From NCBI GenBank assembly GCA_022072455.1, contig JAJVHY010000020.1:248001-312000 (forward strand): 64,000 bases of DNA. The letters run 5' to 3'. This document shows positions 1 through 64,000 of this stretch, in pieces (the stretch's first letter is position 1; the number at the start of each line of letters is the position of its first letter). Made by a program: the position numbers and the translations under genes. The notes below the pieces were generated by a model. It made no database searches. It was not told the DNA's origin and worked only from the letters and a program-made list of their open reading frames with translations. This stretch comes from Verrucomicrobiia bacterium. Its GTDB lineage: Bacteria > Verrucomicrobiota > Verrucomicrobiia > Palsa-1439.

Positions 1-44
1 AGGCTTCCTCCAAGCGCAACAGTTGTAGTAATCTCGTCTCCGCC

Positions 45-117
45 GGGCCCGTAGCTCAGCGGTTAGAGCGGAGGACTCATAATCCTTTGGTCCCAGGTTC
101 AAATCCTGGCGGGCCCA
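45..117 (+). tRNA. tRNA with CAT anticodon (probably tRNA-Ile2, possibly elongator tRNA-Met)
   Basis: A full cloverleaf can be folded. The acceptor arm GGGCCCG (45-51) pairs with CGGGCCC (110-116), followed by discriminator A117; no CCA is encoded. The anticodon loop is CTCATAA, so the anticodon is CAT, and the T arm holds GGTTCAAATCC. The D-arm and anticodon arm resemble the E. coli minor isoleucine tRNA more than initiator tRNA, because the acceptor stem is fully paired. The CAT anticodon would read AUA if modified by TilS, or AUG if it is elongator Met; sequence alone does not settle this. The 3' end overlaps the end of the convergent maturase gene. Confidence 0.93.
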
Positions 118-1349
118 CTTTTCGTTCCCGCAACTTCCTGCATGATCAATGCCGCCGGTTTGCCTTGGCGCAGCAATTCGCTCATTCGCCGCATATACGG
201 GTCAACATGGTGAAAATACCGCTTGTAGCCGGCGCAGAGATAATTCAACCCCGGCTCTCCATCAATCGTCCGGATAAACCGGTGCTTCGGACATTCGCCG
301 TTGCAGGCAAACTTCACCTCGCACTCCCGGCAATACTTCGGCAACGTCGTCTGCTTCTCATTTCCAAACTGCCGCTGCGCCGGTGAATTCACCATCTCGC
401 CCAATGACGTGTTCAGCAAATTCCCCAACTTGTAACGCGGGTAAACGTAGTGGTCACACGAAAACAGATCACCGGTATGTTCGAGTACCAACGCATTTCC
501 GCACGTCTCGGCAAACACGCACAAACTCGCCCCCATCCCCATCCAACTCCCAAGTGACACGTCGAACATCTGCACAAAAACCTTCCCGACATCTTGGCGC
601 ACCCACTCATCGAAAATCTGCACCAAGAATTCTCCATACTGCCGCGACTCAACGCTCCACGACGTGACCGGCTCACTCCGCGACCACTTGCCGGCCAAGG
701 GCGGTTCACTGTAATCCAACCCCAACTCCTTCGCGCCAGCATCCGCCTTGCGTTCTACCAGCGGGATGAACTGCATATACCCGGACCCGATCTCCTTCAA
801 AAACCGGTACACCGCCAGCGGCTTATGTGAGTTCGCGCGATTCACCACCGTCAACGTATTGAACTCGGTCTTGTGCTTCTTCAACAGCGCCAAACCCGCC
901 ATCACCCGGTCAAACGTCGGCTTCTGCCCCTTATCCACCCGGTACCGGTCATGCAACTCCCGCGGCCCGTCCACGCTCAAGCCGATTAAAAATCCGTTCG
1001 CCGTAAAAAACTCGCACCACTCATCATCCAACAACGTTCCGTTGGTCTGGAGTGCGTTCGTGATCTTTTTCCCATTCGCGTACTTCTGCTGCAGCGCCAC
1101 GGCCTTGCGGAAGAACTCCACCCCCAACAACGTCGGCTCCCCGCCCTGCCACGCGAAACCGACCTCCGGCACCTGTTGCGACTCGATGTACTGCCGGACG
1201 TATTGCTCCAACACGGCATCGGTCATCCGAAAGTTCTCGGTGGACGGATAGAGTTTCTCTTTTTCTAGGTAATAGCAATACGTGCAATCGAGGTTGCAAA
1301 TCGCCCCGACTGGTTTGGTCATGATGTGGTAAGCCGGTACCTGCGCCAT
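99..1349 (-). CDS. anaerobic sulfatase-maturating enzyme-like radical SAM protein
   Basis: Radical SAM enzyme of the anSME type, which oxidises an active-site Cys or Ser of sulfatases to formylglycine in the cytoplasm. The CxxxCxxC cluster site is CNLDCTYC at residues 18-25. The C-terminal SPASM-type cysteines are visible (CVFAETC, FSCDHY, CRECEV, CNGECPKH), as expected for two auxiliary Fe-S clusters. At 416 residues it has normal family length. The ATG start (1347-1349) is followed by the family's usual MTKPVGAICNLDC region. Its last six codons lie inside the tRNA gene at 45-117, so the C-terminal tail is encoded by tRNA DNA. No sulfatase gene lies in this window, so its substrate must be encoded elsewhere. 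The substrate assignment is by family. Confidence 0.9.
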   Translation of the reverse strand: MAQVPAYHIMTKPVGAICNLDCTYCYYLEKEKLYPSTENFRMTDAVLEQYVRQYIESQQVPEVGFAWQGGEPTLLGVEFFRKAVALQQKYANGKKITNALQTNGTLLDDEWCEFFTANGFLIGLSVDGPRELHDRYRVDKGQKPTFDRVMAGLALLKKHKTEFNTLTVVNRANSHKPLAVYRFLKEIGSGYMQFIPLVERKADAGAKELGLDYSEPPLAGKWSRSEPVTSWSVESRQYGEFLVQIFDEWVRQDVGKVFVQMFDVSLGSWMGMGASLCVFAETCGNALVLEHTGDLFSCDHYVYPRYKLGNLLNTSLGEMVNSPAQRQFGNEKQTTLPKYCRECEVKFACNGECPKHRFIRTIDGEPGLNYLCAGYKRYFHHVDPYMRRMSELLRQGKPAALIMQEVAGTKSGPARI

Positions 1350-1397
1350 GCCGGTAAGCTAGCAATCGCCACCGGGACAAGCCAGCACGCATTGCGC

Positions 1398-1425
1398 TTG
1401 AGTCGTTGCGGGAGGCGAGTACAAT
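1398..1425 (+). promoter_or_regulatory. putative sigma-70-type promoter for the MBL hydrolase gene
   Basis: TTGAGT (1398-1403) and TACAAT (1420-1425) are separated by 16 bases. The predicted transcription start is about 7 bases downstream, almost on the GTG at 1433, so the mRNA would be leaderless or nearly so. Prediction from consensus only. Confidence 0.4.
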
Positions 1426-1432
1426 CACGGGC

Positions 1433-2227
1433 GTGGGGATCCAAATCACAGTTCTAGGCAGCGGCAGCGCCGGCAACTGCACCTTCATCGAGACCGCCAA
1501 CACCGCCGTTCTCATTGATGCCGGCCTCAGCGGCCGTCAAATCTCCCAACGCCTCGCCACCATCGGCCGGCAACTCGACGACCTCGACGCCATCCTCGTC
1601 ACCCACGAACACTCCGATCACGTTCGCGGCCTCGGTGCCATCTGTAAAAAACATCCCGTCGCCGTCTACGCGAACCGCCTTACCGCCGAAGCCATCAACG
1701 AAGAGCCCGACTGGACCAACGGCATCCGCATCCCGTGGCGCGTCTTTGCCAACGGCCAAACTTTCTCGGTTGGTGACCTGACCGTCGAACCCTTCAGCAT
1801 CCCCCACGACGCCTTCGACCCGGTCGCCTTCACACTCCATCACGGCACCCACGCCATCGGCGTCGTTACCGACCTCGGCCATGCCACCAAGCTCGTCGTC
1901 GAACGCGTCCGGCAAATGGACTTCCTGATCCTCGAATCCAATCACGACGTCAGAATGCTCCAAGACGACACCATTCGTCCCTGGGCCACCAGACAACGCA
2001 TCATGAGCCGGCACGGGCACCTCAACAATGAAGCCGCCGCCGCCGTCGCCGCCGAAGTCGTCAGCGACCGGCTCCGCCACTTGGTTCTCGCGCACCTCAG
2101 CCGCGACTGCAACAAACCCGAACTCGCCCAAACTGTCGTCGGCACCAAACTCCGCCAACTCGGCGCGACCCACGTCCATGTCACCGCCGCGAGCCAGGAT
2201 CAACCCACCGCCACCGTCCAACTATGA
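1433..2227 (+). CDS. MBL-fold metallo-hydrolase (YycJ/WalJ-like)
   Basis: Metallo-beta-lactamase-fold hydrolase of about 264 residues. It begins with the YycJ-like strand ITVLGSGSAGNC and has the metal-binding motif THEHSDH about 60 residues in. Further metal ligands are likely in ESNHD and in GHLNNE/LAHLS near the C-terminus. WalJ/YycJ relatives are cytoplasmic nuclease-like or phosphodiesterase-like enzymes; the substrate here is unknown. I prefer GTG at 1433: it sits directly before the conserved first strand and just after a promoter-like -10. A TTG at 1406 would add nine residues that do not look conserved. The stop overlaps the alanine dehydrogenase start (ATGA, 2224-2227), so the two are probably co-translated. 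Confidence 0.85.
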   Translation: MGIQITVLGSGSAGNCTFIETANTAVLIDAGLSGRQISQRLATIGRQLDDLDAILVTHEHSDHVRGLGAICKKHPVAVYANRLTAEAINEEPDWTNGIRIPWRVFANGQTFSVGDLTVEPFSIPHDAFDPVAFTLHHGTHAIGVVTDLGHATKLVVERVRQMDFLILESNHDVRMLQDDTIRPWATRQRIMSRHGHLNNEAAAAVAAEVVSDRLRHLVLAHLSRDCNKPELAQTVVGTKLRQLGATHVHVTAASQDQPTATVQL

Positions 2228-3315
2228 TCATCGGTATCCCCCGCGAAATCAAAAACAACGAATTCCGTGTCGGCCTCTTACCGGTCCACTGCGAAGCCCT
2301 CCGGCAAGCCGGCCACACCGTCCTTGTCGAAAGCCATGCCGGCGAAGGCAGTGGCGCACGCGATGCCGATTACCGAGCCGTCGGCGCCCGCGTCGTCCGG
2401 TCCGTCTATCGGCAAGCCGATATGATCGTCAAAGTCAAAGAACCCCAACCGGCCGAACTCAAACTCGCGCGCCGCGACCAGATTCTCTTCACCTATTTCC
2501 ACTTTGCCGCCGAACGCGAGTTGTTTGAAAGCTCACTCCGCATCGGCCTGGTCGCCATCGCCTACGAAACCATCCAAGCTCGCGACGGCACCCTGCCCTT
2601 GCTTACCCCCATGAGCGAGATTGCCGGCCGAATGGCCGTCCACGAAGGCGCGAAACATTTGGAAAAACCCATGCAAGGCCGCGGCCTCCTCCTAGCCGGC
2701 GTCCCCGGCGTCGCCCCGGCCAAAGTCACCATCCTCGGCGGCGGCGTTGTCGGTGCCAATGCCGCGAAAATGGCCGCCGGCCTCGGCGCCGACGTCACCA
2801 TCCTCGACGTCAGTCTCCCCCGCCTCCGGTATCTCGACGACGTGATGCCGAAGAACGTCAAAACCCTGATGAGCAACTCGCACAACATCCGCGAGCAAGT
2901 TTTGCAGGCCGACCTCCTGATCGGCGCCGTCCTCCTGCCCGGTGCGAAAGCCCCCCGCCTCGTCAGCCGGCAACTCGTCAAACAAATGAAACACGGCGCC
3001 GTCATCGTGGATGTGGCGATTGACCAAGGCGGATGTATCGAAACTTCCCGCCCCACAACGCATGAACATCCGACCTACCTCGTCAACAGCGTCGTTCACT
3101 ACTGCGTCACCAACATGCCGGGCGCCGTCGCCCGCACTTCAACGCACGCACTGACCAATGCGACTTTCCCCTTCGCCTTGGAGATTGCGAATAAAGGCTG
3201 GCACCGCGCCGCCAAAGAAAATCCAGCGATTGCGACCGGCCTGAATCTCGCCCAGGGCAAAACCTACTACGCCGCCCTGGCCCGGCAATTCAACAAACCA
3301 TTGGCCGCGTTGTAG
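2224..3315 (+). CDS. ald: alanine dehydrogenase
   Basis: NAD-dependent L-alanine dehydrogenase, interconverting alanine and pyruvate plus ammonia. At 363 residues it has normal family length. The N-terminal domain starts MIIGIPREIKNNEFRVG, with the catalytic-region segment YFHFAAERELFE near residue 95. The Rossmann motif GGGVVGANAAKMA lies near residues 170-182, and the conserved NMPGAVARTSTHALTNAT segment is near 295-312. It overlaps the MBL gene by four bases. Its TAG stop (3313-3315) lies in the left arm of the palindromic element at 3312-3384. Saccharopine dehydrogenase and transhydrogenase PntA are structural relatives, but length and motifs fit Ald. Confidence 0.95.
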   Translation: MIIGIPREIKNNEFRVGLLPVHCEALRQAGHTVLVESHAGEGSGARDADYRAVGARVVRSVYRQADMIVKVKEPQPAELKLARRDQILFTYFHFAAERELFESSLRIGLVAIAYETIQARDGTLPLLTPMSEIAGRMAVHEGAKHLEKPMQGRGLLLAGVPGVAPAKVTILGGGVVGANAAKMAAGLGADVTILDVSLPRLRYLDDVMPKNVKTLMSNSHNIREQVLQADLLIGAVLLPGAKAPRLVSRQLVKQMKHGAVIVDVAIDQGGCIETSRPTTHEHPTYLVNSVVHYCVTNMPGAVARTSTHALTNATFPFALEIANKGWHRAAKENPAIATGLNLAQGKTYYAALARQFNKPLAAL

Positions 3316-3384
3316 CCGCAACCACGGGTGCGTTGCCGGCGCCGCCAACTCGCACTGGCCGAAAGCCAGCGGTTGTCAGCCTAC
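3312..3384. repeat. imperfect GTAG...CTAC palindromic element between convergent genes
   Basis: The left arm GTAGCCGCAACC (3312-3323) and right arm GGTTGTCAGCCTAC (3371-3384) are imperfect reverse complements, and an inner hairpin CTGGC-CGAAA-GCCAG lies near the right arm. The left arm supplies the TAG stop of ald, and the right arm supplies the TAG stop (CTA at 3381-3383) of the convergent M50 protease gene. It shares ACGGGTGCGTT with the element at 35,444-35,541. It may also act as a bidirectional terminator, but no U-tract is seen. Confidence 0.6.
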
Positions 3385-4310
3385 GAATGCGTATGAGAAT
3401 TCAGGTGCTCCCGGCAATACTCCTGCCCGCCGGTACATTCCTCGCACACCCGAAAATCCATCGCCGGTGACTCCAGTTCCGTCACCCCACACGTCGCGCA
3501 CCGGTGAAAAGTCGTCGCTGCGTCGTGCCGGGTCTGCTCGCGCACAGCTTCATGGAATTGCCGTTGTTTGCGACCGCGCCGCAACCGGTCGTGAATCGAA
3601 AAATTCTCGACCCGACTCGATTCCAACCGGATCGCATACCGTTCCGCGCTCCCCTGCATCAGAATGAACACCGCCACAAAGACCAACATCAAGTGTGGAC
3701 TTCCGCCGCTGACAATCGGCAGCAGCGCCCAGATTATCGCCCCCACGGCAATCAATCGACTCACCCAAACCGCCACTTCCGTCGCCGTTTCCGCGCGGAC
3801 CCAATGCCAGAGCGTATCGCGCAAAATCCGCCCGCCATCCATCGGGAACGCCGGGATGAGATTGAAAATCAACAACCAAAGATTCAAGTCCCGCATTTCC
3901 ATCACGAACCAAAACACATAAGGAATCGCGCCGGTGGGCTCGGGAAACAAACTCCGAATCACAACCGCGCCGGTCCAGAACGCTAACCACAATACCAACG
4001 TCACGAACGGCCCGGCCGCCGTTGTGATTAAGTGCGCCGTCGGATGAAATGCTGGCCGCACAAACGCGAGCCCCCCCAAGGGCCAGAGCAAAATGTCATT
4101 GGCCTCACCGTCGCACCACCGGGCTGCCAACGCGTGCCCGAATTCATGGAGCAGGATGCAGAAGTACAACCCGCCAACGTACGCCAATCCCAACCCGAGA
4201 TGGCCAGACCCGCTCACCCGCGAGAACGCATAGATCAAAAACGTAAAATGCAACCGAACGTTGATGCCGAAATACCGGCCAATGGGAAGCCCGTAGCTGA
4301 AGAAGTCCAT
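3381..4310 (-). CDS. site-2-protease-type M50 zinc metallopeptidase with C-terminal Cys-rich tail
   Basis: Membrane-embedded zinc protease of the M50/S2P family. The HEFGH zinc motif is near residues 55-59 in a transmembrane segment, and the third ligand motif NLIPAFPMDGGR lies further on. Several hydrophobic segments are present (FTFLIYAF, YVGGLYFCILL, LVFVAVFIL). The C-terminus is soluble and has two Cys pairs (CATCG and CEEC) plus a His-rich end, which could form a small zinc ribbon. Family members cut membrane-anchored regulators; the substrate here is unknown. The ATG at 4308-4310 is preferred; GTG (4326-4328) or TTG (4329-4331) would add 6-7 residues and overlap the upstream gene. Its stop lies in a palindromic repeat. 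Confidence 0.88.
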   Translation of the reverse strand: MDFFSYGLPIGRYFGINVRLHFTFLIYAFSRVSGSGHLGLGLAYVGGLYFCILLHEFGHALAARWCDGEANDILLWPLGGLAFVRPAFHPTAHLITTAAGPFVTLVLWLAFWTGAVVIRSLFPEPTGAIPYVFWFVMEMRDLNLWLLIFNLIPAFPMDGGRILRDTLWHWVRAETATEVAVWVSRLIAVGAIIWALLPIVSGGSPHLMLVFVAVFILMQGSAERYAIRLESSRVENFSIHDRLRRGRKQRQFHEAVREQTRHDAATTFHRCATCGVTELESPAMDFRVCEECTGGQEYCREHLNSHTHS

Positions 4311-4324
4311 CCGGAGCGCGCCAA

Positions 4325-5134
4325 TCACCAATGATTCTGCCCGAGGCTGCGCAAGGCGCGCCGGGGAATCTCTTTCAACTCTTCCATCTTCTGGATGGAT
4401 TGCCGGACGATGCGGTCAAACCGCGCCGGCGTCAGCAGATCCGGCCGCCGCCGCGCCCGACGAATCGCCAAATCCATCCGCCGCGAATAACTCTCCAACT
4501 CGCGCGTCACCCGTTGCGTCGTCTGATGCAACAACTTCAACCGGTCGAAACTCGGCACCGTCCGCGCTCGGCCCCGCACGACCAGATCAATGTCATCGGC
4601 CACTTCATCAATCGTCTCCGGATCGCCGGTAAAGAACCCAATGCAGCGCGAATGCTCGGTCTGCCGCTGGCGGATTTCCTGGCCGATGAACAACAAACCC
4701 GGCTGCCCCTCCATCAACGCAACGCGGTATCTCGACAAAATGCCACCATGGGTATTGAAGATCTCCAAGCCCGGCCCAATGCCGGAAAACCGCTCCGCCG
4801 TCCCGACCGCCAACACGCGGATCCGTTCCACTTTTCCCGCGAGATGTTGCAGCCGGTGCCGTTGGGCTTGAAACTCGCCAAACGCGGAGCAACTCACCGT
4901 CAACCGGCCGCTCCCGTGTCGGGCGGCCCACGCGATCACCGCCTCGCGAAACGCATCGGTGGCAAATTCGTCCAACACATAAAAAGTATCCGACGCGACC
5001 TCGTTGAGTTTGACAAAGACGGGATGATGATGGTCAACGCTGAACGCCTCCTGCACGAGGCGTTGCCCCGCCGGCATGCGGCGTTGCACTTCCCGGAGTA
5101 CCTCGCGAAAGGCGTTGTGCTGTCCTTGGCGCAT
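4325..5134 (-). CDS. conserved protein, possibly with a DICT-like sensory domain
   Basis: Soluble protein of about 269 residues that I cannot assign firmly. The central part (FGEFQAQRHRLQHLAGKVER, then RIRVLAVGTAE, GLLFIGQE and CIGFFTGDPETIDEVADDI) resembles the pattern of DICT sensory domains seen in some diguanylate cyclases and two-component proteins. The C-terminal 80 residues are rich in Arg and look helical, with TQRVTRELESYSRR suggesting a coiled coil. There is no membrane segment or enzymatic motif. ATG at 5134 is preferred; a TTG at 5182 would add 16 residues. It lies 14 bases upstream of the M50 protease ATG, so the two are probably one operon, and a sensor role upstream of proteolysis is possible but speculative. 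Confidence 0.6.
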   Translation of the reverse strand: MRQGQHNAFREVLREVQRRMPAGQRLVQEAFSVDHHHPVFVKLNEVASDTFYVLDEFATDAFREAVIAWAARHGSGRLTVSCSAFGEFQAQRHRLQHLAGKVERIRVLAVGTAERFSGIGPGLEIFNTHGGILSRYRVALMEGQPGLLFIGQEIRQRQTEHSRCIGFFTGDPETIDEVADDIDLVVRGRARTVPSFDRLKLLHQTTQRVTRELESYSRRMDLAIRRARRRPDLLTPARFDRIVRQSIQKMEELKEIPRRALRSLGQNHW

Positions 5135-5199
5135 TCTTACCTGCCGCTCGTATAGCCGATTTTCGCCCCGCGTGAAAGCCAAATCAACTGCGACACACC

Positions 5200-6216
5200 T
5201 TACATCTCCTTGCCAATCGCCACCGCCACCGCCCGCATCTGCTTCACGATCTGCGCAAACTTCTCCGGCAACAACGCCTGCTCGCCGTCGCTCAATGCTG
5301 CCTCCGGATCGTTGTGAACTTCGAGCATGATCCCGTCCGCCCCTGCCGCCACCGCCGCCAACGCCATCGCCGGAATCAAATCGCGATGCCCGGCCCCATG
5401 CGTCGGATCCACGATCACCGGCAGGTGTGACTCTTTCTTCAACGCCGGCACCGCCGACAGATCCAGCGTGTTCCGCGTGTACGTCTCAAACGTGCGGATG
5501 CCGCGCTCGCAGAGCATGACGTTCATGTTGCCTTCGCTGAGAATGTACTCCGCCGACAACAACACATCCTTGATTGTCGCCGCCATCCCGCGCTTGAGCA
5601 TGACCGGCTTCTTGCATCGCCCGACTTCCTTCAGCAGCGAAAAGTTCTGCATGTTCCGCGCCCCGATCTGAATGATGTCGGCATACTCTGCCACCGCTGC
5701 AGTATCCTTCGTGTCCATCAACTCCGTGATGACCGGCATCCCGGTCGCCTCCCGCGCTTCTGCGAGCAGCTTCAGCCCCTCGACCCCCAGCCCCTGAAAG
5801 GTGTACGGCGAAGTCCGTGGCTTGAACGCCCCGCCCCGCAACACAGACGCGCCGGTCTTCTTCACGATTTTGGCGATCTCCAGAATCTGTTCCCGGCTCT
5901 CGACCGAACACGGCCCGCTCATCAGCACAATCTTCTTCTCATCGCCGATCTTCACGCCATTCACGTCAATGACCGTCCGCTTATGCGTGAAATCAAAACT
6001 CGTCAACTTGTACGGCTTCATCACCGGTGTGACCGACGACACCCCGGGAAATGCCGCCAGCGGCTTCTCGCGAATCACGTCTTCCGGTCCAATGACACCG
6101 ATGATGGTGCGCTCGACACCTCGACTGATGTGCGTCTTCAGCCCCCAATGCCGAATCGCTTCTTCGATGTGCGCAATCTGTTGTTCAGTCGCCTCGGGTT
6201 TACAAATAATAATCAT
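5200..6216 (-). CDS. aroF: 3-deoxy-7-phosphoheptulonate synthase (DAHP synthase, type I-beta)
   Basis: First enzyme of the shikimate pathway, condensing phosphoenolpyruvate and erythrose-4-phosphate. At 338 residues it has the Thermotoga-type layout: an N-terminal ferredoxin-like regulatory domain (about 1-70, [20 protein letters not shown]) followed by a TIM barrel. Barrel motifs include [45 protein letters not shown] and [12 protein letters not shown]. The N-terminal domain usually binds aromatic end products, so feedback inhibition is likely. The downstream neighbour on the other strand is unrelated, and the gene upstream is the secreted 550-residue protein, 18 bases away. Confidence 0.95.
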
Positions 6217-6234
6217 AATCGTTCTCTCAACAAC

Positions 6235-7887
6235 TCACTGGTTCTTCAGTCCAAAACGCAGCGGCTCGTTCGTCCCCAACAACTCCCAATTGGTCCGAAA
6301 CCCCGCCTGCTCCGCCACTGCCCGGGCCTGCCGGTACGCCATAAAACTGTCATCCCGAACCAGAAAACTGATCGACTGTTGCCGGGGATCAGCCCGGTTC
6401 AATGTCTGTCGGTACTTGCCGTTAGCTTCCGCGAGTTTAGCAACCGGCTCGCCGGTCACTCCCGCGCGGGGAATCAACGAGAGAACGCGCACAAGAACTG
6501 CCGCCGGCTCGACCTCGTAGTACTCATCCCCAACCACCTTGACCGTCCCTTTCGCAGCCAAAGCTTGTTCGGCCAACCCTTCTTGATTCACGACAAATAC
6601 TTCCCCAGCTCGACATTCAAAAACGAGCGCGGGCTTTGGCGGCAGCGGCGGCGCTCCCCCAACGCCAACCCGGGGCACCATTGGCAGCTCCGGTATTTTG
6701 TGCGCATCAATCATCGCCTCCAACAACTCCGCAGTCGGCTTCTCGGCGGGATCATAGATTTGTTTGCCGTGCAGCACCGGCCGCAGCGCCGCAGCCTGCA
6801 GCCCGACATTGAGCCGCACAACATCCAACCGCCAACCGCTCGAAGTCCTTCCCTGTTCGTCGAGCAATTCATGCCGATAACACAAACTGTTTTCCCGGTG
6901 AATCCAATCGCGCTGGGTCACAAGCCGCGGGGGACGGTTCGTCAGCAACTGCCCGGTCATTTTGCGAAACTGATTCGTCGCGACCGGCGGCAACCCGCGC
7001 TTCTGGCGGACCTCTGCCATCGCTGCCTCCAAGTCAGCCATCCGCCTGACATAGTCGGGACTTTCGATAAGCGGCAGCTTTCCTCCCGTCCCTCCTGTCA
7101 TCCATTGCCGCTCGACGACGACCCACGGACCGGCCGTTTTCACTGTGCAGTTAGTGTCATCGCCGAAAAAATTCACCAAATTCGACAAGCTCGCATGATG
7201 GATCGCTGATTTCGTGGGGAACTTGATGAGGACATTGCCACGTGTCTCCCACATCGCCGTGGGATCAACAAACGTCGCGCCTCGGAGCGAACTTGCCGGG
7301 CGCTCCACCCGGCTCAGGTTCTCGGCGGCCAAATACGCCACACTGATCTCCGTATCGTGATACCGGCTAAATTCGATACCGGTCGCCTCGAAGTCGCGGA
7401 CGCGGCTGCGTTTGGCTGAAAGTTCCGCAAGGAGCGCCGCGCGATCCGGTGCAAACTGCGCCCGGTCCAGTTCTCGATCTTCCGGAAAAGACCTAGCCAC
7501 TGGCGGTGGAAATTTTACCGGTGGGAGAACCGGCTTCGGTCGAATCAACTCGCGCCACTCGCCTTGGAAATCGGCGTCAACCGGCTCGTAAACAACCTCA
7601 ATCCGACGTTGCCCCATCAAACTGCGCAGCTGCCGGTACATCTTCGCTGAATTGGGACGCACCAACACGAACAAAGACTCACTCGTGCGATTGGTTTGAA
7701 TTCGCCCTAATAGTTGCTCAAACGGATTCCCAGACACTTGCAGTTCCGCCAATGTAACCTCGATTTTGTCCGGCAGAATCGTCAACCGCTCCGGCCCACA
7801 ATCCACAACGGTCATCACCTTGTCCGCTGCCCAGCCTATGGCGGCACACCAAACGAAAACAGCTAAAAGTCCCCACCACCGGCTCAC
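6235..7887 (-). CDS. secreted protein of unknown function (about 550 residues)
   Basis: I do not recognise this family. The GTG at 7885-7887 overlaps the hisC stop (GTGA) and is preceded by a good Shine-Dalgarno (GGAGAG), so it is a better start than the in-frame codons upstream. The resulting N-terminus SRWWGLLAVFVWCAAIGWA is a signal peptide, probably cut after AIGWA. The first mature segment (DKIEVTLAELQ... FVLVRPNSAKMYRQLRSLM) is reminiscent of the periplasmic domain of ExbD/TolR-like proteins, but no N-terminal anchor of that kind exists. A second similar stretch (FLVRDDSFMAYRQARAVAEQ) occurs near the C-terminus, suggesting an internal duplication of an ExbD-like fold. It is probably co-translated with hisC. 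Confidence 0.75.
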   Translation of the reverse strand: MSRWWGLLAVFVWCAAIGWAADKVMTVVDCGPERLTILPDKIEVTLAELQVSGNPFEQLLGRIQTNRTSESLFVLVRPNSAKMYRQLRSLMGQRRIEVVYEPVDADFQGEWRELIRPKPVLPPVKFPPPVARSFPEDRELDRAQFAPDRAALLAELSAKRSRVRDFEATGIEFSRYHDTEISVAYLAAENLSRVERPASSLRGATFVDPTAMWETRGNVLIKFPTKSAIHHASLSNLVNFFGDDTNCTVKTAGPWVVVERQWMTGGTGGKLPLIESPDYVRRMADLEAAMAEVRQKRGLPPVATNQFRKMTGQLLTNRPPRLVTQRDWIHRENSLCYRHELLDEQGRTSSGWRLDVVRLNVGLQAAALRPVLHGKQIYDPAEKPTAELLEAMIDAHKIPELPMVPRVGVGGAPPLPPKPALVFECRAGEVFVVNQEGLAEQALAAKGTVKVVGDEYYEVEPAAVLVRVLSLIPRAGVTGEPVAKLAEANGKYRQTLNRADPRQQSISFLVRDDSFMAYRQARAVAEQAGFRTNWELLGTNEPLRFGLKNQ

Positions 7888-8969
7888 ATTTCTCTCTCCA
7901 AGGCCGCAATGAACCGGCGATTCTCCGCCGGCAACCCCACCGTCACCCGCACCCACGCCGGCATCTTGTACGCGCGCATCGGGCGGACGATGACACCGCG
8001 TTGCTGCAGCCCGCGGAACACCTTGTCGCCGTCGCCAACATTAACGAGCATGAAATTCGCGCAACTCGGCACGAACTCCAGCTTCAGCCGGGTAAACTCC
8101 CTCTCGAAATACGCCAGCCCGCGCCGCGTCAACGCCTTCGTCTTTCGGATGTGCCCGGTATCATTCACCGCCGCCAACCCGCCGGCCAGCGCGAGGGAAT
8201 TCACATTAAACGGCTGCCGGACCCGCTGGAACAACGCGATGCACTCCGGCTGCGCCACGCCGTAACCGATTCTCAACCCGGCCAGCCCGACGATCTTCGA
8301 GAACGTCCGCAGCACCACGACGTTGTGCTTGAGCGCGTACTCAATGGACGGCGGCGGGTCATCGAGAAACTCGATATAGGCTTCGTCGAGCACGCAAACC
8401 ACATGCGCCGGCAAGCTTTTGATGAACGCGGTCAACTCGGCATTCTTCACCCGTGTTCCGGTCGGGTTGTTCGGGTTCGCGATGAACACCAGCTTCGTCT
8501 TCCCGGTAATGGCCGCGCGCATCGCCTTCAAGTCGTGGGTGTGACCGATAAACGGGACTTCGAGGCAACGCGCTTGGAACATCTGCGCCATGATCTTGTA
8601 GATGACAAACGCCCGATCCCCCGCCACGATTTCGTCCCCGGGCGCGACAAATGTGTGAAAGAGAAACTCAATAATCTCGTTGGAGCCGGTACCGAGGATG
8701 ATGTTCTCCATGCGGACGCCGAGCTTTTTCGCCAAGGCTTGCCGGAGATAAAAACCACCACCGTCGGGATACAGATGCGACGAAGTCAGCGCCTTCCGCA
8801 TCGCCGCAAGCGCTTTCGGCGACGGCCCAAGCGCATTCTCATTCGACGCCAGTTTGATGATACCGGACGGCTTCAGCCCGAGTTCACGCGCGACTTCCTC
8901 GATGGGACGGCCCGGCTCATACACTGGTACGTCACAGACGTATTGATTGGCAATGGATTGAAAACTCAC
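7884..8969 (-). CDS. hisC: histidinol-phosphate aminotransferase
   Basis: PLP-dependent class-II aminotransferase of 361 residues acting in histidine synthesis (imidazole acetol phosphate to histidinol phosphate). Visible motifs are IKLASNENALGPSPKA near residues 38-53, FIANPNNPTGT, LDEAYIEF and the PLP-lysine segment TFSKIVGLAGLRIGYG near residue 220. The start is GTG (8967-8969). No other his gene is in this window, so it may instead, or also, serve aromatic amino-acid transamination, as some HisC-like enzymes do; aroF lies two genes away. A GCTTTGACAG box sits just upstream. Confidence 0.93.
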   Translation of the reverse strand: MSFQSIANQYVCDVPVYEPGRPIEEVARELGLKPSGIIKLASNENALGPSPKALAAMRKALTSSHLYPDGGGFYLRQALAKKLGVRMENIILGTGSNEIIEFLFHTFVAPGDEIVAGDRAFVIYKIMAQMFQARCLEVPFIGHTHDLKAMRAAITGKTKLVFIANPNNPTGTRVKNAELTAFIKSLPAHVVCVLDEAYIEFLDDPPPSIEYALKHNVVVLRTFSKIVGLAGLRIGYGVAQPECIALFQRVRQPFNVNSLALAGGLAAVNDTGHIRKTKALTRRGLAYFEREFTRLKLEFVPSCANFMLVNVGDGDKVFRGLQQRGVIVRPMRAYKMPAWVRVTVGLPAENRRFIAALEREM

Positions 8970-8986
8970 GCGCGCAGTCTGTCAAA
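8970..8986 (-). promoter_or_regulatory. upstream box shared with the 10.6 kb epimerase gene
   Basis: On the minus strand GCTTTGACAG is followed shortly by CTGCGC directly before the hisC start. The same GCTTTGACAG plus CTGCGC arrangement precedes the epimerase gene start at 10,610. It could be a promoter or regulator element; the function is unknown. Confidence 0.3.
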
Positions 8987-9011
8987 GCCGGCGGGAGTGG
9001 TCAAACACTCA

Positions 9012-9080
9012 GTAGGGTGCGCTATTGCGCACCACCCGTGTGATTTAGCCATCCAATCGGTGCGCAATAGCGCACCCTAC
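9012..9080. repeat. perfect 22-bp inverted repeat (GTAGGG...CCCTAC element)
   Basis: The arm at 9012-9033 (begins GTAGGGTGCGC) is the exact reverse complement of the arm at 9059-9080 (ends GCGCACCCTAC), with a 25-base loop. Each arm can also fold by itself (GGTGCGC-AATA-GCGCACC). The right arm supplies the TAG stop of the 172-residue gene at 9077. This is REP- or MITE-like architecture. It shares GTAG/CTAC ends with the elements at 3.3, 18.8, 34.8 and 35.5 kb. Confidence 0.8.
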
Positions 9081-9595
9081 ACCACCCCAAACTTCGCCGC
9101 GTAGTCCGGGAACTTTGCCAAAAACACTTCCCCCAACCGTTGCCGGTCATCCGGCTGAAGCATCGCGAACGCGAGGACAACGTAAGCCAACCCCACTTCC
9201 GCCGCTTCCTTCTGCAGCAACTTCACCAACGCCTCCGGCTTGAGAAAGAGTCGCCCCTTCACATCGTCGCAAACGAGTGACACCCGTTCTGCCAACTTCG
9301 GATTGGTGACCGTCAGCCACTGCCAGATTGCGTTGTCGAGGTACGTGGCCCGGCTCGCCTGCAACGTCTTCCGCCCCGCCGGTGAGTTGAACAAACTCAG
9401 GAGCAACTCCTGCAACTTAGCCGGATCAATCGCAAACGAAGTTGCCGGTTTGCCGGGCCAGTTCGCTTTCTTGCAGAAGTTCTTGATGCCATGCCGGAGG
9501 CTTTCCTCGGAATAAAACTCCGCCAACAATTCTTTGTTGTTCAGCAACGGGCACAGCGGACCGTCCAGATTAAAAGGGTAACACGAAGCGTTCAT
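9077..9595 (-). CDS. hypothetical protein (172 residues)
   Basis: Soluble alpha-rich protein of unknown family. It starts MNASCYPFNLDGPLCPLLNN and later has LLSLFNSPAGRKTLQASRAT and VGLAYVVLAFAMLQPDDRQR. There is no signal peptide or catalytic motif. The ATG at 9593-9595 avoids the 35-base overlap with the upstream epimerase gene that a start at 9673 would cause. Its TAG stop lies inside the palindromic element arm at 9059-9080, so the C-terminus (FPDYAAKFGVV) may have been altered by the repeat. It is probably co-transcribed with the epimerase gene, 43 bases upstream. Confidence 0.65.
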   Translation of the reverse strand: MNASCYPFNLDGPLCPLLNNKELLAEFYSEESLRHGIKNFCKKANWPGKPATSFAIDPAKLQELLLSLFNSPAGRKTLQASRATYLDNAIWQWLTVTNPKLAERVSLVCDDVKGRLFLKPEALVKLLQKEAAEVGLAYVVLAFAMLQPDDRQRLGEVFLAKFPDYAAKFGVV

Positions 9596-9638
9596 CAGGG
9601 GTCGCACTGTGACAAACCCGGCCGACCGGGTCAACGTC

Positions 9639-10610
9639 TTACCGGGTCCGCCACGCCGTGATGATCTGGTCAATCAACGCGTCGGTCTTCGGATTGAGGG
9701 CTTGATCCTCGGGATGTGCACGCAACCAGGTGATTGATTCACGAATGCCGGTCGCGAAGTCTTTCCGACAAACATACTCCGGCACAAAGCGCTTGAGCTT
9801 GGAGTTATCGAAGATGGCCGGTTCGATCTTGTCGCCCTTCAGCCCGCCGGTCAGTTCGGGAAATTTCTGACAGATGAAATCTACCGGCACCTTTTCCACA
9901 ACCGGCTGCACCCCCAGCGCTAAGCCGACCTCTGCGTAAATCTGATTCCACGTCAACGCCTCGTCGCTCGTGATGTGAAACGTCTCGCCGACGGCGCGCT
10001 CCTTGCCCACCAATCCCGCCAGTCCCACCGCGAAATCCTGAGACGAAGTCAATGTCCACGGATTCTCGCCGTCGTTGGCGACAAAGACCGGCGCACCCCG
10101 CTCCAGTCTGGCCGCAAACGTGTACCCCACACTCCCCGCCTGATTCGGAATCCACTTTTTCGAGTACGTGTGCGACGGCCGCACGATCGTCACCGGCAAG
10201 TCCTGTTTGGCCAACCACTCCTCACACCGCAGCTTTTTCTGCGCATACTCGGAGTAGAAATTCCCCAGCGGTGTTTTCTCCGTGATCGGCAATTGCCGGT
10301 GCGGCTTCGCGTACACCGTCGCGGAACTGATGAAAATGTATTGGCGAATGTTACCCGCGAACACTGCGAAATCCACTTCGAGGTCCGGCAAGTCATACCC
10401 GAGGAAATTGATGACCACATCGAACGTTTCTCCTGCGAGCGCGCCGCGCAACGCGTCCCGATTCCGCCGGTCCGCCGTGAAACTCCGGTACGCCGCCGGC
10501 ACCGCCGCGTTGCCGCGCGAGACGACACCAATCTGATGCCCGCGCTCATGCAGCAACGCCGCACAATCCGTCGAGATATTCCCCGTACCGCCGATAAAGA
10601 GGATGTTCAT
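9639..10610 (-). CDS. NAD-dependent epimerase/dehydratase family protein (extended SDR)
   Basis: Extended short-chain dehydrogenase of 323 residues. The N-terminal Rossmann motif GGTGNIS is at residues 7-13, and the region around FISSATVYAK and FYSEYAQKKLRCEE provides the expected Ser/Tyr/Lys catalytic set. Members related to this type act on nucleotide sugars or are chloroplast-type CSP41/mRNA-binding SDRs; the substrate is unknown here. The start is ATG at 10,608-10,610. A diverged, truncated copy of its first 37 codons lies at 11,796-11,909. The gene is divergent from the zeta-like toxin gene across about 70 bases. Confidence 0.88.
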   Translation of the reverse strand: MNILFIGGTGNISTDCAALLHERGHQIGVVSRGNAAVPAAYRSFTADRRNRDALRGALAGETFDVVINFLGYDLPDLEVDFAVFAGNIRQYIFISSATVYAKPHRQLPITEKTPLGNFYSEYAQKKLRCEEWLAKQDLPVTIVRPSHTYSKKWIPNQAGSVGYTFAARLERGAPVFVANDGENPWTLTSSQDFAVGLAGLVGKERAVGETFHITSDEALTWNQIYAEVGLALGVQPVVEKVPVDFICQKFPELTGGLKGDKIEPAIFDNSKLKRFVPEYVCRKDFATGIRESITWLRAHPEDQALNPKTDALIDQIITAWRTR

Positions 10611-10632
10611 GCGCAGCAGAGACTGTCAAAGC
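10611..10632 (-). promoter_or_regulatory. upstream box shared with hisC
   Basis: The minus strand reads GCTTTGACAG (10,623-10,632), then CTGCGC directly before the epimerase ATG, as upstream of hisC at 8970-8986. Candidate promoter or regulator site; function unknown. Confidence 0.3.
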
Positions 10633-10657
10633 TGGCAAGTCCGGTCAAATCTGATTC

Positions 10658-10676
10658 TTGCATGCGTTCCATGCAA
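10658..10676. promoter_or_regulatory. operator-like palindrome in front of the toxin gene
   Basis: TTGCATG (10,658-10,664) and CATGCAA (10,670-10,676) are exact reverse complements separated by CGTTC. The site lies in the divergent promoter region, five bases before the first ATG of the toxin gene, a usual place for an autoregulator operator of a toxin-antitoxin module. Confidence 0.5.
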
Positions 10677-10680
10677 CGTT

Positions 10681-11280
10681 ATGATGCGCGCGCCAATGCC
10701 AGCTCGAAAATTCCAACCGAACCTCTACATCATTGCCGGACCGAACGGCGCTGGCAAAACCACGTTCGCGCGGAAGTTTCTACCGCACTACGCCGATTGT
10801 CAGGAGTTTGTGAATGCCGATCTGATTGCCAGCGGGATTTCGCCTTTCGCCCCCGAATCGGCAGGATTTCGCGCCGGCCGGCTGATGCTGGAGCAAATCC
10901 ACAAGCTCGGCCAGCGCGGCGTCGATTTCGGCTTTGAGACCACGCTGGCAGGTACGGCCTATCTCCCGCTCCTGCGGCGGTCGAAGGCAAAAGGCTATGC
11001 GGTTCATCTGTTCTTCCTCTGGATTCCCACCAGCGAAATGGCGTTGGCCCGCGTCGCCGACCGGGTCCGGCAAGGCGGTCACAACGTGCCGGCCGCCGTC
11101 GTCCGCCGGCGGTTCGCCAGAGCGCTACGGAATTTTCTGACGAAATACCGGCCGCTGCTGGATACGTGGATTCTGTTCGACAACTCGACGGAAACCCCGC
11201 AAGTCATCGCCGCAGAAGAAGCCGGCAAGATTCGGATCGTAAACGAACGCTTGTTTGCTACATTGACTCAGGATCAATGA
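10681..11280 (+). CDS. zeta-toxin-like P-loop kinase
   Basis: P-loop protein of about 200 residues resembling the small zeta/AAA-type toxin kinases. The Walker A motif GPNGAGKTT follows the strand NLYIIA about 20 residues in. VNADLIASGISPF and FGFETTLAG match the substrate-binding segments of zeta-type proteins, and VADRVRQGGHNVPAAVVRRR resembles the Arg-rich lid. Zeta toxins phosphorylate UDP-sugar precursors of peptidoglycan; that activity is inferred only from family. ATGs at 10,681, 10,684 and 10,696 are possible; none has a clear ribosome site. The stop overlaps the next small gene by ATGA. The module has the host-typical 7-mer TTGCCGG, unlike the ABC-3C island. Confidence 0.8.
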   Translation: MMRAPMPARKFQPNLYIIAGPNGAGKTTFARKFLPHYADCQEFVNADLIASGISPFAPESAGFRAGRLMLEQIHKLGQRGVDFGFETTLAGTAYLPLLRRSKAKGYAVHLFFLWIPTSEMALARVADRVRQGGHNVPAAVVRRRFARALRNFLTKYRPLLDTWILFDNSTETPQVIAAEEAGKIRIVNERLFATLTQDQ

Positions 11281-11477
11281 AGAAGAACGACAAGAAGAAA
11301 TCGCCTCCGTCGCTGCTCGCCAAGGCTGAGCGCGCCCTGCGCGAAGCCGTCGCCGAAGTCATCGAATCGCACCGGCGCGACGGCGAACCGCTAATCGTCT
11401 GGCGCGACGGGAAAGTCGCGCGTGTCTTCCCCGACCGTTCACTCGTCCGCGAAACTCGCGCCCGTTACGGTAAGTGA
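11277..11477 (+). CDS. small protein, putative antitoxin partner
   Basis: Lys/Arg-rich protein of 66 residues starting MKKNDKKKSPPSLLAKAERA and ending RDGKVARVFPDRSLVRETRA. The first half is helical and charged; the second has WRDGKVARVFP, a pattern common in small partners of zeta-like kinases. Its ATG overlaps the toxin stop (ATGA), so the pair is translationally coupled with toxin first. The antitoxin role rests on position and size only. It is too short for confident family assignment. Confidence 0.65.
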   Translation: MKKNDKKKSPPSLLAKAERALREAVAEVIESHRRDGEPLIVWRDGKVARVFPDRSLVRETRARYGK

Positions 11478-11495
11478 TTCTTGCCGGCGGTTAAC

Positions 11496-11792
11496 ATGCA
11501 ACTCAACCCGCGCATCAAAGCCGTCCAGCCGCAGCCAGACTACAAGCTGCGGCTCACGTTCACCAACGGTGAAGTGCGCCTGTTCGACGTGAAACCGTAC
11601 CTCTCGAAGGGCATCTTCCAGCAACTCCAAGTCTTCAACTCCGTCCGCCCGTTACTCGGCAGCATCCAATGGTCAAACGAAGCCGACCTCTGCCCCGACA
11701 CGCTCTACGAGAAAAGCGTTCCCGTTTCCGCCGGCAATCAGCGCCCGTTACAAGTCGCCGAATCGCGCGCCACGTACGGGCGTAAGAAGTAA
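11496..11792 (+). CDS. DUF2442 domain protein
   Basis: Protein of 98 residues matching the DUF2442 pattern: MQLNPRIKAVQPQPDYKLRL, then TFTNGEVRLFDVKPYL, FNSVRPLLGSIQW and CPDTLYEKSV. DUF2442 proteins are often encoded in toxin-antitoxin-like pairs, commonly with DUF4160 partners. Here it follows a zeta-like toxin and its putative antitoxin with 18 bases between, so it may be a third component or an independent passenger. The ATG at 11,496 is better than a TTG at 11,481. The C-terminus after the domain is a short basic extension. Confidence 0.82.
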   Translation: MQLNPRIKAVQPQPDYKLRLTFTNGEVRLFDVKPYLSKGIFQQLQVFNSVRPLLGSIQWSNEADLCPDTLYEKSVPVSAGNQRPLQVAESRATYGRKK

Positions 11793-11795
11793 CTA

Positions 11796-11909
11796 TCAGA
11801 CAAGGGCGTCGCCGCGTGTGACGACGTCGACCTGATGCCCGCGTTCGTGCAGCAGCGCCGCACGATCCGTCGAGATATTCCCCGTGCCGCCGATGAAAAG
11901 GATGCTCAT
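11796..11909 (-). pseudogene. truncated second copy of the epimerase gene 5' end
   Basis: On the minus strand the frame reads MSILFIGGTGNISTD, RAALLHERGHQVDVV and then TRGDALV followed by TGA. This matches the first 37 codons of the epimerase gene at 9639-10,610, with several substitutions. The homology also continues upstream of the ATG (GCAGAGACT). The copy is cut after codon 37. It lies between the toxin module and the ABC-3C island, so the toxin module is bracketed by two diverged copies of the same gene start. Confidence 0.85.
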
Positions 11910-11931
11910 ATGTGGCAGAGACTCTGCCTAA

Positions 11932-13725
11932 TCAAAATCGCGCCATCCTGAATAGACGTCCATCATCCCCTTGGTCGTGAAGTTCGCGAACTATCTCGTC
12001 AGGGGGGAAGTCGATCTTCTGGTCCTTCTCGTCACGCGGAAGATCATCTTCAATCACAGTCAGAATATATTGAAGTTCGTGCTCCAAACAGGCTTTTCGG
12101 ACAGTGGAAAGCCATTGAACTTTTCGTCGATTGTCTTCTGTCTCGAACGCACCGTCGTGATAAATGAAATGGAAAAATGGCTCTTGAGAGCAAGCGGTGG
12201 TGACTGATAAGTCAAAAGCCATACATAGAAATTTTTTGTACGTTGTTCCCTCTGACTCGCTCGTGAAAGTGTCTTCCTGATCGCCCTCCTGGAATTCCGC
12301 TTTAAACTCAAGGTTACCGCTATCGTTGACCCTAACGTACGGTTCCGCTTTACGGATAAGCACCTCGCGAATGATCTTAGCGAATCTTAGTCGGATATCA
12401 CGAAAACGCTCAGTACCACTCCGGACTATCTCTCCGATCTTGTCAGAACACTCACTGATATCAGCCAACGTTTTCTTAATTTGGGCATTCAGCTTCAACA
12501 TCTCATCCAGGCGTTGAAACTTTTCTTTCATCAAAGCAAGACGCGCCCGATCTTGATCAAGGGAGCTTTGAAGTTGTTTGTATTTCTTCAACGAATCCCG
12601 CTGATTAAGAACAGAGAGGTACTCCTTACGCTTTGCACTTAGTACGGTATGTTCCAATTCAGCTTTTGTCAGTCGTTCGCGGAGTTCTTTAATTCGAACT
12701 TCAAGATGTTGCCGTCGCTCTTTGATGATTCGGTCATTGAAACTTACAAGCTCTTCATAGCTGTGTTTGAGCTCATCAGGAAAGAATAGGCCCGCCTCCT
12801 GAAACACTGCATCAATCTCGGACACGTTGAAGTGCAGTTCGGTCTGCGCACCAGCTTCGGCCTCGTCCAAATCAAAGCGTAAGTTATAAAGCTCCGTGTT
12901 TAGCTCGCCGATGCGTCGCTCAACCTCGTCTGCAAGCTCTGTGGCCATTCCGGCCTCTTTTTCGCGGAAATCGAATTCATCTAGCCCCTGCTGTTTCACC
13001 TGTACTTCATCTTGTTTGATCTCAATCTGACCTTTTAGGCGGTCATAATCGCTTTCATCAAGATTGACCTCACCCCTAGCTTCCGCATACCGCGCCCGAA
13101 GTTTTTCAACTTCTTCATCGAGCTCGTATTTGTGAGTCAATAATGCTGAATCAAAGCCAAGAACATGTGCAACATATGGTTTCCAGTCTTTGTCCTTTCC
13201 CTTCGAAAAGCGGCTGAGCTGAAAGACATCGCGAAAGTCCTCCTGCTTACGCATGAAATACCCGCAGCCCTTCCGGTACGACCAAGGCTTTACCAGCGTG
13301 AGATTTAGCGTTCCATCCAACCATGTAACTGCCCGATCAAACGGCAACCGGTTATGATCCCACTCGTTATCTGGAGTCTTTGTGAAGTCCGCATTCGGTT
13401 CAGCATGTTTCTTGAAACTAATCTTGGATGGCTCGTCTACGCTACGACGAATGGTCACGTAGCCGCCGTTTTGTAGGCCAAGTTCAAGAAAGAAAACAAA
13501 ATCAGCGAACCTATCTTTGTGTTTTTTGAGAAAGAATTCCCTGTCAGGTTGCGTCAAAAGGCAGAAATCAAGCAAATCAATCAACAACGTCTTACCGAGA
13601 TTGTGTGAGTCCTTGGTTGTGTCTTTGCGATTCTGAACACGCGCGAGAATAACATTCACTCCCCGCCGGAACCGAATGGCGGGGAAGATTTTCGGCTTGT
13701 TCGAGTAGATTTTGCTGAAAATCAT
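11932..13725 (-). CDS. ABC-3C system ABC ATPase (DUF2326 domain)
   Basis: SMC/RecN-like ABC ATPase of 597 residues. The Walker A-like segment SHNLGKTLLIDLLDFCLL is at residues 40-57, in the shortened form usual in this family. A long charged coiled-coil region spans roughly residues 200-430. The C-terminal DUF2326 domain (about 460-597) has GTTYKKFLCMAFDLSV, FIYHDGAFE and the final DDGRLFRMARF. Proteins of this kind are the ATPase of predicted three-component ABC (ABC-3C) conflict systems. The gene overlaps the middle component by ATGA (13,722-13,725). Its DNA is visibly more AT-rich than the flanks. Function in defence is inferred from family and operon structure. Confidence 0.9.
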   Translation of the reverse strand: MIFSKIYSNKPKIFPAIRFRRGVNVILARVQNRKDTTKDSHNLGKTLLIDLLDFCLLTQPDREFFLKKHKDRFADFVFFLELGLQNGGYVTIRRSVDEPSKISFKKHAEPNADFTKTPDNEWDHNRLPFDRAVTWLDGTLNLTLVKPWSYRKGCGYFMRKQEDFRDVFQLSRFSKGKDKDWKPYVAHVLGFDSALLTHKYELDEEVEKLRARYAEARGEVNLDESDYDRLKGQIEIKQDEVQVKQQGLDEFDFREKEAGMATELADEVERRIGELNTELYNLRFDLDEAEAGAQTELHFNVSEIDAVFQEAGLFFPDELKHSYEELVSFNDRIIKERRQHLEVRIKELRERLTKAELEHTVLSAKRKEYLSVLNQRDSLKKYKQLQSSLDQDRARLALMKEKFQRLDEMLKLNAQIKKTLADISECSDKIGEIVRSGTERFRDIRLRFAKIIREVLIRKAEPYVRVNDSGNLEFKAEFQEGDQEDTFTSESEGTTYKKFLCMAFDLSVTTACSQEPFFHFIYHDGAFETEDNRRKVQWLSTVRKACLEHELQYILTVIEDDLPRDEKDQKIDFPPDEIVRELHDQGDDGRLFRMARF

Positions 13726-13979
13726 TTCGAGGTCTTTGGTGTTGGAGCCAGATACTCAAAAGTATCCGTTTGTGGGTGATAATCGATGCGCCCAAGTAGG
13801 AATAAAAAATCGATCGCAGGCAAGAACCATACCTCTGCGTCAACTCCCGCCTCTTGTCGCACTTTCTTGAGAAGGGTCGTGCAACCCTCAACCCGGTACC
13901 GTTGGAGATGTGCCAACACAACTGCCGCGATTCGGACAACACACACGTTCAGATTCAAATGTTTGCCCGGCCTAATCAT
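13722..13979 (-). CDS. ABC-3C middle component (MC6-like)
   Basis: Small protein of 85 residues starting MIRPGKHLNLNVCVVRIAA and later showing WFLPAIDFLFLLGRIDYHP. This fits the winged-helix-like middle component that links effector and ABC ATPase in ABC-3C systems, where members commonly start with a Pro-Gly/Asp-Lys-His motif. It overlaps both neighbours by four bases (ATGA at each end), as expected for a stoichiometric complex. The subtype number is my best recollection, not a search result. Confidence 0.8.
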   Translation of the reverse strand: MIRPGKHLNLNVCVVRIAAVVLAHLQRYRVEGCTTLLKKVRQEAGVDAEVWFLPAIDFLFLLGRIDYHPQTDTFEYLAPTPKTSK

Positions 13980-14923
13980 TCGCTCTTCTTACCGATGTCG
14001 CAGTTAGCATACATATAGTGCAACAACACTCTCAGGACACGCTTCTTCCCGAGTTGTTGAAACTTAGCATCAGTCAGGCAAATTGCGTCGCACAACTGTT
14101 CAATTACGAGGTCGAACGATGGAAAACGGTCGCGGAACGCCATGGCCTTACCTTGAATCTCAGCGGCTGCCTCGTGGTAGCGTTCTGCCAATACTCGATT
14201 TCTCGGATTCTCTAAAAACGCCTTGATGGCGGCAAAATGGGGTTCGGATTTATCTCGGATTGACGCGTTGAAATAGTCTTTTGTTAGCCTGTTTATCTTA
14301 TTCTTCGTTGCAATCCCTTTATAGCCCTTGAAGTCCCATCGGGAAGTGGCAGTTGCCAAGGCTTCCGACCGCTTATTGTATAGAATCTCTATAACCTCTC
14401 GAAGTTCAACTGGGTCGACTCGAAAGGGAATTAGCAACGCATCCAAACCATATCGGGTTACTACCTCGTTCATATCAGCAAGCCAGCCATCCAGCTCTTC
14501 AGAACCTCGGAGGTGGACCGATTTGCAACCCACCTTTTTGAGGAGCTCTTTCTCTAGATCGGTTGACGAATCCCCAGACCGCCGACGGTTACTGAAGATA
14601 ATCCAGTGATCAAGTTCGCCTTTTTTTCTCAGCTTTATGGCTTTTGGAACTTCTACTTTCAATAACTGGCGCTGGAACGCTGCATCCGCAAAAGTCGATG
14701 ACTCATCTTGCGTCAGCTTGGCTTGGATAATGAACTTCCCCGTTAGAGGCTTAGTTTCACTTGGAAACCGATTAGCCTTTCCTGCGAAACGACCATCACG
14801 ACCACCATCTCTGCCTTTAGCGAACTTTTCGACGCCTTCGCCGAGCAAATACCGGGAGATGTCCCAGACCAAGTCTTGAAAAAGATACTCTGAAGCGAGT
14901 CGGTGATATGGGAAGCGCGCCAC
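13976..14923 (-). CDS. ABC-3C effector with Mrr-like restriction-endonuclease domain
   Basis: Effector of 315 residues. The N-terminal domain has FQDLVWDISRYLLG, then GRDGGRDG (residues 37-44) and FIIQAK (64-69), which is the PD-(D/E)xK nuclease pattern with a Gln-x-Lys third motif. The C-terminal half (about 150-315) is helical and would be the domain that contacts the middle component. The start is GTG at 14,921-14,923; the frame is open further upstream but lacks a better codon. It is the first gene of the effector-MC-ATPase operon and overlaps the middle component by ATGA. Likely role: DNA cleavage when the ABC ATPase senses an invader or damaged replication, inferred from family. Confidence 0.85.
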   Translation of the reverse strand: MARFPYHRLASEYLFQDLVWDISRYLLGEGVEKFAKGRDGGRDGRFAGKANRFPSETKPLTGKFIIQAKLTQDESSTFADAAFQRQLLKVEVPKAIKLRKKGELDHWIIFSNRRRSGDSSTDLEKELLKKVGCKSVHLRGSEELDGWLADMNEVVTRYGLDALLIPFRVDPVELREVIEILYNKRSEALATATSRWDFKGYKGIATKNKINRLTKDYFNASIRDKSEPHFAAIKAFLENPRNRVLAERYHEAAAEIQGKAMAFRDRFPSFDLVIEQLCDAICLTDAKFQQLGKKRVLRVLLHYMYANCDIGKKSE

Positions 14924-14949
14924 GTTTCGATATCCAATAGTCGACGAAT

Positions 14950-16020
14950 TTATCCATTCACATTCGGATAGCTGCCGAGAATCTTCACAAACATCGTGTG
15001 CTTGGCGAGTTCACTCAACGCCTTCTTCACGCGCGCGTCGTCACAGTGGCCGGTGCAGTCCACGAAGAAGTAATACTCCCACGCCTTCTTCTTGCTCGGA
15101 CGCGATTCGATCTTGGTGAGGTTGATCTTGTGCCGCTTGAAGGTGGCGAGCGAATCGTGCAGCGCGCCGACGCGGTCTTGTGCGGCGAACATGATCGAGG
15201 TCTTGTCGTTACCAGTCCGCGCGGGATGCTTGCGGCCGATGACGAGAAACCGGGTCACGTTCTCGCTGGAGTCTTGAATATTCTCGTCGTGAATCGTCAG
15301 ACCATATTTTTCCGCGGCCAACGCACCGGCCAATGCACCGGCGTTCGGCTCCTGCTTCGCGATCTCGGCGGCGCGGGTGCTGGAGGAGACTTCCACCAGC
15401 TCGACGTGCGGCATGTTGACCTGCACCCATTGCCGGCATTGGGCGAAGACTTGCGCGATCGAGTAGAGCTTCTTGATCTGGTCACGCGGCCCGGCGGCCA
15501 TCAGGTTGTGGCGGATCGGCAGGAGAATCTGCGAACAGATTTTGAGTTCGCTGTCCACGAACATGTCGTACGTGTGCGTGACCGCGCCTTCAGTCGAATT
15601 TTCAATCGGCACGACGCCGTAATCGGCCCGGCCTTTGGCGACATCGGTGAACACGTCGGCAATGCTCGGCATCGGCTCGTACCGGACGCTCGCGCCGAAC
15701 TTGCGCACCGAAGCCGCGTGCGAGTAGGTCGCGACCGGCCCGAGAAACGCGATGATCAGCGGTTTCTCCAACGCCAACGCGCTCGACATCACTTCCCGGT
15801 AAATCGCGCGCAAAGATTCGTTGGTGATCGGACCGCTGTTCTGGCCGATTACGCGGTTGAAGACGGCCTCTTCCCGGTCCGGCGCGTAGATTTCACCGCC
15901 GGTCTGCTGCTTGAGTTTGCCGACTTCGAGGATGAGTTTGGTTCGGGCGTTGAGGAGTTTGACCAACTTGCTGTCGATGGCGTCGATCTGGGAGCGTAGT
16001 TTCGTGAGGTCAACTTTCAT
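14950..16020 (-). CDS. pheA: bifunctional chorismate mutase/prephenate dehydratase (P-protein)
   Basis: Protein of 356 residues with three parts: an AroQ chorismate mutase domain (1-80, LRSQIDAIDSKLVKLLNART), a prephenate dehydratase domain (about 90-270, IAFLGPVATYSHAA, VVPIENSTEGAV, NVTRFLVIG), and a C-terminal ACT domain with the Phe-binding ESRP motif (about 280-356). It converts chorismate to phenylpyruvate and should be feedback-inhibited by phenylalanine. The start overlaps the scpB stop by four bases. It is the last gene of the trpS-scpA-scpB-pheA run, and the ABC-3C island begins 26 bases beyond its stop. Confidence 0.95.
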   Translation of the reverse strand: MKVDLTKLRSQIDAIDSKLVKLLNARTKLILEVGKLKQQTGGEIYAPDREEAVFNRVIGQNSGPITNESLRAIYREVMSSALALEKPLIIAFLGPVATYSHAASVRKFGASVRYEPMPSIADVFTDVAKGRADYGVVPIENSTEGAVTHTYDMFVDSELKICSQILLPIRHNLMAAGPRDQIKKLYSIAQVFAQCRQWVQVNMPHVELVEVSSSTRAAEIAKQEPNAGALAGALAAEKYGLTIHDENIQDSSENVTRFLVIGRKHPARTGNDKTSIMFAAQDRVGALHDSLATFKRHKINLTKIESRPSKKKAWEYYFFVDCTGHCDDARVKKALSELAKHTMFVKILGSYPNVNG

Positions 16021-16877
16021 TTCTTGTCCTCGCCGTCTTCCGCCTCATCGTCATCGTCATCGTCATCATCATCTTCGTCATCTTCGTCGTACTCGTCCTC
16101 TTCCTCTTCGTCGTCCACCGCATCAGCGGTTTCGGTGGCCTCTTCGGTAGGTGCCGGCTCCTCTGACTTTGTTGCCGAAGCGTCAGTTTCGGATGTGGCG
16201 GGGGCTACCGGTGCCGGTTCGGCTGAAGCTGACACTGCAGCTGCAGGGGCCGGTTCGGCTGCGGGCGTTTCGACAATAGCCGCCTTTGCTTCCGCGGTCT
16301 TCAAAGCGGCAGCTTGGGCACGGAGTTCGGCGGATTTCGGCATGTCGTCAATATCGCGCAGGCCGAAATGTTCGAGGAACCGCTGCGTGGTGCCGTAGAG
16401 CAACGGCTTACCGGCTTGTTCGCTGCGGCCGGTGATCGTGATGAGATCGCGTTCGAGCAACGACTTGATGACGCCGTCCACTTCGACGCCACGGATGGCG
16501 GCAATGTCGGCGCGGGAGATCGGCTGCCGGAGCGCGATAATCGAGAGCGTTTCCAAGGCGGGCTGCGAGAGCCGGTGCGGTCGGGCTTCGTCGAGGAGTT
16601 TCTTGAGCCACGGGGCGTATTCAGCCCGGCTCATCAGTCGCCACCCACCGGCAATTTCGACGAGTTGGAAGCTATGCTGCTGCACGTCATACTCGATCTT
16701 GAGTTCCTCCAGGACAGCCACCAGTTGAGCTTCGCGGACATTGCGGAACGGCTCGGTGAGCCCCGGCGTTTCTTCGTCAATCGCATCGGCGAAGATTTGC
16801 CGGATTTCTTTGGAGGTCAGGGGCCGTTCGGCCGAGAACAACACGGCTTCGACAATTTTTTTGAGTTCCAGTGTCAT
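16017..16877 (-). CDS. scpB: segregation and condensation protein B with long acidic tail
   Basis: Kleisin-associated winged-helix protein of the SMC-ScpAB condensin. The core (about 1-185) shows AVLFSAERPLTSKEI, FQLVEIAGGWRLMSR and ALETLSIIALRQPISRADI, typical of ScpB. After that comes a low-complexity tail: about 45 Ala/Pro/Glu-rich residues followed by an almost uninterrupted Asp/Glu stretch (encoded at 16,030-16,125). Total length is 286 residues against about 200 for many homologues, so the tail is the excess. It overlaps both scpA and pheA by four bases. Confidence 0.93.
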   Translation of the reverse strand: MTLELKKIVEAVLFSAERPLTSKEIRQIFADAIDEETPGLTEPFRNVREAQLVAVLEELKIEYDVQQHSFQLVEIAGGWRLMSRAEYAPWLKKLLDEARPHRLSQPALETLSIIALRQPISRADIAAIRGVEVDGVIKSLLERDLITITGRSEQAGKPLLYGTTQRFLEHFGLRDIDDMPKSAELRAQAAALKTAEAKAAIVETPAAEPAPAAAVSASAEPAPVAPATSETDASATKSEEPAPTEEATETADAVDDEEEEDEYDEDDEDDDDDDDDDEAEDGEDKK

Positions 16878-17602
16878 GCGATCTTGATTACGTGAATTTC
16901 TGCGAACGCTTCGGGTTGCTGGACCTTCAACCGCTTCAAGCGGATCAATTCCAGCAAGGCCAGAAAGGTGACAACGACTTCGGTTCGGGACTGCGCCTGA
17001 GCGAACAAATCATTGAAAATCATCTCGGACTTGTCGCGGAGAGTATAGAGGATTTCCTCGATTTTGTCGCTGACGGTGAATTTCTCTTCGAGAATCTCGC
17101 GGAAGTCTTCGCGCTCGGCGGCTTTCTTGAGAACGGTGTTGAACGCGTTGATCAGGTCAAAAATACTGACCTCGGCCAGTGCCTGCAGTTTGCCAGCCGG
17201 CGCATCAATTTCGGCGCCGGCGCGCGGGAACAGGTTCGCCTGGTGTTCCTCGCGTTTGCCGAGCTGCAAGGCGGCGTCCTTGAATTTCTTATACTCCACC
17301 AGCTGTCGAATCAGTTCCCAGCGCGGGTCTTCCCCGACTTCCTCCTCGCTGTCGGCGACCTGCTGGTCCACCGGCAGGAGCATGCGGCTCTTGATGTACA
17401 TGAGCGTGGCCGCCATCACGAGGAACTCACCCGCGACTTCGAGATTCAAAAGCTTCATCAACGACAAGTACTCCATGTACTGGTTCGTGATGCGCTCGAT
17501 GGGAATATCGTAGATGTCGACCTCTTCCTTTTTGATGAGGTAGAGCAACAGATCGAGCGGCCCCTCGAAGACCTCTAACTTGACTTTGTAATCAGCTTCC
17601 AC
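16874..17602 (-). CDS. scpA: segregation and condensation protein A
   Basis: Kleisin subunit bridging the SMC heads in chromosome condensation. It shows DYKVKLEVFEGPLDLLLYLI, KKEEVDIYDIPIERIT, YLEFL-like YMEYLSLMKL and a C-terminal winged-helix (VVTFLALLELIRLKRLKVQQ). I prefer the GTG at 17,600-17,602, which gives MEADYKVKL; a TTG at 17,617 would add five residues and overlap the trpS stop. The gene is translationally coupled to scpB (16,874-16,877 overlap). Confidence 0.93.
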   Translation of the reverse strand: MEADYKVKLEVFEGPLDLLLYLIKKEEVDIYDIPIERITNQYMEYLSLMKLLNLEVAGEFLVMAATLMYIKSRMLLPVDQQVADSEEEVGEDPRWELIRQLVEYKKFKDAALQLGKREEHQANLFPRAGAEIDAPAGKLQALAEVSIFDLINAFNTVLKKAAEREDFREILEEKFTVSDKIEEILYTLRDKSEMIFNDLFAQAQSRTEVVVTFLALLELIRLKRLKVQQPEAFAEIHVIKIA

Positions 17603-17603
17603 G

Positions 17604-18560
17604 TCAACGCAACCCAACCGCCTCGCGGACCTTCTTCATGGTCACATCCACCACCGCATTCGCCCGCAGCGCACCGTCGCGCAAGACTTGTTCGACGTAA
17701 TCGCGGTTCTGCGCCAGTTCCGCCCGCTTCTGCCGGTATGGCGCGAAATACTCCAGCAGTGCCGCCAGCAATTCCTTCTTCGCCTCACCGTAGCCATAGC
17801 CACCGGCGGCGAGCTTGGCTTCGACTTCTTGCGCCTTAGCTGGGGCGAACACTTTCAGAAATTGGAGCGGGATGTTCTTATCCAAATCCTTCTTTGGCGC
17901 TTCGACCGGCTGGGAATCCGTGACGATTCCCATCACCTTTTTCTTGGTGGAGTCACCGAAAATTTCAATCGTATTGCCATAACTCTTGGACATCTTGCGT
18001 CCGTCTGTGCCCGGCAACGTCGCGACCTCCGCCTTGATTACCGCCTCCGGTATGACAAACACTTCGCCGAATTGCCGGTTGAATGCACTGGCGATGTCGC
18101 GCGTGATTTCGATGTGTTGCTTCTGATCTTTGCCGACCGGCACGCGTTCACCTTGCACGATTAAAATATCAGCCGCTTGCAAGACCGGGTACGTGAACAA
18201 GCCGACGTTCGGCTTCAAACCGGCCGCGAGCTTGTCCTTGTAGCTCACCGCATTTTCCAACATCGGCATCGGCGTGACACATGCCAGAATCCAAGCCAGT
18301 TCCGTCACCTGCGGCACATCGGATTGCCGGTAGAAGACTGTTTGCTTCGGATCGAGACCGCACGCCAGAAAATCCAGCGCCACATCAAGCACATTCGCGC
18401 GCAACTCAGCGGCATCCGACACCGACGTAAGCGAATGATAGTCCGCGATGAAATAGAACGCGTTTCCCTTTTGCGCCAATTCCAACGCCGGCCGCATCAT
18501 GCCGAAATAGTTGCCGATGTGCAGTTTTCCGCTCGGCTGAATACCCGATAAAATCCTCAT
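17604..18560 (-). CDS. trpS: tryptophanyl-tRNA synthetase
   Basis: Class I aminoacyl-tRNA synthetase charging tRNA-Trp; about 318 residues, normal length. The HIGH-type motif is KLHIGNYFG near residue 15, and KMSKS appears in DGRKMSKSYGN. The conserved GDQ-like loop appears as VPVGKDQKQHIEITRDIA. The ATG at 18,558-18,560 (MRILSGIQPSG) is the natural start. TTTTGACA lies six bases upstream of it and could be part of a regulatory box. The gene precedes scpA by one base. Confidence 0.96.
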   Translation of the reverse strand: MRILSGIQPSGKLHIGNYFGMMRPALELAQKGNAFYFIADYHSLTSVSDAAELRANVLDVALDFLACGLDPKQTVFYRQSDVPQVTELAWILACVTPMPMLENAVSYKDKLAAGLKPNVGLFTYPVLQAADILIVQGERVPVGKDQKQHIEITRDIASAFNRQFGEVFVIPEAVIKAEVATLPGTDGRKMSKSYGNTIEIFGDSTKKKVMGIVTDSQPVEAPKKDLDKNIPLQFLKVFAPAKAQEVEAKLAAGGYGYGEAKKELLAALLEYFAPYRQKRAELAQNRDYVEQVLRDGALRANAVVDVTMKKVREAVGLR

Positions 18561-18607
18561 GGAAGTTGTCAAAATAGTGAAGCCGGTACGCTCTTGCGAG
18601 GAAATAA

Positions 18608-19513
18608 TCAGCCGGCCAGCCGCAACGCGCCGGCCACTGTCTCGCGACGCAAAACCCGGACAGTTGAGCCGGGAAGCATCGTGCGAATGCGGTTGCTGAC
18701 CAGAATGGCGAATTTCCGGTGATGCCGCAAAACGCCACCGGCCAGGACAATCTGTAGCGGCGCTTTATGAGCGCCGTGATCGGTGTCACGGACACGGCGA
18801 CGGTCAGAGACCGCCGCTACAGAACCAGCCAGCCCGAGCTTGAGCGCGACGGCATGGCAATCTTGCGCCAGAAACGAAGCCCCTTGCAGCATCAAGCCGG
18901 CATCGTGATCAATAAATTCAGCGGCAAGTTGGGCTACATCATCTTTCCCGGCTTGGTGAATCCAGTCCACGAGTTGTTCCATGGAAGTCAAACCGAGGCG
19001 GCGCAGAACCGGCTCATGCGCGCGGCCATGCCGGTCAAATTCGCGAATCGCCGCCCGCAACCCGGTAATCCCAATCCAATACCCACTCCCGTGATCGCCC
19101 AACAAATGCCCCCAGCCGCCAGCTCGCGCCACCTGCCCGGCCGCGTTCCGTCCGACGACAACCGAGCCGGTGCCGCTGAGGACATAGATCCCGGGCTTGG
19201 TCAGTCCAAAGGCTGTGGCCAGACCGGAATCGAGGTCGTTGCCGACGTAGATGTTCTCCGCTTTCGGCCAAGCTTGCCGGGCCACGCGGAGGATTCGTTG
19301 CCGGTCGGTTTCGGTCCGACAACCGGCCAGACACACGGCGGCCCGGCTGGGTTTGAATTGCCGGAGTATTTGGCGGATTTGCCGGTCGGTCGAGAGTTTA
19401 AGGTTGAGCGGGCCAAATTGCCGGCGCTCGCCGCGGGATGTGAGGGCAACGGTTTTCGTTCCGCCGCCCTCAATTCCCAAAGTGTAAGCTGCCGCTTCCC
19501 CACCCGTTTTCAC
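18608..19513 (-). CDS. BadF/BadG-type ATPase, N-acetylglucosamine-kinase-like, with an in-frame palindromic insert
   Basis: ASKHA-fold kinase of 301 residues. The phosphate-binding motif GIEGGGTKT is near residue 13, with YVLSGTGSVVVGRN, GGWGHLLGDHGSGYWIG and a second adenosine-type motif IVLAGGVLRH. Members phosphorylate amino sugars such as GlcNAc, or act as 2-hydroxyacyl-CoA dehydratase activators; the small size fits a sugar kinase. Residues about 231-254 are encoded by a palindromic repeat (18,752-18,822) and look unlike the family (VSDRRRVRDTDHGAHKAP). The insert lies just before the second ATP-binding motif and keeps the frame. The start is GTG at 19,511-19,513, 18 bases after the hybrid kinase stop. 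Confidence 0.85.
   Translation of the reverse strand: MKTGGEAAAYTLGIEGGGTKTVALTSRGERRQFGPLNLKLSTDRQIRQILRQFKPSRAAVCLAGCRTETDRQRILRVARQAWPKAENIYVGNDLDSGLATAFGLTKPGIYVLSGTGSVVVGRNAAGQVARAGGWGHLLGDHGSGYWIGITGLRAAIREFDRHGRAHEPVLRRLGLTSMEQLVDWIHQAGKDDVAQLAAEFIDHDAGLMLQGASFLAQDCHAVALKLGLAGSVAAVSDRRRVRDTDHGAHKAPLQIVLAGGVLRHHRKFAILVSNRIRTMLPGSTVRVLRRETVAGALRLAG
18752..18822. repeat. GTAG-type palindromic element inserted in frame in a coding sequence
   Basis: The ends CTGTAGCGGCG (18,752-18,762) and CGCCGCTACAG (18,812-18,822) are exact reverse complements. Inside are smaller hairpins: GGCGCT-TTATG-AGCGCC (18,759-18,775), GTGTC-ACG-GACAC, and CGGTC-AGA-GACCG (18,801-18,813). It is translated as part of the sugar-kinase-like protein, which resembles the situation of Rickettsia palindromic elements. 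Confidence 0.8.
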
Positions 19514-19531
19514 GGGCGGCAGCTTACAAAG

Positions 19532-20758
19532 CTACGGGTTGACCGGCAAGTAAACGCTGAAGGTCGTGCCGTGGCCGAGCCGACTTTCGACGCCGATCGC
19601 ACCGTCATACTTCGCGATCAATTCGGTGATGATGGCGAGGCCGAGGCCGTTGCCGTTGGATTTGGTGGTGAAAAACGGTTCGAAGATGCGCGCAATGGTT
19701 TCCGGCGGGATGCCCGCACCGGTATCGGTGACCGTGAATCGCACGTGCGGGCGGGCCGGATCGAATTTTTCAGCGCGGAACCCGCATGGCTCGGTGACCG
19801 CTTGGATTTGCTCGCAGCCCAACGTCAATTGGCCCATTCCATTCATCGCGTGGAGGGCATTGACGCAGAGGTTGATGAGAATCTGGATGAATTCCGCGCC
19901 ATGCACGTCGGCCGTCAAGGCGAGGTTTGGAACGCGGACTTCAATATCGCAACCTTTGTTGGCCGGGTGGGCTTTGACGAGGGCAGCGGTGTCTTCAAGC
20001 AGTTTGATCGCGAGCGTGCGTTCGACGACGCGCTGCTTGGTCCGCGCAAAATTGAGGAAGCGCTGGGCGATGTCTTTGCAGCGCTCGACTTCGCGCTGAA
20101 TCGTGGCCAGCCGGAGCTGCACACTCTGCGTCGTGGTTTGGCCGACGGTGCCGATGTCGGCAAGGTCGCGCCCCAGCAAATACGTGTAGCCGGCAATGAT
20201 GGAAAGCGGGTTGTTGATTTCATGGACGACACCGGCCGAGAGAACGCTGGCGGTCACGGCCCGGTTGCTGTCGGCCAGATCGCGAGTCAATTCCTCATTC
20301 ATCTTTTGCAGGGCCTTGAGCGTTTCAGCCGACGCGGCTTTGCTCTTGCGGCGGGCCATACACTTTTCGAGCAGCTCGCGGACGGCAAAGACGTCGAACG
20401 GCTTGTTCAAGTAATCAGCGGCGCCATAGCGGACAGCGGCCCGGGCGGTTTCGACCGTCTCGTAGCCGGTCAGCATCACGCACTCGATGTTCGGGTCCAT
20501 TTCCTTGAGGGCGCGCAAGACTTCCACGCCGGAGATGTCCGGCATCTTGATATCCAGAATGGCGGCGTCCACTGGATTGTTTTTGGCGTACTCAATCCCA
20601 TCGCGGCCACAGGTGGCGACCGCACAGTTGTACCGGTTCTTGAAGACGATGCGCAACGATTCGCGCGGCCCCGCTTCGTCGTCCACGATCAGCAAGGTCG
20701 GTTTCACTTCGGCCGGTGCGGCCGACTCGGGAATGGCGATCGAGTCGTTGATTGTCAT
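19532..20758 (-). CDS. hybrid response regulator-histidine kinase
   Basis: Cytoplasmic protein of about 408 residues with an N-terminal receiver domain (TLLIVDDEAG, phosphoacceptor Asp in AAILDIKMPD, Lys in YLNKPFD), a short coiled linker, a HisKA domain (SAGVVHEINNPLSIIAGYT) and HATPase_c (NLCVNALHAM, DTGAGIPPE, GNGLGLAI, GHGTTFSVYLP). There is no DNA-binding output, so it probably passes phosphate to another regulator, such as the NtrC-type protein at 22,177-23,751. The ATG at 20,756-20,758 is preferred over an upstream start that would run into the FadL gene. It follows the FadL gene by 14 bases, so it is likely in that operon and under the sigma-54 promoter. Confidence 0.9.
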   Translation of the reverse strand: MTINDSIAIPESAAPAEVKPTLLIVDDEAGPRESLRIVFKNRYNCAVATCGRDGIEYAKNNPVDAAILDIKMPDISGVEVLRALKEMDPNIECVMLTGYETVETARAAVRYGAADYLNKPFDVFAVRELLEKCMARRKSKAASAETLKALQKMNEELTRDLADSNRAVTASVLSAGVVHEINNPLSIIAGYTYLLGRDLADIGTVGQTTTQSVQLRLATIQREVERCKDIAQRFLNFARTKQRVVERTLAIKLLEDTAALVKAHPANKGCDIEVRVPNLALTADVHGAEFIQILINLCVNALHAMNGMGQLTLGCEQIQAVTEPCGFRAEKFDPARPHVRFTVTDTGAGIPPETIARIFEPFFTTKSNGNGLGLAIITELIAKYDGAIGVESRLGHGTTFSVYLPVNP

Positions 20759-20772
20759 TTCGGTGCCGGTGT

Positions 20773-22017
20773 TTAGAACCGCAATGTGCTGGTAAGCATG
20801 ATGCCGTGCCCCTGGCTCTTCCACTTGCCGTCGAGATCACCCTGCCCATCGAAATTCGTGTCCGCCGAATTCCGGACAGTGCGATCGGTGGACAAACTGT
20901 ACTGATAGGTCAGATCAACGCCGAAGTGTTTCAACGTGAACCCCACGCCGGCACTCAAGACATGCCGGTCGGAGTCGGGTTGCGCGGGCGAGAAGGTGCT
21001 GTTCGGCACGGTGTTTTCCGAAAAAATGTAACCGGCCCGCAACGCCCACTTGTCATTGAGGGTGTACTGAGCGCCGAATTCGTAGAAGAAACTGCTCATC
21101 CAATTAAACGGGATCCGGGAACTCGGATCCGTGGCAAACGCGGGATTATTCGAATGCAATCGCACCGTGTTGAGCGAATCCCAATCCGTCCACTCGACGT
21201 CCACTTCGAGTTTCAACTTCGGCGTCGGGCGAAATGCATAGCCCATGGCGACGGACTGCGGGAACTGGATTTCCGCCGTGGCCGGACTGCGCCCGTAAAC
21301 ACCCAGCGGATCGTTTTTCACCACGGCATGCCCGTGAAAATCAATGGCAAACGGACTGCGATACACCACGCCGACCTGGTGCTGGTCGTTGATTTTCCAC
21401 ATCGCACCGAGGGTCGCGCCGAATGCCTGCCCATCGCCCTCGAACTTGAATTTGCCGTCCGGCACTAACGGGCTGACCAAAATCGAAAATGGCACCAGCC
21501 GGTTTTGATACGTGCTGCCGTCATAGAAATTAAAGGCCGCGCCAAATGAAAACTGGTCGCAAAACTTGTACGCGACCGCCAGCGCATAATTCTGTACCGT
21601 CAACCCGGTTTCCGTCAGCAGATACCGGAACGTGCCCTTCTTGCCGTAATCAATGTCATTCCCAAATGGCACATACGTTCCGAGCCCAACCGTCCAATTT
21701 TCAGTGCCCAGTCCACTCGCGCCGAACGCATGCATCGAGTACACTGGATCGTTGACGCCTTCCGTGCCGGCCCCCTGAAACTCAATGTCCCGCGTGCTCA
21801 AATACCCGCCGCTGCTGCCTTCCGTCCCGCGAATCTGGGCCAACCCGGCGGGATTATAATAAATCGCCGACGCATCATCGGCTTGCGCGACAAACGCTTC
21901 CCCCTGCGCAGTGGCACGCGCACTCTGATCCGGGTTGCGGAACCCAAGCGCAAAAACGCTTGTCCCGAAAGTCGTTAACAAGGCACATCCGACAAGGCTG
22001 GTTCTGAAGCTGTTCAT
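20773..22017 (-). CDS. FadL/OmpP1-family outer-membrane transport protein
   Basis: Outer-membrane beta-barrel of the FadL (TodX/OmpP1) family, which takes up long-chain fatty acids or other hydrophobic compounds. It has 414 residues with signal peptide MNSFRTSLVGCALLTTFGT ending near SVFA. The conserved N-terminal hatch follows: GFRNPDQSARATAQGEAFVA and DDASAIYYNPAGLAQI. It ends with alternating strands and a terminal Phe (MLTSTLRF), as in outer-membrane porins. The ATG at 22,015-22,017 has a Shine-Dalgarno AGGAG. A sigma-54 promoter match lies 34 bases upstream of the start. The nearby ketoacyl synthase suggests a lipid theme. Confidence 0.93.
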   Translation of the reverse strand: MNSFRTSLVGCALLTTFGTSVFALGFRNPDQSARATAQGEAFVAQADDASAIYYNPAGLAQIRGTEGSSGGYLSTRDIEFQGAGTEGVNDPVYSMHAFGASGLGTENWTVGLGTYVPFGNDIDYGKKGTFRYLLTETGLTVQNYALAVAYKFCDQFSFGAAFNFYDGSTYQNRLVPFSILVSPLVPDGKFKFEGDGQAFGATLGAMWKINDQHQVGVVYRSPFAIDFHGHAVVKNDPLGVYGRSPATAEIQFPQSVAMGYAFRPTPKLKLEVDVEWTDWDSLNTVRLHSNNPAFATDPSSRIPFNWMSSFFYEFGAQYTLNDKWALRAGYIFSENTVPNSTFSPAQPDSDRHVLSAGVGFTLKHFGVDLTYQYSLSTDRTVRNSADTNFDGQGDLDGKWKSQGHGIMLTSTLRF

Positions 22018-22050
22018 AACGATGCAGTCTCCTGATTTAAGAATGTAATT

Positions 22051-22066
22051 AGCACTGCATGTGCCA
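22051..22066 (-). promoter_or_regulatory. putative sigma-54 (-24/-12) promoter of the FadL gene
   Basis: The minus strand reads TGGCACATGCAGTGCT. The invariant GG and GC are separated by 10 bases, as in the consensus TGGCACG-N4-TTGC, and TGGCAC matches fully. Transcription would start about 24 bases before the ATG at 22,017. A sigma-54 activator is encoded next door (22,177-23,751), which makes the match more credible. Confidence 0.6.
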
Positions 22067-22092
22067 CAGCCCCCGCCCTCACCGGTAACGCA

Positions 22093-22133
22093 ACGGCCCG
22101 AACAGGAATGTCGCAGCATCCCTGCCGGGCCGT
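22093..22133. promoter_or_regulatory. 41-bp dyad: enhancer-binding site or terminator
   Basis: ACGGCCCG (22,093-22,100) pairs with CGGGCCGT (22,126-22,133), and CAGG/CCTG pair just inside. The dyad lies between the sigma-54 activator gene and the FadL promoter, 27 bases upstream of the -24 element. It could be an upstream activator site or a terminator of the activator gene. There is no U-tract on the minus strand, which slightly favours a binding site. Confidence 0.4.
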
Positions 22134-22176
22134 CAGAACCGTGCAAAAATGAACAGCTACCGCCAACTTTTGTACA

Positions 22177-23751
22177 TCATAACCCAGCCGACGAATCGGG
22201 CACAGGTGTCGCTGGGCGCTTGTCCTCAGTCGCTTCCGCAACTGCCGCCGTAACCGGCCCACTCGCCGTCACTGCGGGCGCAGCTACCTCCGGATCATCA
22301 CCCCACGGGTGAATGCCGAGCTTGTCCATCTTATAGCGCAGCATCCGTCGTGTGATGTTGAGGGTACGCGCGGCTTCGGTAATGACCCCGTCCGTGCGGC
22401 GCAACGCCTCCTCAATCGCGCGCCGTTCGATGTCATCCGTTAACTTCGGCAAGTCCAACCGGCCATTTTGGAATTCCAACCGCTCACCCAGATCCGTCCC
22501 GCGCGTCGGCGTCAAACCAGACGCCAACACAAACGCGGGCTGCGACACCGTTGCCGGCGCGGGAGCGGCGGCTTCGGCTTGCGAAATCACGAACGGCAGA
22601 TGATTCACATCCACCACCGGATCATCACACGTGACCAATAACCGCTCAATCGCATGCTGCAACTCCCGCACGTTACCGGGCCACGGATAATTCACGAGCA
22701 TCTCCAACGCCGCCGGCGTCAGCTCCGGCACCGTCCGGTTCAAATCCTTGGCAAACCGCTCATTGAAATACCGCACCAACGCCGCGATATCCTCCCGCCG
22801 CTCGCGCAACGACGGCAACAAGATCGGCACCACATTGATCCGGTAAAACAGATCCTCCCGGAAACTGCCGCGCTTCACTTCCTGCTCGAGATTCCGGTTC
22901 GTCGCGCAGACCAACCGCACATTGATATGAATCGTCTCCTGCCCGCCGACGCGTCGAATTTCGCGCTCCTGAATCGCGCGCAACAACTTCGTCTGCGTCC
23001 CGACCGGCATCTCCCCGATTTCGTCCAGGAACAACGTTCCGCCGCTCGCGGCCTCGAACATGCCGATCCGCCGCTGGAACGCGCCGGTAAACGATCCCTT
23101 CTCGTGACCGAACAATTCGCTTTCGAGCAATTCGCCCGGGATCGCCGCGCAATGCACCGGCACGAACGGCTGCTCCTTGCGCAGACTGTTGAAATGCAGC
23201 GCCCGCGCCACCAACTCTTTCCCCGTCCCCGTCTCGCCGGTGATCAACACCGTCGTCTCCGTATCCTTGAGGCGCCGGATCAACTCGTAGACGCGCTGCA
23301 TGGCCGGCCCATTGCCAATGATATTGTCAAACTTGGGTGGCGGGGCCGTCACCGCCGGCCGCACCAGCACCTGCTGACGCTCGGCGCGCTCCTTGATGAC
23401 GCGCTCGACGACCAACCGAATTTCCTGCACGTCGAACGGCTTGTTCAGATAATCGGCCGCGCCCATCTTCATCGCCTGCACGGCGGGACGCGCCTCGGTA
23501 ATCGCGGTAATCATGACGACCGGCGTGCCCGGCGCCACTTCCGGCACCTTCCCCAGCACGTCGAGGCCGGACATGTCCGGCATCTTCATGTCCAACAGCA
23601 CGACATCAAACGGCCCCTCCCCCCGCAACGCCGCCAACCCCGTCGTGCCCGTCTCCTTCAACGTCAAGTCATACCGGTCCTTCAAAATGAACCGCAACGA
23701 CTCGCGCGGACTTTCCTCGTCATCAATAATTAGAATTCTGGCTTTCGCCAT
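22177..23751 (-). CDS. NtrC-family sigma-54-dependent response regulator
   Basis: Response regulator of 524 residues: receiver domain (1-120; [11 protein letters not shown], Asp in [17 protein letters not shown]), AAA+ sigma-54 activator domain (about 145-375; Walker A GETGTGKE, the sigma-54-contacting loop as [25 protein letters not shown]) and a Fis-type HTH ([20 protein letters not shown]). After the HTH comes an unusual Ala/Pro/Thr-rich tail of about 45 residues. Shine-Dalgarno AAGGAGG precedes the ATG. The upstream gene encodes a histidine kinase (45 bases away), its likely partner. The likely target is the sigma-54 promoter of the adjacent FadL gene, an inference from position. Confidence 0.95.
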
Positions 23752-23796
23752 GATACCGCCTCCTTGTTAATCTCCACCAACTCTTCGTACCGGCCG

Positions 23797-26013
23797 TTAC
23801 GAGCGTTCCCCGGACTCGTTCCCGACCGATTTCGTCAACCGACTGGTCGTGTTGGATTCCCCCGAATCCGCCCCGACACTGGCGAGCTTGGCGATTTGTT
23901 GCAGCAAGGCATCCTCTGGATGCGGCTGCGACTTCACCGGCAACACCATCCCCACAGTCGTTCCCCGTCCCAATAAACTATCCACTTCCAGCCGGCCACT
24001 GTGCCGCTCGACAATCTTTTTCACAATCGTCAAGCCCAACCCGACGCCCACATTGCGCGTCGTAAAAAACGGCTCCGTCACGCGCTTCAAATGCTCCAGC
24101 GCAATCCCTTCGCCGGTATCCAAAATCTCAATCTTGACCGCCCCGCCCGCCGGCAAGTCGGTCGCGCCCGGTTCGCCGGTCGCCGCGTCGCTGGTCGTGA
24201 TATTGATCCGTCCGCCCGCCGGCATGGACTGCAACGCGTTCCGCAACAACTGCTCGCAGGCTTGCATCAACCGCAACCGGTCGCCTTCGAGCCGGGCCAG
24301 CTTGTGCCCAAAATTCTTCTTCACCTGCACCACCGGCAATGTCGGCCCCTCCGGCGCTTTTTCGCCCACCCCGATCACGACCGCCAGATGTTTGCGCGCA
24401 AACTCCGCCGTCACATTCTTAATGCAGGTTTCCAGCAACTCCGTCAAGACCACATCCTCATGCACCAGACCCAGCGGATGGGAAAAGAACATCAAATTGT
24501 TCACCAGCACATCCACGCGATTGACCTCATTGGCCACCACGCCGCTGAATTGATCCCGAAATTCCTTCTCGTTGTACATCTCCGGCAACAACTGCGCGAA
24601 ACTCTTGATCGCCGCCAGCGAGTTCTTCAACTCATGCGACAACCGGAACGCCAAGCGCATCATGAACTCTTTGTCCTGCGTCTCCCGCGCCCGCGCCTGT
24701 TCGAGTTTGAACTGCGTCAGATCCTCCAACAACGCCACCGCCACCGCGTGCCCGGTATCTGACCGCACAAACCGCGTCACATGCACCCGCAACGGCCGAT
24801 TCACCCGTGGCAGCATCACTTCCCGCTCCAGCACCCGGTCGCCCGCGCGTAACGCCTCGAAAACCACATCGCCAACCCGACCGGGAATCAAATCCAAGTC
24901 CCCGCCTACCAATGCCCTCGCCGCCGGCAACTCCAAGAGTTGCCGGGCCTGATCGTTGATGGCGAGAATTCGCTCGCCATCATCCACTACCACGACGCCA
25001 CTGTGGACGTTGGCCAACACCTCGCCAAACAACCGCTGGTGCGCGGCCAGCCGTTCGCCCAGCCGGAGGTTCCGCAACGCCTGGGCAAACTGCGTGAGCA
25101 ACTGATAGACAAGCTCCAACTCATCGTTCGCCACCGCCCCGCCGGTAATCTTGCCGCTGAACGTCAAGACCCCGAGCAACTGGTCGTTGTCGAACATCGG
25201 CACTGCCACGTCGGTGCCGAGCAACTCAAATTCCCGCGCGATGCGCGCTTCGGCCGGTGCTTCCGCTCGCCGTAAAATGCGGACTTCCCGGCTCAGCCAG
25301 CCGCCGAGGCCGGCATCCAACGTCAACCGCAGATGTTCAACGAGCGTCGGCGCCAACCCCACGCTGCCGGCCACTGCCAACTGCTGCCCGGCAACCGCCG
25401 TCTGCCCAGCAAACAACCCGTCGTCCAGCTGGCGGGTGAACAGCGCGAGTTTGCCGACGCCCAACAATTCGCGCACGAGCCGGAGAAATTCTCCGACCAA
25501 CTCCCGTTCACTGAGCCGCTGCCCGAACAAGCCCGACAACGTCTTGAGCGCGTCCCGATAACGGTAGGAATCCACCGGGGCCGGCGCGACGGGCAGCGTC
25601 ACGGGGGGGCGGGCGGGTTGTTCCAGTTTGCGTTTCGCATCGCACAGTTCCAAGTAGGTCTGCAAAGTCTGGGTGCTTTGTTCGAGCGGCTCCGTCGTGA
25701 GGAGCACGTGCCATTGCCGGGGAATCAGCAGACTCTGTCGTTGCTGGGGGGTGCTGCGAAAGATGACCGGCACAGTCGGATCGCTGGCTTCCGCCAACGC
25801 TTCAATTGCCCAGCGCGCATTGGCGTCGAGCGCAGGACCGTCCAGGATGACCATATCCGCCAAGCGCAACCACGTCGCAAACAGCGCGTCGAACTTCGCC
25901 CGGAATGGCTCTTGCGGTGGGGCGACCGGAATGAAGCTGACGCGGGCTCCGAGCAAACCCTCCAATTCCCGTTGCGTCTCAGCCGCGTTGGTCAGCAGCA
26001 GCGCGGTCTTCAT
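23797..26013 (-). CDS. soluble GAF/PAS sensor histidine kinase
   Basis: Protein of 738 residues without clear membrane segments. The first 140 residues may be a degenerate receiver (MKTALLLTNAAETQRELEGL, DMVILDGPALDANARW). A GAF domain follows (about 170-330; VAVPMFDNDQLLGVLTFSG), then a PAS-like domain (about 345-460; VVVVDDGERILAINDQARQL), HisKA (LSHELKNSLAAIKSFAQLLP) and HATPase_c (LLRNALQSM, DTGEGIALE, GVGLGLTI, GRGTTVGMVLP). Its start overlaps the stop of the ketoacyl synthase gene (ATGA), and it is followed by the NtrC-type regulator, so the three probably form one operon. The signal is unknown. Confidence 0.92.
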   Translation of the reverse strand: MKTALLLTNAAETQRELEGLLGARVSFIPVAPPQEPFRAKFDALFATWLRLADMVILDGPALDANARWAIEALAEASDPTVPVIFRSTPQQRQSLLIPRQWHVLLTTEPLEQSTQTLQTYLELCDAKRKLEQPARPPVTLPVAPAPVDSYRYRDALKTLSGLFGQRLSERELVGEFLRLVRELLGVGKLALFTRQLDDGLFAGQTAVAGQQLAVAGSVGLAPTLVEHLRLTLDAGLGGWLSREVRILRRAEAPAEARIAREFELLGTDVAVPMFDNDQLLGVLTFSGKITGGAVANDELELVYQLLTQFAQALRNLRLGERLAAHQRLFGEVLANVHSGVVVVDDGERILAINDQARQLLELPAARALVGGDLDLIPGRVGDVVFEALRAGDRVLEREVMLPRVNRPLRVHVTRFVRSDTGHAVAVALLEDLTQFKLEQARARETQDKEFMMRLAFRLSHELKNSLAAIKSFAQLLPEMYNEKEFRDQFSGVVANEVNRVDVLVNNLMFFSHPLGLVHEDVVLTELLETCIKNVTAEFARKHLAVVIGVGEKAPEGPTLPVVQVKKNFGHKLARLEGDRLRLMQACEQLLRNALQSMPAGGRINITTSDAATGEPGATDLPAGGAVKIEILDTGEGIALEHLKRVTEPFFTTRNVGVGLGLTIVKKIVERHSGRLEVDSLLGRGTTVGMVLPVKSQPHPEDALLQQIAKLASVGADSGESNTTSRLTKSVGNESGERS

Positions 26014-27353
26014 GCGTGGCCCCCATTCCCGTTCCCATTCCCATTTCCATTTCCATTTCCGTTACCGTTAATTCGCTGGGAGGACGAGTGCCCGACCACC
26101 CCATTGTGGTAACGCTGAAGGACGATGGCGGTGTTGCGTCCGCCAAAACTGAAGGAATTGCTGGCGGCAATCTCCACATTGTGGCGGCGCGCGACATTGG
26201 GCACGTAATCCAAATCACAATCGGGATCGGGATATTCGTAATTGATCGTCGGCGGCAACAGGTTGTGTTCGATGGATAAACAACAGGCCGCGATTTCTGC
26301 CGACCCACACGCGCCCTGCATGTGGCCGACCGTGGATTTGATGGAACTGACCGGCACATTGTAGGCGTGGTCACCGAAAACTTTTTTCACTACCACCGTT
26401 TCAGCCTTGTCACCGAGCGGGGTCGAGGTCCCGTGGGCGTTCAGATAATCCACCTGGGATGGTCGCACACCGGCTTTGGCCAACGCCATTTGCAGCGCCC
26501 GCGCACCCTGTTCACCGGTCGGATCGGGGTGACACATGTGATGCGCGTCGCAGGTCGCACCCCAGCCGGTCATCTCGGCGTAAATCGGCGCACCGCGCCG
26601 CTTCGCGTGTTCCAGTTCTTCGAGAACCAACATGCACCCGCCTTCACCAATCACAAATCCATCGCGCTTCGCATCGAACGGACGCGACGCCCGTTTCGGT
26701 TCGTCGTTGCGTGAGGTCAGCGCGTAGATGATCCCAAACGAAACCACCACAATTGGATGAATCGGCGCATCCGACCCACCGGCCAACATCACGTCCGCCT
26801 GGCCGCGCTCGATCAAATCCGCCGCGTGGGCAATCGCCGCCGTCGAACAATCGCAGCCGGTGGAAATCGTCAAACACGGTGCCTTCAACCCAAAGTGCAT
26901 CGCCACCAACCCGCCCGTCGCGCCGGTAAACACCGCGATGCCCAAATACGGACTGACCGCATTGACGCCCTTGGCCTTGTAAACATCGTACTCTTGCGCG
27001 CCGAATAACATCCCGGCTTGGGCTGTGCCCATCGCCACGCCGATTCGTTCGAGGTTTTCCTTGGTGAAATCCAACTTGGCGTCTTCGATGGCGAGATACG
27101 ATGAAACCAAGCCGAACTGCGCGAGCCGATCCATCCGCCGCGCCTCTTTCCGGCCGAGCCATTTCTCCGCCTGAAAATCATGAACCTCCGCGGCGACTTT
27201 CCACGGGCAATCCGCCGCTTCCAAAATTGGGGCGCGCGCAGCGACCGAAATCCCGCGGCTGACCCCGGTCCAGAATTCAGACACACCTATCCCGACGGGA
27301 CTGACGACGCCAATTCCGGTGATGACGACACGACGCTTGCTCACAGCTTCCAT
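26010..27353 (-). CDS. fabF: beta-ketoacyl-ACP synthase II-like (FabF) with Asn-Gly repeat tail
   Basis: Condensing enzyme of about 447 residues for fatty-acid or polyketide chain extension. Motifs: RRVVITGIGVVSPVG at the start, catalytic Cys in ISTGCDCSTAAI, His in NAHGTSTPLGDKAE and Lys/His in SIKSTVGHMQGACG. The Cys neighbourhood (TGCDCS) differs from the usual TACA of housekeeping FabF, so a specialised role is possible. The C-terminus carries an Asn-Gly dipeptide repeat ending GGHA, encoded by a hexanucleotide repeat. The ATG at 27,351-27,353 has a good Shine-Dalgarno (GGAG). It is the first gene of an operon with a histidine kinase and an NtrC-type regulator. Confidence 0.9.
   Translation of the reverse strand: MEAVSKRRVVITGIGVVSPVGIGVSEFWTGVSRGISVAARAPILEAADCPWKVAAEVHDFQAEKWLGRKEARRMDRLAQFGLVSSYLAIEDAKLDFTKENLERIGVAMGTAQAGMLFGAQEYDVYKAKGVNAVSPYLGIAVFTGATGGLVAMHFGLKAPCLTISTGCDCSTAAIAHAADLIERGQADVMLAGGSDAPIHPIVVVSFGIIYALTSRNDEPKRASRPFDAKRDGFVIGEGGCMLVLEELEHAKRRGAPIYAEMTGWGATCDAHHMCHPDPTGEQGARALQMALAKAGVRPSQVDYLNAHGTSTPLGDKAETVVVKKVFGDHAYNVPVSSIKSTVGHMQGACGSAEIAACCLSIEHNLLPPTINYEYPDPDCDLDYVPNVARRHNVEIAASNSFSFGGRNTAIVLQRYHNGVVGHSSSQRINGNGNGNGNGNGNGNGGHA
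26022..26069. repeat. hexanucleotide repeat coding the FabF Asn-Gly tail
   Basis: Eight consecutive six-base units on the plus strand, variants of CCCATT and TCCATT, with CCCGTT, TCCGTT and ACCGTT. On the minus strand they encode alternating Asn and Gly. Expansion or loss of a unit would change tail length by two residues without changing frame. Confidence 0.9.
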
Positions 27354-27442
27354 ATAATCTCCGATTCTGGGGCACAACACAGTAGTCGCGTCTGCGATTG
27401 ATACTACCGGCCTCCAGAACTGGGTTCCCCACTACGGCGCGG

Positions 27443-27470
27443 AGTATACGGAAAAGCCCGTGCGAGTAAA
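27443..27470 (-). promoter_or_regulatory. putative sigma-70-type promoter of the fabF-kinase-ntrC operon
   Basis: The minus strand reads TTTACT (27,465-27,470), a 16-base spacer and TATACT (27,443-27,448). The predicted start is near 27,436, giving a leader of about 83 bases before the fabF ATG. Confidence 0.45.
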
Positions 27471-27502
27471 GCACTTAGTTACCGGCGCACAAAAATGTAC
27501 AC

Positions 27503-29620
27503 CTACGTCGCCACCGGCAAGTTGACTTGGAAGGTTGTCCCCTTGCCTTCAACGCTGGACACCGTGATGATGCCGCCGTGGTCGCGCGCGATTTTCTGCG
27601 AGATTGAAAGCCCCAATCCGGTCCCCTCTTTTTTCGTCGTGAAGAACGGATCAAAAATCCGGTTCCGCAACAACGGTGGAATTCCCGGTCCATTGTCCGC
27701 CACCTCGATGACCACATACCGGTCCGCGCCATTGCCGGCCTGCTCCACCGACTCCAACATCTTCACCCCTGTCGCCACGCGAATCTTTCCTTGCTCCGGC
27801 AACGCATCGGCCGCATTGCTCAGCAGATTGACGAGCACCTGCAAAATCTGTTGCCGGTCCACCCGCAACAATGGCTCCTCGTGAAACTCCCGGCTCAGCT
27901 CGATCCGCTTGCTCTTCAACCGGGCCTGCACCAACAACACCGCCTCCTCCACCAAATCGGTGGCCTTGTGTTCCGCGATTGTCACCTGCGCCGGCCGCGC
28001 GAACGCCAACATGCTTTCCACCACCTTCGTGATCCGGTCCACATCCTTCAACACCAACTTGCTGAATTCCTGCTTGAACTCCGGGTCGTCAATCTGATCC
28101 GGCAACAACTGCGCGAACGTCCGAATCGATGCCAACGGATTCCGAATCTCGTGCGCCACCCCGGCCGCAATCGTGCCGAGTTCGATCAGCTTGTTCTTCC
28201 GGAAAATCTGCTCCTCCATTCGCCGGTACTTCACCGCCAAGCCGACCTCTGTCGCCAACGTCTCCAACACTTTCAAATCGCTCACAAAAAACATCTCATT
28301 GTTGGCCTTCGGCCCCAAGCACACGATCCCGACCAGTTGACTATCCACGTTCATCGGCACACACACCGCCGCCTGCAACCGGTCCAACTCCGTTGCCAAC
28401 GCGCCCATGATTTCCGCTGGTTCCGTGCGCTGCACCTCATCGCGCACCAACAAATCCTTCCGCTCCTGCAACCACCGCACGATGGCCGAATCATCGCGCA
28501 GGCTCAGACCTTCTGTCGTCTCCTCCCCCGGCAACCCGCTCTCCGCCTGCAGTCGGAACTGCCCCGACAACGAATCCTGCATCAGAATCAGCACCCGCGA
28601 CAACTGCATCTGCGAATGCACCGTCATCGCCGCCCGCTGGTACAACTCATCCAGATTCGCCAAATGACTGATCTCCTGCACCAACCCCGCCAAAGCATCC
28701 TGATAGCCATAGCGTTTTCCAAACATCCGCTCCTGCATCAACCGCTCCATCCGCGGCAAGAACCGCGGCAACGTCGCCGCGAGAACCATCGCGATAACCA
28801 TTGATAACAGCACCGTAAACAGCGCCTGATTTGGTGCGAGAAAATTCGGTGAAACCACGCCGGCAATCCCGACAAATAACAGACAGAGTGCCGCCACCAC
28901 TAAGACTGTCACCACATACATTAATACGCGCGCGATAACGACATTGAAATCAGCCACGCGCGCCTTCGAGAGCGCGTACGCCAGAAACACCAAGTTGATT
29001 GGAAAGAAATAGAACCCGAAGGGTTGCACATTGACGTCGTACTCCAACGGCAACACCAACCAACTTGTCGTCAGAAAACCCACGACCCACGCCACGATAA
29101 AGTACACGAGCTGCGTGCGTTTATATCCCGGATTACGCCATGCCTCGATCCCCAATATCACCGCTGCCAGCACCTGCCAGAACACCAAATGGATACTCAG
29201 CAACGGATACCAGAACCGGTCATATTTGACGTAGTGGTTCAAGTACGCCGTTGTTCGCAGTCCTTCAATCAGTTGGTTCGCAAACAACAATCCGATAAAG
29301 ACCGCAGTCATGAGATAGCCAAAAACAATCAACACAGCATACTGCCGGGTTTTCTGAATCAGCGAACACAGGCCGTGAAAGAAAAACGGGAGGTACAAAA
29401 TCCCGGTCGCCAACGTGAACTTTGCCCACGCCAGCGCTGTGTCTTCTGGCATCTCACGAAAGTACTGTGCGAACCCCACCAGCCAGAGCGTCAGAATTGT
29501 CCACGCCACGCCAACCAGGGGCCCGACAAGTTGGTGGCGGTTTTTCCAGAAGACAATCGCGGCGCATGCCAGACAAACCGCCGCATTGAGCAGGACGAGG
29601 TAGAAATAGTACGTCGTCAC
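27503..29620 (-). CDS. membrane-bound GAF sensor histidine kinase (PrsK-like architecture)
   Basis: Protein of 705 residues. The first 270 residues hold about eight hydrophobic segments (YYFYLVLLNAAVCLACAAIV, PLVGVAWTILTLWLVGF, VLIVFGYLMTAVFIGLLFA and others), like the 7TM-type sensor region of some kinases. A GAF domain follows (about 320-470; AAVCVPMNVDSQLVGIVCLG), then HisKA (IAAGVAHEIRNPLASIRTFA) and HATPase_c (LLSNAADALPE, DNGPGIPP, GTGLGLSI, GKGTTFQVNLP). It resembles PrsK of exosortase clusters in layout, but no exosortase is nearby. The start is GTG at 29,618-29,620, directly after the TAG of the methyltransferase gene. The ligand is unknown. Confidence 0.93.
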   Translation of the reverse strand: MTTYYFYLVLLNAAVCLACAAIVFWKNRHQLVGPLVGVAWTILTLWLVGFAQYFREMPEDTALAWAKFTLATGILYLPFFFHGLCSLIQKTRQYAVLIVFGYLMTAVFIGLLFANQLIEGLRTTAYLNHYVKYDRFWYPLLSIHLVFWQVLAAVILGIEAWRNPGYKRTQLVYFIVAWVVGFLTTSWLVLPLEYDVNVQPFGFYFFPINLVFLAYALSKARVADFNVVIARVLMYVVTVLVVAALCLLFVGIAGVVSPNFLAPNQALFTVLLSMVIAMVLAATLPRFLPRMERLMQERMFGKRYGYQDALAGLVQEISHLANLDELYQRAAMTVHSQMQLSRVLILMQDSLSGQFRLQAESGLPGEETTEGLSLRDDSAIVRWLQERKDLLVRDEVQRTEPAEIMGALATELDRLQAAVCVPMNVDSQLVGIVCLGPKANNEMFFVSDLKVLETLATEVGLAVKYRRMEEQIFRKNKLIELGTIAAGVAHEIRNPLASIRTFAQLLPDQIDDPEFKQEFSKLVLKDVDRITKVVESMLAFARPAQVTIAEHKATDLVEEAVLLVQARLKSKRIELSREFHEEPLLRVDRQQILQVLVNLLSNAADALPEQGKIRVATGVKMLESVEQAGNGADRYVVIEVADNGPGIPPLLRNRIFDPFFTTKKEGTGLGLSISQKIARDHGGIITVSSVEGKGTTFQVNLPVAT

Positions 29621-30181
29621 CTAACGCATACCGATCCGTGGAATGAAAGCCGGCACTGCTTGTTGATACGCCACGTATCGTTCCCCAAATTTTTTCACCA
29701 TTTCCCGCTCCTCGGTATGCCACCGCAACAACAACAGCGGAATGTACCCGCACACCGCCACCACCCCGGTCACCAATGCGCCTGCCACACACGGAATCGC
29801 CACCACTTCCAACATGATCGCCGTGTACGCCGGATGCCGCAGCCGGGCATAGACTCCTTCCGTCACCAATGCGTGCTCCGGCCGAATCTCTAAATGCAAA
29901 CTCCAAAACCGGCCCAGCGACCGGATCGCGGTCAACCGCAAGATCATCGCTGCACAAACCACAATCACCCCAGCCGCCGTAACTGGCCACGGCCAGGTCC
30001 GCCGCACCAGAAAATGTTCCACCCCACTCCCCACGAGGATCAGCAAATACAACCCATGCAAGCCCCACATCACCCACAAAATCTTCCGCTCGCCGCGGAC
30101 GGCCGTGCGACTGAAACGTTGCTCGAAGAGCCGCTCCAGAAAAACCACCGCCAAAAATAAAACCAAAACCCAATCGGCCAT
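29621..30181 (-). CDS. isoprenylcysteine carboxyl methyltransferase-like membrane protein
   Basis: Integral membrane methyltransferase of the ICMT/PEMT type, 186 residues with about five hydrophobic segments. The SAM-binding C-terminal signature is present: VTEGVYARLRHPAYTA, then RWHTEEREMVKKFGERYVAY. Bacterial members methylate small or lipid substrates that are mostly unknown. The ATG at 30,179-30,181 (MADWVLVLFLAVV) is preferred. A promoter match ends about 10 bases before the ATG, so the leader is very short. It is followed without gap by the membrane histidine kinase and is probably co-transcribed with it. Confidence 0.85.
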   Translation of the reverse strand: MADWVLVLFLAVVFLERLFEQRFSRTAVRGERKILWVMWGLHGLYLLILVGSGVEHFLVRRTWPWPVTAAGVIVVCAAMILRLTAIRSLGRFWSLHLEIRPEHALVTEGVYARLRHPAYTAIMLEVVAIPCVAGALVTGVVAVCGYIPLLLLRWHTEEREMVKKFGERYVAYQQAVPAFIPRIGMR

Positions 30182-30190
30182 CACGCGGCG

Positions 30191-30219
30191 AGTATAAATA
30201 CTGGCCTTTCCCAATTCAA
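30191..30219 (-). promoter_or_regulatory. putative sigma-70-type promoter of the methyltransferase-kinase operon
   Basis: The minus strand reads TTGAAT (30,214-30,219), a 17-base spacer and TATACT (30,191-30,196). The predicted transcription start near 30,184 is only a few bases before the ATG at 30,181. Confidence 0.5.
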
Positions 30220-30239
30220 AACATTAAATTCCCCCCACT

Positions 30240-31064
30240 TTGAATCCAGCGACTTCTCTCCCCGGCAAGGTCGTGGTGATCACCGGGGCCAGCAGCGGCA
30301 TCGGCCTCGGAATCGCCCAAGCCTTCGCCCGCGCCGGCGCCCGACTCGTGCTCGCAGCCCGGGATCCGGCTCGTTTACAGCAGGCCGCCGCGAGCCTCGG
30401 CGTACCGGCGCTGACCGTGCCGACTGATATCACTCACCGCACCGAAGTGGACCATCTCGTCGCGGAAGCCATCCGCGAGTACGGGCACGTGGACATACTC
30501 ATCAACAATGCCGGCACCGGCCTTATCGCGCCATTCGAAAAGATTGACCTGAAGGACGCCCAAGCCCTGATGGAAACAAATTTTTTTGGCCCATTGAATT
30601 GCATCCAAGCAATTCTGCCCCACCTGATCCACCAACGCGCCGGGCACATCATCAACATCGCCTCCGTTGCCGGCCTGCGCGGCATTCCCAACAGTTCGCT
30701 CTACAGTGCATCCAAGGCCGCGTTGGTCGCGCTAGCCGACGCCTTACGCGTCGAAGTCCATCGCGCTGGCATCCAAGTCACCACCGTCTGCCCCGGCCGC
30801 GTCAAACTCGACCAGACCCGGTTCTTCGAGACCGCCAAGAAATACGGCTCCATCGAGCTCCTCCACTCCCCCGAAACGCTCACCGTTTCCGAAGTCGCCA
30901 ACGCCGTTCTCGCTGCCGCCGTGCGCCGGCCCCGCCTCGTCGTGTTACCAAGACACGCCCGCCTGTTGCACTTTTTCAACCGGTTTGCCCCGCGTCTGGT
31001 GGACCGGCTGTTGGCCAAACGAATGCCACATCTCACCGCGTCGTCGCCATGCGAATCGCGTTGA
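30240..31064 (+). CDS. short-chain dehydrogenase/reductase
   Basis: Classical SDR of 274 residues: cofactor motif TGASSGIG near residue 15, NNAG in ILINNAGTG, catalytic Ser in NIASVAGL and YSASK (Tyr/Lys) near residue 160. The C-terminal 50 residues (RPRLVVLPRHARLLHFFNRF) resemble the membrane-associating tail of DltE/retinol-dehydrogenase-like SDRs. The only available start is TTG at 30,240. The end overlaps the next epimerase by 16 bases. The substrate is unknown. Confidence 0.9.
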   Translation: MNPATSLPGKVVVITGASSGIGLGIAQAFARAGARLVLAARDPARLQQAAASLGVPALTVPTDITHRTEVDHLVAEAIREYGHVDILINNAGTGLIAPFEKIDLKDAQALMETNFFGPLNCIQAILPHLIHQRAGHIINIASVAGLRGIPNSSLYSASKAALVALADALRVEVHRAGIQVTTVCPGRVKLDQTRFFETAKKYGSIELLHSPETLTVSEVANAVLAAAVRRPRLVVLPRHARLLHFFNRFAPRLVDRLLAKRMPHLTASSPCESR

Positions 31065-32029
31065 CCGGTGCGACCGGTTTCATCGGTTCGCACATTGCCG
31101 AGTCTCTCACCCGGCAAGGCCACATCGTCACCGCCTTGGTACGCACTGGCAGCCGTACGGATTTCCTCAAGTCACTCGGCGTGGCGATCAAACCAGCGGA
31201 ATTGCACGACCGCAACGGGCTTGTCAGGGCGTTGCACGATCACGATGCCATCATCCACGCCGCCGCCAAGGTGGACACCTACGGTTTCTGGCGCGATTTC
31301 GAGAGAACCACCGTCGCCGGGACGCGCAACGTCGTCCAAGCCGCGACCGATGCCGGTGTTCGTCGGTTCGTCCACATCAGCAGCGTGGGCGTGTACGGCT
31401 GGCCGCGCGCCGACGGCACGCCATTCGTCGAAACCGATCCCTACGGCACACCGTACCGGTGGAACTACTACTCGCGGTCGAAAATCGCCGCTGAAAAAAC
31501 GGTCCAAACCGCCACCATCGAAACGACCATCCTCCGGCTGACCTGGGTTTTTGGCCCGCGCGACCCAACCACACTCGGTCGACTCGTGCGGGCACTGCGC
31601 GAACGCCGGGTGCGTTGGATCGGCACAGCGGACAATGTGCTGGACTTGGTGTACGCGAGCGACATGGCCGATGCCGTTGTCCTCGCCTCGACGAACCCGA
31701 AAGCCGCCGGCCAAATTTACAATGTGTCCGCACGCGAGTCGTCCGCAACTCAACGGGAATATGTCACCGCGATTTGCGAGCAACTGAATCTGCCATTGCC
31801 AAAGAAAACACTGTCCCCGCGGTTTGCGGCAGGCTTGGGATTTCTGAGTGAATGCATCGCCCACGCCACCGCTTACCGGGTGCGTCCGCCGTTGACTCGG
31901 CATACATTCATGTTGTTCGGTGGACAACGCCGGTATTCCACCGACAAAATCCGCGCCGACCTCGGCTGGACGCCCCGCGTCGATTTTGCCACCGGCATCC
32001 GGCAAACCCTGACTTGTCAGCCAGCCTGA
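31049..32029 (+). CDS. NAD-dependent epimerase/3-beta-HSD-like extended SDR
   Basis: Extended SDR of 326 residues: TGATGFIGSH at residues 6-15, HAAAKVDTYG, ISSVGVYG and YYSRSKIAAEK (Tyr/Lys). The YxxxK neighbourhood and VFGPRDPTTLGRLVRAL resemble 3-beta-hydroxysteroid dehydrogenase-like or dihydroflavonol reductase-like enzymes such as HpnA. ATG at 31,049 is natural (MRIALTGATG). The frame is open for 150 codons upstream, but that part is out of frame with the overlapping SDR and does not look coding. Partnered with the preceding SDR; the two may act in one lipid or terpenoid pathway (inference). Confidence 0.9.
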   Translation: MRIALTGATGFIGSHIAESLTRQGHIVTALVRTGSRTDFLKSLGVAIKPAELHDRNGLVRALHDHDAIIHAAAKVDTYGFWRDFERTTVAGTRNVVQAATDAGVRRFVHISSVGVYGWPRADGTPFVETDPYGTPYRWNYYSRSKIAAEKTVQTATIETTILRLTWVFGPRDPTTLGRLVRALRERRVRWIGTADNVLDLVYASDMADAVVLASTNPKAAGQIYNVSARESSATQREYVTAICEQLNLPLPKKTLSPRFAAGLGFLSECIAHATAYRVRPPLTRHTFMLFGGQRRYSTDKIRADLGWTPRVDFATGIRQTLTCQPA

Positions 32030-32053
32030 GAACCGGCATCATTCCCGCGCGGC

Positions 32054-34744
<2,691 letters not shown>

Positions 34745-34768
34745 CCGGGGGCAGTTCATCGCGTCCGT

Positions 34769-34816
34769 CTGTAGCCGAAGCGTGAGCTTCGGCCGAGGCT
34801 TACGCCTCGGCTACAG
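34769..34816. repeat. GTAG-type palindromic element (two back-to-back hairpins)
   Basis: The outer arms CTGTAGCCGA (34,769-34,778) and TCGGCTACAG (34,807-34,816) are reverse complements. Inside are two hairpins: GCCGAAGC-GTGA-GCTTCGGC and CCGAGGC-TTAC-GCCTCGG. It lies between the HNH and isochorismatase genes. Same CTGTAGC/GCTACAG ends as the element at 18,752-18,822. Confidence 0.75.
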
Positions 34817-34898
34817 GAGAACCGGCTCACACTTTGAACGGCATCCCCATGCGCATTCCCGACTTCCATCGTTTATCCGGTGGCGCTAGACTACCACC

Positions 34899-35435
34899 AT
34901 GAGCGACTGGCGACTTACCCCACAAAATACCGGCATCATCGTGATTGACATGCAGGAGAAACTGATGGCCGCGATGCCGCGGCGGGCGGAGACGATTGCC
35001 GGCGTGCAGAAGTTGCTCGGCGCAGCCAAAGTCCTGCAACTGCCGGTGGTGATGACGGCGCAGTATGTCAAAGGCCTCGGGCCGGTTTGTGCCGAAGTGA
35101 CCGGTGCACCGGTCATTGAGAAATTATCGTTCTCCTGCTGCGGGTCCGACGACTTCCGGCACGCCGTGAAGAATCTCGGCCGGCAACGGCTCATCGTTTG
35201 CGGCGTCGAAGCGCATGTCTGCGTGCAGCAGACGGTGATTGATTTGCTGAAAGATTTTTTTGTCTACGTCGCCGCCGACGCGATTTGTTCGCGCAAGGAA
35301 TTGGACGCGACGGTGGCCATCGAACGGATGCGCGATTGCGGCGCGGTGATCACGACGGTGGAGAGCGCGGTGTTTGAAATGCTCCGAGAAGCCGGCACGG
35401 CGGATTTCAAAGCCTGCCTGCCGCTGTTCAAGTAA
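34899..35435 (+). CDS. isochorismatase-family cysteine hydrolase
   Basis: Protein of 178 residues with the catalytic Asp in IIVIDMQE (Asp17), a Lys in VIEKLSFSC, and the nucleophile Cys in GVEAHVCVQQT. Family members include isochorismatase, nicotinamidase and YcaC-like hydrolases; the VEAHVC form and length fit the YcaC/eukaryotic ISOC1-like branch, with unknown substrate. The ATG at 34,899 follows a palindromic element by 80 bases. A second palindromic element lies directly downstream of the stop. Confidence 0.88.
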   Translation: MSDWRLTPQNTGIIVIDMQEKLMAAMPRRAETIAGVQKLLGAAKVLQLPVVMTAQYVKGLGPVCAEVTGAPVIEKLSFSCCGSDDFRHAVKNLGRQRLIVCGVEAHVCVQQTVIDLLKDFFVYVAADAICSRKELDATVAIERMRDCGAVITTVESAVFEMLREAGTADFKACLPLFK

Positions 35436-35443
35436 CCGCCGGC

Positions 35444-35541
35444 CGTAGCCGCACCGTTGCCGAGGACGGCGTTTCGTCCGACTCGGCTTACGGGTGCGTT
35501 CGCTTCACGGGCAACTGCGCAGGCTAAAGCCTGCGGCTACA
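35444..35541. repeat. GTAG-type palindromic element downstream of the isochorismatase gene
   Basis: The outer arms GTAGCCGCA (35,445-35,453) and TGCGGCTAC (35,532-35,540) are reverse complements. Inside is GCAGGC-TAAA-GCCTGC (35,519-35,534), and GGACG/CGTCC form another hairpin. ACGGGTGCGTT (35,490-35,500) is shared with the element at 3312-3384. It lies between convergent genes and may terminate both. Confidence 0.65.
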
Positions 35542-35555
35542 GGCAGGAAAAGATC

Positions 35556-35780
35556 TCAGCAGCAACCGCAACCGCCGCCGTGGCGTTTCTTCATGCCGCA
35601 AGCCGCGGGCATTGCCGGCGTGGCGGCCGGTGCGCCGGCTGAGGCAAACACCGAGAGTTTCTTCGTCAGTTTTTTCGAGCCGCACTGCGGACAGGCCGCG
35701 GTGCCTTCCCATTTCGTCGAGCGGACCAGCAACTCGAAATCCTTTTCACACTTGGCGCAGTTGAATTCAAAGATTGGCAT
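35556..35780 (-). CDS. FmdB-family zinc-ribbon protein
   Basis: Small protein of 74 residues with the FmdB-type N-terminus MPIFEFNCAKCEKDFELLV and a second Cys pair in ACPQCGSKKLTKKLSVFAS. The two CxxC knuckles form a zinc ribbon. The C-terminus is Gly/Cys-rich (GGGCGCC). FmdB-like proteins are proposed regulators; the true role is unknown. Confidence 0.9.
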   Translation of the reverse strand: MPIFEFNCAKCEKDFELLVRSTKWEGTAACPQCGSKKLTKKLSVFASAGAPAATPAMPAACGMKKRHGGGCGCC

Positions 35781-35800
35781 GGACGGATTCTAACGGTTTT

Positions 35801-36238
35801 CTACGGCGTGTCCAGCAGCTCTTGCACTTCGCGCGACGGTGGGATGACCGGGGCCGAAACCTGCGTGATCTTGAACTCCGACACTTCCAGCGCCACCGGC
35901 AACATCACCACATGCGCCGTGTAGCGAACCGTGATGACGACCCGTTTGTTGTGGTATTGCGCGCCCAATTTTCTACCCACCAACTGCTGCGCCGCCGATT
36001 GCACGTCGGTATCCCCGTAAGTGATGTGAATATTGTCAGGCGATAACGTCACGCCGAGCTTTTGCGCATCGCGCACCAGGTCGCGTTTCACTTCGGCGCT
36101 GTTGTTATCGTCCACGAAATCCAGGTACCGTTTCACTGTCTGCCGCAGTTCGCCCTTGGCCCGATAAACGGTCAACGCCTGCGCCCCGATATAAATCACC
36201 ACCAACGCCACCACCACGGTCACAATTGCGCTTCTCAT
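35801..36238 (-). CDS. membrane-anchored protein of unknown function
   Basis: Protein of 145 residues: a single N-terminal membrane anchor (SAIVTVVVALVVIYIGAQAL) and an extracytoplasmic domain with KRYLDFVDDNNSAEVKRDLV and VVITVRYTAHVVMLPVALEV. The layout resembles DUF4845-type proteins, but I cannot confirm it. It overlaps the RNase HIII gene by ATGA (36,235-36,238) and is the downstream partner in that operon. Confidence 0.7.
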   Translation of the reverse strand: MRSAIVTVVVALVVIYIGAQALTVYRAKGELRQTVKRYLDFVDDNNSAEVKRDLVRDAQKLGVTLSPDNIHITYGDTDVQSAAQQLVGRKLGAQYHNKRVVITVRYTAHVVMLPVALEVSEFKITQVSAPVIPPSREVQELLDTP

Positions 36239-37158
36239 GTTGCGACTCCTTGCAGAACTTTTTGCGTTGTCCGGAAATGCAGCTTGGCAACCTTGGCCAA
36301 CACCGCGCTCCCGTGCTTCGCCACCACCGTCCGCGCCGCCGCGTCCACGGCTGCCGACGCGCCTTTCGGCAACGCGACGCCCATCTGTTTACCCAACATC
36401 TTCAACCGCCGGACAAACTCCGCCCGCGCCAATATCGAAGCCGCCGCCACCGCCAAATCGCTTTCCGCCTTGTGCCGCTGCATCAATTCGATTTTCTGGC
36501 CGCGTTCCATCAATGCTTTTTCGATGATGCGCTTGTTCCCGAATTGATCGGAAATCGCTTTCGTTGCCGTCGGCACCTTCGCCAGCATGTTCTCAATCAC
36601 GCGGGCGTGCCCCCAACCCAACAGACTGTTCACATTTCCCATCTTGGCCTGCAACCGATTATACGACTCGTTGCCGATGGTGAGCACATCCCATTTTGTC
36701 GCCGCGCGGATTTCCTTCGCCAACGTCTCAATCTTCGCATCGCTCGAAAACGCCTTGCTGTCTTTCACGCCCAACTCATGCATCTGCATCGCTGTCGCCG
36801 AATCCAGAAAAACCCCGGCCACCACCAACGGCCCGAAGAAATCGCCCTTGCCGGATTCGTCCACCCCGATCCGCGCGTCCAGCATCGCCGGATTGTGAAT
36901 GTGCTCGTAGCCCAGCCGGGCTTCTCCCAGCAATACCGGTTCGAGATAGAACTGGATGAAATCCGTCGTCCCCTTCCCCTGAATGACGAACTTGCCGGAC
37001 TGGTAGAGCGCGACGTTGACCCGTTCCCCGCGATGTTCCGCGGCGAAATGGGCGTACTCCAGATCCCGGAACATGAATCCGCGCGCCTCCAAATCCGCTT
37101 TCAACTGCGGAATCTTGTCAGCCGGAAGCTGAACCGTGTAGGATGACCGCTCGACCAT
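36235..37158 (-). CDS. rnhC: ribonuclease HIII
   Basis: Removes RNA from RNA-DNA hybrids. At 307 residues it has the HIII layout: an N-terminal TBP-like substrate-binding domain (1-85, SSYTVQLPADKIPQLKADLE) and a catalytic RNase H domain with GVDESGKGDFFGP near residue 98 (first Asp and Glu), ELGVKDSKAFS and HKAESDLAVAAASILAR (later acidic residues). Its ATG is the complement of part of the mutY start: the two divergent start codons share CATG at 37,156-37,159, so each gene's leader and promoter must lie inside the other. Confidence 0.94.
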   Translation of the reverse strand: MVERSSYTVQLPADKIPQLKADLEARGFMFRDLEYAHFAAEHRGERVNVALYQSGKFVIQGKGTTDFIQFYLEPVLLGEARLGYEHIHNPAMLDARIGVDESGKGDFFGPLVVAGVFLDSATAMQMHELGVKDSKAFSSDAKIETLAKEIRAATKWDVLTIGNESYNRLQAKMGNVNSLLGWGHARVIENMLAKVPTATKAISDQFGNKRIIEKALMERGQKIELMQRHKAESDLAVAAASILARAEFVRRLKMLGKQMGVALPKGASAAVDAAARTVVAKHGSAVLAKVAKLHFRTTQKVLQGVAT

Positions 37159-38170
37159 GCCTCAACGATTAAACCTGCCGCCCGCCACGGTCAACGCCTT
37201 TCGCCGCGCCTTGCCGCGCTGGTACCGCCGCCACCGCCGGTCACTCCCGTGGCGCGGTATTCAAGATCCCTACCGGACGTGGGTCAGCGAGATCATGCTC
37301 CAACAAACCCGCGTCGAAACCGTCCGCGAATATTACCGGCGCTGGCTCCGCGAATTTCCGACGCTCGAAAGTCTCGCGCGCGCCCCGGCGGCCCGCGTCC
37401 TGAAAATGTGGGAAGGACTCGGCTACTACTCGCGCGCCCGCAACCTCCACCGGGCCGCCAAACAAATTTCGACTATACCGGCCACCGTGCCTGAACTCAT
37501 GAAACTCCCCGGCATCGGCCGCTACACTGCCGGCGCGATTGCGAGCATCGCGTTTGACCAGCGCGCGCCGATTGTGGACGGCAATGTCGCGCGCGTTTTC
37601 GCCCGGGTCTTCGGTCTGACCGGCAACGTGAAATTGCCGGCGACACAGGCGCAGTTGTGGATGTTGGCGGAAGAATTATTGCCGGCGAAGAACTGCGGCG
37701 ATTTCAACCAAGCGTTGATGGAACTCGGCGCGCTCGTCTGCACGCCGGCCAGTCCGGCTTGTGCGCAGTGTCCCCTCCGGCAAGTCTGTGTCGCCCGGGC
37801 ACGCGGGTGGCAGGACCGGTTACCGAACCGGGGTGTCCCGCAGAAATCCACCGCCGTCACCCACGACGTCCTCTTCATCCAAAACGCCGGCAAATTTCTA
37901 CTCCGGCAACGTCCCAAAACCGGGGTCTTGGCCGGCATGTGGGAATTCCCGGCCGGCAAGTCTGAGAAACTGCTATTGACCATCCGGCATGCCATCATGA
38001 ATCAGCGGATCACATTGCGGGTATTTGCCGGTCAGACCGCGGCGGGCCGCTGGTTCACGCGCCGACAAGCGGCGCAGTTGGCGATGCCGGCGGCGCACCG
38101 GCGGGCGCTTATCGCAGTAGCAGGACCGGCACATCGGTCACCCGCAGCAGGCGGACGAACACGTCGTTGA
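37157..38170 (+). CDS. mutY: A/G-specific adenine DNA glycosylase
   Basis: Base-excision repair enzyme removing adenine opposite 8-oxoG. At 337 residues: RSLPWRGIQDPYRTWVSEIM with the catalytic Glu in SEIMLQQT, HhH LPGIGRYTAGAIASIAF, catalytic Asp in VDGNVARV, and the 4Fe-4S motif C-x6-C-x2-C-x5-C in CTPASPACAQCPLRQVC. The C-terminal NUDIX-like domain (about 230-337) is short. The last 62 bases overlap the convergent Usp gene, and the final residues (AHRSPAAGGRTRR) are unlike the family, so the end may have been altered. Start codon overlaps that of rnhC. Confidence 0.94.
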   Translation: MPQRLNLPPATVNAFRRALPRWYRRHRRSLPWRGIQDPYRTWVSEIMLQQTRVETVREYYRRWLREFPTLESLARAPAARVLKMWEGLGYYSRARNLHRAAKQISTIPATVPELMKLPGIGRYTAGAIASIAFDQRAPIVDGNVARVFARVFGLTGNVKLPATQAQLWMLAEELLPAKNCGDFNQALMELGALVCTPASPACAQCPLRQVCVARARGWQDRLPNRGVPQKSTAVTHDVLFIQNAGKFLLRQRPKTGVLAGMWEFPAGKSEKLLLTIRHAIMNQRITLRVFAGQTAAGRWFTRRQAAQLAMPAAHRRALIAVAGPAHRSPAAGGRTRR

Positions 38171-38930
38171 AAAGCCGGCTGGAGAATTTTTCGCGGGTCC
38201 GGGGCGTCATGATGATCAGATCGACCGGCGTGTCGGCAATGAAGCGCAGGAGATTTTCGGTGCGATTGCGTGGTTTTTCGAAGAGGAGGACGTTGGTGTG
38301 GACTTCGTCGTTGTGACAGAGTTCGCGGAGGGCGTTTTGCTCGCCATTGCCGCGGGCGTCGCCGATGGGGAAGATGTGGAGCATGCTGTTGAACCGATGC
38401 ACCCACGGCATGACCTTGATGAGGGGCACGTTCCGGCCTTCGGTCAGTTCGGTGAGCAGGAGCATGTGGCGCAGCCGGGGCCGCGTCCATTCGGATTCGT
38501 TCAGGTCGCGACCGCGGACGCAGAGGACGGAGCATGGGGCGCGTTCAATGACGGTTTCGACAATGTCGCCCGCCGACCACCACGCGAAATTGGAGCCGGC
38601 CCGAATGGCGGACATGCAAATCAACTCGATGTTTTTGGTCTTGGCGGTTCCTAAAATGACGCGCGAAACGTCGTCATGATAGATGTACATTTTGGCGACC
38701 GGCACGGTAGCCTTGAGCGGGGGCGAGAAATGGGTGTCACGGTCTTGCCGGAAGAAGTCGGTCAACGGGGGGAAATCTTCGAGGCGTTCCGGCTCCTTGA
38801 CGGATTTGGGCGGCATGACGTGAAGCAGGTAAAGCTTGTCGGGAAATGCCTGGGCAATCGTCGCCGCCACCGGGACGATGGAGTTCGATTCCCGCGATAA
38901 ATTGGTGGCGACGAGTATTCGGCCTTGCAT
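38109..38930 (-). CDS. tandem universal stress protein
   Basis: Two Usp domains in 273 residues: RILVATNLSRESNSIVPVAA to ERAPCSVLCVRGRD (about 3-145) and LRHMLLLTELTEGRNVPLIK to VTDVPVLLLR (about 155-273). Usp domains bind ATP or act as stress-level regulators. The conserved G-2x-G-9x-G(S/T) ATP motif is not obvious, so ATP binding is uncertain. The C-terminal end overlaps mutY by 62 bases tail to tail. Confidence 0.85.
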   Translation of the reverse strand: MQGRILVATNLSRESNSIVPVAATIAQAFPDKLYLLHVMPPKSVKEPERLEDFPPLTDFFRQDRDTHFSPPLKATVPVAKMYIYHDDVSRVILGTAKTKNIELICMSAIRAGSNFAWWSAGDIVETVIERAPCSVLCVRGRDLNESEWTRPRLRHMLLLTELTEGRNVPLIKVMPWVHRFNSMLHIFPIGDARGNGEQNALRELCHNDEVHTNVLLFEKPRNRTENLLRFIADTPVDLIIMTPRTREKFSSRLFNDVFVRLLRVTDVPVLLLR

Positions 38931-39035
38931 AGCGATATCAAATTACTTCCCAACCTTGGTCACAATGTATGAAAGTCCCGTTGGAATGCAAGCATCCGCA
39001 GCCGGAGCCGCGAAAATAACCCGACGAAATCAATC

Positions 39036-39065
39036 TTGCCAAGTCGTTGACTCCGACTCTATAAC
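39036..39065 (+). promoter_or_regulatory. putative promoter of the ceramidase-like gene
   Basis: TTGCCA (39,036-39,041), an 18-base spacer and TATAAC (39,060-39,065), about 65 bases before the ATG at 39,131. Consensus match only. Confidence 0.35.
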
Positions 39066-39130
39066 CGCGCACACAACAGATGAGCCGCCGGCACCACAAC
39101 TGCCAGCACTGCCTGCGAGGATAATATATA

Positions 39131-40462
39131 ATGTTAAAGATCGGATGGGCGTCGTGTGATTTTACGCCGACTCGACCAGCCCTGATTCAAGGCCAGATGT
39201 ACGTGCGCGTCGGTCGTTCGGCTCGCGATCCGCTGACCGCGACCGCGTGGGCCATCGAAGACGTCGTCTTCGTGTCCTGTGACGTGGCCATGGTGAATGA
39301 TAAATTGCGGCAGGCAATCCTCGACCGTTTACCGGCAGAAGTGCCGAAGCACAATGTGATCCTCAGCGCGACGCACACGCACGATTCGTTGGTGTTTTTT
39401 GATAACGTCTATGCCCATCCTGACGGCGACGTGATGACCGCGAGTGAGTGCCTGGCTTGGGCGGGCGAGCGGATCGCTGGCGCGATCGCGACGGCGTGGC
39501 GCGACCGGCAACCGCGACAGATTGGCCGCGCGTTCGGCCACGCGGTCGTCGGACACAACCGGTATGCCATCTACTCCGACGAGACCGGCGCGATGTACGG
39601 GAAGACGAACCGGCCCGACTTCCACCATATCGGTGGCTACGAAGATCACAGCGTGGACATGCTGTTCACTTGGGAGCCGGATGGACGACTGGCCGGCGTG
39701 ACCCTCGCGATTCCATGTCCCTCGCAAGTCGAAGAGCATTTGCTGGAGTTTTCGGCGGACTACTGGCACGAAGTCCGCGCCGAATTGCAGCGGCGGTTCG
39801 GCAAGGATCTGTTTGTCGTCGGCTGGTGCGCACCGGCCGGTGATCAGTCGCCACATTTTTTGTTGTATGGCCGGGAGGAAGAAGAAATGCGCCAGCGCCG
39901 GGGCGTCACGGAGCGTCAGGAGATTGCGTTGCGCATCGCCGACGCCGTTGAGCGCGCATTGGCGTGCACGAAACCGACCGGTGAAACGCCGGTCTTCCGG
40001 CACGTCGGGCGCGAACTGCAACTCCCGCGGTTTTCCATTTCACAAAAAGACGTTTCGTGGTCGCAGGCACAATATGACAAATGGATCGCGGAGGGCGGCG
40101 ATCCCACGTCGTGGTGGCCGATCCGTTTGCGGGAAGTGATTGATACCGCCAACGGCTTGGTCAAACCGGCGCCCGTCACCGCGCGGATTCATGTGCTGCG
40201 AATCGGCACGGTAGGCATCGCGACGAATCCCTTTGAACTCTTTCTCGACTACAGCTTGTGCATCAAAGCCCGCAGCCCGGCCGCGCAGACTGTGTTGACG
40301 CAATTGACCGATGGCAGTTGCCTCTACCTGCCCTCCGAACGCGCTGTCGCCGCTGGTAGTTACGGCGCCGCGGCAGTCGTGTGCCCGGTCGGCCCGGCCG
40401 GCGGACGCCAACTTGTCGAAGAAACCCTGAAAACCCTTAACGAATTATTCGAGGAAAAATAA
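39131..40462 (+). CDS. neutral/alkaline ceramidase-like N-terminal domain protein
   Basis: Protein of 443 residues matching the N-terminal domain of neutral/alkaline non-lysosomal ceramidases: MLKIGWASCDFTPTRPALIQ, VVFVSCDVAMVND, the zinc-site strand SATHTHDSLVFFDN and GWCAPAGDQSP. Bacterial homologues of this short form lack the C-terminal domain, have no signal peptide, and are usually of unknown substrate (amide or sugar-linked). Only three bases separate it from the aminotransferase gene, so they are one operon. The function as a hydrolase is inferred. Confidence 0.82.
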   Translation: MLKIGWASCDFTPTRPALIQGQMYVRVGRSARDPLTATAWAIEDVVFVSCDVAMVNDKLRQAILDRLPAEVPKHNVILSATHTHDSLVFFDNVYAHPDGDVMTASECLAWAGERIAGAIATAWRDRQPRQIGRAFGHAVVGHNRYAIYSDETGAMYGKTNRPDFHHIGGYEDHSVDMLFTWEPDGRLAGVTLAIPCPSQVEEHLLEFSADYWHEVRAELQRRFGKDLFVVGWCAPAGDQSPHFLLYGREEEEMRQRRGVTERQEIALRIADAVERALACTKPTGETPVFRHVGRELQLPRFSISQKDVSWSQAQYDKWIAEGGDPTSWWPIRLREVIDTANGLVKPAPVTARIHVLRIGTVGIATNPFELFLDYSLCIKARSPAAQTVLTQLTDGSCLYLPSERAVAAGSYGAAAVVCPVGPAGGRQLVEETLKTLNELFEEK

Positions 40463-40464
40463 TC

Positions 40465-41724
40465 ATGACAACCAAACTCGCACTCAAAGGCGGAACGCCG
40501 GTCATCGCCCCCGGCAAAATGAAAGCGTGGCCGCCGATTGATGACATTGATCGCAAGCTGGTGATGGCCTCACTCGAACAGACCAGCCACGCGTTCGGAC
40601 CAAACTGCGTGGCGTTTGAAAAAGAGTTCGCCGCGTGGAACGGCAACAAGTACGCGATCACGACGAATTCCGGCACGGCGGCGTTGCACATGGCGATCGT
40701 GGCGTGCGGGTGCGGCACGGGCGACGAAGTCATCGTCTCGGCGTATTCGTGGTCGTCGTCGGCGACATGCATCCTGCATCACAGTTGCATCCCGGTGTTC
40801 GTGGACATTGACTTCAATTCCATCAACATGGACGTGAACAAACTCGAAGCCGCCATCACGCCGAAGACGAAGGCGATCATCGTCGTCCACCTCCACGGTT
40901 TGCCGGTGCAGATGGATAAAGTCATGGCCATCGCCAAGAAGCACAACATCAAAGTCATCGAAGACGCCTGCCAGGCGCACGGCGCGAAGTTCAACGGCAA
41001 AAAGGTCGGCACCATCGGCCACTGCGGCGCGTTCAGCTTCAACCAGAACAAATGCCTCTGCTCGGGCGAAGGCGGAATGTTCGTGACCGACGACGAAGAG
41101 ATGCTCAACAAAGCCCGGCAGCTCTGGTCGTTCGGCGAGACGGCGACGCCAACCCAGAAACGTGACTACCACGTCTACGCGATGGGCTGGATGTACCGGA
41201 ACAATGATCTCACCGCCGCATTCGGCCGCGCACAATTGACGAAGCTCGACGGCTACCTCGCGCTCGAAATTGCCAACGCCAAAGTCCTCACGAAAGCTCT
41301 CCAAGGTGTCCCCGGCATCATCCTGCCGACTGCTCCGGAAGGTTGCGAACCGAACCATTACAACTACACGATCCGGTTCGACATGGAAAAACTCGGCCAC
41401 GTCAAGGACGCGAGCGCGTTCCGCTACAAGATCATTGATGCCCTCAAAGCCGAAGGCGTCGACACGATGGTCTGGCAATCGTTCATCCTCCCGGCGATGA
41501 CCGTCTTCCAAGCGAAAGACGGTTTCGGCCACGGGCATCCCTGGAGTTCGCCACACGCGCAGCCGGTGGATTACTCGCTGGACCAATACCCGATGGCGCA
41601 GAAGCATTGCGACCGCCACACCGGCATGACCACCCCACTCCGCGCCCCGAACGGCCCCGACATCGCGAAGCTCGTCGCCGAGGCGTACCAGAAGGTGATG
41701 ACGAATCTCGATCAGCTCAGTTGA
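40465..41724 (+). CDS. DegT/DnrJ/EryC1/StrS aminotransferase
   Basis: PLP-dependent sugar aminotransferase family, 419 residues. Motifs: NSGTAALHMAIVACGCGTGD, VIEDACQAHGAKFNGKKVGT and the PLP-Lys in AFSFNQNKCLCSGEGG. The substrate is usually a keto-sugar or inosose; which one is unknown. It follows the ceramidase-like gene in the same operon, suggesting synthesis or recycling of an amino sugar or cyclitol. A strong hairpin lies after the stop. Confidence 0.92.
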   Translation: MTTKLALKGGTPVIAPGKMKAWPPIDDIDRKLVMASLEQTSHAFGPNCVAFEKEFAAWNGNKYAITTNSGTAALHMAIVACGCGTGDEVIVSAYSWSSSATCILHHSCIPVFVDIDFNSINMDVNKLEAAITPKTKAIIVVHLHGLPVQMDKVMAIAKKHNIKVIEDACQAHGAKFNGKKVGTIGHCGAFSFNQNKCLCSGEGGMFVTDDEEMLNKARQLWSFGETATPTQKRDYHVYAMGWMYRNNDLTAAFGRAQLTKLDGYLALEIANAKVLTKALQGVPGIILPTAPEGCEPNHYNYTIRFDMEKLGHVKDASAFRYKIIDALKAEGVDTMVWQSFILPAMTVFQAKDGFGHGHPWSSPHAQPVDYSLDQYPMAQKHCDRHTGMTTPLRAPNGPDIAKLVAEAYQKVMTNLDQLS

Positions 41725-41736
41725 TTGGGGCCATGA

Positions 41737-41779
41737 TTGGCGGGCGCGATGCCGAAACGACAGCCATCGCGCCCGCCAA
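41737..41779. terminator. bidirectional terminator-like hairpin (perfect 15-bp stem)
   Basis: TTGGCGGGCGCGATG (41,737-41,751) is the exact reverse complement of CATCGCGCCCGCCAA (41,765-41,779), with a 13-base loop. It lies between the convergent aminotransferase and plsC genes. No U-tract is evident on either strand, so it may be a Rho-independent-like or transcript-stabilising structure. Confidence 0.6.
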
Positions 41780-41782
41780 AAT

Positions 41783-42418
41783 CTATTTCGCGGTCGGCGT
41801 CAGCTCCCCGATCCGGCGCATGATTTCCCGGCTGATGTCGAGGTAGACCGCCTTCAAATCATCCCCGCGCAACTTCTCAAAATTCTCCGGCAAGGGATAC
41901 GTGAACGGTTCGCCAAAACGGATAATGACCTTCGCGGGACGTGGCAGCGAGGTTCCGCGCGGCAACGCGTGATTCGTGCCCCAGATGCGCATCGGCACGA
42001 CCGGCACGCGCGCTTTCGCGACAATCATTCCAATCCCGGCCCGGCCTTCCTGAAGTTGGCCGTCGTCGCTGCGTGTGCCCTCGGGGAACATCAACACGGG
42101 CTTGCCTTCCGTCAACAACCGCAACACCGTCCGCATGGCACCGATGTCGCCCCGCTCGCGGTTCATCGGGACGCAATTCCAACTCGTCAAAATCCAGTTG
42201 GCCAGCGGATGCCGAAACAACGTGTCACGCGCCATGTAGTACGCGCCCCGCGGGCACGCCTGCCCGAAAAACGGCGGATCGAGAAAACTCATGTGGTTGC
42301 CGGCGAGAATGCATCCACCCGTTGCCGGCATCTTGTCGGCAGCGATGATTCGGCCGCGATGCCAGAGGCGGAAGTAGCAGCGGAACAAGAACCGGCAAAA
42401 ACGATACCAGGGATGCAT
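41783..42418 (-). CDS. plsC: 1-acyl-sn-glycerol-3-phosphate acyltransferase
   Basis: Membrane-associated LPLAT acyltransferase of 211 residues in phospholipid synthesis. The catalytic motif NHMSFLD (HxxxxD) and FPEGTRS are visible, with ARVPVVPMRIWG further on. ATG at 42,416-42,418 overlaps the cmk stop by one base (TGATG). It is the last gene of the tyrA-aroA-cmk-plsC run. The C-terminus (DDLKAVYLDISREIMRRIGE) is helical. Confidence 0.93.
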   Translation of the reverse strand: MHPWYRFCRFLFRCYFRLWHRGRIIAADKMPATGGCILAGNHMSFLDPPFFGQACPRGAYYMARDTLFRHPLANWILTSWNCVPMNRERGDIGAMRTVLRLLTEGKPVLMFPEGTRSDDGQLQEGRAGIGMIVAKARVPVVPMRIWGTNHALPRGTSLPRPAKVIIRFGEPFTYPLPENFEKLRGDDLKAVYLDISREIMRRIGELTPTAK

Positions 42419-43119
42419 CAGGAAAGTGTTGTCGCGCCGCGCCGGGTCGATTGCTGGCGGATGTGATCGACGACGATCTTCGTGCATTCGTCGATGTTGA
42501 AATGGCCTGTGTCAATCACCGTGGCCCCGAGCGCAATCTGAAGCGGCGCCGTGGCCCGTTGCGAGTCGATCCGGTCCCGTGTCTGGAGATTCTTCGCGAC
42601 GGCGTCGGTGCTGGTTTGAATGTTGGCCGCCGCGAAATCTTTTTGCCGTCGTTGCGCGCGCACCGCCGGGTCGGCGTCGAGATAAAACTTGTACGGTGTG
42701 TGGGGGAACACCACCGAACCGATGTCGCGGCCCTCCACCACCAAATTGCCGAGGCTGGTCAATGACCGTTGATGGTGGACGAGGATTTCCCGGACTTCGG
42801 GGATCGCGGCCACGATGGACACCTTGTCGGCTACACGTGGTTCGCGCACCGCGTCACCCGGCCAAACCCCATCAATCAACATCCGCACCGTTCCCTCGAC
42901 CACGGCAAAGCTGATCTTCACCGTATGCAGCATGCCGATGACCGCGATGTTATCCTCGACATTGACGCCGCCTTCGATGGCCTTCCACGTCACCGCTCGG
43001 TACATCGCGCCGGTATCCACATGGACAAAGCCCAACCGTTTTGCAACCGACCGCGACACGGTGCTCTTACCGCTGGCTGACGGTCCATCAATCGCGATGA
43101 CTGTGACTGATTCATTCAT
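42418..43119 (-). CDS. cmk: cytidylate kinase
   Basis: Phosphorylates CMP and dCMP. 233 residues: Walker A GPSASGKST near residue 12, HVDTGAMYRAVTWKA, VVEGRDIGSVVFP and a lid region (RAQRRQKDFAA). Starts ATG (43,117-43,119) overlapping the aroA stop by four bases. Length is normal. Confidence 0.95.
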   Translation of the reverse strand: MNESVTVIAIDGPSASGKSTVSRSVAKRLGFVHVDTGAMYRAVTWKAIEGGVNVEDNIAVIGMLHTVKISFAVVEGTVRMLIDGVWPGDAVREPRVADKVSIVAAIPEVREILVHHQRSLTSLGNLVVEGRDIGSVVFPHTPYKFYLDADPAVRAQRRQKDFAAANIQTSTDAVAKNLQTRDRIDSQRATAPLQIALGATVIDTGHFNIDECTKIVVDHIRQQSTRRGATTLS

Positions 43120-44240
43120 TGGCGAAGCTGCTCCAACTTCTCAAAAAAATTCGGGAATGTCTTCCTGACGCAGCTTGGATTTTTAATCCGAATCCCCGGC
43201 ACTTTCAATCCCAAGACGGCAAAACACATCGCCATCCGATGATCGTTGTACGTTTCGATATCCGCGCCGTGCAATTTCTCCCCCGGCCACACCGTCAACC
43301 CATCCCGGTGTTCCTCCACTTTTGCCCCCACCCGCTTCAACTCCGTCACAAGCGCCGCAATCCGGTCACACTCCTGTTCCCGCATCCGGCTGGCATCAGT
43401 CAAAGTCATCGGCTGCTTCCCGAACAACGCGCAGATCACCGCCGTCATCACGCTATCGCCTAAATCCGTCTGCCGCGACAGTCTGGCCGGCGACGGCAGG
43501 TACTTCGGAAATTGCCCGTCGATCTGCAATGACCGCTTCGGCCACCCGGCCACGGTCACGCGTCCGCCGGTCAACCACTCCGCCGCGACAAAATACGATG
43601 CGCCCGACAAATCCGGTTCGACCGCATAATCCGGTACGAACGACTCCATGACCTGCCGGGTCAACTCGACGTACGCATGCGGTGCCGTCTCCACGGTATG
43701 CCCAGCCAGCATCAACGCGCTCGCAAACTGGCTGCTCTCTTCGCCGCTCACTCGTAACCGGCACGGCTTCATGCCGGTCGCGTGAACCGTTACCGGCAAA
43801 TGTTCCCCCGGGATCCCGAGCGCCCGGAACAATTCGCCCATGGGTCGTTCGTGCATCCGCGGATCGCCGGCAATTCTGTATTCGCCGTGTCCCCGGCAAA
43901 CCAGCGCCGTCAAAAAACGCGCCGCCGTCCCGGCATTGCCCACAAACAACTCCGCCTTCTTCGCCGGTATCTCACCGCCCCGGCCTTCGACGACAATGGT
44001 CCGGTTGCTCTCCTCCGCGGGTTCCAGTTGGACAGCGACGTGGAAACCGAGTTTCTGAAGCGCATCCACCATGACCTGCGTGTCGTCCGCCCACAACGCC
44101 CCGCGCAACGTGCATTTCCCCTTTGCCAGCGCCGCCAAAATCAGGGCGCGATTCGTGATGCTCTTCGAGCCGGGCACAGTGATTGTGCATTGGGGCGGTT
44201 TCGTGAGCGGTTGGATTTCGAGAATGGCGGGCAGTTTCAC
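43116..44240 (-). CDS. aroA: 3-phosphoshikimate 1-carboxyvinyltransferase (EPSP synthase), short form
   Basis: Shikimate-pathway enzyme joining PEP and shikimate-3-phosphate. Motifs: VPGSKSITNRALIL, FVGNAGTAARFLTAL, GDPRMHERPMGEL, SSQFASALMLAG, DLGDSVMTAVI and YNDHRMAMCFAVLGL. At 374 residues it is shorter than the common 425-430. Reading against the family, the stretch between the ELTRQVMESF and VEPDLSGASYF segments is much reduced, so about 25 residues seem missing there; other loops are short too. Key motifs remain, so it is probably active. Coupled to cmk and tyrA by four-base overlaps. Confidence 0.94.
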   Translation of the reverse strand: MKLPAILEIQPLTKPPQCTITVPGSKSITNRALILAALAKGKCTLRGALWADDTQVMVDALQKLGFHVAVQLEPAEESNRTIVVEGRGGEIPAKKAELFVGNAGTAARFLTALVCRGHGEYRIAGDPRMHERPMGELFRALGIPGEHLPVTVHATGMKPCRLRVSGEESSQFASALMLAGHTVETAPHAYVELTRQVMESFVPDYAVEPDLSGASYFVAAEWLTGGRVTVAGWPKRSLQIDGQFPKYLPSPARLSRQTDLGDSVMTAVICALFGKQPMTLTDASRMREQECDRIAALVTELKRVGAKVEEHRDGLTVWPGEKLHGADIETYNDHRMAMCFAVLGLKVPGIRIKNPSCVRKTFPNFFEKLEQLRQ

Positions 44241-45070
44241 TGCCGGAACCTCAACTCATCCCGGAAGTGCTTGGCACGCTTGAGCAGCGCACGCAGTTCG
44301 ACGGCATCCTTGTTCTCCAGGGCCGCGCGGAGTTTGCCGAGTTCTTCAATCAGATGCTCCACTCCCCGCGTGATTTCTTCCCGGTTTTGAAGGCAAATCT
44401 CCGTCCACATTTCCGGTGGACCACTGGCGATGCGCGAAAAGTCCTTGAACCCGGGGCCGACAAAATTCAGCGGGTGCGCGCCGTCGCTGCAGACGACGTT
44501 GACGACGGCGGCGGCCACCAAGTGTGGCAGGTGACTGACGCGGGCGACGATTTCGTCGTGTTCCTGCGGCGACAACGTGCGGACTTGGCAGCCGATGGAC
44601 TTCCAGAATTCGTGGACGAGTTTGAGGGCGTCTTTGTCAGTATTCTCGCGCGGAGTGACGATGCAGGCGGCGTTGGCGAACAGGTCGCGCCGGGCGGCTT
44701 CGAGGCCGGGTTGCTCGGACCCGGCCATCGGATGCGAGCCAACGAAACGCGGGAGGATGTCGGCCAACGCGCTGACGATTGGATACTTCACGCTGCCGAC
44801 ATCGGTGACGACGCATTCTTTGGGGAGCTGCCGGGCCAACTCCGGCATGACGCCGATGGGGGTTGCCAAAACAATCAACTCCGCATCGGCTGTGGCGCGA
44901 AAAAGGTCGCTGGTGGCTTCGTCGGCGGCCCCGAGTTTATAGGCTTCGTCGGCCGCCTCCTGCCGGCGCGCCCAGACAGCGACCTTACCGGCCACTTTGC
45001 GGTGCCGGGCGGCCAGACCAATGGAACCGCCGAGTAGACCGGGGCCAAGAATGGTGAGTTTGCGAAGCAC
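44237..45070 (-). CDS. tyrA: prephenate dehydrogenase
   Basis: Converts prephenate to 4-hydroxyphenylpyruvate for tyrosine synthesis; 277 residues. NAD motif LTILGPGLLGGSIGLAA at the N-terminus, VTDVGSVKYPI, GSHPMAGSEQPGLE and RVSHLPHLVAAAVV. No ACT domain, so it is the short form. The GTG at 45,068-45,070 is preferred. An open frame continues upstream, but would overlap the glycosidase gene and its promoter. First gene of the tyrA-aroA-cmk-plsC operon. Confidence 0.93.
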   Translation of the reverse strand: MLRKLTILGPGLLGGSIGLAARHRKVAGKVAVWARRQEAADEAYKLGAADEATSDLFRATADAELIVLATPIGVMPELARQLPKECVVTDVGSVKYPIVSALADILPRFVGSHPMAGSEQPGLEAARRDLFANAACIVTPRENTDKDALKLVHEFWKSIGCQVRTLSPQEHDEIVARVSHLPHLVAAAVVNVVCSDGAHPLNFVGPGFKDFSRIASGPPEMWTEICLQNREEITRGVEHLIEELGKLRAALENKDAVELRALLKRAKHFRDELRFRQ

Positions 45071-45098
45071 AAAAAGTTTGTAACAGCAAACTATTCGT

Positions 45099-45128
45099 TT
45101 GGCAATCGCGCGGGGCGGCGCGTATAGT
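45099..45128 (+). promoter_or_regulatory. putative sigma-70-type promoter of the lipoprotein glycosidase gene
   Basis: TTGGCA (45,099-45,104), 18-base spacer, TATAGT (45,123-45,128). Start predicted near 45,135, followed by a strong Shine-Dalgarno AAGGAGG and the ATG at 45,152. Confidence 0.55.
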
Positions 45129-45151
45129 GCGCGCCGTTCCAAGGAGGAATT

Positions 45152-46243
45152 ATGCGGCGTTTTTGGATTGTCATCGTCTGTTTGCTCGCGCTGGGGATAG
45201 CCTGTGCCCGGCCCAAACCCGCCGTCAAAAAACCAACCCCTCCCCCACCGGCACCAAAACCGCAACCGCCCACTCTCACGGAAACCCGCGCGGTCTGGGT
45301 CAGTGATACCGCCAAACTGGATTGGGATTCGGCCGTGCGCAATCTGCAGCGGACCGGCTTCAACACGATGTATGTGAATCTCGCCTCCGCCGGGGCCGCT
45401 TGGTATCCCGGCAGTCAAGTGTTGCCGAGCATTGTGGAGGGCAAGCCAGATCCGATTGCGCGCGGCATCGAACTGGCGCGCCGGGCCGGGATTGCCGTCC
45501 ACGCCAAACAGATCGTCATGTTTTCCTTCAAATCGCCGCCCGAATTCCAGCGGCAACTGATCAATGCGGACCGGGTGATGCGCGGCGCGGATGGTAAACC
45601 GATCATGCAAAGCGGCGTCTATTGGCTCTGCCCATCGAATCCGACCAACCGCGACCAATCACTGGCCGTCGTCGGCGAAATGTTGGGTCGGTATCCTGTG
45701 GCCGGATTGCATTTGGATTACATTCGTTTCAACGAGTCCCCAAGCTGTCTCTGCCAACGCTGCCGGCAAGCCTACGAGCAATTCACCGGTAAGCCGGTCG
45801 CCAGATGGAGCGCCGACGTCCCGCGGTTCAACGAATGGCGGCAGAGCGTGATCACCGACTGGGCGCAACGCTTGAGTGCCAAAGCCCGCCAGACGCGGCC
45901 CGGCATCAAGATGTCGGCGGCTGTCTTCCCGGGTTTGGAGCGCGCCAAGGAGGAGAAAGCCCAAGACTGGAAACTGTGGGTCGAGCGGGGTTACCTCGAC
46001 ACAATTTGTCCGATGAATTACACGACTGACCCGGGTGATTTTGAACTGCGCTGCCGGGAGACTCTCCGGTCGGTGCCGCGCAACCGGGTGGTCATGGGGA
46101 TCGGGAGTTGGAAATTTGACCCGCCGGCCGGAATGGTCGGCCAGATTGAACAGACGCGCCGGTTGGGCATGGGCGGGTTTGCGTTGTTTTCGTACGACGA
46201 CCTCGCCACCCGGCAAGCCTTCCCAAATTTGACCGGCAAGTAA
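45152..46243 (+). CDS. lipoprotein, GHL10/DUF187-type family 10-like glycosyl hydrolase
   Basis: Putative lipoprotein of 363 residues: a signal peptide with lipobox LGIAC (Cys18), a Pro/Lys-rich spacer (residues 20-42), then a TIM-barrel domain starting TRAVWVSDTAKLDWD. Barrel strands include NTMYVNLAS, VHAKQIVMF, GLHLDYIRFN and DTICPMNYTTD. These match the GHL10/DUF187 family, thought to cleave peptidoglycan or other polysaccharides. Lipid anchoring puts it in the inner or outer membrane facing the periplasm. Good promoter and ribosome-binding site. Confidence 0.88.
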   Translation: MRRFWIVIVCLLALGIACARPKPAVKKPTPPPPAPKPQPPTLTETRAVWVSDTAKLDWDSAVRNLQRTGFNTMYVNLASAGAAWYPGSQVLPSIVEGKPDPIARGIELARRAGIAVHAKQIVMFSFKSPPEFQRQLINADRVMRGADGKPIMQSGVYWLCPSNPTNRDQSLAVVGEMLGRYPVAGLHLDYIRFNESPSCLCQRCRQAYEQFTGKPVARWSADVPRFNEWRQSVITDWAQRLSAKARQTRPGIKMSAAVFPGLERAKEEKAQDWKLWVERGYLDTICPMNYTTDPGDFELRCRETLRSVPRNRVVMGIGSWKFDPPAGMVGQIEQTRRLGMGGFALFSYDDLATRQAFPNLTGK

Positions 46244-46328
46244 CCATTTGCCAGCCGACGAGACTCGTTCCGGCAACATGAGCGCTCAGAATTGCAACGG
46301 CCCGGCGATCTTGTTAAAGTTCCTGCAA

Positions 46329-46619
46329 ATGGCATCCAAGAAGAACAAGCCGACGAAGAAAACCATGTTGTTGGGACTGGGTCTTGACAACAAGGACGGG
46401 CACACCCGCATCACGGCAGGTGAAGATTTCAAACTCGTCGGCGGTAGCGCCGAGACTCACGGGGTCATGCAGGAAAAAGCCATCAAGCTGACCGAACACC
46501 TCAAACGCCGCGGCAAAACGCTCGATACAGTCACGCGCGCAGAATTTAACGACATCGCGCACAAGGTCGGCATGCAAGTCGTCGAGCCGAAAAAGTTGCC
46601 GCCTCAGTCGGAAGAATAA
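46329..46619 (+). CDS. small conserved-looking hypothetical protein
   Basis: Protein of 96 residues: basic N-terminus MASKKNKPTKKTMLLGLGLD, then FKLVGGSAETHGVMQEKAIK and LKRRGKTLDTVTRAEFNDIA. It has no signal peptide and no recognised domain. The helical middle ending in KLTEHLKRRGK could bind nucleic acid. The ATG at 46,329 is preferred because an earlier frame start at 46,248 would add 27 residues with no good ribosome site. Confidence 0.6.
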   Translation: MASKKNKPTKKTMLLGLGLDNKDGHTRITAGEDFKLVGGSAETHGVMQEKAIKLTEHLKRRGKTLDTVTRAEFNDIAHKVGMQVVEPKKLPPQSEE

Positions 46620-46620
46620 C

Positions 46621-47496
46621 CTACGCGCGCCGTTCGCGCATCCGGAAGAATTTCACGAGCGGCCGCATGTAATCCGTATCGGTGCGAATCTCGATCTGAT
46701 CCACGCCCGCCGCCCGGATCGCATCATTCAATGCCACGAGTCGCGATCGAGCTTGCGCCGCAAAACTGGCGCGGACTTGCCGGTCAAACGTGTCCACCAA
46801 CGCCCGCTCACCGGTCTCCGCGTCCCGCAACTCGACAAGGCCCACCGCCGGCAATTCTTCTTCCCGGGGATCGCGCAGGCTTAACGCCACCACATCGTGC
46901 CGCTTGCCGGCGATGCGCAGTTTCTTCTCGAAGCCGGTATCTTGAAAATCGGATAGGACAAATGTCACGGCCCGGCGGCGTTGGACGCGGTTGAGGTAGT
47001 CGAGGGCGAGTTCGAGATCCGTGCCATGACCGGTCGGCTGGAAAGCGAGGATTTCGCGCACGACACGGAGAACGTGCCGGCGGCCTTTTTCTGGTGCAAT
47101 ATATTTTTCGATGCGATCGGTAAAGAGGATGACGCCGACCTGGTCGTTGTTGCGAATCGCCGAAAACGCGAGGACGGCGGCGAGTTCGGCGGCCAGTTCG
47201 TTTTTCGATTGCTGCCCGCTCCCAAACTGGCCGGACGCGCTGACATCCACAACGAGCATGACGGTCAGTTCGCGCTCTTCCTTGAACTTCTTGATGTACG
47301 GATGGCCGAAACGAGCGGTGACATTCCAGTCAATGGCACGGACTTCATCACCCGGCATGTACTCGCGGACTTCCTCGAACTCCATCCCACGGCCTTTGAA
47401 GACGGAGTGGTATTGACCGCCGAGCACGTCGGTGACTTCCCGGTTCGTGCGGATTTCGATCTGCCGGACTTTCTTGATGATTTCGCGGGGAATCAC
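46621..47496 (-). CDS. DUF58 domain protein (MoxR-associated)
   Basis: Protein of 291 residues with the DUF58/von Willebrand-like fold: GRGMEFEEVREYMPGDEVRA then IDWNVTARFGHPYIKKFKEE and the metal-site-like VVDVSASGQFG. DUF58 proteins work with MoxR ATPases, probably as chaperone or metal-insertion systems. Its start overlaps the MoxR gene stop by four bases (47,493-47,496), so they are coupled. The usual VWA and aerotolerance genes that follow in many genomes are absent here. Confidence 0.92.
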   Translation of the reverse strand: MIPREIIKKVRQIEIRTNREVTDVLGGQYHSVFKGRGMEFEEVREYMPGDEVRAIDWNVTARFGHPYIKKFKEERELTVMLVVDVSASGQFGSGQQSKNELAAELAAVLAFSAIRNNDQVGVILFTDRIEKYIAPEKGRRHVLRVVREILAFQPTGHGTDLELALDYLNRVQRRRAVTFVLSDFQDTGFEKKLRIAGKRHDVVALSLRDPREEELPAVGLVELRDAETGERALVDTFDRQVRASFAAQARSRLVALNDAIRAAGVDQIEIRTDTDYMRPLVKFFRMRERRA

Positions 47497-48482
47497 GGGA
47501 CTGGAACTTCGTCAAAGATGCGTTTGATGATCGTCTCGCTCGTCATGTCTTCGGCCTCGGCTTCGTAGCTGACGATGACACGATGCCGGAGGACGTCCAT
47601 GCCGATGGTTTTCACGTCTTGGGGCGTGACGTACCCGCGGCCTTGCAGGAACGCGTACGCTTTCGCGGCGAGCGCGAGGTAAATCGTCGCGCGGGGTGAC
47701 GCGCCATACTGGATGAGGCCGGCAATATCAATCTTGTAGGATTTCGGGTCGCGCGTGGCAAAGACGAGGTCGATGATGTAATTCTTGATCTTGTCGTCCA
47801 TGTAAACCGAGTCCACGACCTTGCGCGCTTTGAGAATTTGGTCCGGGGTGACGACGGGTTGAACGTTGGTCTGCTTGCCGGTCTCGGCCATACGATCCAT
47901 GATCTGCCGTTCTTCTTCTTTCGTTGGATACCCGATGGAAAGTTTGAGCATGAACCGGTCAACCTGCGCTTCCGGCAAGGGATACGTCCCCTCTTGCTCG
48001 ATCGGATTCTGCGTCGCCAATACCAGAAACGGCTCCGGCAACGTGAACGTCTGGTCGCCGATGGTGACTTGCCGTTCCTGCATCGCTTCGAGCAACGCGC
48101 TTTGCACTTTGGCCGGGGCGCGGTTGATTTCGTCGGCGAGGATCAGGTTGGCGAAGACGGGACCTTTCTTGATGCGAAACTCGCCGTCTTTCGGATTGTA
48201 GATCAACGTCCCCACCACATCCGCCGGCAGGAGGTCGGGGGTGAATTGGATGCGGTGGAAGTTCGTCTGGATGGCGGCGGAGAGCGTTTTGACCGACAGC
48301 GTCTTGGCCAAGCCGGGAACGCCTTCGAGCAAGATATGGCCATCGGCCAGCAAACCCACGAGCAGCCTTTCGATGAGGTATTTCTGGCCGACGATGACCT
48401 TGCTGACTTCAGCGGTCAGTTGCCGGACAAATTCGCTTTCACGTTTGATTTGTTCGTTCAGTGCTGCAATGCCTTGATCCAT
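47493..48482 (-). CDS. MoxR-family AAA ATPase
   Basis: AAA+ ATPase of 329 residues: Walker A LEGVPGLAKTL near residue 54, Walker B LILADEINRAPAKVQ, sensor-1 FLVLATQNPIEQEGTYPLPE, and the C-terminal lid (YGASPRATIYLALAAKAYAF). A good Shine-Dalgarno (AAGAGGAA) precedes the ATG at 48,482. It probably remodels a partner of the neighbouring DUF58 protein. Confidence 0.95.
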   Translation of the reverse strand: MDQGIAALNEQIKRESEFVRQLTAEVSKVIVGQKYLIERLLVGLLADGHILLEGVPGLAKTLSVKTLSAAIQTNFHRIQFTPDLLPADVVGTLIYNPKDGEFRIKKGPVFANLILADEINRAPAKVQSALLEAMQERQVTIGDQTFTLPEPFLVLATQNPIEQEGTYPLPEAQVDRFMLKLSIGYPTKEEERQIMDRMAETGKQTNVQPVVTPDQILKARKVVDSVYMDDKIKNYIIDLVFATRDPKSYKIDIAGLIQYGASPRATIYLALAAKAYAFLQGRGYVTPQDVKTIGMDVLRHRVIVSYEAEAEDMTSETIIKRIFDEVPVP

Positions 48483-48518
48483 GAGTTCCTCTTGAGGTTG
48501 GTCGAAATTAAAGACACG

Positions 48519-49151
48519 CTACTGCCGGCTTTGGTTCAAATGCCGGTGCAGCTTCAGCCACGCTTCCGCCGTCTGGTAGTCGGGACAAACTGCCGCGACT
48601 TCCTGCCAGAAAAGTTTGGAATGGTTCATCTGCCGCCGGTGCATCAGTTCGTGCAAAATGATGTAGTCGCGGACAAAGGCGGGCGTCTGAATCAACCGCC
48701 AGTTCAACGAGATCGTCCCCCGCCGGGAGCACGACCCCCAGCGCGACCGCTGGTTGCGCACCGTAATCCGTTGAATCGCCACGCTGTGCTGCGCGGCCAA
48801 CTCCAGAGTGCGGTGCGACAATTCGCGTTTGGCCAAGCGCCAGAGGTGCCGTTCCACCGTGGGCCGCAGGTCGGCTGTAACCGCGACGACTTGATCAGCA
48901 AAAGTCACCTCACGACCCACTCGCAACCGGACGACTTTGCCGCGATAAAGAATTTCGGTGCCGTCCTCCCAGACTTGCCGGGGCGGCTGTTTTTGGAGTT
49001 GCCGGTTGATCCAGTCGAGGTTGCGTTCGACGAAGGCCCGCGCTTCCGCCAGCGTCCCGCGCGCCGGTACTGTCGCGCGAACCGAGCCATCCGGTCGGAC
49101 CCGGACGATGTAACGGCGCGACCGGTAATTGCGGACGAAATCCAGTTGCAT
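48519..49151 (-). CDS. YgjP-like metallopeptidase (M48-type, DUF45)
   Basis: Protein of 210 residues of the YgjP/DUF45 family. The zinc motif HELMH lies in YIILHELMHRRQMNHSKLFW, with the second His in NHSKLFW and the family segment QRSRWGSCSRRGTISLNWRL before it. Cytoplasmic; E. coli YgjP is linked to nucleotide-pyrophosphate hydrolysis. The next gene on the same strand lies two bases upstream (stop at 49,154). Confidence 0.9.
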   Translation of the reverse strand: MQLDFVRNYRSRRYIVRVRPDGSVRATVPARGTLAEARAFVERNLDWINRQLQKQPPRQVWEDGTEILYRGKVVRLRVGREVTFADQVVAVTADLRPTVERHLWRLAKRELSHRTLELAAQHSVAIQRITVRNQRSRWGSCSRRGTISLNWRLIQTPAFVRDYIILHELMHRRQMNHSKLFWQEVAAVCPDYQTAEAWLKLHRHLNQSRQ

Positions 49152-49153
49152 GG

Positions 49154-49468
49154 TCAGATGGCGATGTGTTCCGGCACTTCTTCCGGGACGTCATCCAACC
49201 GCGAATCTTCTTCCGTGTCGGTCTCCAACGGCCGGAACCGCTCGGCGCGAAAACCGCGTTCGGGATACGGCGGCTTGTCGCTGCACGGGTTGATCAATTC
49301 CTTCAAATACACGCACATCTCACCTGCTTCACCGCGAATATCAATACCAGGAATCAACTCGCGGACCGTGTAGGTCACGCCTTTGACGGGCAGCTTCCAA
49401 TAAAATTTCTTGATGGCTTCCGGGAAGACATCATCAACACAGACAACTTTTTGGCCGGGCAAATACAT
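49154..49468 (-). CDS. hypothetical protein (about 104 residues)
   Basis: Begins [20 protein letters not shown], then [19 protein letters not shown] and ends acidic ([19 protein letters not shown]). Similar short proteins occur in other bacteria, I believe, but I cannot name a function. A beta-rich SH3-like fold is plausible. Alternative ATG at 49,510 would add 14 residues ([14 protein letters not shown]). No clear ribosome site for either. Divergent from the RlmI-like gene. Confidence 0.65.
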
Positions 49469-49541
49469 GGCGGGAACGATAAACCGGGCGTCAAGTTTTG
49501 ACAACGCCATAGCGGCGCGGAAAGTGTATGGTGGCCGCGCA

Positions 49542-50729
49542 ATGCTCCCTGCGCTCAAGCTCCGGGTCTCGCCCAAAGCCGAAACGATCCTTCGTGGCGG
49601 CCACCCGTGGTTGTTCGCGGACAGTCTCCGCGACCAGAACCGGCCGGGATCGGTCGGCGAACTCGCCATCATCTATGACCGGAAAGACGAATTTCTCGGC
49701 TTGGGACTGTTCGATCCCGCCGGTCCCATCCGCGTCCGCATGCTCCACACCGGCAAACCGCAAAAACTCGACCGCGCCTGGTGGCAACAGCGCTTGGCCG
49801 CCACGCTCGACCGCCGGCGCGGGCTGTTCGACGCGCAAACGAACGGTTACCGGCTGTGCAATGGCGAAAGCGACGGCTGGCCGGGATTGGTCCTGGACCG
49901 GTATGACTCGACCTTGGTGCTGAAAATCTACACGCTAGTTTGGTTGCCGCGCTTGGATGAAATCGTGACTCTCATCGCCGAACAGGTGCCGCACGACCGG
50001 CTGATTCTCCGGTTGAGCCGCAATATCCAGGAGGCAGCCGCGCCGTTCACCGACGGACAGGTGGTGCGCGGAACGCCGGTAAACGGGCCAGTCGTTTTCC
50101 TGGAGTCTGGTCTCCGGTTTGAAGTAGACGGTGTGCGCGGCCAGAAGACCGGCTTTTACCTCGATCAGCGAGAAAACCGACGGTTGGTTGAATCGCTATC
50201 CGCCGGACGGCATGTGCTCAATGCCTTCAGTTTTTCCGGCGGTTTCTCACTCTATGCGGCGCGTGGCGGGGCCGTCGCCGTAACGGATTTGGATATCAGC
50301 GAACACGCGATCGCGTCCGCCAACCGGAACTTTGCCCTCAATTCGGCACTCAGCCGCTGCCGGCACGAGAGTCTCAAGGCGGATGCATTCGATTGGCTGG
50401 TCGCAGCACCGGCACGATCTTTCGACCTGATTATCCTCGATCCACCGTCGCTGGCGAAACGCGAAGCGGAACGCCCGGCAGCGATCCGTGCCTATGGCCG
50501 GCTGGCGCGCCGTGCCATTGAACTCTTGCGACCGAACGGTGTGCTGGTCGCCTGTTCCTGTTCGGCGCATGTTTCCACGATTGAATTTTTGGAAGCCGTG
50601 AGAAAATCCGCCGCGCAAGCCGGTCGGCCATTCAAGGAACTACGCACGACCGGCCACGCCCCCGATCATCCGGCAACGTTCCCAGAAGCGAACTACCTCA
50701 AGGCCATTTACCTCAGTGTGGCAGGCTAG
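49542..50729 (+). CDS. rlmI: class I SAM-dependent rRNA methyltransferase, RlmI-like
   Basis: Protein of 395 residues: N-terminal PUA-like RNA-binding domain ([20 protein letters not shown]), a middle domain ([20 protein letters not shown]), and the SAM-binding domain with [31 protein letters not shown] and the catalytic motif [10 protein letters not shown]. RlmI methylates C1962 of 23S rRNA; related enzymes share this layout, so the exact target is inferred. ATG at 49,542 ([11 protein letters not shown]) is preferred. Its end overlaps the convergent response-regulator gene by 17 bases. Confidence 0.9.
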
Positions 50730-51441
50730 TGAGTGGGGCCGGCACAGCCCCGGCTTCGCTATGGCGTTGCCAATGGATCGCCAACCGGAGCAGATCTTCG
50801 CTGGTTGGCAGCGTGAGCTTCTTCTTGATGTTTTCCCGATGCGACGCGACGGTCTTCACGCTCAAGTGCAGCCGATCCGCAATTTCGTGAGTGACATAGC
50901 CGTTGCCAATCAACTGAAACACCTCCAACTCCCGGTCGCTCAATTGCTCGACGAATGTCGTGATCTTGCCTTCGGGCAGTGCGCCACCGAGACGATTGAC
51001 GATGGCGTCTTTGACTTTGTCGCTGAGATACACTTCCCCGTGCAACACGCGCCGGATGGCACGCAGCAGGCACTCGGGGTCTTCCTGTTTCATCACGTAG
51101 CCTTTCGCGCCGGCGTGCAGACTGCGTTCGGCGTAGAGCGCTTCGTCGTGCATGGAGAGAACGAGCGTCGGCAGTTTTGGATGACGGACTTTGATGTCCT
51201 TTATCAACTCCACTCCACTGCCGGTGCCGAGAGCGATGTCAACGATCACGATATCGGGGTGCAGTTTCTCGATGGCCTCCAGTGCGGAGTGAACATCGTG
51301 CGCTTGGCCGCAAACCAGCAAATCCACTTCTCCGTTAATCTTCTGCGAGAGCCCTTCGCAGACAATCGGATGATCATCCACCAACAGGACTCGGTGCCGG
51401 TCATTGGCGGATTCCGTCGGCTTCGGTTGTGCGCGTTTCAT
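50713..51441 (-). CDS. NarL/FixJ-family response regulator
   Basis: Protein of 242 residues with an N-terminal receiver domain ([14 protein letters not shown], phosphoacceptor Asp in [13 protein letters not shown], Lys in GYVMKQED) and a LuxR-type HTH ([20 protein letters not shown] and [20 protein letters not shown]). A four-base overlap with the upstream kinase gene (51,438-51,441) makes that kinase the clear partner. Regulon unknown. Confidence 0.94.
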
Positions 51442-52739
51442 TCGTCCCTCCCGTTGTGATGGTTGAATTGGCAGTCCGTCACCGTGCCGCCGCCGGGCCG
51501 CGGGATGAACTGAAGTTTGGCGCTGATGGCCCGGGCCCGGTAGTTCATGTTCTCAATCCCCATGCCGGCGCCGTAAAGTTTGCCCCGGATAAGTCCGCGA
51601 CCGTTATCGGTGATGCGGAGCGTCAAGCTGCCGCGCTCGCGAGTTAGGGCGACAATAATCTCGGTTGCTTTACCGTGGGCAATGGCGTTGTGGATGGCTT
51701 CCTGCGCGATCCGGTATAAGTGCATGGCCGTCTCATGGTCGTGAATGGGGATGGGTCGCTGGCACTCAAACCGGCAGCGGATGGAGAACATGGATTGAAT
51801 CGAACGCGCCAACGCATCGAGCGCCGCCGTCAATCCACCGACCTCCAGTTTCACCGGGTTAAGGCCGCGGGCAATCTGGCGTGCTTGCGCGGCTGTCTCG
51901 CGGGAAAGCTCGGAGATGCGCGCCGCGACCGTTGTTTCGGGCAAACTGCGCCGCGTCAAACGCGATTCTAGGTCGCTCGCCATGTAGGCGATACCGGCCA
52001 GTTGTTGGCAGAGACCGTCGTGGAGATCCTGGCCGATGCGTTGCTGTTCGCGTTCGCTGATGTCGAGCAACCGGCGTTCGGCGCGCCGCCGCCCCATGAC
52101 CTGGCCGATCTGACTGCTGATATCCCGGAGCAAACGGAGTAGATGTTTGTCCGGCGGCTGCACTTGCCGGCTGAAGAGGGCGATGACTCCCAGAACTTCC
52201 CGGTTCAAGCGAATGGGAAAAGCGAACGCTGTTCGCAAACCGTATTTGTCAATGCCGGCCACTCGCCGCAGCGTGGGCTGTTGCGCGAGATCGGTAATCC
52301 AGACTGGTTTGTTGCGTGCCCAAGCTGTGCCGGAAATCCCTTCGCCACAGGCAAAGGTGGCCACCCGGACCGCGCGGTCGAGTCCAGTGGCGCACGATGA
52401 TTTCGGCTGCCAAGTCTGAGTGCACCGCAAAACATTGGCAGTCGAATCAACCCGCCAGAGTTCCGCCCAATCACAGTCGAGCGCCGCACACAACGCCTCG
52501 AAAATGCGCGGACAGGCTTCCGCGACCGACGAGCATTCCGCGAGCGCGTGGGTGATGACTTGCTGGGCGCGCAAACGTTGCTCAGCCTGGCGCAAGTCCG
52601 CCAGTTCCTGTTGGACGCGGGCCAGCACGCGATGCATTTGCGTGAACTCCGGGCCGCGTTCCCCCGGCGGTAACAACCGCCCGGCCATGCGGGCCACTGC
52701 GAAGCGTTCGACACTTGCTTGAACTATGTCACCTGCCAT
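51438..52739 (-). CDS. GAF-domain sensor histidine kinase (NarX/DegS-type, HisKA_3)
   Basis: Soluble kinase of about 433 residues: a coiled N-terminus, a GAF domain (about 75-215; CDWAELWRVDSTANVL, WITDLAQQPTLRRV, AFAFPIRLNREVLGVIALFS), then HisKA_3 with phospho-His in EQQRIGQDLHDGLCQQLAGI and HATPase_c (IAQEAIHNAIAHGKA, DNGRGL, GAGMGIENM). ATG at 52,737-52,739. It pairs with the overlapping NarL-type regulator. The neighbouring small stress-type proteins on the other side are possible targets, which is speculative. Confidence 0.93.
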   Translation of the reverse strand: MAGDIVQASVERFAVARMAGRLLPPGERGPEFTQMHRVLARVQQELADLRQAEQRLRAQQVITHALAECSSVAEACPRIFEALCAALDCDWAELWRVDSTANVLRCTQTWQPKSSCATGLDRAVRVATFACGEGISGTAWARNKPVWITDLAQQPTLRRVAGIDKYGLRTAFAFPIRLNREVLGVIALFSRQVQPPDKHLLRLLRDISSQIGQVMGRRRAERRLLDISEREQQRIGQDLHDGLCQQLAGIAYMASDLESRLTRRSLPETTVAARISELSRETAAQARQIARGLNPVKLEVGGLTAALDALARSIQSMFSIRCRFECQRPIPIHDHETAMHLYRIAQEAIHNAIAHGKATEIIVALTRERGSLTLRITDNGRGLIRGKLYGAGMGIENMNYRARAISAKLQFIPRPGGGTVTDCQFNHHNGRDE

Positions 52740-52894
52740 CGTCACCTCTGCGTGCGGTAAAGATAACGAAGGGTAGCGCCATTGCAAGCCCAAGCAAGGT
52801 CGGCTGATCGCCTAGACCGGAATCAGCCGCCTGCTGATTGTGCCGACTCCGCAGACAGTGGAAATTTAGGGCGCATTAAGAAAGGAATGCCATC

Positions 52895-53128
52895 ATGAAA
52901 CTGACTCAAAAGCTACAAATCAGCGCCATCACCTGCGGCCTGAGTCTTGCGCTCTGCGCTTGCAGCCCGGAACAAAAGCCAATTCCGACATCTGCCGACG
53001 ACAACCTGGCACCGTCGGCCCTCGATAAACACGTCCCACCGATGCCCGCCAATGACCCACCGCCGGTCGTCGCGCCACCGGCCACCAACCAGCCCGCGGT
53101 GCCGACTGCCCCATTGCCCGCCGACTGA
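52895..53128 (+). CDS. small putative lipoprotein, Pro-rich
   Basis: Protein of 77 residues: signal sequence MKLTQKLQISAITCGLSLAL, then the lipobox-like LCAC with Cys near residue 24, and a mature part rich in Pro and Ala (VPPMPANDPPPVVAPPATN). Shine-Dalgarno AAGGAA before the ATG. The mature region is disordered. A hairpin terminator follows at 53,145-53,171. No known family. Confidence 0.65.
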   Translation: MKLTQKLQISAITCGLSLALCACSPEQKPIPTSADDNLAPSALDKHVPPMPANDPPPVVAPPATNQPAVPTAPLPAD

Positions 53129-53144
53129 GGAGTAACAGCCGCGA

Positions 53145-53171
53145 CCGGCTGCCGGCCTCGCTGGCAGCCGG
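53145..53171. terminator. hairpin terminator between the lipoprotein and CBS genes
   Basis: CCGGCTGCC (53,145-53,153) and GGCAGCCGG (53,163-53,171) form a perfect nine-base stem with a nine-base loop. It lies between convergent genes and could serve both; no U-tract. Confidence 0.55.
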
Positions 53172-53184
53172 ATTCCCGTGGCGT

Positions 53185-53565
53185 TCATTCGCGGGCTTTG
53201 AGCGCGTTTCGCAGGTTCCCCCACGTGACAATTCCCACCAATTGCCCGCATTCGTTCAACACCGGCAAGCTGGTCAGCCGGTACCGCTCCATGAGCCGGG
53301 CGGCGGCGTGGACATCTTGATCGTCCCGGGCATAGATCACCTCGCGGGTCATCACGTCGCGCACCGTTGCCGTCCACGGATCGCAACCGGCGGACGTGGC
53401 GCGCACAGTGAGATCGCGCGCCGTGAGCACGCCGATCAGGGTGCGACCGTCGCAGACCGGCAGCATGTTGACATTCAGCGCGTTCATCTTTTGCGCCGCC
53501 TCCGACAAATGGGTGCCGGGCGGGATGGTCGCAACTTCTGGCCCAATGACATCCCTGAGTTGCAT
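53185..53565 (-). CDS. CBS-domain pair protein
   Basis: Protein of 126 residues made of two CBS motifs: MQLRDVIGPEVATIPPGTHL ... GVLTARDLTVRAT (about 1-60) and VRDVMTREVIYARDDQDVHA ... LVGIVTWGNLRNA (about 65-122). CBS pairs bind adenosyl nucleotides and act as energy or redox sensors. ATG at 53,563-53,565 is preferred (MQLRDVIG). It stands alone on the minus strand beside the small stress-type genes. Confidence 0.9.
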   Translation of the reverse strand: MQLRDVIGPEVATIPPGTHLSEAAQKMNALNVNMLPVCDGRTLIGVLTARDLTVRATSAGCDPWTATVRDVMTREVIYARDDQDVHAAARLMERYRLTSLPVLNECGQLVGIVTWGNLRNALKARE

Positions 53566-53783
53566 CTGCGTTAAGGTGCCCGGGGCCCGGCTCCAGCGCA
53601 ATCGGGCGCATTACCGCGTGTACTCTCAGCCAGAATCGCAGCCGACCTAGGCAAATGTCCGAGGAAAAAATCGCGCGCGCCCAAGCCGAACCGTGAGCGG
53701 CGGTCAATGACCGTCGCATTGGTGAACCGCGGGACAAAGCGGGGGGCTATGACGTCGCTACCGCCGACTGTGAAATCGGCAGG

Positions 53784-54281
53784 CTACTGCTTCTTGGCTA
53801 AATACGTCATGTACATCGTGCTGATCATCGACAGCAGAATGGCCATGGCAAAGACATATACGCCCGGCTGTGCTTCCACCCGAACCACTGGCCCGAGTTT
53901 CACCAAGACAATCAACATGGCGACCACAAACACGTCGAGCATTGACCACTTGCCCAAGATACCCAGCCAACGCAGCAGTGCTTGGCGCCGTTCCTCCGGC
54001 AGCCGCAACAGCCAGAGGCCCCACAGCAGGGTGAGCTTGACCAAGGGGAACACGACCGAAAAGAAGAACAGGACGGCCGCCAGAAAATGTTCCCGCTGTT
54101 CGAACAGGCCGACCACGCCGGTGATGACGGAGTATTCATTGCGCCACCTTTTCCACAAGAGCTGCTTCTCGACATGCATTAACGGCAGGCAGACCGCGAT
54201 GAAAAAGAGCACTTGCGACACCAGGATGAGCAGCGGCACCTCAATCCGACGCGGGTAGATATCCTTGAGAGATTTTTTCAT
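53784..54281 (-). CDS. PqiA-like integral membrane protein
   Basis: Protein of 165 residues with four hydrophobic segments (PLLILVSQVLFFIAVCLPLM, HFLAAVLFFFSVVFPLVKLT, MLDVFVVAMLIVLVKLGPVV, YVFAMAILLSMISTMYMTYL). The WSMLDVFVVAML segment and overall layout fit a single PqiA (paraquat-inducible protein A) domain. PqiA is a membrane partner in lipid transport and envelope stress in E. coli. The usual MCE-protein partner PqiB is absent. ATG at 54,279-54,281. Confidence 0.8.
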   Translation of the reverse strand: MKKSLKDIYPRRIEVPLLILVSQVLFFIAVCLPLMHVEKQLLWKRWRNEYSVITGVVGLFEQREHFLAAVLFFFSVVFPLVKLTLLWGLWLLRLPEERRQALLRWLGILGKWSMLDVFVVAMLIVLVKLGPVVRVEAQPGVYVFAMAILLSMISTMYMTYLAKKQ

Positions 54282-54543
54282 CGCGACCAATCCACCGAGC
54301 TTATTCGCACACCGTGGCAATCGTCAACGAGCTGTTGGCCGGCCCCACCACCGCCCCACCGGGCTCAGCCGCAAGCGCAGCCCCCCTCGGACAATCTCCC
54401 AGGGGCCGACCAGCCAGTCAGCCCATTGTCAGGCCGCTGCCGGCAGTTACATTGATCGCGTCAACCAGAAACGCGCGGGTGCGAGGGTCACGGGCGCACC
54501 GCTGGCAGCGAAACTTGAGCAACGAGAAAGGAGCGGTAATTAT

Positions 54544-54693
54544 ATGTTGTATACAATCGCGGTGGTTCTCCTCGTGTTGTGGCTACTGGGACTGGTGACC
54601 AGCTATACCATCAGTGGATTCATTCACATCCTGCTTGTCATTGCCGTGGTCATGATCCTGATCAACATCATTCAGGGCCGGCGTCCCTTGTAA
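54544..54693 (+). CDS. small Lmo0937-family membrane protein
   Basis: Protein of 49 residues: MLYTIAVVLLVLWLLGLVTS, then YTISGFIHILLVIAVVMILI and NIIQGRRPL. Two membrane segments and the TSYTISGFIH turn match the Lmo0937 family, which is widespread and of unknown role, often stress-induced. Shine-Dalgarno AAGGAG before the ATG. Confidence 0.85.
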   Translation: MLYTIAVVLLVLWLLGLVTSYTISGFIHILLVIAVVMILINIIQGRRPL

Positions 54694-54733
54694 GTCGCGG
54701 TAACCACCACAACCAAAAAATGGGAGGTTCCAT

Positions 54734-54943
54734 ATGAATCCACGAAAACTGCTGGCCGCCATCTTGATTACCGTGGGCACCGTGGTGCTGGCGTATCAGG
54801 GCATCACCTTCAAAAGCCCGGGCAAGCCGGTGGATGTGCTGGGCGTACGGATCTCGACCACCAAGACCAACTACATCCCGCCCGTGGCGGGCGCACTCTG
54901 TCTGGTCGGGGGAGTCGTACTGCTGCTCGTGAAGAAAGTTTAA
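54734..54943 (+). CDS. small two-segment membrane protein
   Basis: Protein of 69 residues. First segment LLAAILITVGTVVLAYQGI, then a short polar loop (FKSPGKPVDVLGVRISTTKT) and a second segment AGALCLVGGVVLLLVKKV. Shine-Dalgarno GGGAGG. It follows the Lmo0937-type gene by 40 bases in a run of small envelope genes. Function unknown. Confidence 0.75.
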   Translation: MNPRKLLAAILITVGTVVLAYQGITFKSPGKPVDVLGVRISTTKTNYIPPVAGALCLVGGVVLLLVKKV

Positions 54944-54982
54944 CACCGCCCGCAGGGGCGAGAAAAAAGCCAACGGTGCCAC

Positions 54983-55333
54983 ATGAAAAACAACCGCAAG
55001 ACACTCAGCGCCCTGGTTTTGGTGCTCATCGTCACACAGTCGGTGGCGGCCGACAACCGGACCGCCTTCTTCGTCGGCCAGATCGAGTCGCTCAATATAC
55101 CGCAGCGGATACTCATTGCGAAGGGGGCTACCTCGTCAATGACATTTACCGTGGCGGCCGACGCCAAGATTTTCGGCCCTGACAAGAAGGAACTGAAACT
55201 GACTGATCTCAAGGTCGGCCAGGAAGTCACCGTGGATTACGACCTGATCAACGGTCTGGCGGTGGCCCACACAATTACCTTGAAAGAGCCGGTGCGCCCC
55301 CCGCTGCCGGGTGACAAACCGGTGCCGCTGTAA
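54983..55333 (+). CDS. small exported protein (DUF5666-like)
   Basis: Protein of 116 residues with a signal peptide (MKNNRKTLSALVLVLIVTQS, cleavage near VAAD) and a beta-rich domain: FFVGQIESLNIPQRILIAKG, MTFTVAADAKIFGPDK and LKVGQEVTVDYDLINGLAVA. The pattern resembles DUF5666/OB-like periplasmic domains, tentatively. Gene order suggests it belongs to the same envelope-stress run. Confidence 0.7.
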   Translation: MKNNRKTLSALVLVLIVTQSVAADNRTAFFVGQIESLNIPQRILIAKGATSSMTFTVAADAKIFGPDKKELKLTDLKVGQEVTVDYDLINGLAVAHTITLKEPVRPPLPGDKPVPL

Positions 55334-55667
55334 CCACTGGCGGATCGGCCGGCGACACTGGCCGAATCCGCCACACCGTTCCGGGCGGCACTCCTCCAGC
55401 GCCCATTCGCCACCCGATTCTCAAACGGCTCCCGCCCGCCCTCGACCTGATGGTGGCCAAGTTGGCGGAGCGACTGGAACTGGCGGGCGGTCGACCGGCC
55501 GCCGCGAAAAAGCCGGCAACGCGCGCCGCAATTCCTTCAGCCAATGACCTAGACCGGGTCAGACGGAGGCTGAGCCTACCGTCAGTTGCGCGGCGGATTG
55601 TGCGCTGGCCGCCCGCCGGTAGAGTTACCCAGTGAGAACAAACCAGAACATGAAAGGAGTCCAATCC
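55334..55667. other. 334-base stretch without a convincing gene
   Basis: Apart from the hairpin at its start, the stretch contains a plus-strand open frame up to 55,635 (IRHPILKRLPPALDLMVAKL and LERLELAGG-like text) with coding-like third positions but no good start or ribosome site; an internal ATG at 55,450 would give about 61 residues. It may be a remnant of a gene. The end holds the Shine-Dalgarno of the BON gene. Confidence 0.4.
55338..55373 (+). terminator. hairpin terminator after the small exported protein gene
   Basis: TGGCGGAT (55,338-55,345) pairs with the inverted ATCCGCCA at 55,366-55,373, with GGCC/GGCC pairing inside. It lies five bases after the stop. No U-tract follows. Confidence 0.5.
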
Positions 55668-56432
55668 ATGAAACCCAAACCCAGCATACTCCTCGCTGTC
55701 ACAGCGGCGCTGATCTTGGCCGCGGCAATCGCCCAAGCCGCCTCGACCGATGAGCGGATCGAGAAAGCCGCCCGCGACTCGTACGTCTTCAAGGCCATCT
55801 TGAAAGACGACCACATCAAAGTGGCGGCCCGTGATGGCACCGTCACCCTGACCGGCACCGTCGCCGAGAACGCGAACCGGTCAATGGCCGAAGACACCGT
55901 GGCCGCCTTGCCGGGTGTCACGCGCGTTGACAACCAGCTCGTGATCAAAGAGCCGCGGCCCTTCATGCAGGCCGACGAAATCATAAGCGCCAAGCTGAAA
56001 GGCACGCTGCTGTTCCACCGCAGCGTCAGCGCCGCGAACACCAAGGTCTTCGTCAAAGACGGCACGGTGACGCTGCGCGGCGAAGCGGCCTCAACGGCGG
56101 AGAAAGACCTGGCAACGGCCTACGCCAAGGACATTGACGGCGTCAAAAAAGTCGTCAACGAGATGACGATCAGCGAACGCCCAGCGCCGAAGCAGACGCT
56201 TGGTGAAAAGATCGACGACGCGTCCATCACGGCGCAAGTCAAAGCTGTGTTGCTGACCTACCGTTCGACCAGTGCCATTAGCACGAAGGTCGAAACCAAA
56301 GACGGCATCGTGACCCTCACCGGCAAGGCCAAGAACACAGCCGAGAAGGACCTCGTCACCAAACTGGTCACGGACATCAACGGCGTCAAGGAAGTGGAAA
56401 ACAAGATGATCGTTGAACCGTCCGCCGGCTAA
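55668..56432 (+). CDS. periplasmic triple-BON-domain protein
   Basis: Protein of 254 residues with a signal peptide (MKPKPSILLAVTAALILAAA, cut near AQA) and three BON repeats: KAARDSYVFKAILKDDHIKV ... TRVDNQLV; ISAKLKGTLLFHRSVSAANT ... KKVVNEMTI; ITAQVKAVLLTYRSTSAIST ... KEVENKMIV. BON domains occur in OsmY-like proteins that protect the envelope in osmotic stress. Strong ribosome site (AAAGGAG). Three repeats rather than the two of OsmY. Confidence 0.93.
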   Translation: MKPKPSILLAVTAALILAAAIAQAASTDERIEKAARDSYVFKAILKDDHIKVAARDGTVTLTGTVAENANRSMAEDTVAALPGVTRVDNQLVIKEPRPFMQADEIISAKLKGTLLFHRSVSAANTKVFVKDGTVTLRGEAASTAEKDLATAYAKDIDGVKKVVNEMTISERPAPKQTLGEKIDDASITAQVKAVLLTYRSTSAISTKVETKDGIVTLTGKAKNTAEKDLVTKLVTDINGVKEVENKMIVEPSAG

Positions 56433-56443
56433 CCCAACCGGCC

Positions 56444-56471
56444 GCTGACTGGCCGGCCCGGGCCAGTCAGC
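56444..56471 (+). terminator. strong hairpin after the BON gene
   Basis: GCTGACTGGCC (56,444-56,454) and GGCCAGTCAGC (56,461-56,471) form a perfect 11-base stem with a six-base loop. It lies between the BON gene and the next start; intercistronic attenuator or terminator. Confidence 0.6.
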
Positions 56472-56495
56472 GCCAGTTCCAGAAAGGAGCTAAAA

Positions 56496-57311
56496 ATGAA
56501 CTCGCGACAAAATGTGTTGCTGGCCATCTGCGCCACCACGGTATTCGTTACGGGAATCGTCAAAGCCGACCAACTGGCGGCAGAACCACCGGCCCACGTA
56601 CACATCCTCGATAACCTGTACTTGAATGCCGGCACGGGCTGGGAGAAACCGTCCGGTGAAGACTCCACGCCGTTCGGGCAGTTCGGCGCTAACTGGGCCC
56701 TCCCATTGACGCAGCCGGACACGCTGGCCATCGGCGTGCAACTCGGCAGCAACCTCAAGTTCCGTGAAGACGACCCTGAGTGGAACACCACCTTCGGTGC
56801 GTTTGGGCGGAACATCCAAACATTCCCGGACCGGCAAGGCGCGGTCGCGCTGTTGTTCGATTACCGGCACACCGCGTTCCACAACGACCTGTGGGCCATC
56901 CGTCCGATCATCGGCACGACAGTCAGCGATCAGGACGCACTCGGGATCGAAGGCGTCGCGGGTCTAAACAACGAAGGTGGCGAGAAGATCACCGACCAGT
57001 TCACCACGTTCTGGACGCGCGACTGGCAGAACAACTTCACGACGGAGTTCGGCATCGGCTACCAGTTCAGCCATGTCGATGAAACGTTGTTCCGCGGCCG
57101 ATGCGCGGTGAGCCTGAGCGAATACATCGCCCTGGCCTTCGGTGGCGACATCAACACCGCCGGCAACTATGCCATCGGCATCGGCGTGTCCTATCATTTC
57201 GGCGGCACAGGCCGGCATGCCTTCCTGCATAACATCAGTGGAACCGGTGCGGCCGCCTACACGCCGTTCGCCGATTCCGGTTTCCCTGAGTTAGTTCAAC
57301 GGTCCCGGTAA
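56496..57311 (+). CDS. exported beta-rich protein, probable outer-membrane barrel
   Basis: Protein of 271 residues with signal peptide MNSRQNVLLAICATTVFVTG (cleavage near VKA) and many alternating strands ending in GIGVSYHF: NLYLNAGTGWEKP, WALPLTQPDTLAIGVQLGSN, TTEFGIGYQFSHVDETLF and YIALAFGGDINTAGNYAIGI. The content looks like a transmembrane beta-barrel, but the final residues are a polar tail rather than a C-terminal Phe. Shine-Dalgarno AAAGGAG. Family unknown. Confidence 0.7.
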   Translation: MNSRQNVLLAICATTVFVTGIVKADQLAAEPPAHVHILDNLYLNAGTGWEKPSGEDSTPFGQFGANWALPLTQPDTLAIGVQLGSNLKFREDDPEWNTTFGAFGRNIQTFPDRQGAVALLFDYRHTAFHNDLWAIRPIIGTTVSDQDALGIEGVAGLNNEGGEKITDQFTTFWTRDWQNNFTTEFGIGYQFSHVDETLFRGRCAVSLSEYIALAFGGDINTAGNYAIGIGVSYHFGGTGRHAFLHNISGTGAAAYTPFADSGFPELVQRSR

Positions 57312-57342
57312 AACTTGGCGAACGATGTTTAGGACGTTTTCC

Positions 57343-57504
57343 TATGCGAAGATTAGCCTTCAACCGATTGCTGGCTCCGGCTGCTTTTGCATGAATGGGT
57401 TTATGAAAAACACGAACGCAATCGTCGACTAGTTCCTGATGTGGTCGCTCATCGCGACCATGGTGTTATCGACCGCTGTTCTGTTGGTGATGCTGCGTAC
57501 CTAA
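57343..57504 (+). pseudogene. two tiny overlapping frames, the second with an in-frame TAG
   Basis: A frame of 16 codons (57,343-57,394) reads MRRLAFNRLLAPAAFA and ends TGA. It overlaps by ATGA a second frame starting ATG at 57,391, MNGFMKNTNAIVD, TAG at 57,430-57,432, then FLMWSLIATMVLSTAVLLVM and LRT with TAA at 57,502-57,504. The part after TAG is a clear membrane segment. Most simply a small membrane protein gene broken by a point mutation. Confidence 0.4.
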
Positions 57505-57827
57505 CCATGAGGATCGCCGATAACAACCGACCGACGCATTGTCCAGTAGCGGTAGAGCGAGCCAAGCGCCTCCCGAAATCGCCCAACTGTTGCACTTGAG
57601 CTCGACGACGATTTCCTGAGTTCGAAGCCAGCGTGGGTGGACAACGCTTCACGTTCAAGCCCCTTCCAGCGGCGGCGCGTGTGTCGAGCTCGCCGCCGAC
57701 TGCTCCGGCAAGGTTCGTGCCGCCGGCCGAGACCGATGCGCAGAATTCCCCGCCGGCAGGGGGGTCGACAACCGAAGAGCCGGCAGCAAAGCCGTGAACG
57801 ACAGCAACCTCGCGACCAGAAAGGTGT
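57505..57827. other. 323-base stretch with a degraded frame
   Basis: An open plus-strand stretch from about 57,600 to 57,797 (TGA at 57,795-57,797) reads FEASVGGQRFTFKPLPAAAR and then Pro/Ala/Glu-rich residues, ending AAKP. It has no start codon and is closed upstream by a stop at 57,597-57,599. It may be the tail of a lost gene. The rest shows no clear feature. Confidence 0.4.
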
Positions 57828-58259
57828 TTATCGGGTCTTGTGATTCTGGAGTGCGGCGGTGAGCGCCGTGACGATCTGATGCGGGCCGTCACCGCCTAGC
57901 TCACGGTCAATTTCCTCCAACCGCCGGATAAGATCCACGACATCCTGCCGGGGAATCATGCCGCCCGCCGCTTCACAAAAATGTGTCCGACACCCAAACG
58001 GCCGGTCCGCGTAGATCAGGCACCGCCCCGTCGCCGGCTGCAGCAACGGACAAGCGCCATCCGTCCGCTCCGGCAACTCTTTCCGACCGGTGGCGCGAAA
58101 CGCCTGCCACGCCAGCAGTGCTTCGCCCTTGGTCAGTTCGGGCGTCAAGCCGGTCAGTTGGAATTGGCAGCACTGCGTCCGCGCGATGCACTGCCGTTGG
58201 ACCGGACGTTTCTCGAGTTCCGCGTAAACCGCCCGGACTTTTGCGAAGATGGTTTTCAC
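57828..58259 (-). CDS. YkgJ-family Cys-cluster protein
   Basis: Protein of 143 residues with the YkgJ/UPF0153 cysteine pattern: CIARTQCCQF near the N-terminus, then GACPLLQPATGRCLIYADRP, FGCRTHFC. Such clusters probably bind zinc or an Fe-S centre. It overlaps the CvfB gene by four bases (58,256-58,259). Function unknown. Confidence 0.85.
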   Translation of the reverse strand: MKTIFAKVRAVYAELEKRPVQRQCIARTQCCQFQLTGLTPELTKGEALLAWQAFRATGRKELPERTDGACPLLQPATGRCLIYADRPFGCRTHFCEAAGGMIPRQDVVDLIRRLEEIDRELGGDGPHQIVTALTAALQNHKTR

Positions 58260-59101
58260 GATGCTTTTGTGACCAATTCAATTCCGGGCGGTGCAAATCG
58301 GATCCGGCGCTGTTTGTACAGCGCGCCAAGGGCGAGTTTGAATGCGTTCTTGCTGACGCCGAATTTTTCGCGGATCGCTTCGGGCGGACTCGAATCGTCG
58401 TAGGCGAGCCGGCCATGGTTGGCGCGGAGGGCTTCGAGAATCTGGTCCGCCAGCGGCTCCACTCGTTTGTAGCCGGTGGCGTCAAGACTGAGGTCAATTT
58501 TCCCATCGGGCCGAAGCTGGCGGACAAACCCGCGGACTTTCTGCCCCGGCTGGAGCGGAGCAACACCGGCCGTGTGGTAGAGCAATCCCCGGTGGGCGTT
58601 TTCGACGATGACATTGTAGCCGAGGGGAGTGCGGGCGGTGATCAGAAGATTGACCTGTTGGCCTGCGACGTAGGCGGCCGGCTGGAGATTCAAGAGCCGG
58701 TTGAGGCGCGTGGTGGCGATGATGCGCTGGCTGGTCGCGTCGAACAAGATACCAACCAGGACTGTCTGACCACGACGGACAGGACGATCCTGTTCGCCGA
58801 ACGGAAGCAGAAGATCTTTGGCAAGCCCCCAATCGAGAAAGGCACCGACGCGCGGGTTGACGTTGACGACCGGTAGAAACGCAAACTCCCCGACCATCGC
58901 TCGTGGCGTTTCAGTCGTTGCAACGAGGCGGTCTTCGGAGTCGAGATAGACAAACACATTCAACAGATCACCCGGTTTCGTCCCCGGCGGGATGTACCGG
59001 CCGGGCAGCAAAATGTCGCCCAGTTCGACCCCATCGAGGAAGAGACCGGCCGACGTCTCACGCAGCACGCGCAATGCGTTTCGTTTACCAATGTTGATCA
59101 T
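58256..59101 (-). CDS. cvfB: CvfB-type S1 RNA-binding protein
   Basis: Protein of 281 residues of the CvfB/YitL family: three S1-like domains, ending with a winged-helix (about 215-281; PPEAIREKFGVSKNAFKLAL). N-terminal text GLFLDGVELGDILLPGRYIP and the middle LGYNVIVENAHRGLLYHTAG fit. CvfB binds RNA and affects virulence-gene expression in Staphylococcus; the role here is unknown. Coupled to the YkgJ-type gene. Confidence 0.9.
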   Translation of the reverse strand: MINIGKRNALRVLRETSAGLFLDGVELGDILLPGRYIPPGTKPGDLLNVFVYLDSEDRLVATTETPRAMVGEFAFLPVVNVNPRVGAFLDWGLAKDLLLPFGEQDRPVRRGQTVLVGILFDATSQRIIATTRLNRLLNLQPAAYVAGQQVNLLITARTPLGYNVIVENAHRGLLYHTAGVAPLQPGQKVRGFVRQLRPDGKIDLSLDATGYKRVEPLADQILEALRANHGRLAYDDSSPPEAIREKFGVSKNAFKLALGALYKQRRIRFAPPGIELVTKAS

Positions 59102-59143
59102 TTTGTCCCCAATCGCTGCTCTGGTTCGCGAAAGCTCATCCCG

Positions 59144-61183
59144 CTAGCGCCACTGTCGAAACTCATACCGGCGGAATGGGAGTTCTTTGGAGCGCGTAAT
59201 TTCAGGGGCAGCAGTTCGGGTCCAGCGGAGTTGAATCCACGCGCACTCACCGGTCTCATACGCGAACGTCTCGCCGTCGTCCTCAAACAACATCCCGGTG
59301 GCCTCACCCTGACCGAACACCGTTGGCGTGATCTGAAAGACTGTCGCGGCGTTGACGTGTTGCACTGGCGTAGCCAGCGGCAACACTGTTCCTTCGCGCA
59401 CAAACAAGGGAATGTGCGCCAACGGTGCCGGCACGGTCAGCCGTTGGCCACCCTCGTGCCGCTGTCCGGTATGGAAATCGTACCAACCGCCACACGGCAG
59501 ATACACGGTACGTTCACTCTGCCCCGGCGCGACCAGCGCAGCCAACAACGCATCACCAATCAGATATTGGTCGTCAATCTCCCGCACCGCGTGGTCGGCA
59601 GGGTAATCCATCACCAACGCGCGGAACGGCGGCCGGCCAGTCTGCCAATACCGCGCAAACGCGGTGTACAAGTACGGCAGCAACCGCATTCGCAACTGCA
59701 AGGCTTGCCGGATGAGGTCGGTCGCCGCCGCGTCTTCCCAGGGCGGATTCTGGATGTACCACGCATTGACGAGCGCTTGCGGCGACAAGACCACAGCCTG
59801 CATCCGGCGCACCAAGTCGTCGGCCGACACTGCGTGGCGGACTTCGGGGCACCAGAGCAACCCGGAAAATCCACAGTTCACCAAGCCGCGCAGAAAATCG
59901 CGGAAGTCATAGAGGTCACTGTACAACACATACGGCAGCCCGGCCGCCAAGGCGTGCGAAGCGCGCACTTCGGAGTAATGCCGGCGCCCCTGCCGGCGAA
60001 ATGCCGAGTCCATCAGGTGTTGATAGCGGATGCCGAAAAGCGAATGCATCTGCTCGCCATCCGCGCCACTGGGAAACTGCGTCCACTCCGGGAACGACCA
60101 CGCGTAGCCGATGAAATCGCTGTGGTCACATTCATCCAGCTTGAAACCGGCGACGCCGCGCGCAATCAGGGTTTGTTCGTGGTGCTCCGCGAAAATGCGT
60201 TGCGCTTCAGGCGTCAGTAAATCCGGTACGAGTCCATCAAACGCCATTTCCGTCCCGCAATGCGGTCGGAGCGCAGCGGCGATGGGTGCCGCCGGATGGA
60301 CGAAAGCGTGTTCCCACAAGTTGAGTCTGTAACCAAGTGCTCGCGTGGACGCGATCAACGCGTCCGGGTCCGAAAACCGCTCCGCCGACCATCGGAATGA
60401 ACACGGATACGAGTGCGAATGCCAGCCCGGCTCCAGCCCAAGCACGTCGAACGGCAATTGGTCGCGCCGCAAGCGCTCCGCCAACGCGACCACTTCGGCC
60501 GCGGTGCTCTTGCCGTGACATCGGTACCACCCGCCCAACCCCCACAGCGGCGGCAAGCAACCGCCACCGGAAAAAAGGTTGTAGCGTTGCACGGCCTGCC
60601 CCAGAGTCGGCCCGGCGAAAAGATAGATGTCCACACCGCGAGCGACCGGGATATCCACAACCACCCGACCACTGATGGCGCGGAGCTTGTACAAATCCTC
60701 CGTGCCTTCCGCAATCGCCCGTTGCTTTTCCTGGGCGCGCGCCTCCCATTGATCAACCCCGGAGTGCGTTCCCAGATAGAAGCTGGCGTACCGGCAGGTG
60801 TCCACCAGCACGCCATAGCCGGCGGTCGAGACGTAGAATGGCACCGGCGCGTGCGAATCGCCGGTATCAGCGATGGGATCGCTATTGGTGCGGAGGGTTT
60901 TCTTCTTGCCGGTCTGCAAATGGGATTTTAATTGCAGCCCCAACCCGTACAACCCTTCGTCACGTCCAAGCGGCAACGTCACCACGCACCCACGCGCGGC
61001 GGTGCGGAACTCAATCTGCTCCCAGTCAAACGGCGGCCGGCCCACCGCCGGCAACTCCGCCACCCGCGGCACCGACTGCCGCACGCTGACCGGCGTGATT
61101 GCCTCGGGTTCGCCCAATCGCACTCGCCAGATTCCGGCGGCGATCTCGCTGAGACCCGGTGTAATCGTTTTGGGTTCGCTCAT
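59144..61183 (-). CDS. glycoside hydrolase family 31 (alpha-glucosidase/alpha-xylosidase type)
   Basis: Protein of 679 residues with an N-terminal galactose-mutarotase-like domain (about 1-180) and a TIM barrel. The nucleophile Asp is in GFKLDECDHSDF, and FDVLGLEPGWHSHSYPCSFR and LRMRLLPYLYTAFARYWQTG are typical. No signal peptide, so cytoplasmic. Members release alpha-linked glucose or xylose from oligosaccharides. The beta-propeller glycosidase-like gene follows on its 5' side (58 bases away), likely a shared carbohydrate locus. Confidence 0.92.
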   Translation of the reverse strand: MSEPKTITPGLSEIAAGIWRVRLGEPEAITPVSVRQSVPRVAELPAVGRPPFDWEQIEFRTAARGCVVTLPLGRDEGLYGLGLQLKSHLQTGKKKTLRTNSDPIADTGDSHAPVPFYVSTAGYGVLVDTCRYASFYLGTHSGVDQWEARAQEKQRAIAEGTEDLYKLRAISGRVVVDIPVARGVDIYLFAGPTLGQAVQRYNLFSGGGCLPPLWGLGGWYRCHGKSTAAEVVALAERLRRDQLPFDVLGLEPGWHSHSYPCSFRWSAERFSDPDALIASTRALGYRLNLWEHAFVHPAAPIAAALRPHCGTEMAFDGLVPDLLTPEAQRIFAEHHEQTLIARGVAGFKLDECDHSDFIGYAWSFPEWTQFPSGADGEQMHSLFGIRYQHLMDSAFRRQGRRHYSEVRASHALAAGLPYVLYSDLYDFRDFLRGLVNCGFSGLLWCPEVRHAVSADDLVRRMQAVVLSPQALVNAWYIQNPPWEDAAATDLIRQALQLRMRLLPYLYTAFARYWQTGRPPFRALVMDYPADHAVREIDDQYLIGDALLAALVAPGQSERTVYLPCGGWYDFHTGQRHEGGQRLTVPAPLAHIPLFVREGTVLPLATPVQHVNAATVFQITPTVFGQGEATGMLFEDDGETFAYETGECAWIQLRWTRTAAPEITRSKELPFRRYEFRQWR

Positions 61184-61241
61184 GTCAATCCCTCGATAAA
61201 ATGCTCATCTGGGGCGGTGTTGCCGGCAATGTGCAGCGGTT

Positions 61242-62216
61242 TCATTTGGACGTGACCGTCAGCAGAAACCGGCCAACCCCACCCGCGTAATCTGGCTGAC
61301 CATCGTGCCGGATGGTGTAGCCGGCATAGTAAAACCAATAGGTGTCCGACTCCGGGCCCGGGATTGCGCCGGGGGCGACATAGATGGATTGGCTGTCAAA
61401 CGCTCCTGCCGCACCGAGCGGCAGCGCCACGGCGCGACCAACTCGTTCAAAGTTTTTGCCGTCGCAGCTCACAGCCAGATGTGGCCGGACGGTTTGGTCG
61501 TCGATGTAGAAGCCGGAGGGAAACATGACGTACAGCCCCTCCCGCAGTTTCGTCGCCGCTGAGTTGTAGAACTGCATGTCAGGAGGATCGTCGGCCACAG
61601 GCACGAGGATCGTCACCGGCTCGGGAAAATTGCCAAACGTTGGCGATTCGCTGTAACCCACGATCCGTTTCCCGTGGTAGGTACCGCCCGACCATTGCCG
61701 GACATACAATCGGTACTGCTCGCGATCCCGGAAGCAGACCGTCTGGGTATCGCTGTTGCGGTTGAGCAGTGGCGCCGGCAAGAGTTTCCAGTGAATCCCG
61801 TCGGGGGAGACAGCCCCGTACACAATCCACTCCAGCCAGCCGCCGGGCCGCGATTCACCGCGCGTAAAGACCAGCTTGTATCGCTCCATCAGTCCAGCGC
61901 ACTCGTCCAAGAACACTGTCATGCCGTGCATCCCGCCTGCCCGACGTCCATCGAGCAGGATGTTGTTGGCCGTGTTGCCGGCGTACTCGACCACGCCGAG
62001 GTTGGGCCGTTCCCAGTGAATGCCGTCCGGCGACGTGGCATAACATAACCGCACGTCATTGTCGTCGCGGTATGTCTGGTCGTAGGCTGAATACCACATG
62101 CGCCACTCATTCTGCACACGCAGGACGCTGGGGTAATGCAGGCTGCGGTTCTCGAATGGGCGCTCTGCTTTCAGCAGGGGCTCAACCGTGCGCTGCGTGA
62201 TCTTGAATTCTGGCAT
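61242..62216 (-). CDS. five-bladed beta-propeller glycosidase-like protein
   Basis: Protein of 324 residues with repeated propeller-type motifs: RVQNEWRMWYSAYDQTYRDD, YATSPDGIHWERPNLGVVEY, YGAVSPDGIHWKLLPAPLLN, LYVMFPSGFYIDDQTVRPHL and YWFYYAGYTIRHDGQPDYAG. These fit the GH43/GH32/GH117-like superfamily of furanosidases. No signal peptide, so intracellular. Catalytic acids cannot be fixed by eye. It probably acts with the GH31 enzyme. Its ATG overlaps by one base (TGATG) the stop of a small frame upstream. Confidence 0.82.
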   Translation of the reverse strand: MPEFKITQRTVEPLLKAERPFENRSLHYPSVLRVQNEWRMWYSAYDQTYRDDNDVRLCYATSPDGIHWERPNLGVVEYAGNTANNILLDGRRAGGMHGMTVFLDECAGLMERYKLVFTRGESRPGGWLEWIVYGAVSPDGIHWKLLPAPLLNRNSDTQTVCFRDREQYRLYVRQWSGGTYHGKRIVGYSESPTFGNFPEPVTILVPVADDPPDMQFYNSAATKLREGLYVMFPSGFYIDDQTVRPHLAVSCDGKNFERVGRAVALPLGAAGAFDSQSIYVAPGAIPGPESDTYWFYYAGYTIRHDGQPDYAGGVGRFLLTVTSK

Positions 62217-62404
62217 CAGCTCTCAGTTTTTTTGGATAAACAAATGGCGCAACCGCCGCTGCGACGTGCGTCGCCGTCCGGCTGCATGTCACCCGCCCAC
62301 TTTAATTCCATGCGTAACCACTTCGTCAATCCCAAGGTTTGCCAGAAAAACGCGAGAGGCAGCCGGTTCGCATCAACGGGAACTTGCTGGCCAGCTAACA
62401 GCAC
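62216..62404 (-). CDS. possible small gene coupled to the propeller gene
   Basis: A frame of 62 codons from GTG (62,402-62,404) reads GQQVPVDANRLPLAFFWQTL, LTKWLRMELKWAGDMQPDG and GGCAICLSKKTES. Its stop overlaps the next ATG as TGATG, a coupling also seen between cmk and plsC. No known family and no clear ribosome site. Could also be chance. Confidence 0.35.
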   Translation of the reverse strand: MLLAGQQVPVDANRLPLAFFWQTLGLTKWLRMELKWAGDMQPDGDARRSGGCAICLSKKTES

Positions 62405-62479
62405 CCACCGGCGAAGCTGGCGATAGGGGTAAGTCGAAAGTCGGCTTGATACGGGCGATTTGGTTCAGCAAAATAACGA

Positions 62480-62555
62480 TGGCGGCCCCAACGGGATTCG
62501 AACCCGTGTACCCAGATTGAGAATCTGATGTCCTAGGCCTCTAGACGATGGGGCC
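62480..62555 (-). tRNA. tRNA-Glu (anticodon CTC)
   Basis: Minus-strand cloverleaf. Acceptor stem GGCCCCA pairs with TGGGGCC; the discriminator is G and CCA is encoded. The anticodon loop TTCTCAA has anticodon CTC. The D-arm and T-arm (GGTTCGAATCC) are regular, and the 5' half (CGTCTAGAGGCC) is typical of tRNA-Glu. Confidence 0.96.
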
Positions 62556-62797
62556 GCAGCGGGGGCAGGATAACGTCGCGCTCGCGGAAATCAAGCGGAT
62601 TGACGAATCGTGTCCGCAGGTTCAAAACCACCCTATTCTGGCGGGGCGCGAAGATTAGTGCAATGACCGGTCAGGTTTTCACTGCGAGCGGCAGCGCTAA
62701 AACGCTCCCGTGCGCCCGTTGGCGTCAACCCCAGCCCCCCAGGCACCGCGACAGAGGGAACTTGCCTCACCGCGACCACTCCTCTAGCATGGCGGTC

Positions 62798-63766
62798 ATG
62801 AAGATTTTTGTCACCGGCGGTGCCGGCTACATCGGAAGCATCTGCGTCGAGCAACTTCTCAATCAAGGTCACACGGTTTTTGTCCTCGATAATCTGAGCG
62901 AAGGCCATCGGGCCGCGGTGGATTCGCGCGCGGAGTTTTACGAGATGGATTTGGCTGATCGGGCGGAATTGTTTCCGCTAATGGAACACTTGCGCCCCGA
63001 CGCCGTCATGCACTTCGCCGCGAATGCCCTCGTGCCGGAAAGCATGAAGAACCCGAGCAAATATTTCCGCAACAACGTCGCCAACGGGATCAATCTCCTC
63101 GAATCCTGCGTTCAAGCCGGCGTCCGCAAGTTCGTCTTCTCCTCAACCTGCGCGATTTTTGGCGTTCCCCAGACGATTCCGATCACCGAAGACCTGCCGA
63201 AAGACCCGATCAATCCCTACGGCGAATCAAAGCTCATGTTCGAGCGGATCCTCAACTGGTACGGCAAGCAACACGGCCTCACCTACGTCTGCCTCCGTTA
63301 TTTCAACGCGGCCGGTTGCTCCCAGAAATTTGGCGAACACCATTGGCAGGAAACGCACCTGATCCCCAACGTCCTCCGCGTTGCCCTCAATCAAAAACCG
63401 CACGTGGACATATACGGCACCGATTACCCCACCCCCGACGGGACCGCCATCCGCGACTACGTGCACATCATCGATCTCGCGCAAGCCCACATCCTCGCGC
63501 TCAATCTCAACCACAGTGATGCCTTCAACCTCGGCAGCGGTGACGGCTATTCTGTCAAGCAAGTCATCGAAACCGTGCGTCGAGTCACCGGCCATCCGAT
63601 TCCCGTCGTCGAAAGCCCGCGCCGCCCCGGCGATCCGCCGAAGCTGGTCGGCGACTCCACCAAAATCCGCAAACATCTCGGCTGGCAGCCGCGCTACGAC
63701 ACAATGCAAGCCATCATCGAAAGCGCCTGGCAGTGGCACAAGTCGCACCCGACCGGCTACGAGTAG
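62798..63766 (+). CDS. galE: UDP-glucose 4-epimerase
   Basis: Extended SDR of 322 residues: NAD motif TGGAGYIGS at residues 6-14, DAVMHFAANALVPES, SSTCAIFG and the catalytic YGESKLMFE (Tyr/Lys). The sequence RYFNAAGCSQ and the Asp/Arg-rich C-terminal part DGTAIRDYVHIIDLAQAHIL are typical of GalE. ATG at 62,798; a second at 62,789 would add three residues. It interconverts UDP-glucose and UDP-galactose for surface polysaccharides. Confidence 0.94.
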   Translation: MKIFVTGGAGYIGSICVEQLLNQGHTVFVLDNLSEGHRAAVDSRAEFYEMDLADRAELFPLMEHLRPDAVMHFAANALVPESMKNPSKYFRNNVANGINLLESCVQAGVRKFVFSSTCAIFGVPQTIPITEDLPKDPINPYGESKLMFERILNWYGKQHGLTYVCLRYFNAAGCSQKFGEHHWQETHLIPNVLRVALNQKPHVDIYGTDYPTPDGTAIRDYVHIIDLAQAHILALNLNHSDAFNLGSGDGYSVKQVIETVRRVTGHPIPVVESPRRPGDPPKLVGDSTKIRKHLGWQPRYDTMQAIIESAWQWHKSHPTGYE

Positions 63767-63777
63767 AGTTGCCGGCG

Positions 63778-63806
63778 TTGACTTCACTTGCGGGCCTGCC
63801 TATATT
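63778..63806 (+). promoter_or_regulatory. strong putative sigma-70-type promoter of the Rrf2 gene
   Basis: TTGACT (63,778-63,783), a 17-base spacer and TATATT (63,801-63,806). The start is predicted near 63,813, with a leader of about 30 bases before the ATG at 63,844. Confidence 0.6.
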
Positions 63807-63843
63807 CGCTATCGAAACAAGAGTGAATTAGTCCGATTTAATC

Positions 63844-64000
63844 ATGCAAGTCACCCGCGCAGGCGAATACGCGATCATTGGGCTGTTGTATCTGGCCCAA
63901 CAGCCGGCCGACCGCACCGTGATGGTGGATGAAATCAGCGAGGCGGAAAAGATTCCGAGCAGCTTTCTGGCGAAGATTTTTCAGTCGTTGGCCAAGAGTG
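63844..64000 (+). CDS. Rrf2-family transcriptional regulator (5' part only)
   Basis: The open frame runs off the window. The visible 52 residues are the winged-helix N-terminus of Rrf2/IscR proteins: MQVTRAGEYAIIGLLYLAQQ, DEISEAEKIPSSFLAKIFQS. The Cys ligands of Fe-S-binding members would lie beyond the end, so the sensing type cannot be seen. Confidence 0.88.
   Translation, partial: MQVTRAGEYAIIGLLYLAQQPADRTVMVDEISEAEKIPSSFLAKIFQSLAKS

Follow-up and report, generated by a model that had tools for sequence, protein, structure and literature searches.

The window, a stretch of 64,000 nucleotides from a verrucomicrobial genome (assembly of 4.82 Mb in 36 contigs, 95.6% complete), contains a gene for a BadF/BcrAD-type sugar kinase, within which lies a short palindromic DNA element. 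The features considered here are the following:

18608..19513, minus strand: BadF/BcrAD-type sugar kinase gene with insert, MurK/NAGK-like, 301 aa (Pfam, PDB and Foldseek matches)
18752..18822, minus strand: REPIN-like palindromic element (CT-GTAG...CTAC-AG), translated in frame (fold, inverted repeat, family copies of 75-82% identity)
18798..18820, minus strand: REP unit 1, GTAG plus CGGCGGTCTCTGACCGTCG hairpin (family-copy alignment; exact pattern matches across the phylum)
18754..18776, plus strand: REP unit 2, inverted, GTAG plus CGGCGCTTTATGAGCGCCG hairpin (family-copy alignment)
18777..18797, no strand assigned: variable spacer between both REPs (unconserved among family copies)
9012..9080, no strand assigned: intergenic REPIN of a third GTAG family (GTAGGGTGCGCTATTGCGCACC, GTAGGGTGCGC) (its REP-associated tyrosine transposase, RAYT, in the source genome at C9:197045)
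34769..34816, no strand assigned: intergenic REP dimer of another GTAG family (CTGTAGCCGAAGCGTGAGCTTCGG...) (sequence comparison)

Elsewhere in the window, a 118-nt direct repeat (84% identical; 10507-10624 and 11806-11923) encloses a P-loop gene similar to zeta-type kinases (10603-11280, identified by eye), and a ScpB-like protein, likewise identified by eye (16017-16877), carries a long acidic tail (EDDEEEEDEYDEDDEDDDDDDDDDEAEDGEDKK).

The open reading frame (ORF) at 18608-19513 (-) matches PF01869 in a Pfam search (E = 1.7e-13). Among solved structures, MurK (8zo3) and an archaeal hexokinase come closest: MurK is the PDB sequence match (E = 3.4e-26) and ranks first in a Foldseek search as well (E = 2.7e-14). 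The nearest relatives of the kinase include the records 'Verrucomicrobia bacterium isolate bog_1451' and 'palsa_1439'. Several relatives (L019, L021, L022) combine the kinase with a MurQ-like etherase domain in a single protein of about 574 aa; the source genome and G001, a genome of the same genus, encode a stand-alone kinase, and no close MurQ copy was found in the source genome. A separate palindrome (TGTAAGCTGCCGC...GCGGCAGCTTACA; window 19483-19528) extends over the GTG start codon of the kinase gene, whose first ~10 codons lack homology to the relatives. A later TTG may be the true start, and the palindrome may form a hairpin between the two genes; as a candidate for a second mobile element it was rejected, since its exact pattern is single-copy in the genome.

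The element inside the gene (18752-18822; CTGTAGCGGCGC...GCCGCTACAG) is bounded by outer arms of perfect complementarity over 12 bp (18751-18762 and 18812-18823; TCTGTAGCGGCG and CGCCGCTACAGA). The 71-nt strand folds with -39.2 kcal/mol, compared to -24.1 +/- 3.25 kcal/mol in dinucleotide shuffles (z = -4.65), and none of 200 such shuffles is as stable. GTAG REPs are defined by a terminal GTAG tetranucleotide and a short stem-loop, with stems of mostly 6-9 bp (Di Nocera et al., 2013; PMC3733652), and a REPIN consists of two inverted REPs and a spacer that form a long hairpin, found mainly outside of genes (Bertels and Rainey, 2011; PMC3116915). Both units of the element start with GTAG followed by a hairpin, the unit is repeated in the genome, and the doublet is inverted, separated by a spacer and able to form one long hairpin, with a core from GTAG to CTAC of 67 nt. 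These features identify the 71-base element as a REPIN-type dimer of GTAG-class REPs. No clear target-site duplication was recognized by eye at its ends. The strong RNA fold could also be that of a regulatory hairpin, i.e., an attenuator or terminator selected within the coding region. However, an Rfam search with the element gave no match, the same sequence occurs at unrelated intergenic and genic places, and orthologues lack it, which renders a regulatory origin very improbable.

The first-pass annotation had proposed that the palindrome is read in frame in a BadF/NAGK-like gene, just before the second ATP motif, and the inverted repeat, the fold and the reading frame, which is open across the whole element with no stop codon or frameshift, bear this out. 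The core encodes residues 232-254 of the kinase (VAAVSDRRRVRDTDHGAHKAPLQ), directly ahead of IVLAGG, which holds the adenosine motif LAGG. The tblastn matches break at residues 228-232 (230-232 for the same-genus genome G001 and for G004, G005 and G010) and restart at 254-255, and in the alignment KLGLEKPRIALTGG of G009 and KLKLTQPAVALAGG of G001 stand where the kinase has KLGLAGS, the insert and IVLAGG. As had been anticipated, the insert is absent in all 11 aligned homologues, the same-genus one included, and no homologue from a distant genus was observed to carry the same residues. The net gain is 22 residues by alignment; the corresponding 66 nt are inferred from homologues of ~60% identity, and a 69-nt insertion into an ancestral loop one residue shorter is a possible alternative.

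An AlphaFold model (four-sequence alignment, mean pLDDT 65.7) places the insert in a low-confidence loop: residues 232-249 have pLDDT values below 50 and lie between a helix (205-225) and a strand (254-258). The ~22 added residues are probably disordered or floppy in the kinase. In the alignment, the loop at the insert site also differs in length among distant homologues, which, together with the low pLDDT, suggests a site that tolerates additions. An open ORF and a host protein without decay would likewise fit a conserved functional insertion of a kinase subfamily that is palindromic by chance. Yet all homologues lack the insert, the same DNA is repeated at unrelated genome loci, and G028 encodes a cousin of the peptide within an unrelated ORF (see below), leaving this explanation extremely improbable.

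Another explanation is that the insertion inactivated the kinase, and that the gene is a pseudogene still open by chance. The codon score of 16.7, low given the ORF length, would agree with this, as would the MurQ half that is fused in several relatives and without a close copy in the source genome. However, the gene has acquired neither stop nor frameshift, and its phosphate and adenosine motifs are retained. With the insert left out, the kinase is 63, 62, 60 and 56% identical to its relatives, which is comparable to the identity among the relatives themselves (e.g., 56% between G001 and G009); its divergence is not above theirs, and there is no sign of decay or of acceleration of the host protein. 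Moreover, since the same-genus kinase of G001 also stands alone, the MurQ half was probably lost before the element inserted. Inactivation is therefore considered unlikely, and the enzyme would presumably still be active.

A search of the source genome with the element retrieved five full-length copies besides the one in the kinase (C12, C29, C4, C10, C8; 75-82% identical, E-values of 1e-10 to 5e-6), as well as several half copies and single units, so that the family comprises at least six full-length members. When the copies are aligned, both ends are conserved (GTAGCGGCGGTCTATGACCGYCG and, inverted, GTAGCGGCGCTCTATGAGCGCCG), unlike the spacer of ~20 nt between them; the core measures 66 nt in 10 of 18 copies, and CT directly precedes GTAG on the 5' side in 14 of 18. 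Exact matches to the REP pattern number eight in the source genome, with none for the reversed control pattern. The proposal that the intergenic elements of the window share the end-type of the kinase element was partly correct: the dimer at 34769-34816 has the CTGTAGC.G end in common with it, but the stems differ, the element at 9012-9080 is a third type of REPIN, and the true relatives lie elsewhere in the genome. In the full-length copies of the source genome, the frames xxG|TAG and xGT|AGC nearly always contain stops, which are supplied by the TAG of the tag itself and by TGA in the stem, and the frame GTA|GCG is usually open. This frame is common to three genic family copies: the kinase, a Dpy19-like membrane protein (C29) and the G028 ORF, whose unrelated sequence contains the cousin peptide VAAVSDRRPPAKETAGGQRPPLQ. 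The family is otherwise mostly extragenic in the source genome and its relatives (only 1 of 22 sampled copies in REP-rich relatives looked genic), and the kinase copy is an exception in lying inside a gene.

Within the phylum, the family is patchily distributed. The REP pattern is present in 12 of 289 sampled genomes, again with no match for the reversed control; the highest count among the 289 is reached in G113, with 151 exact matches and none for the reversed pattern. Forward REPIN-pattern matches amount to 44 in G020 and 25 in G028, and both genomes harbor short RAYT-like transposase genes with repeats of the kinase-element family on both sides (L178 and L192 in G020, L173 in G028). No RAYT flanked by this family (GTAGCGGCG) was seen in the source genome (95.6% complete), where RAYT genes have GTAG hairpins of other kinds nearby, or none. 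The cognate RAYT is therefore missing from the source genome, diverged, or located within an assembly gap. Machinery of this type is nevertheless present: REPINs of the GTAGGGTGCGC family flank the RAYT at C9:197045, which matches NCBIfam NF047646 with 182 bits against a cut-off of 80. At C9:194533-197617 (L162 4533-7617), a mutS gene with a 42-nt palindromic insert adjoins this RAYT, which has GTAGGGTGCGCTATTGCGCACC REPINs on either side and so forms a REPtron.

Taken together, a GTAG REP dimer of the REPIN type, a mobile-type repeat, has very probably inserted in frame into a BadF/MurK-type kinase gene. The non-autonomous element would have entered at the loop between the long helix and the strand that leads to the adenosine motif. 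Its mover would be a REP-associated tyrosine (Y1/HUH) transposase (RAYT/TnpA-REP) that acts on single-stranded GTAG hairpins and cuts at CT; cleavage by TnpA-REP at CT beside GTAG has been shown for E. coli and others (PMC8266576). Three circumstances may explain why the insertion persisted: it adds a whole number of codons (22 relative to all near homologues), it is read in the one stop-free frame, GTA|GCG, and the loop that received it naturally varies in length. The outcome would be an otherwise conserved kinase with ~22 additional, probably disordered residues, gained by an event that may have been neutral.

The kinase insert is a further case of a phenomenon already described in Verrucomicrobia and Rickettsia. 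GTAG-REP dimers inside ORFs, in frame and encoding 20-30 aa, have been reported, with the largest number in the verrucomicrobium Opitutus terrae; many hosts are DNA repair genes, and genes often end at a stop codon provided by the TAG of GTAG (Di Nocera et al., 2013; PMC3733652). The O. terrae dimers resemble those of the source genome in the GTAG tag, the hairpin stem, the inverted arrangement and the in-frame insertion of 20-30 aa, and also in having DNA repair genes among their hosts and in the use of the tag as a gene-end stop. In contrast, the host of the present element is a sugar kinase, and the element, compared with the O. terrae dimers by description, would belong to another verrucomicrobial family. 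With REPINs in general, it shares the two inverted REPs and the spacer, copies throughout the genome and, in relatives, the association of the family with RAYT genes; it differs in the intragenic position of the kinase copy and in that no cognate RAYT was seen in the source genome. The parallel drawn by the first-pass annotation with Rickettsia palindromic elements (RPEs) holds for the outward behavior: as far as the citing papers describe them, RPEs are palindromic DNA in frame in unrelated proteins and apparently tolerated (Ogata et al., 2000, 2002, cited in PMC10969869 and PMC3733652), and the kinase insert is likewise an in-frame palindrome of 20-30 aa. Homology to RPEs, by descent or by transfer, has nonetheless almost no probability. 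The first RPEs are given as ~150 bp long in those accounts and stem from a different phylum, and the REP-like RPE-4/6 are counted as CGTC-class (PMC3733652), whereas the kinase element has GTAG ends and a 67-nt core, has family members beside RAYT genes in related genomes, and belongs to a family that is patchy within the verrucomicrobial phylum. The assumption that such elements are rare outside Rickettsia does not stand, given the cases in O. terrae and several more in the source genome itself.

These additional cases come from a census with the author's simple gene finder on 1.61 Mb, about a third of the genome; some stretches were chosen for hits, so that fractions are biased. Seven further palindromic GTAG elements lie in frame inside called genes, which were also examined with Pfam:

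C3:192874-195819: SNF2 helicase with GTAG insert (in-frame census)
C3:371278-374049: AddB-like nuclease with GTAG insert (name by eye)
C4:89456-91192: MutL with GTAG insert in the linker (in-frame census)
C29: Dpy19-like membrane protein with GTAG insert (in-frame census)
C1:65890-67716: GlnRS with GTAG insert (in-frame census)
C9: MutS with GTAG insert (in-frame census)
Sigma factor with GTAG insert at the C-terminus, a weaker case (in-frame census)

The MutL and AddB-like inserts belong to one repeat family and encode recognizably similar peptides, and the RuvX gene at C4:251921 receives its stop codon from an element. The inserts of MutL, MutS and GlnRS sit in length-variable regions, and their absence in homologues is less clear-cut than for the kinase. 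In G009, repeat-like inserts of other sequence (ATPHPNPLPQGARGSSTSSPLPSGGEDQGEGAS; EGRAPARPLADAAKQELGPP) occupy these same variable loops in GlnRS (L213) and MutS (L231). Raw counts of GTAG..CTAC palindromes were rejected as proof: with up to two mismatches there are 38, and some control tetranucleotides equal or exceed this (GATG and GTTG, 46 each); with up to one mismatch there are 10, against a median of 3. The claim consequently rests on family membership and not on palindrome number. About 86% of C3 is coding, yet most copies are extragenic, as expected if genic insertions are mostly lost. A more far-reaching idea is that the REPIN families of this verrucomicrobial lineage have become adapted as coding cassettes of 66 nt with a single stop-free frame. 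They would repeatedly extend housekeeping and DNA repair proteins (MutL, MutS, AddB-like, SNF2) by disordered segments of 20-24 residues in loops and linkers, some with acquired function; this is regarded as a long shot.

The kinase gene is a clear instance of a mobile-type palindrome that has become part of a protein: homologues lacking the insert, the repeat family and, in relatives, the likely transposase are all identified. Annotators should take VAAxxxRR...PLQ-type segments of verrucomicrobial proteins as derived from repeats and not as conserved domains. With seven further candidates in a third of the genome, the lineage would be convenient for studying how often REPINs are tolerated in genes, which frames and loops accept them, and whether the added peptides are of any use.
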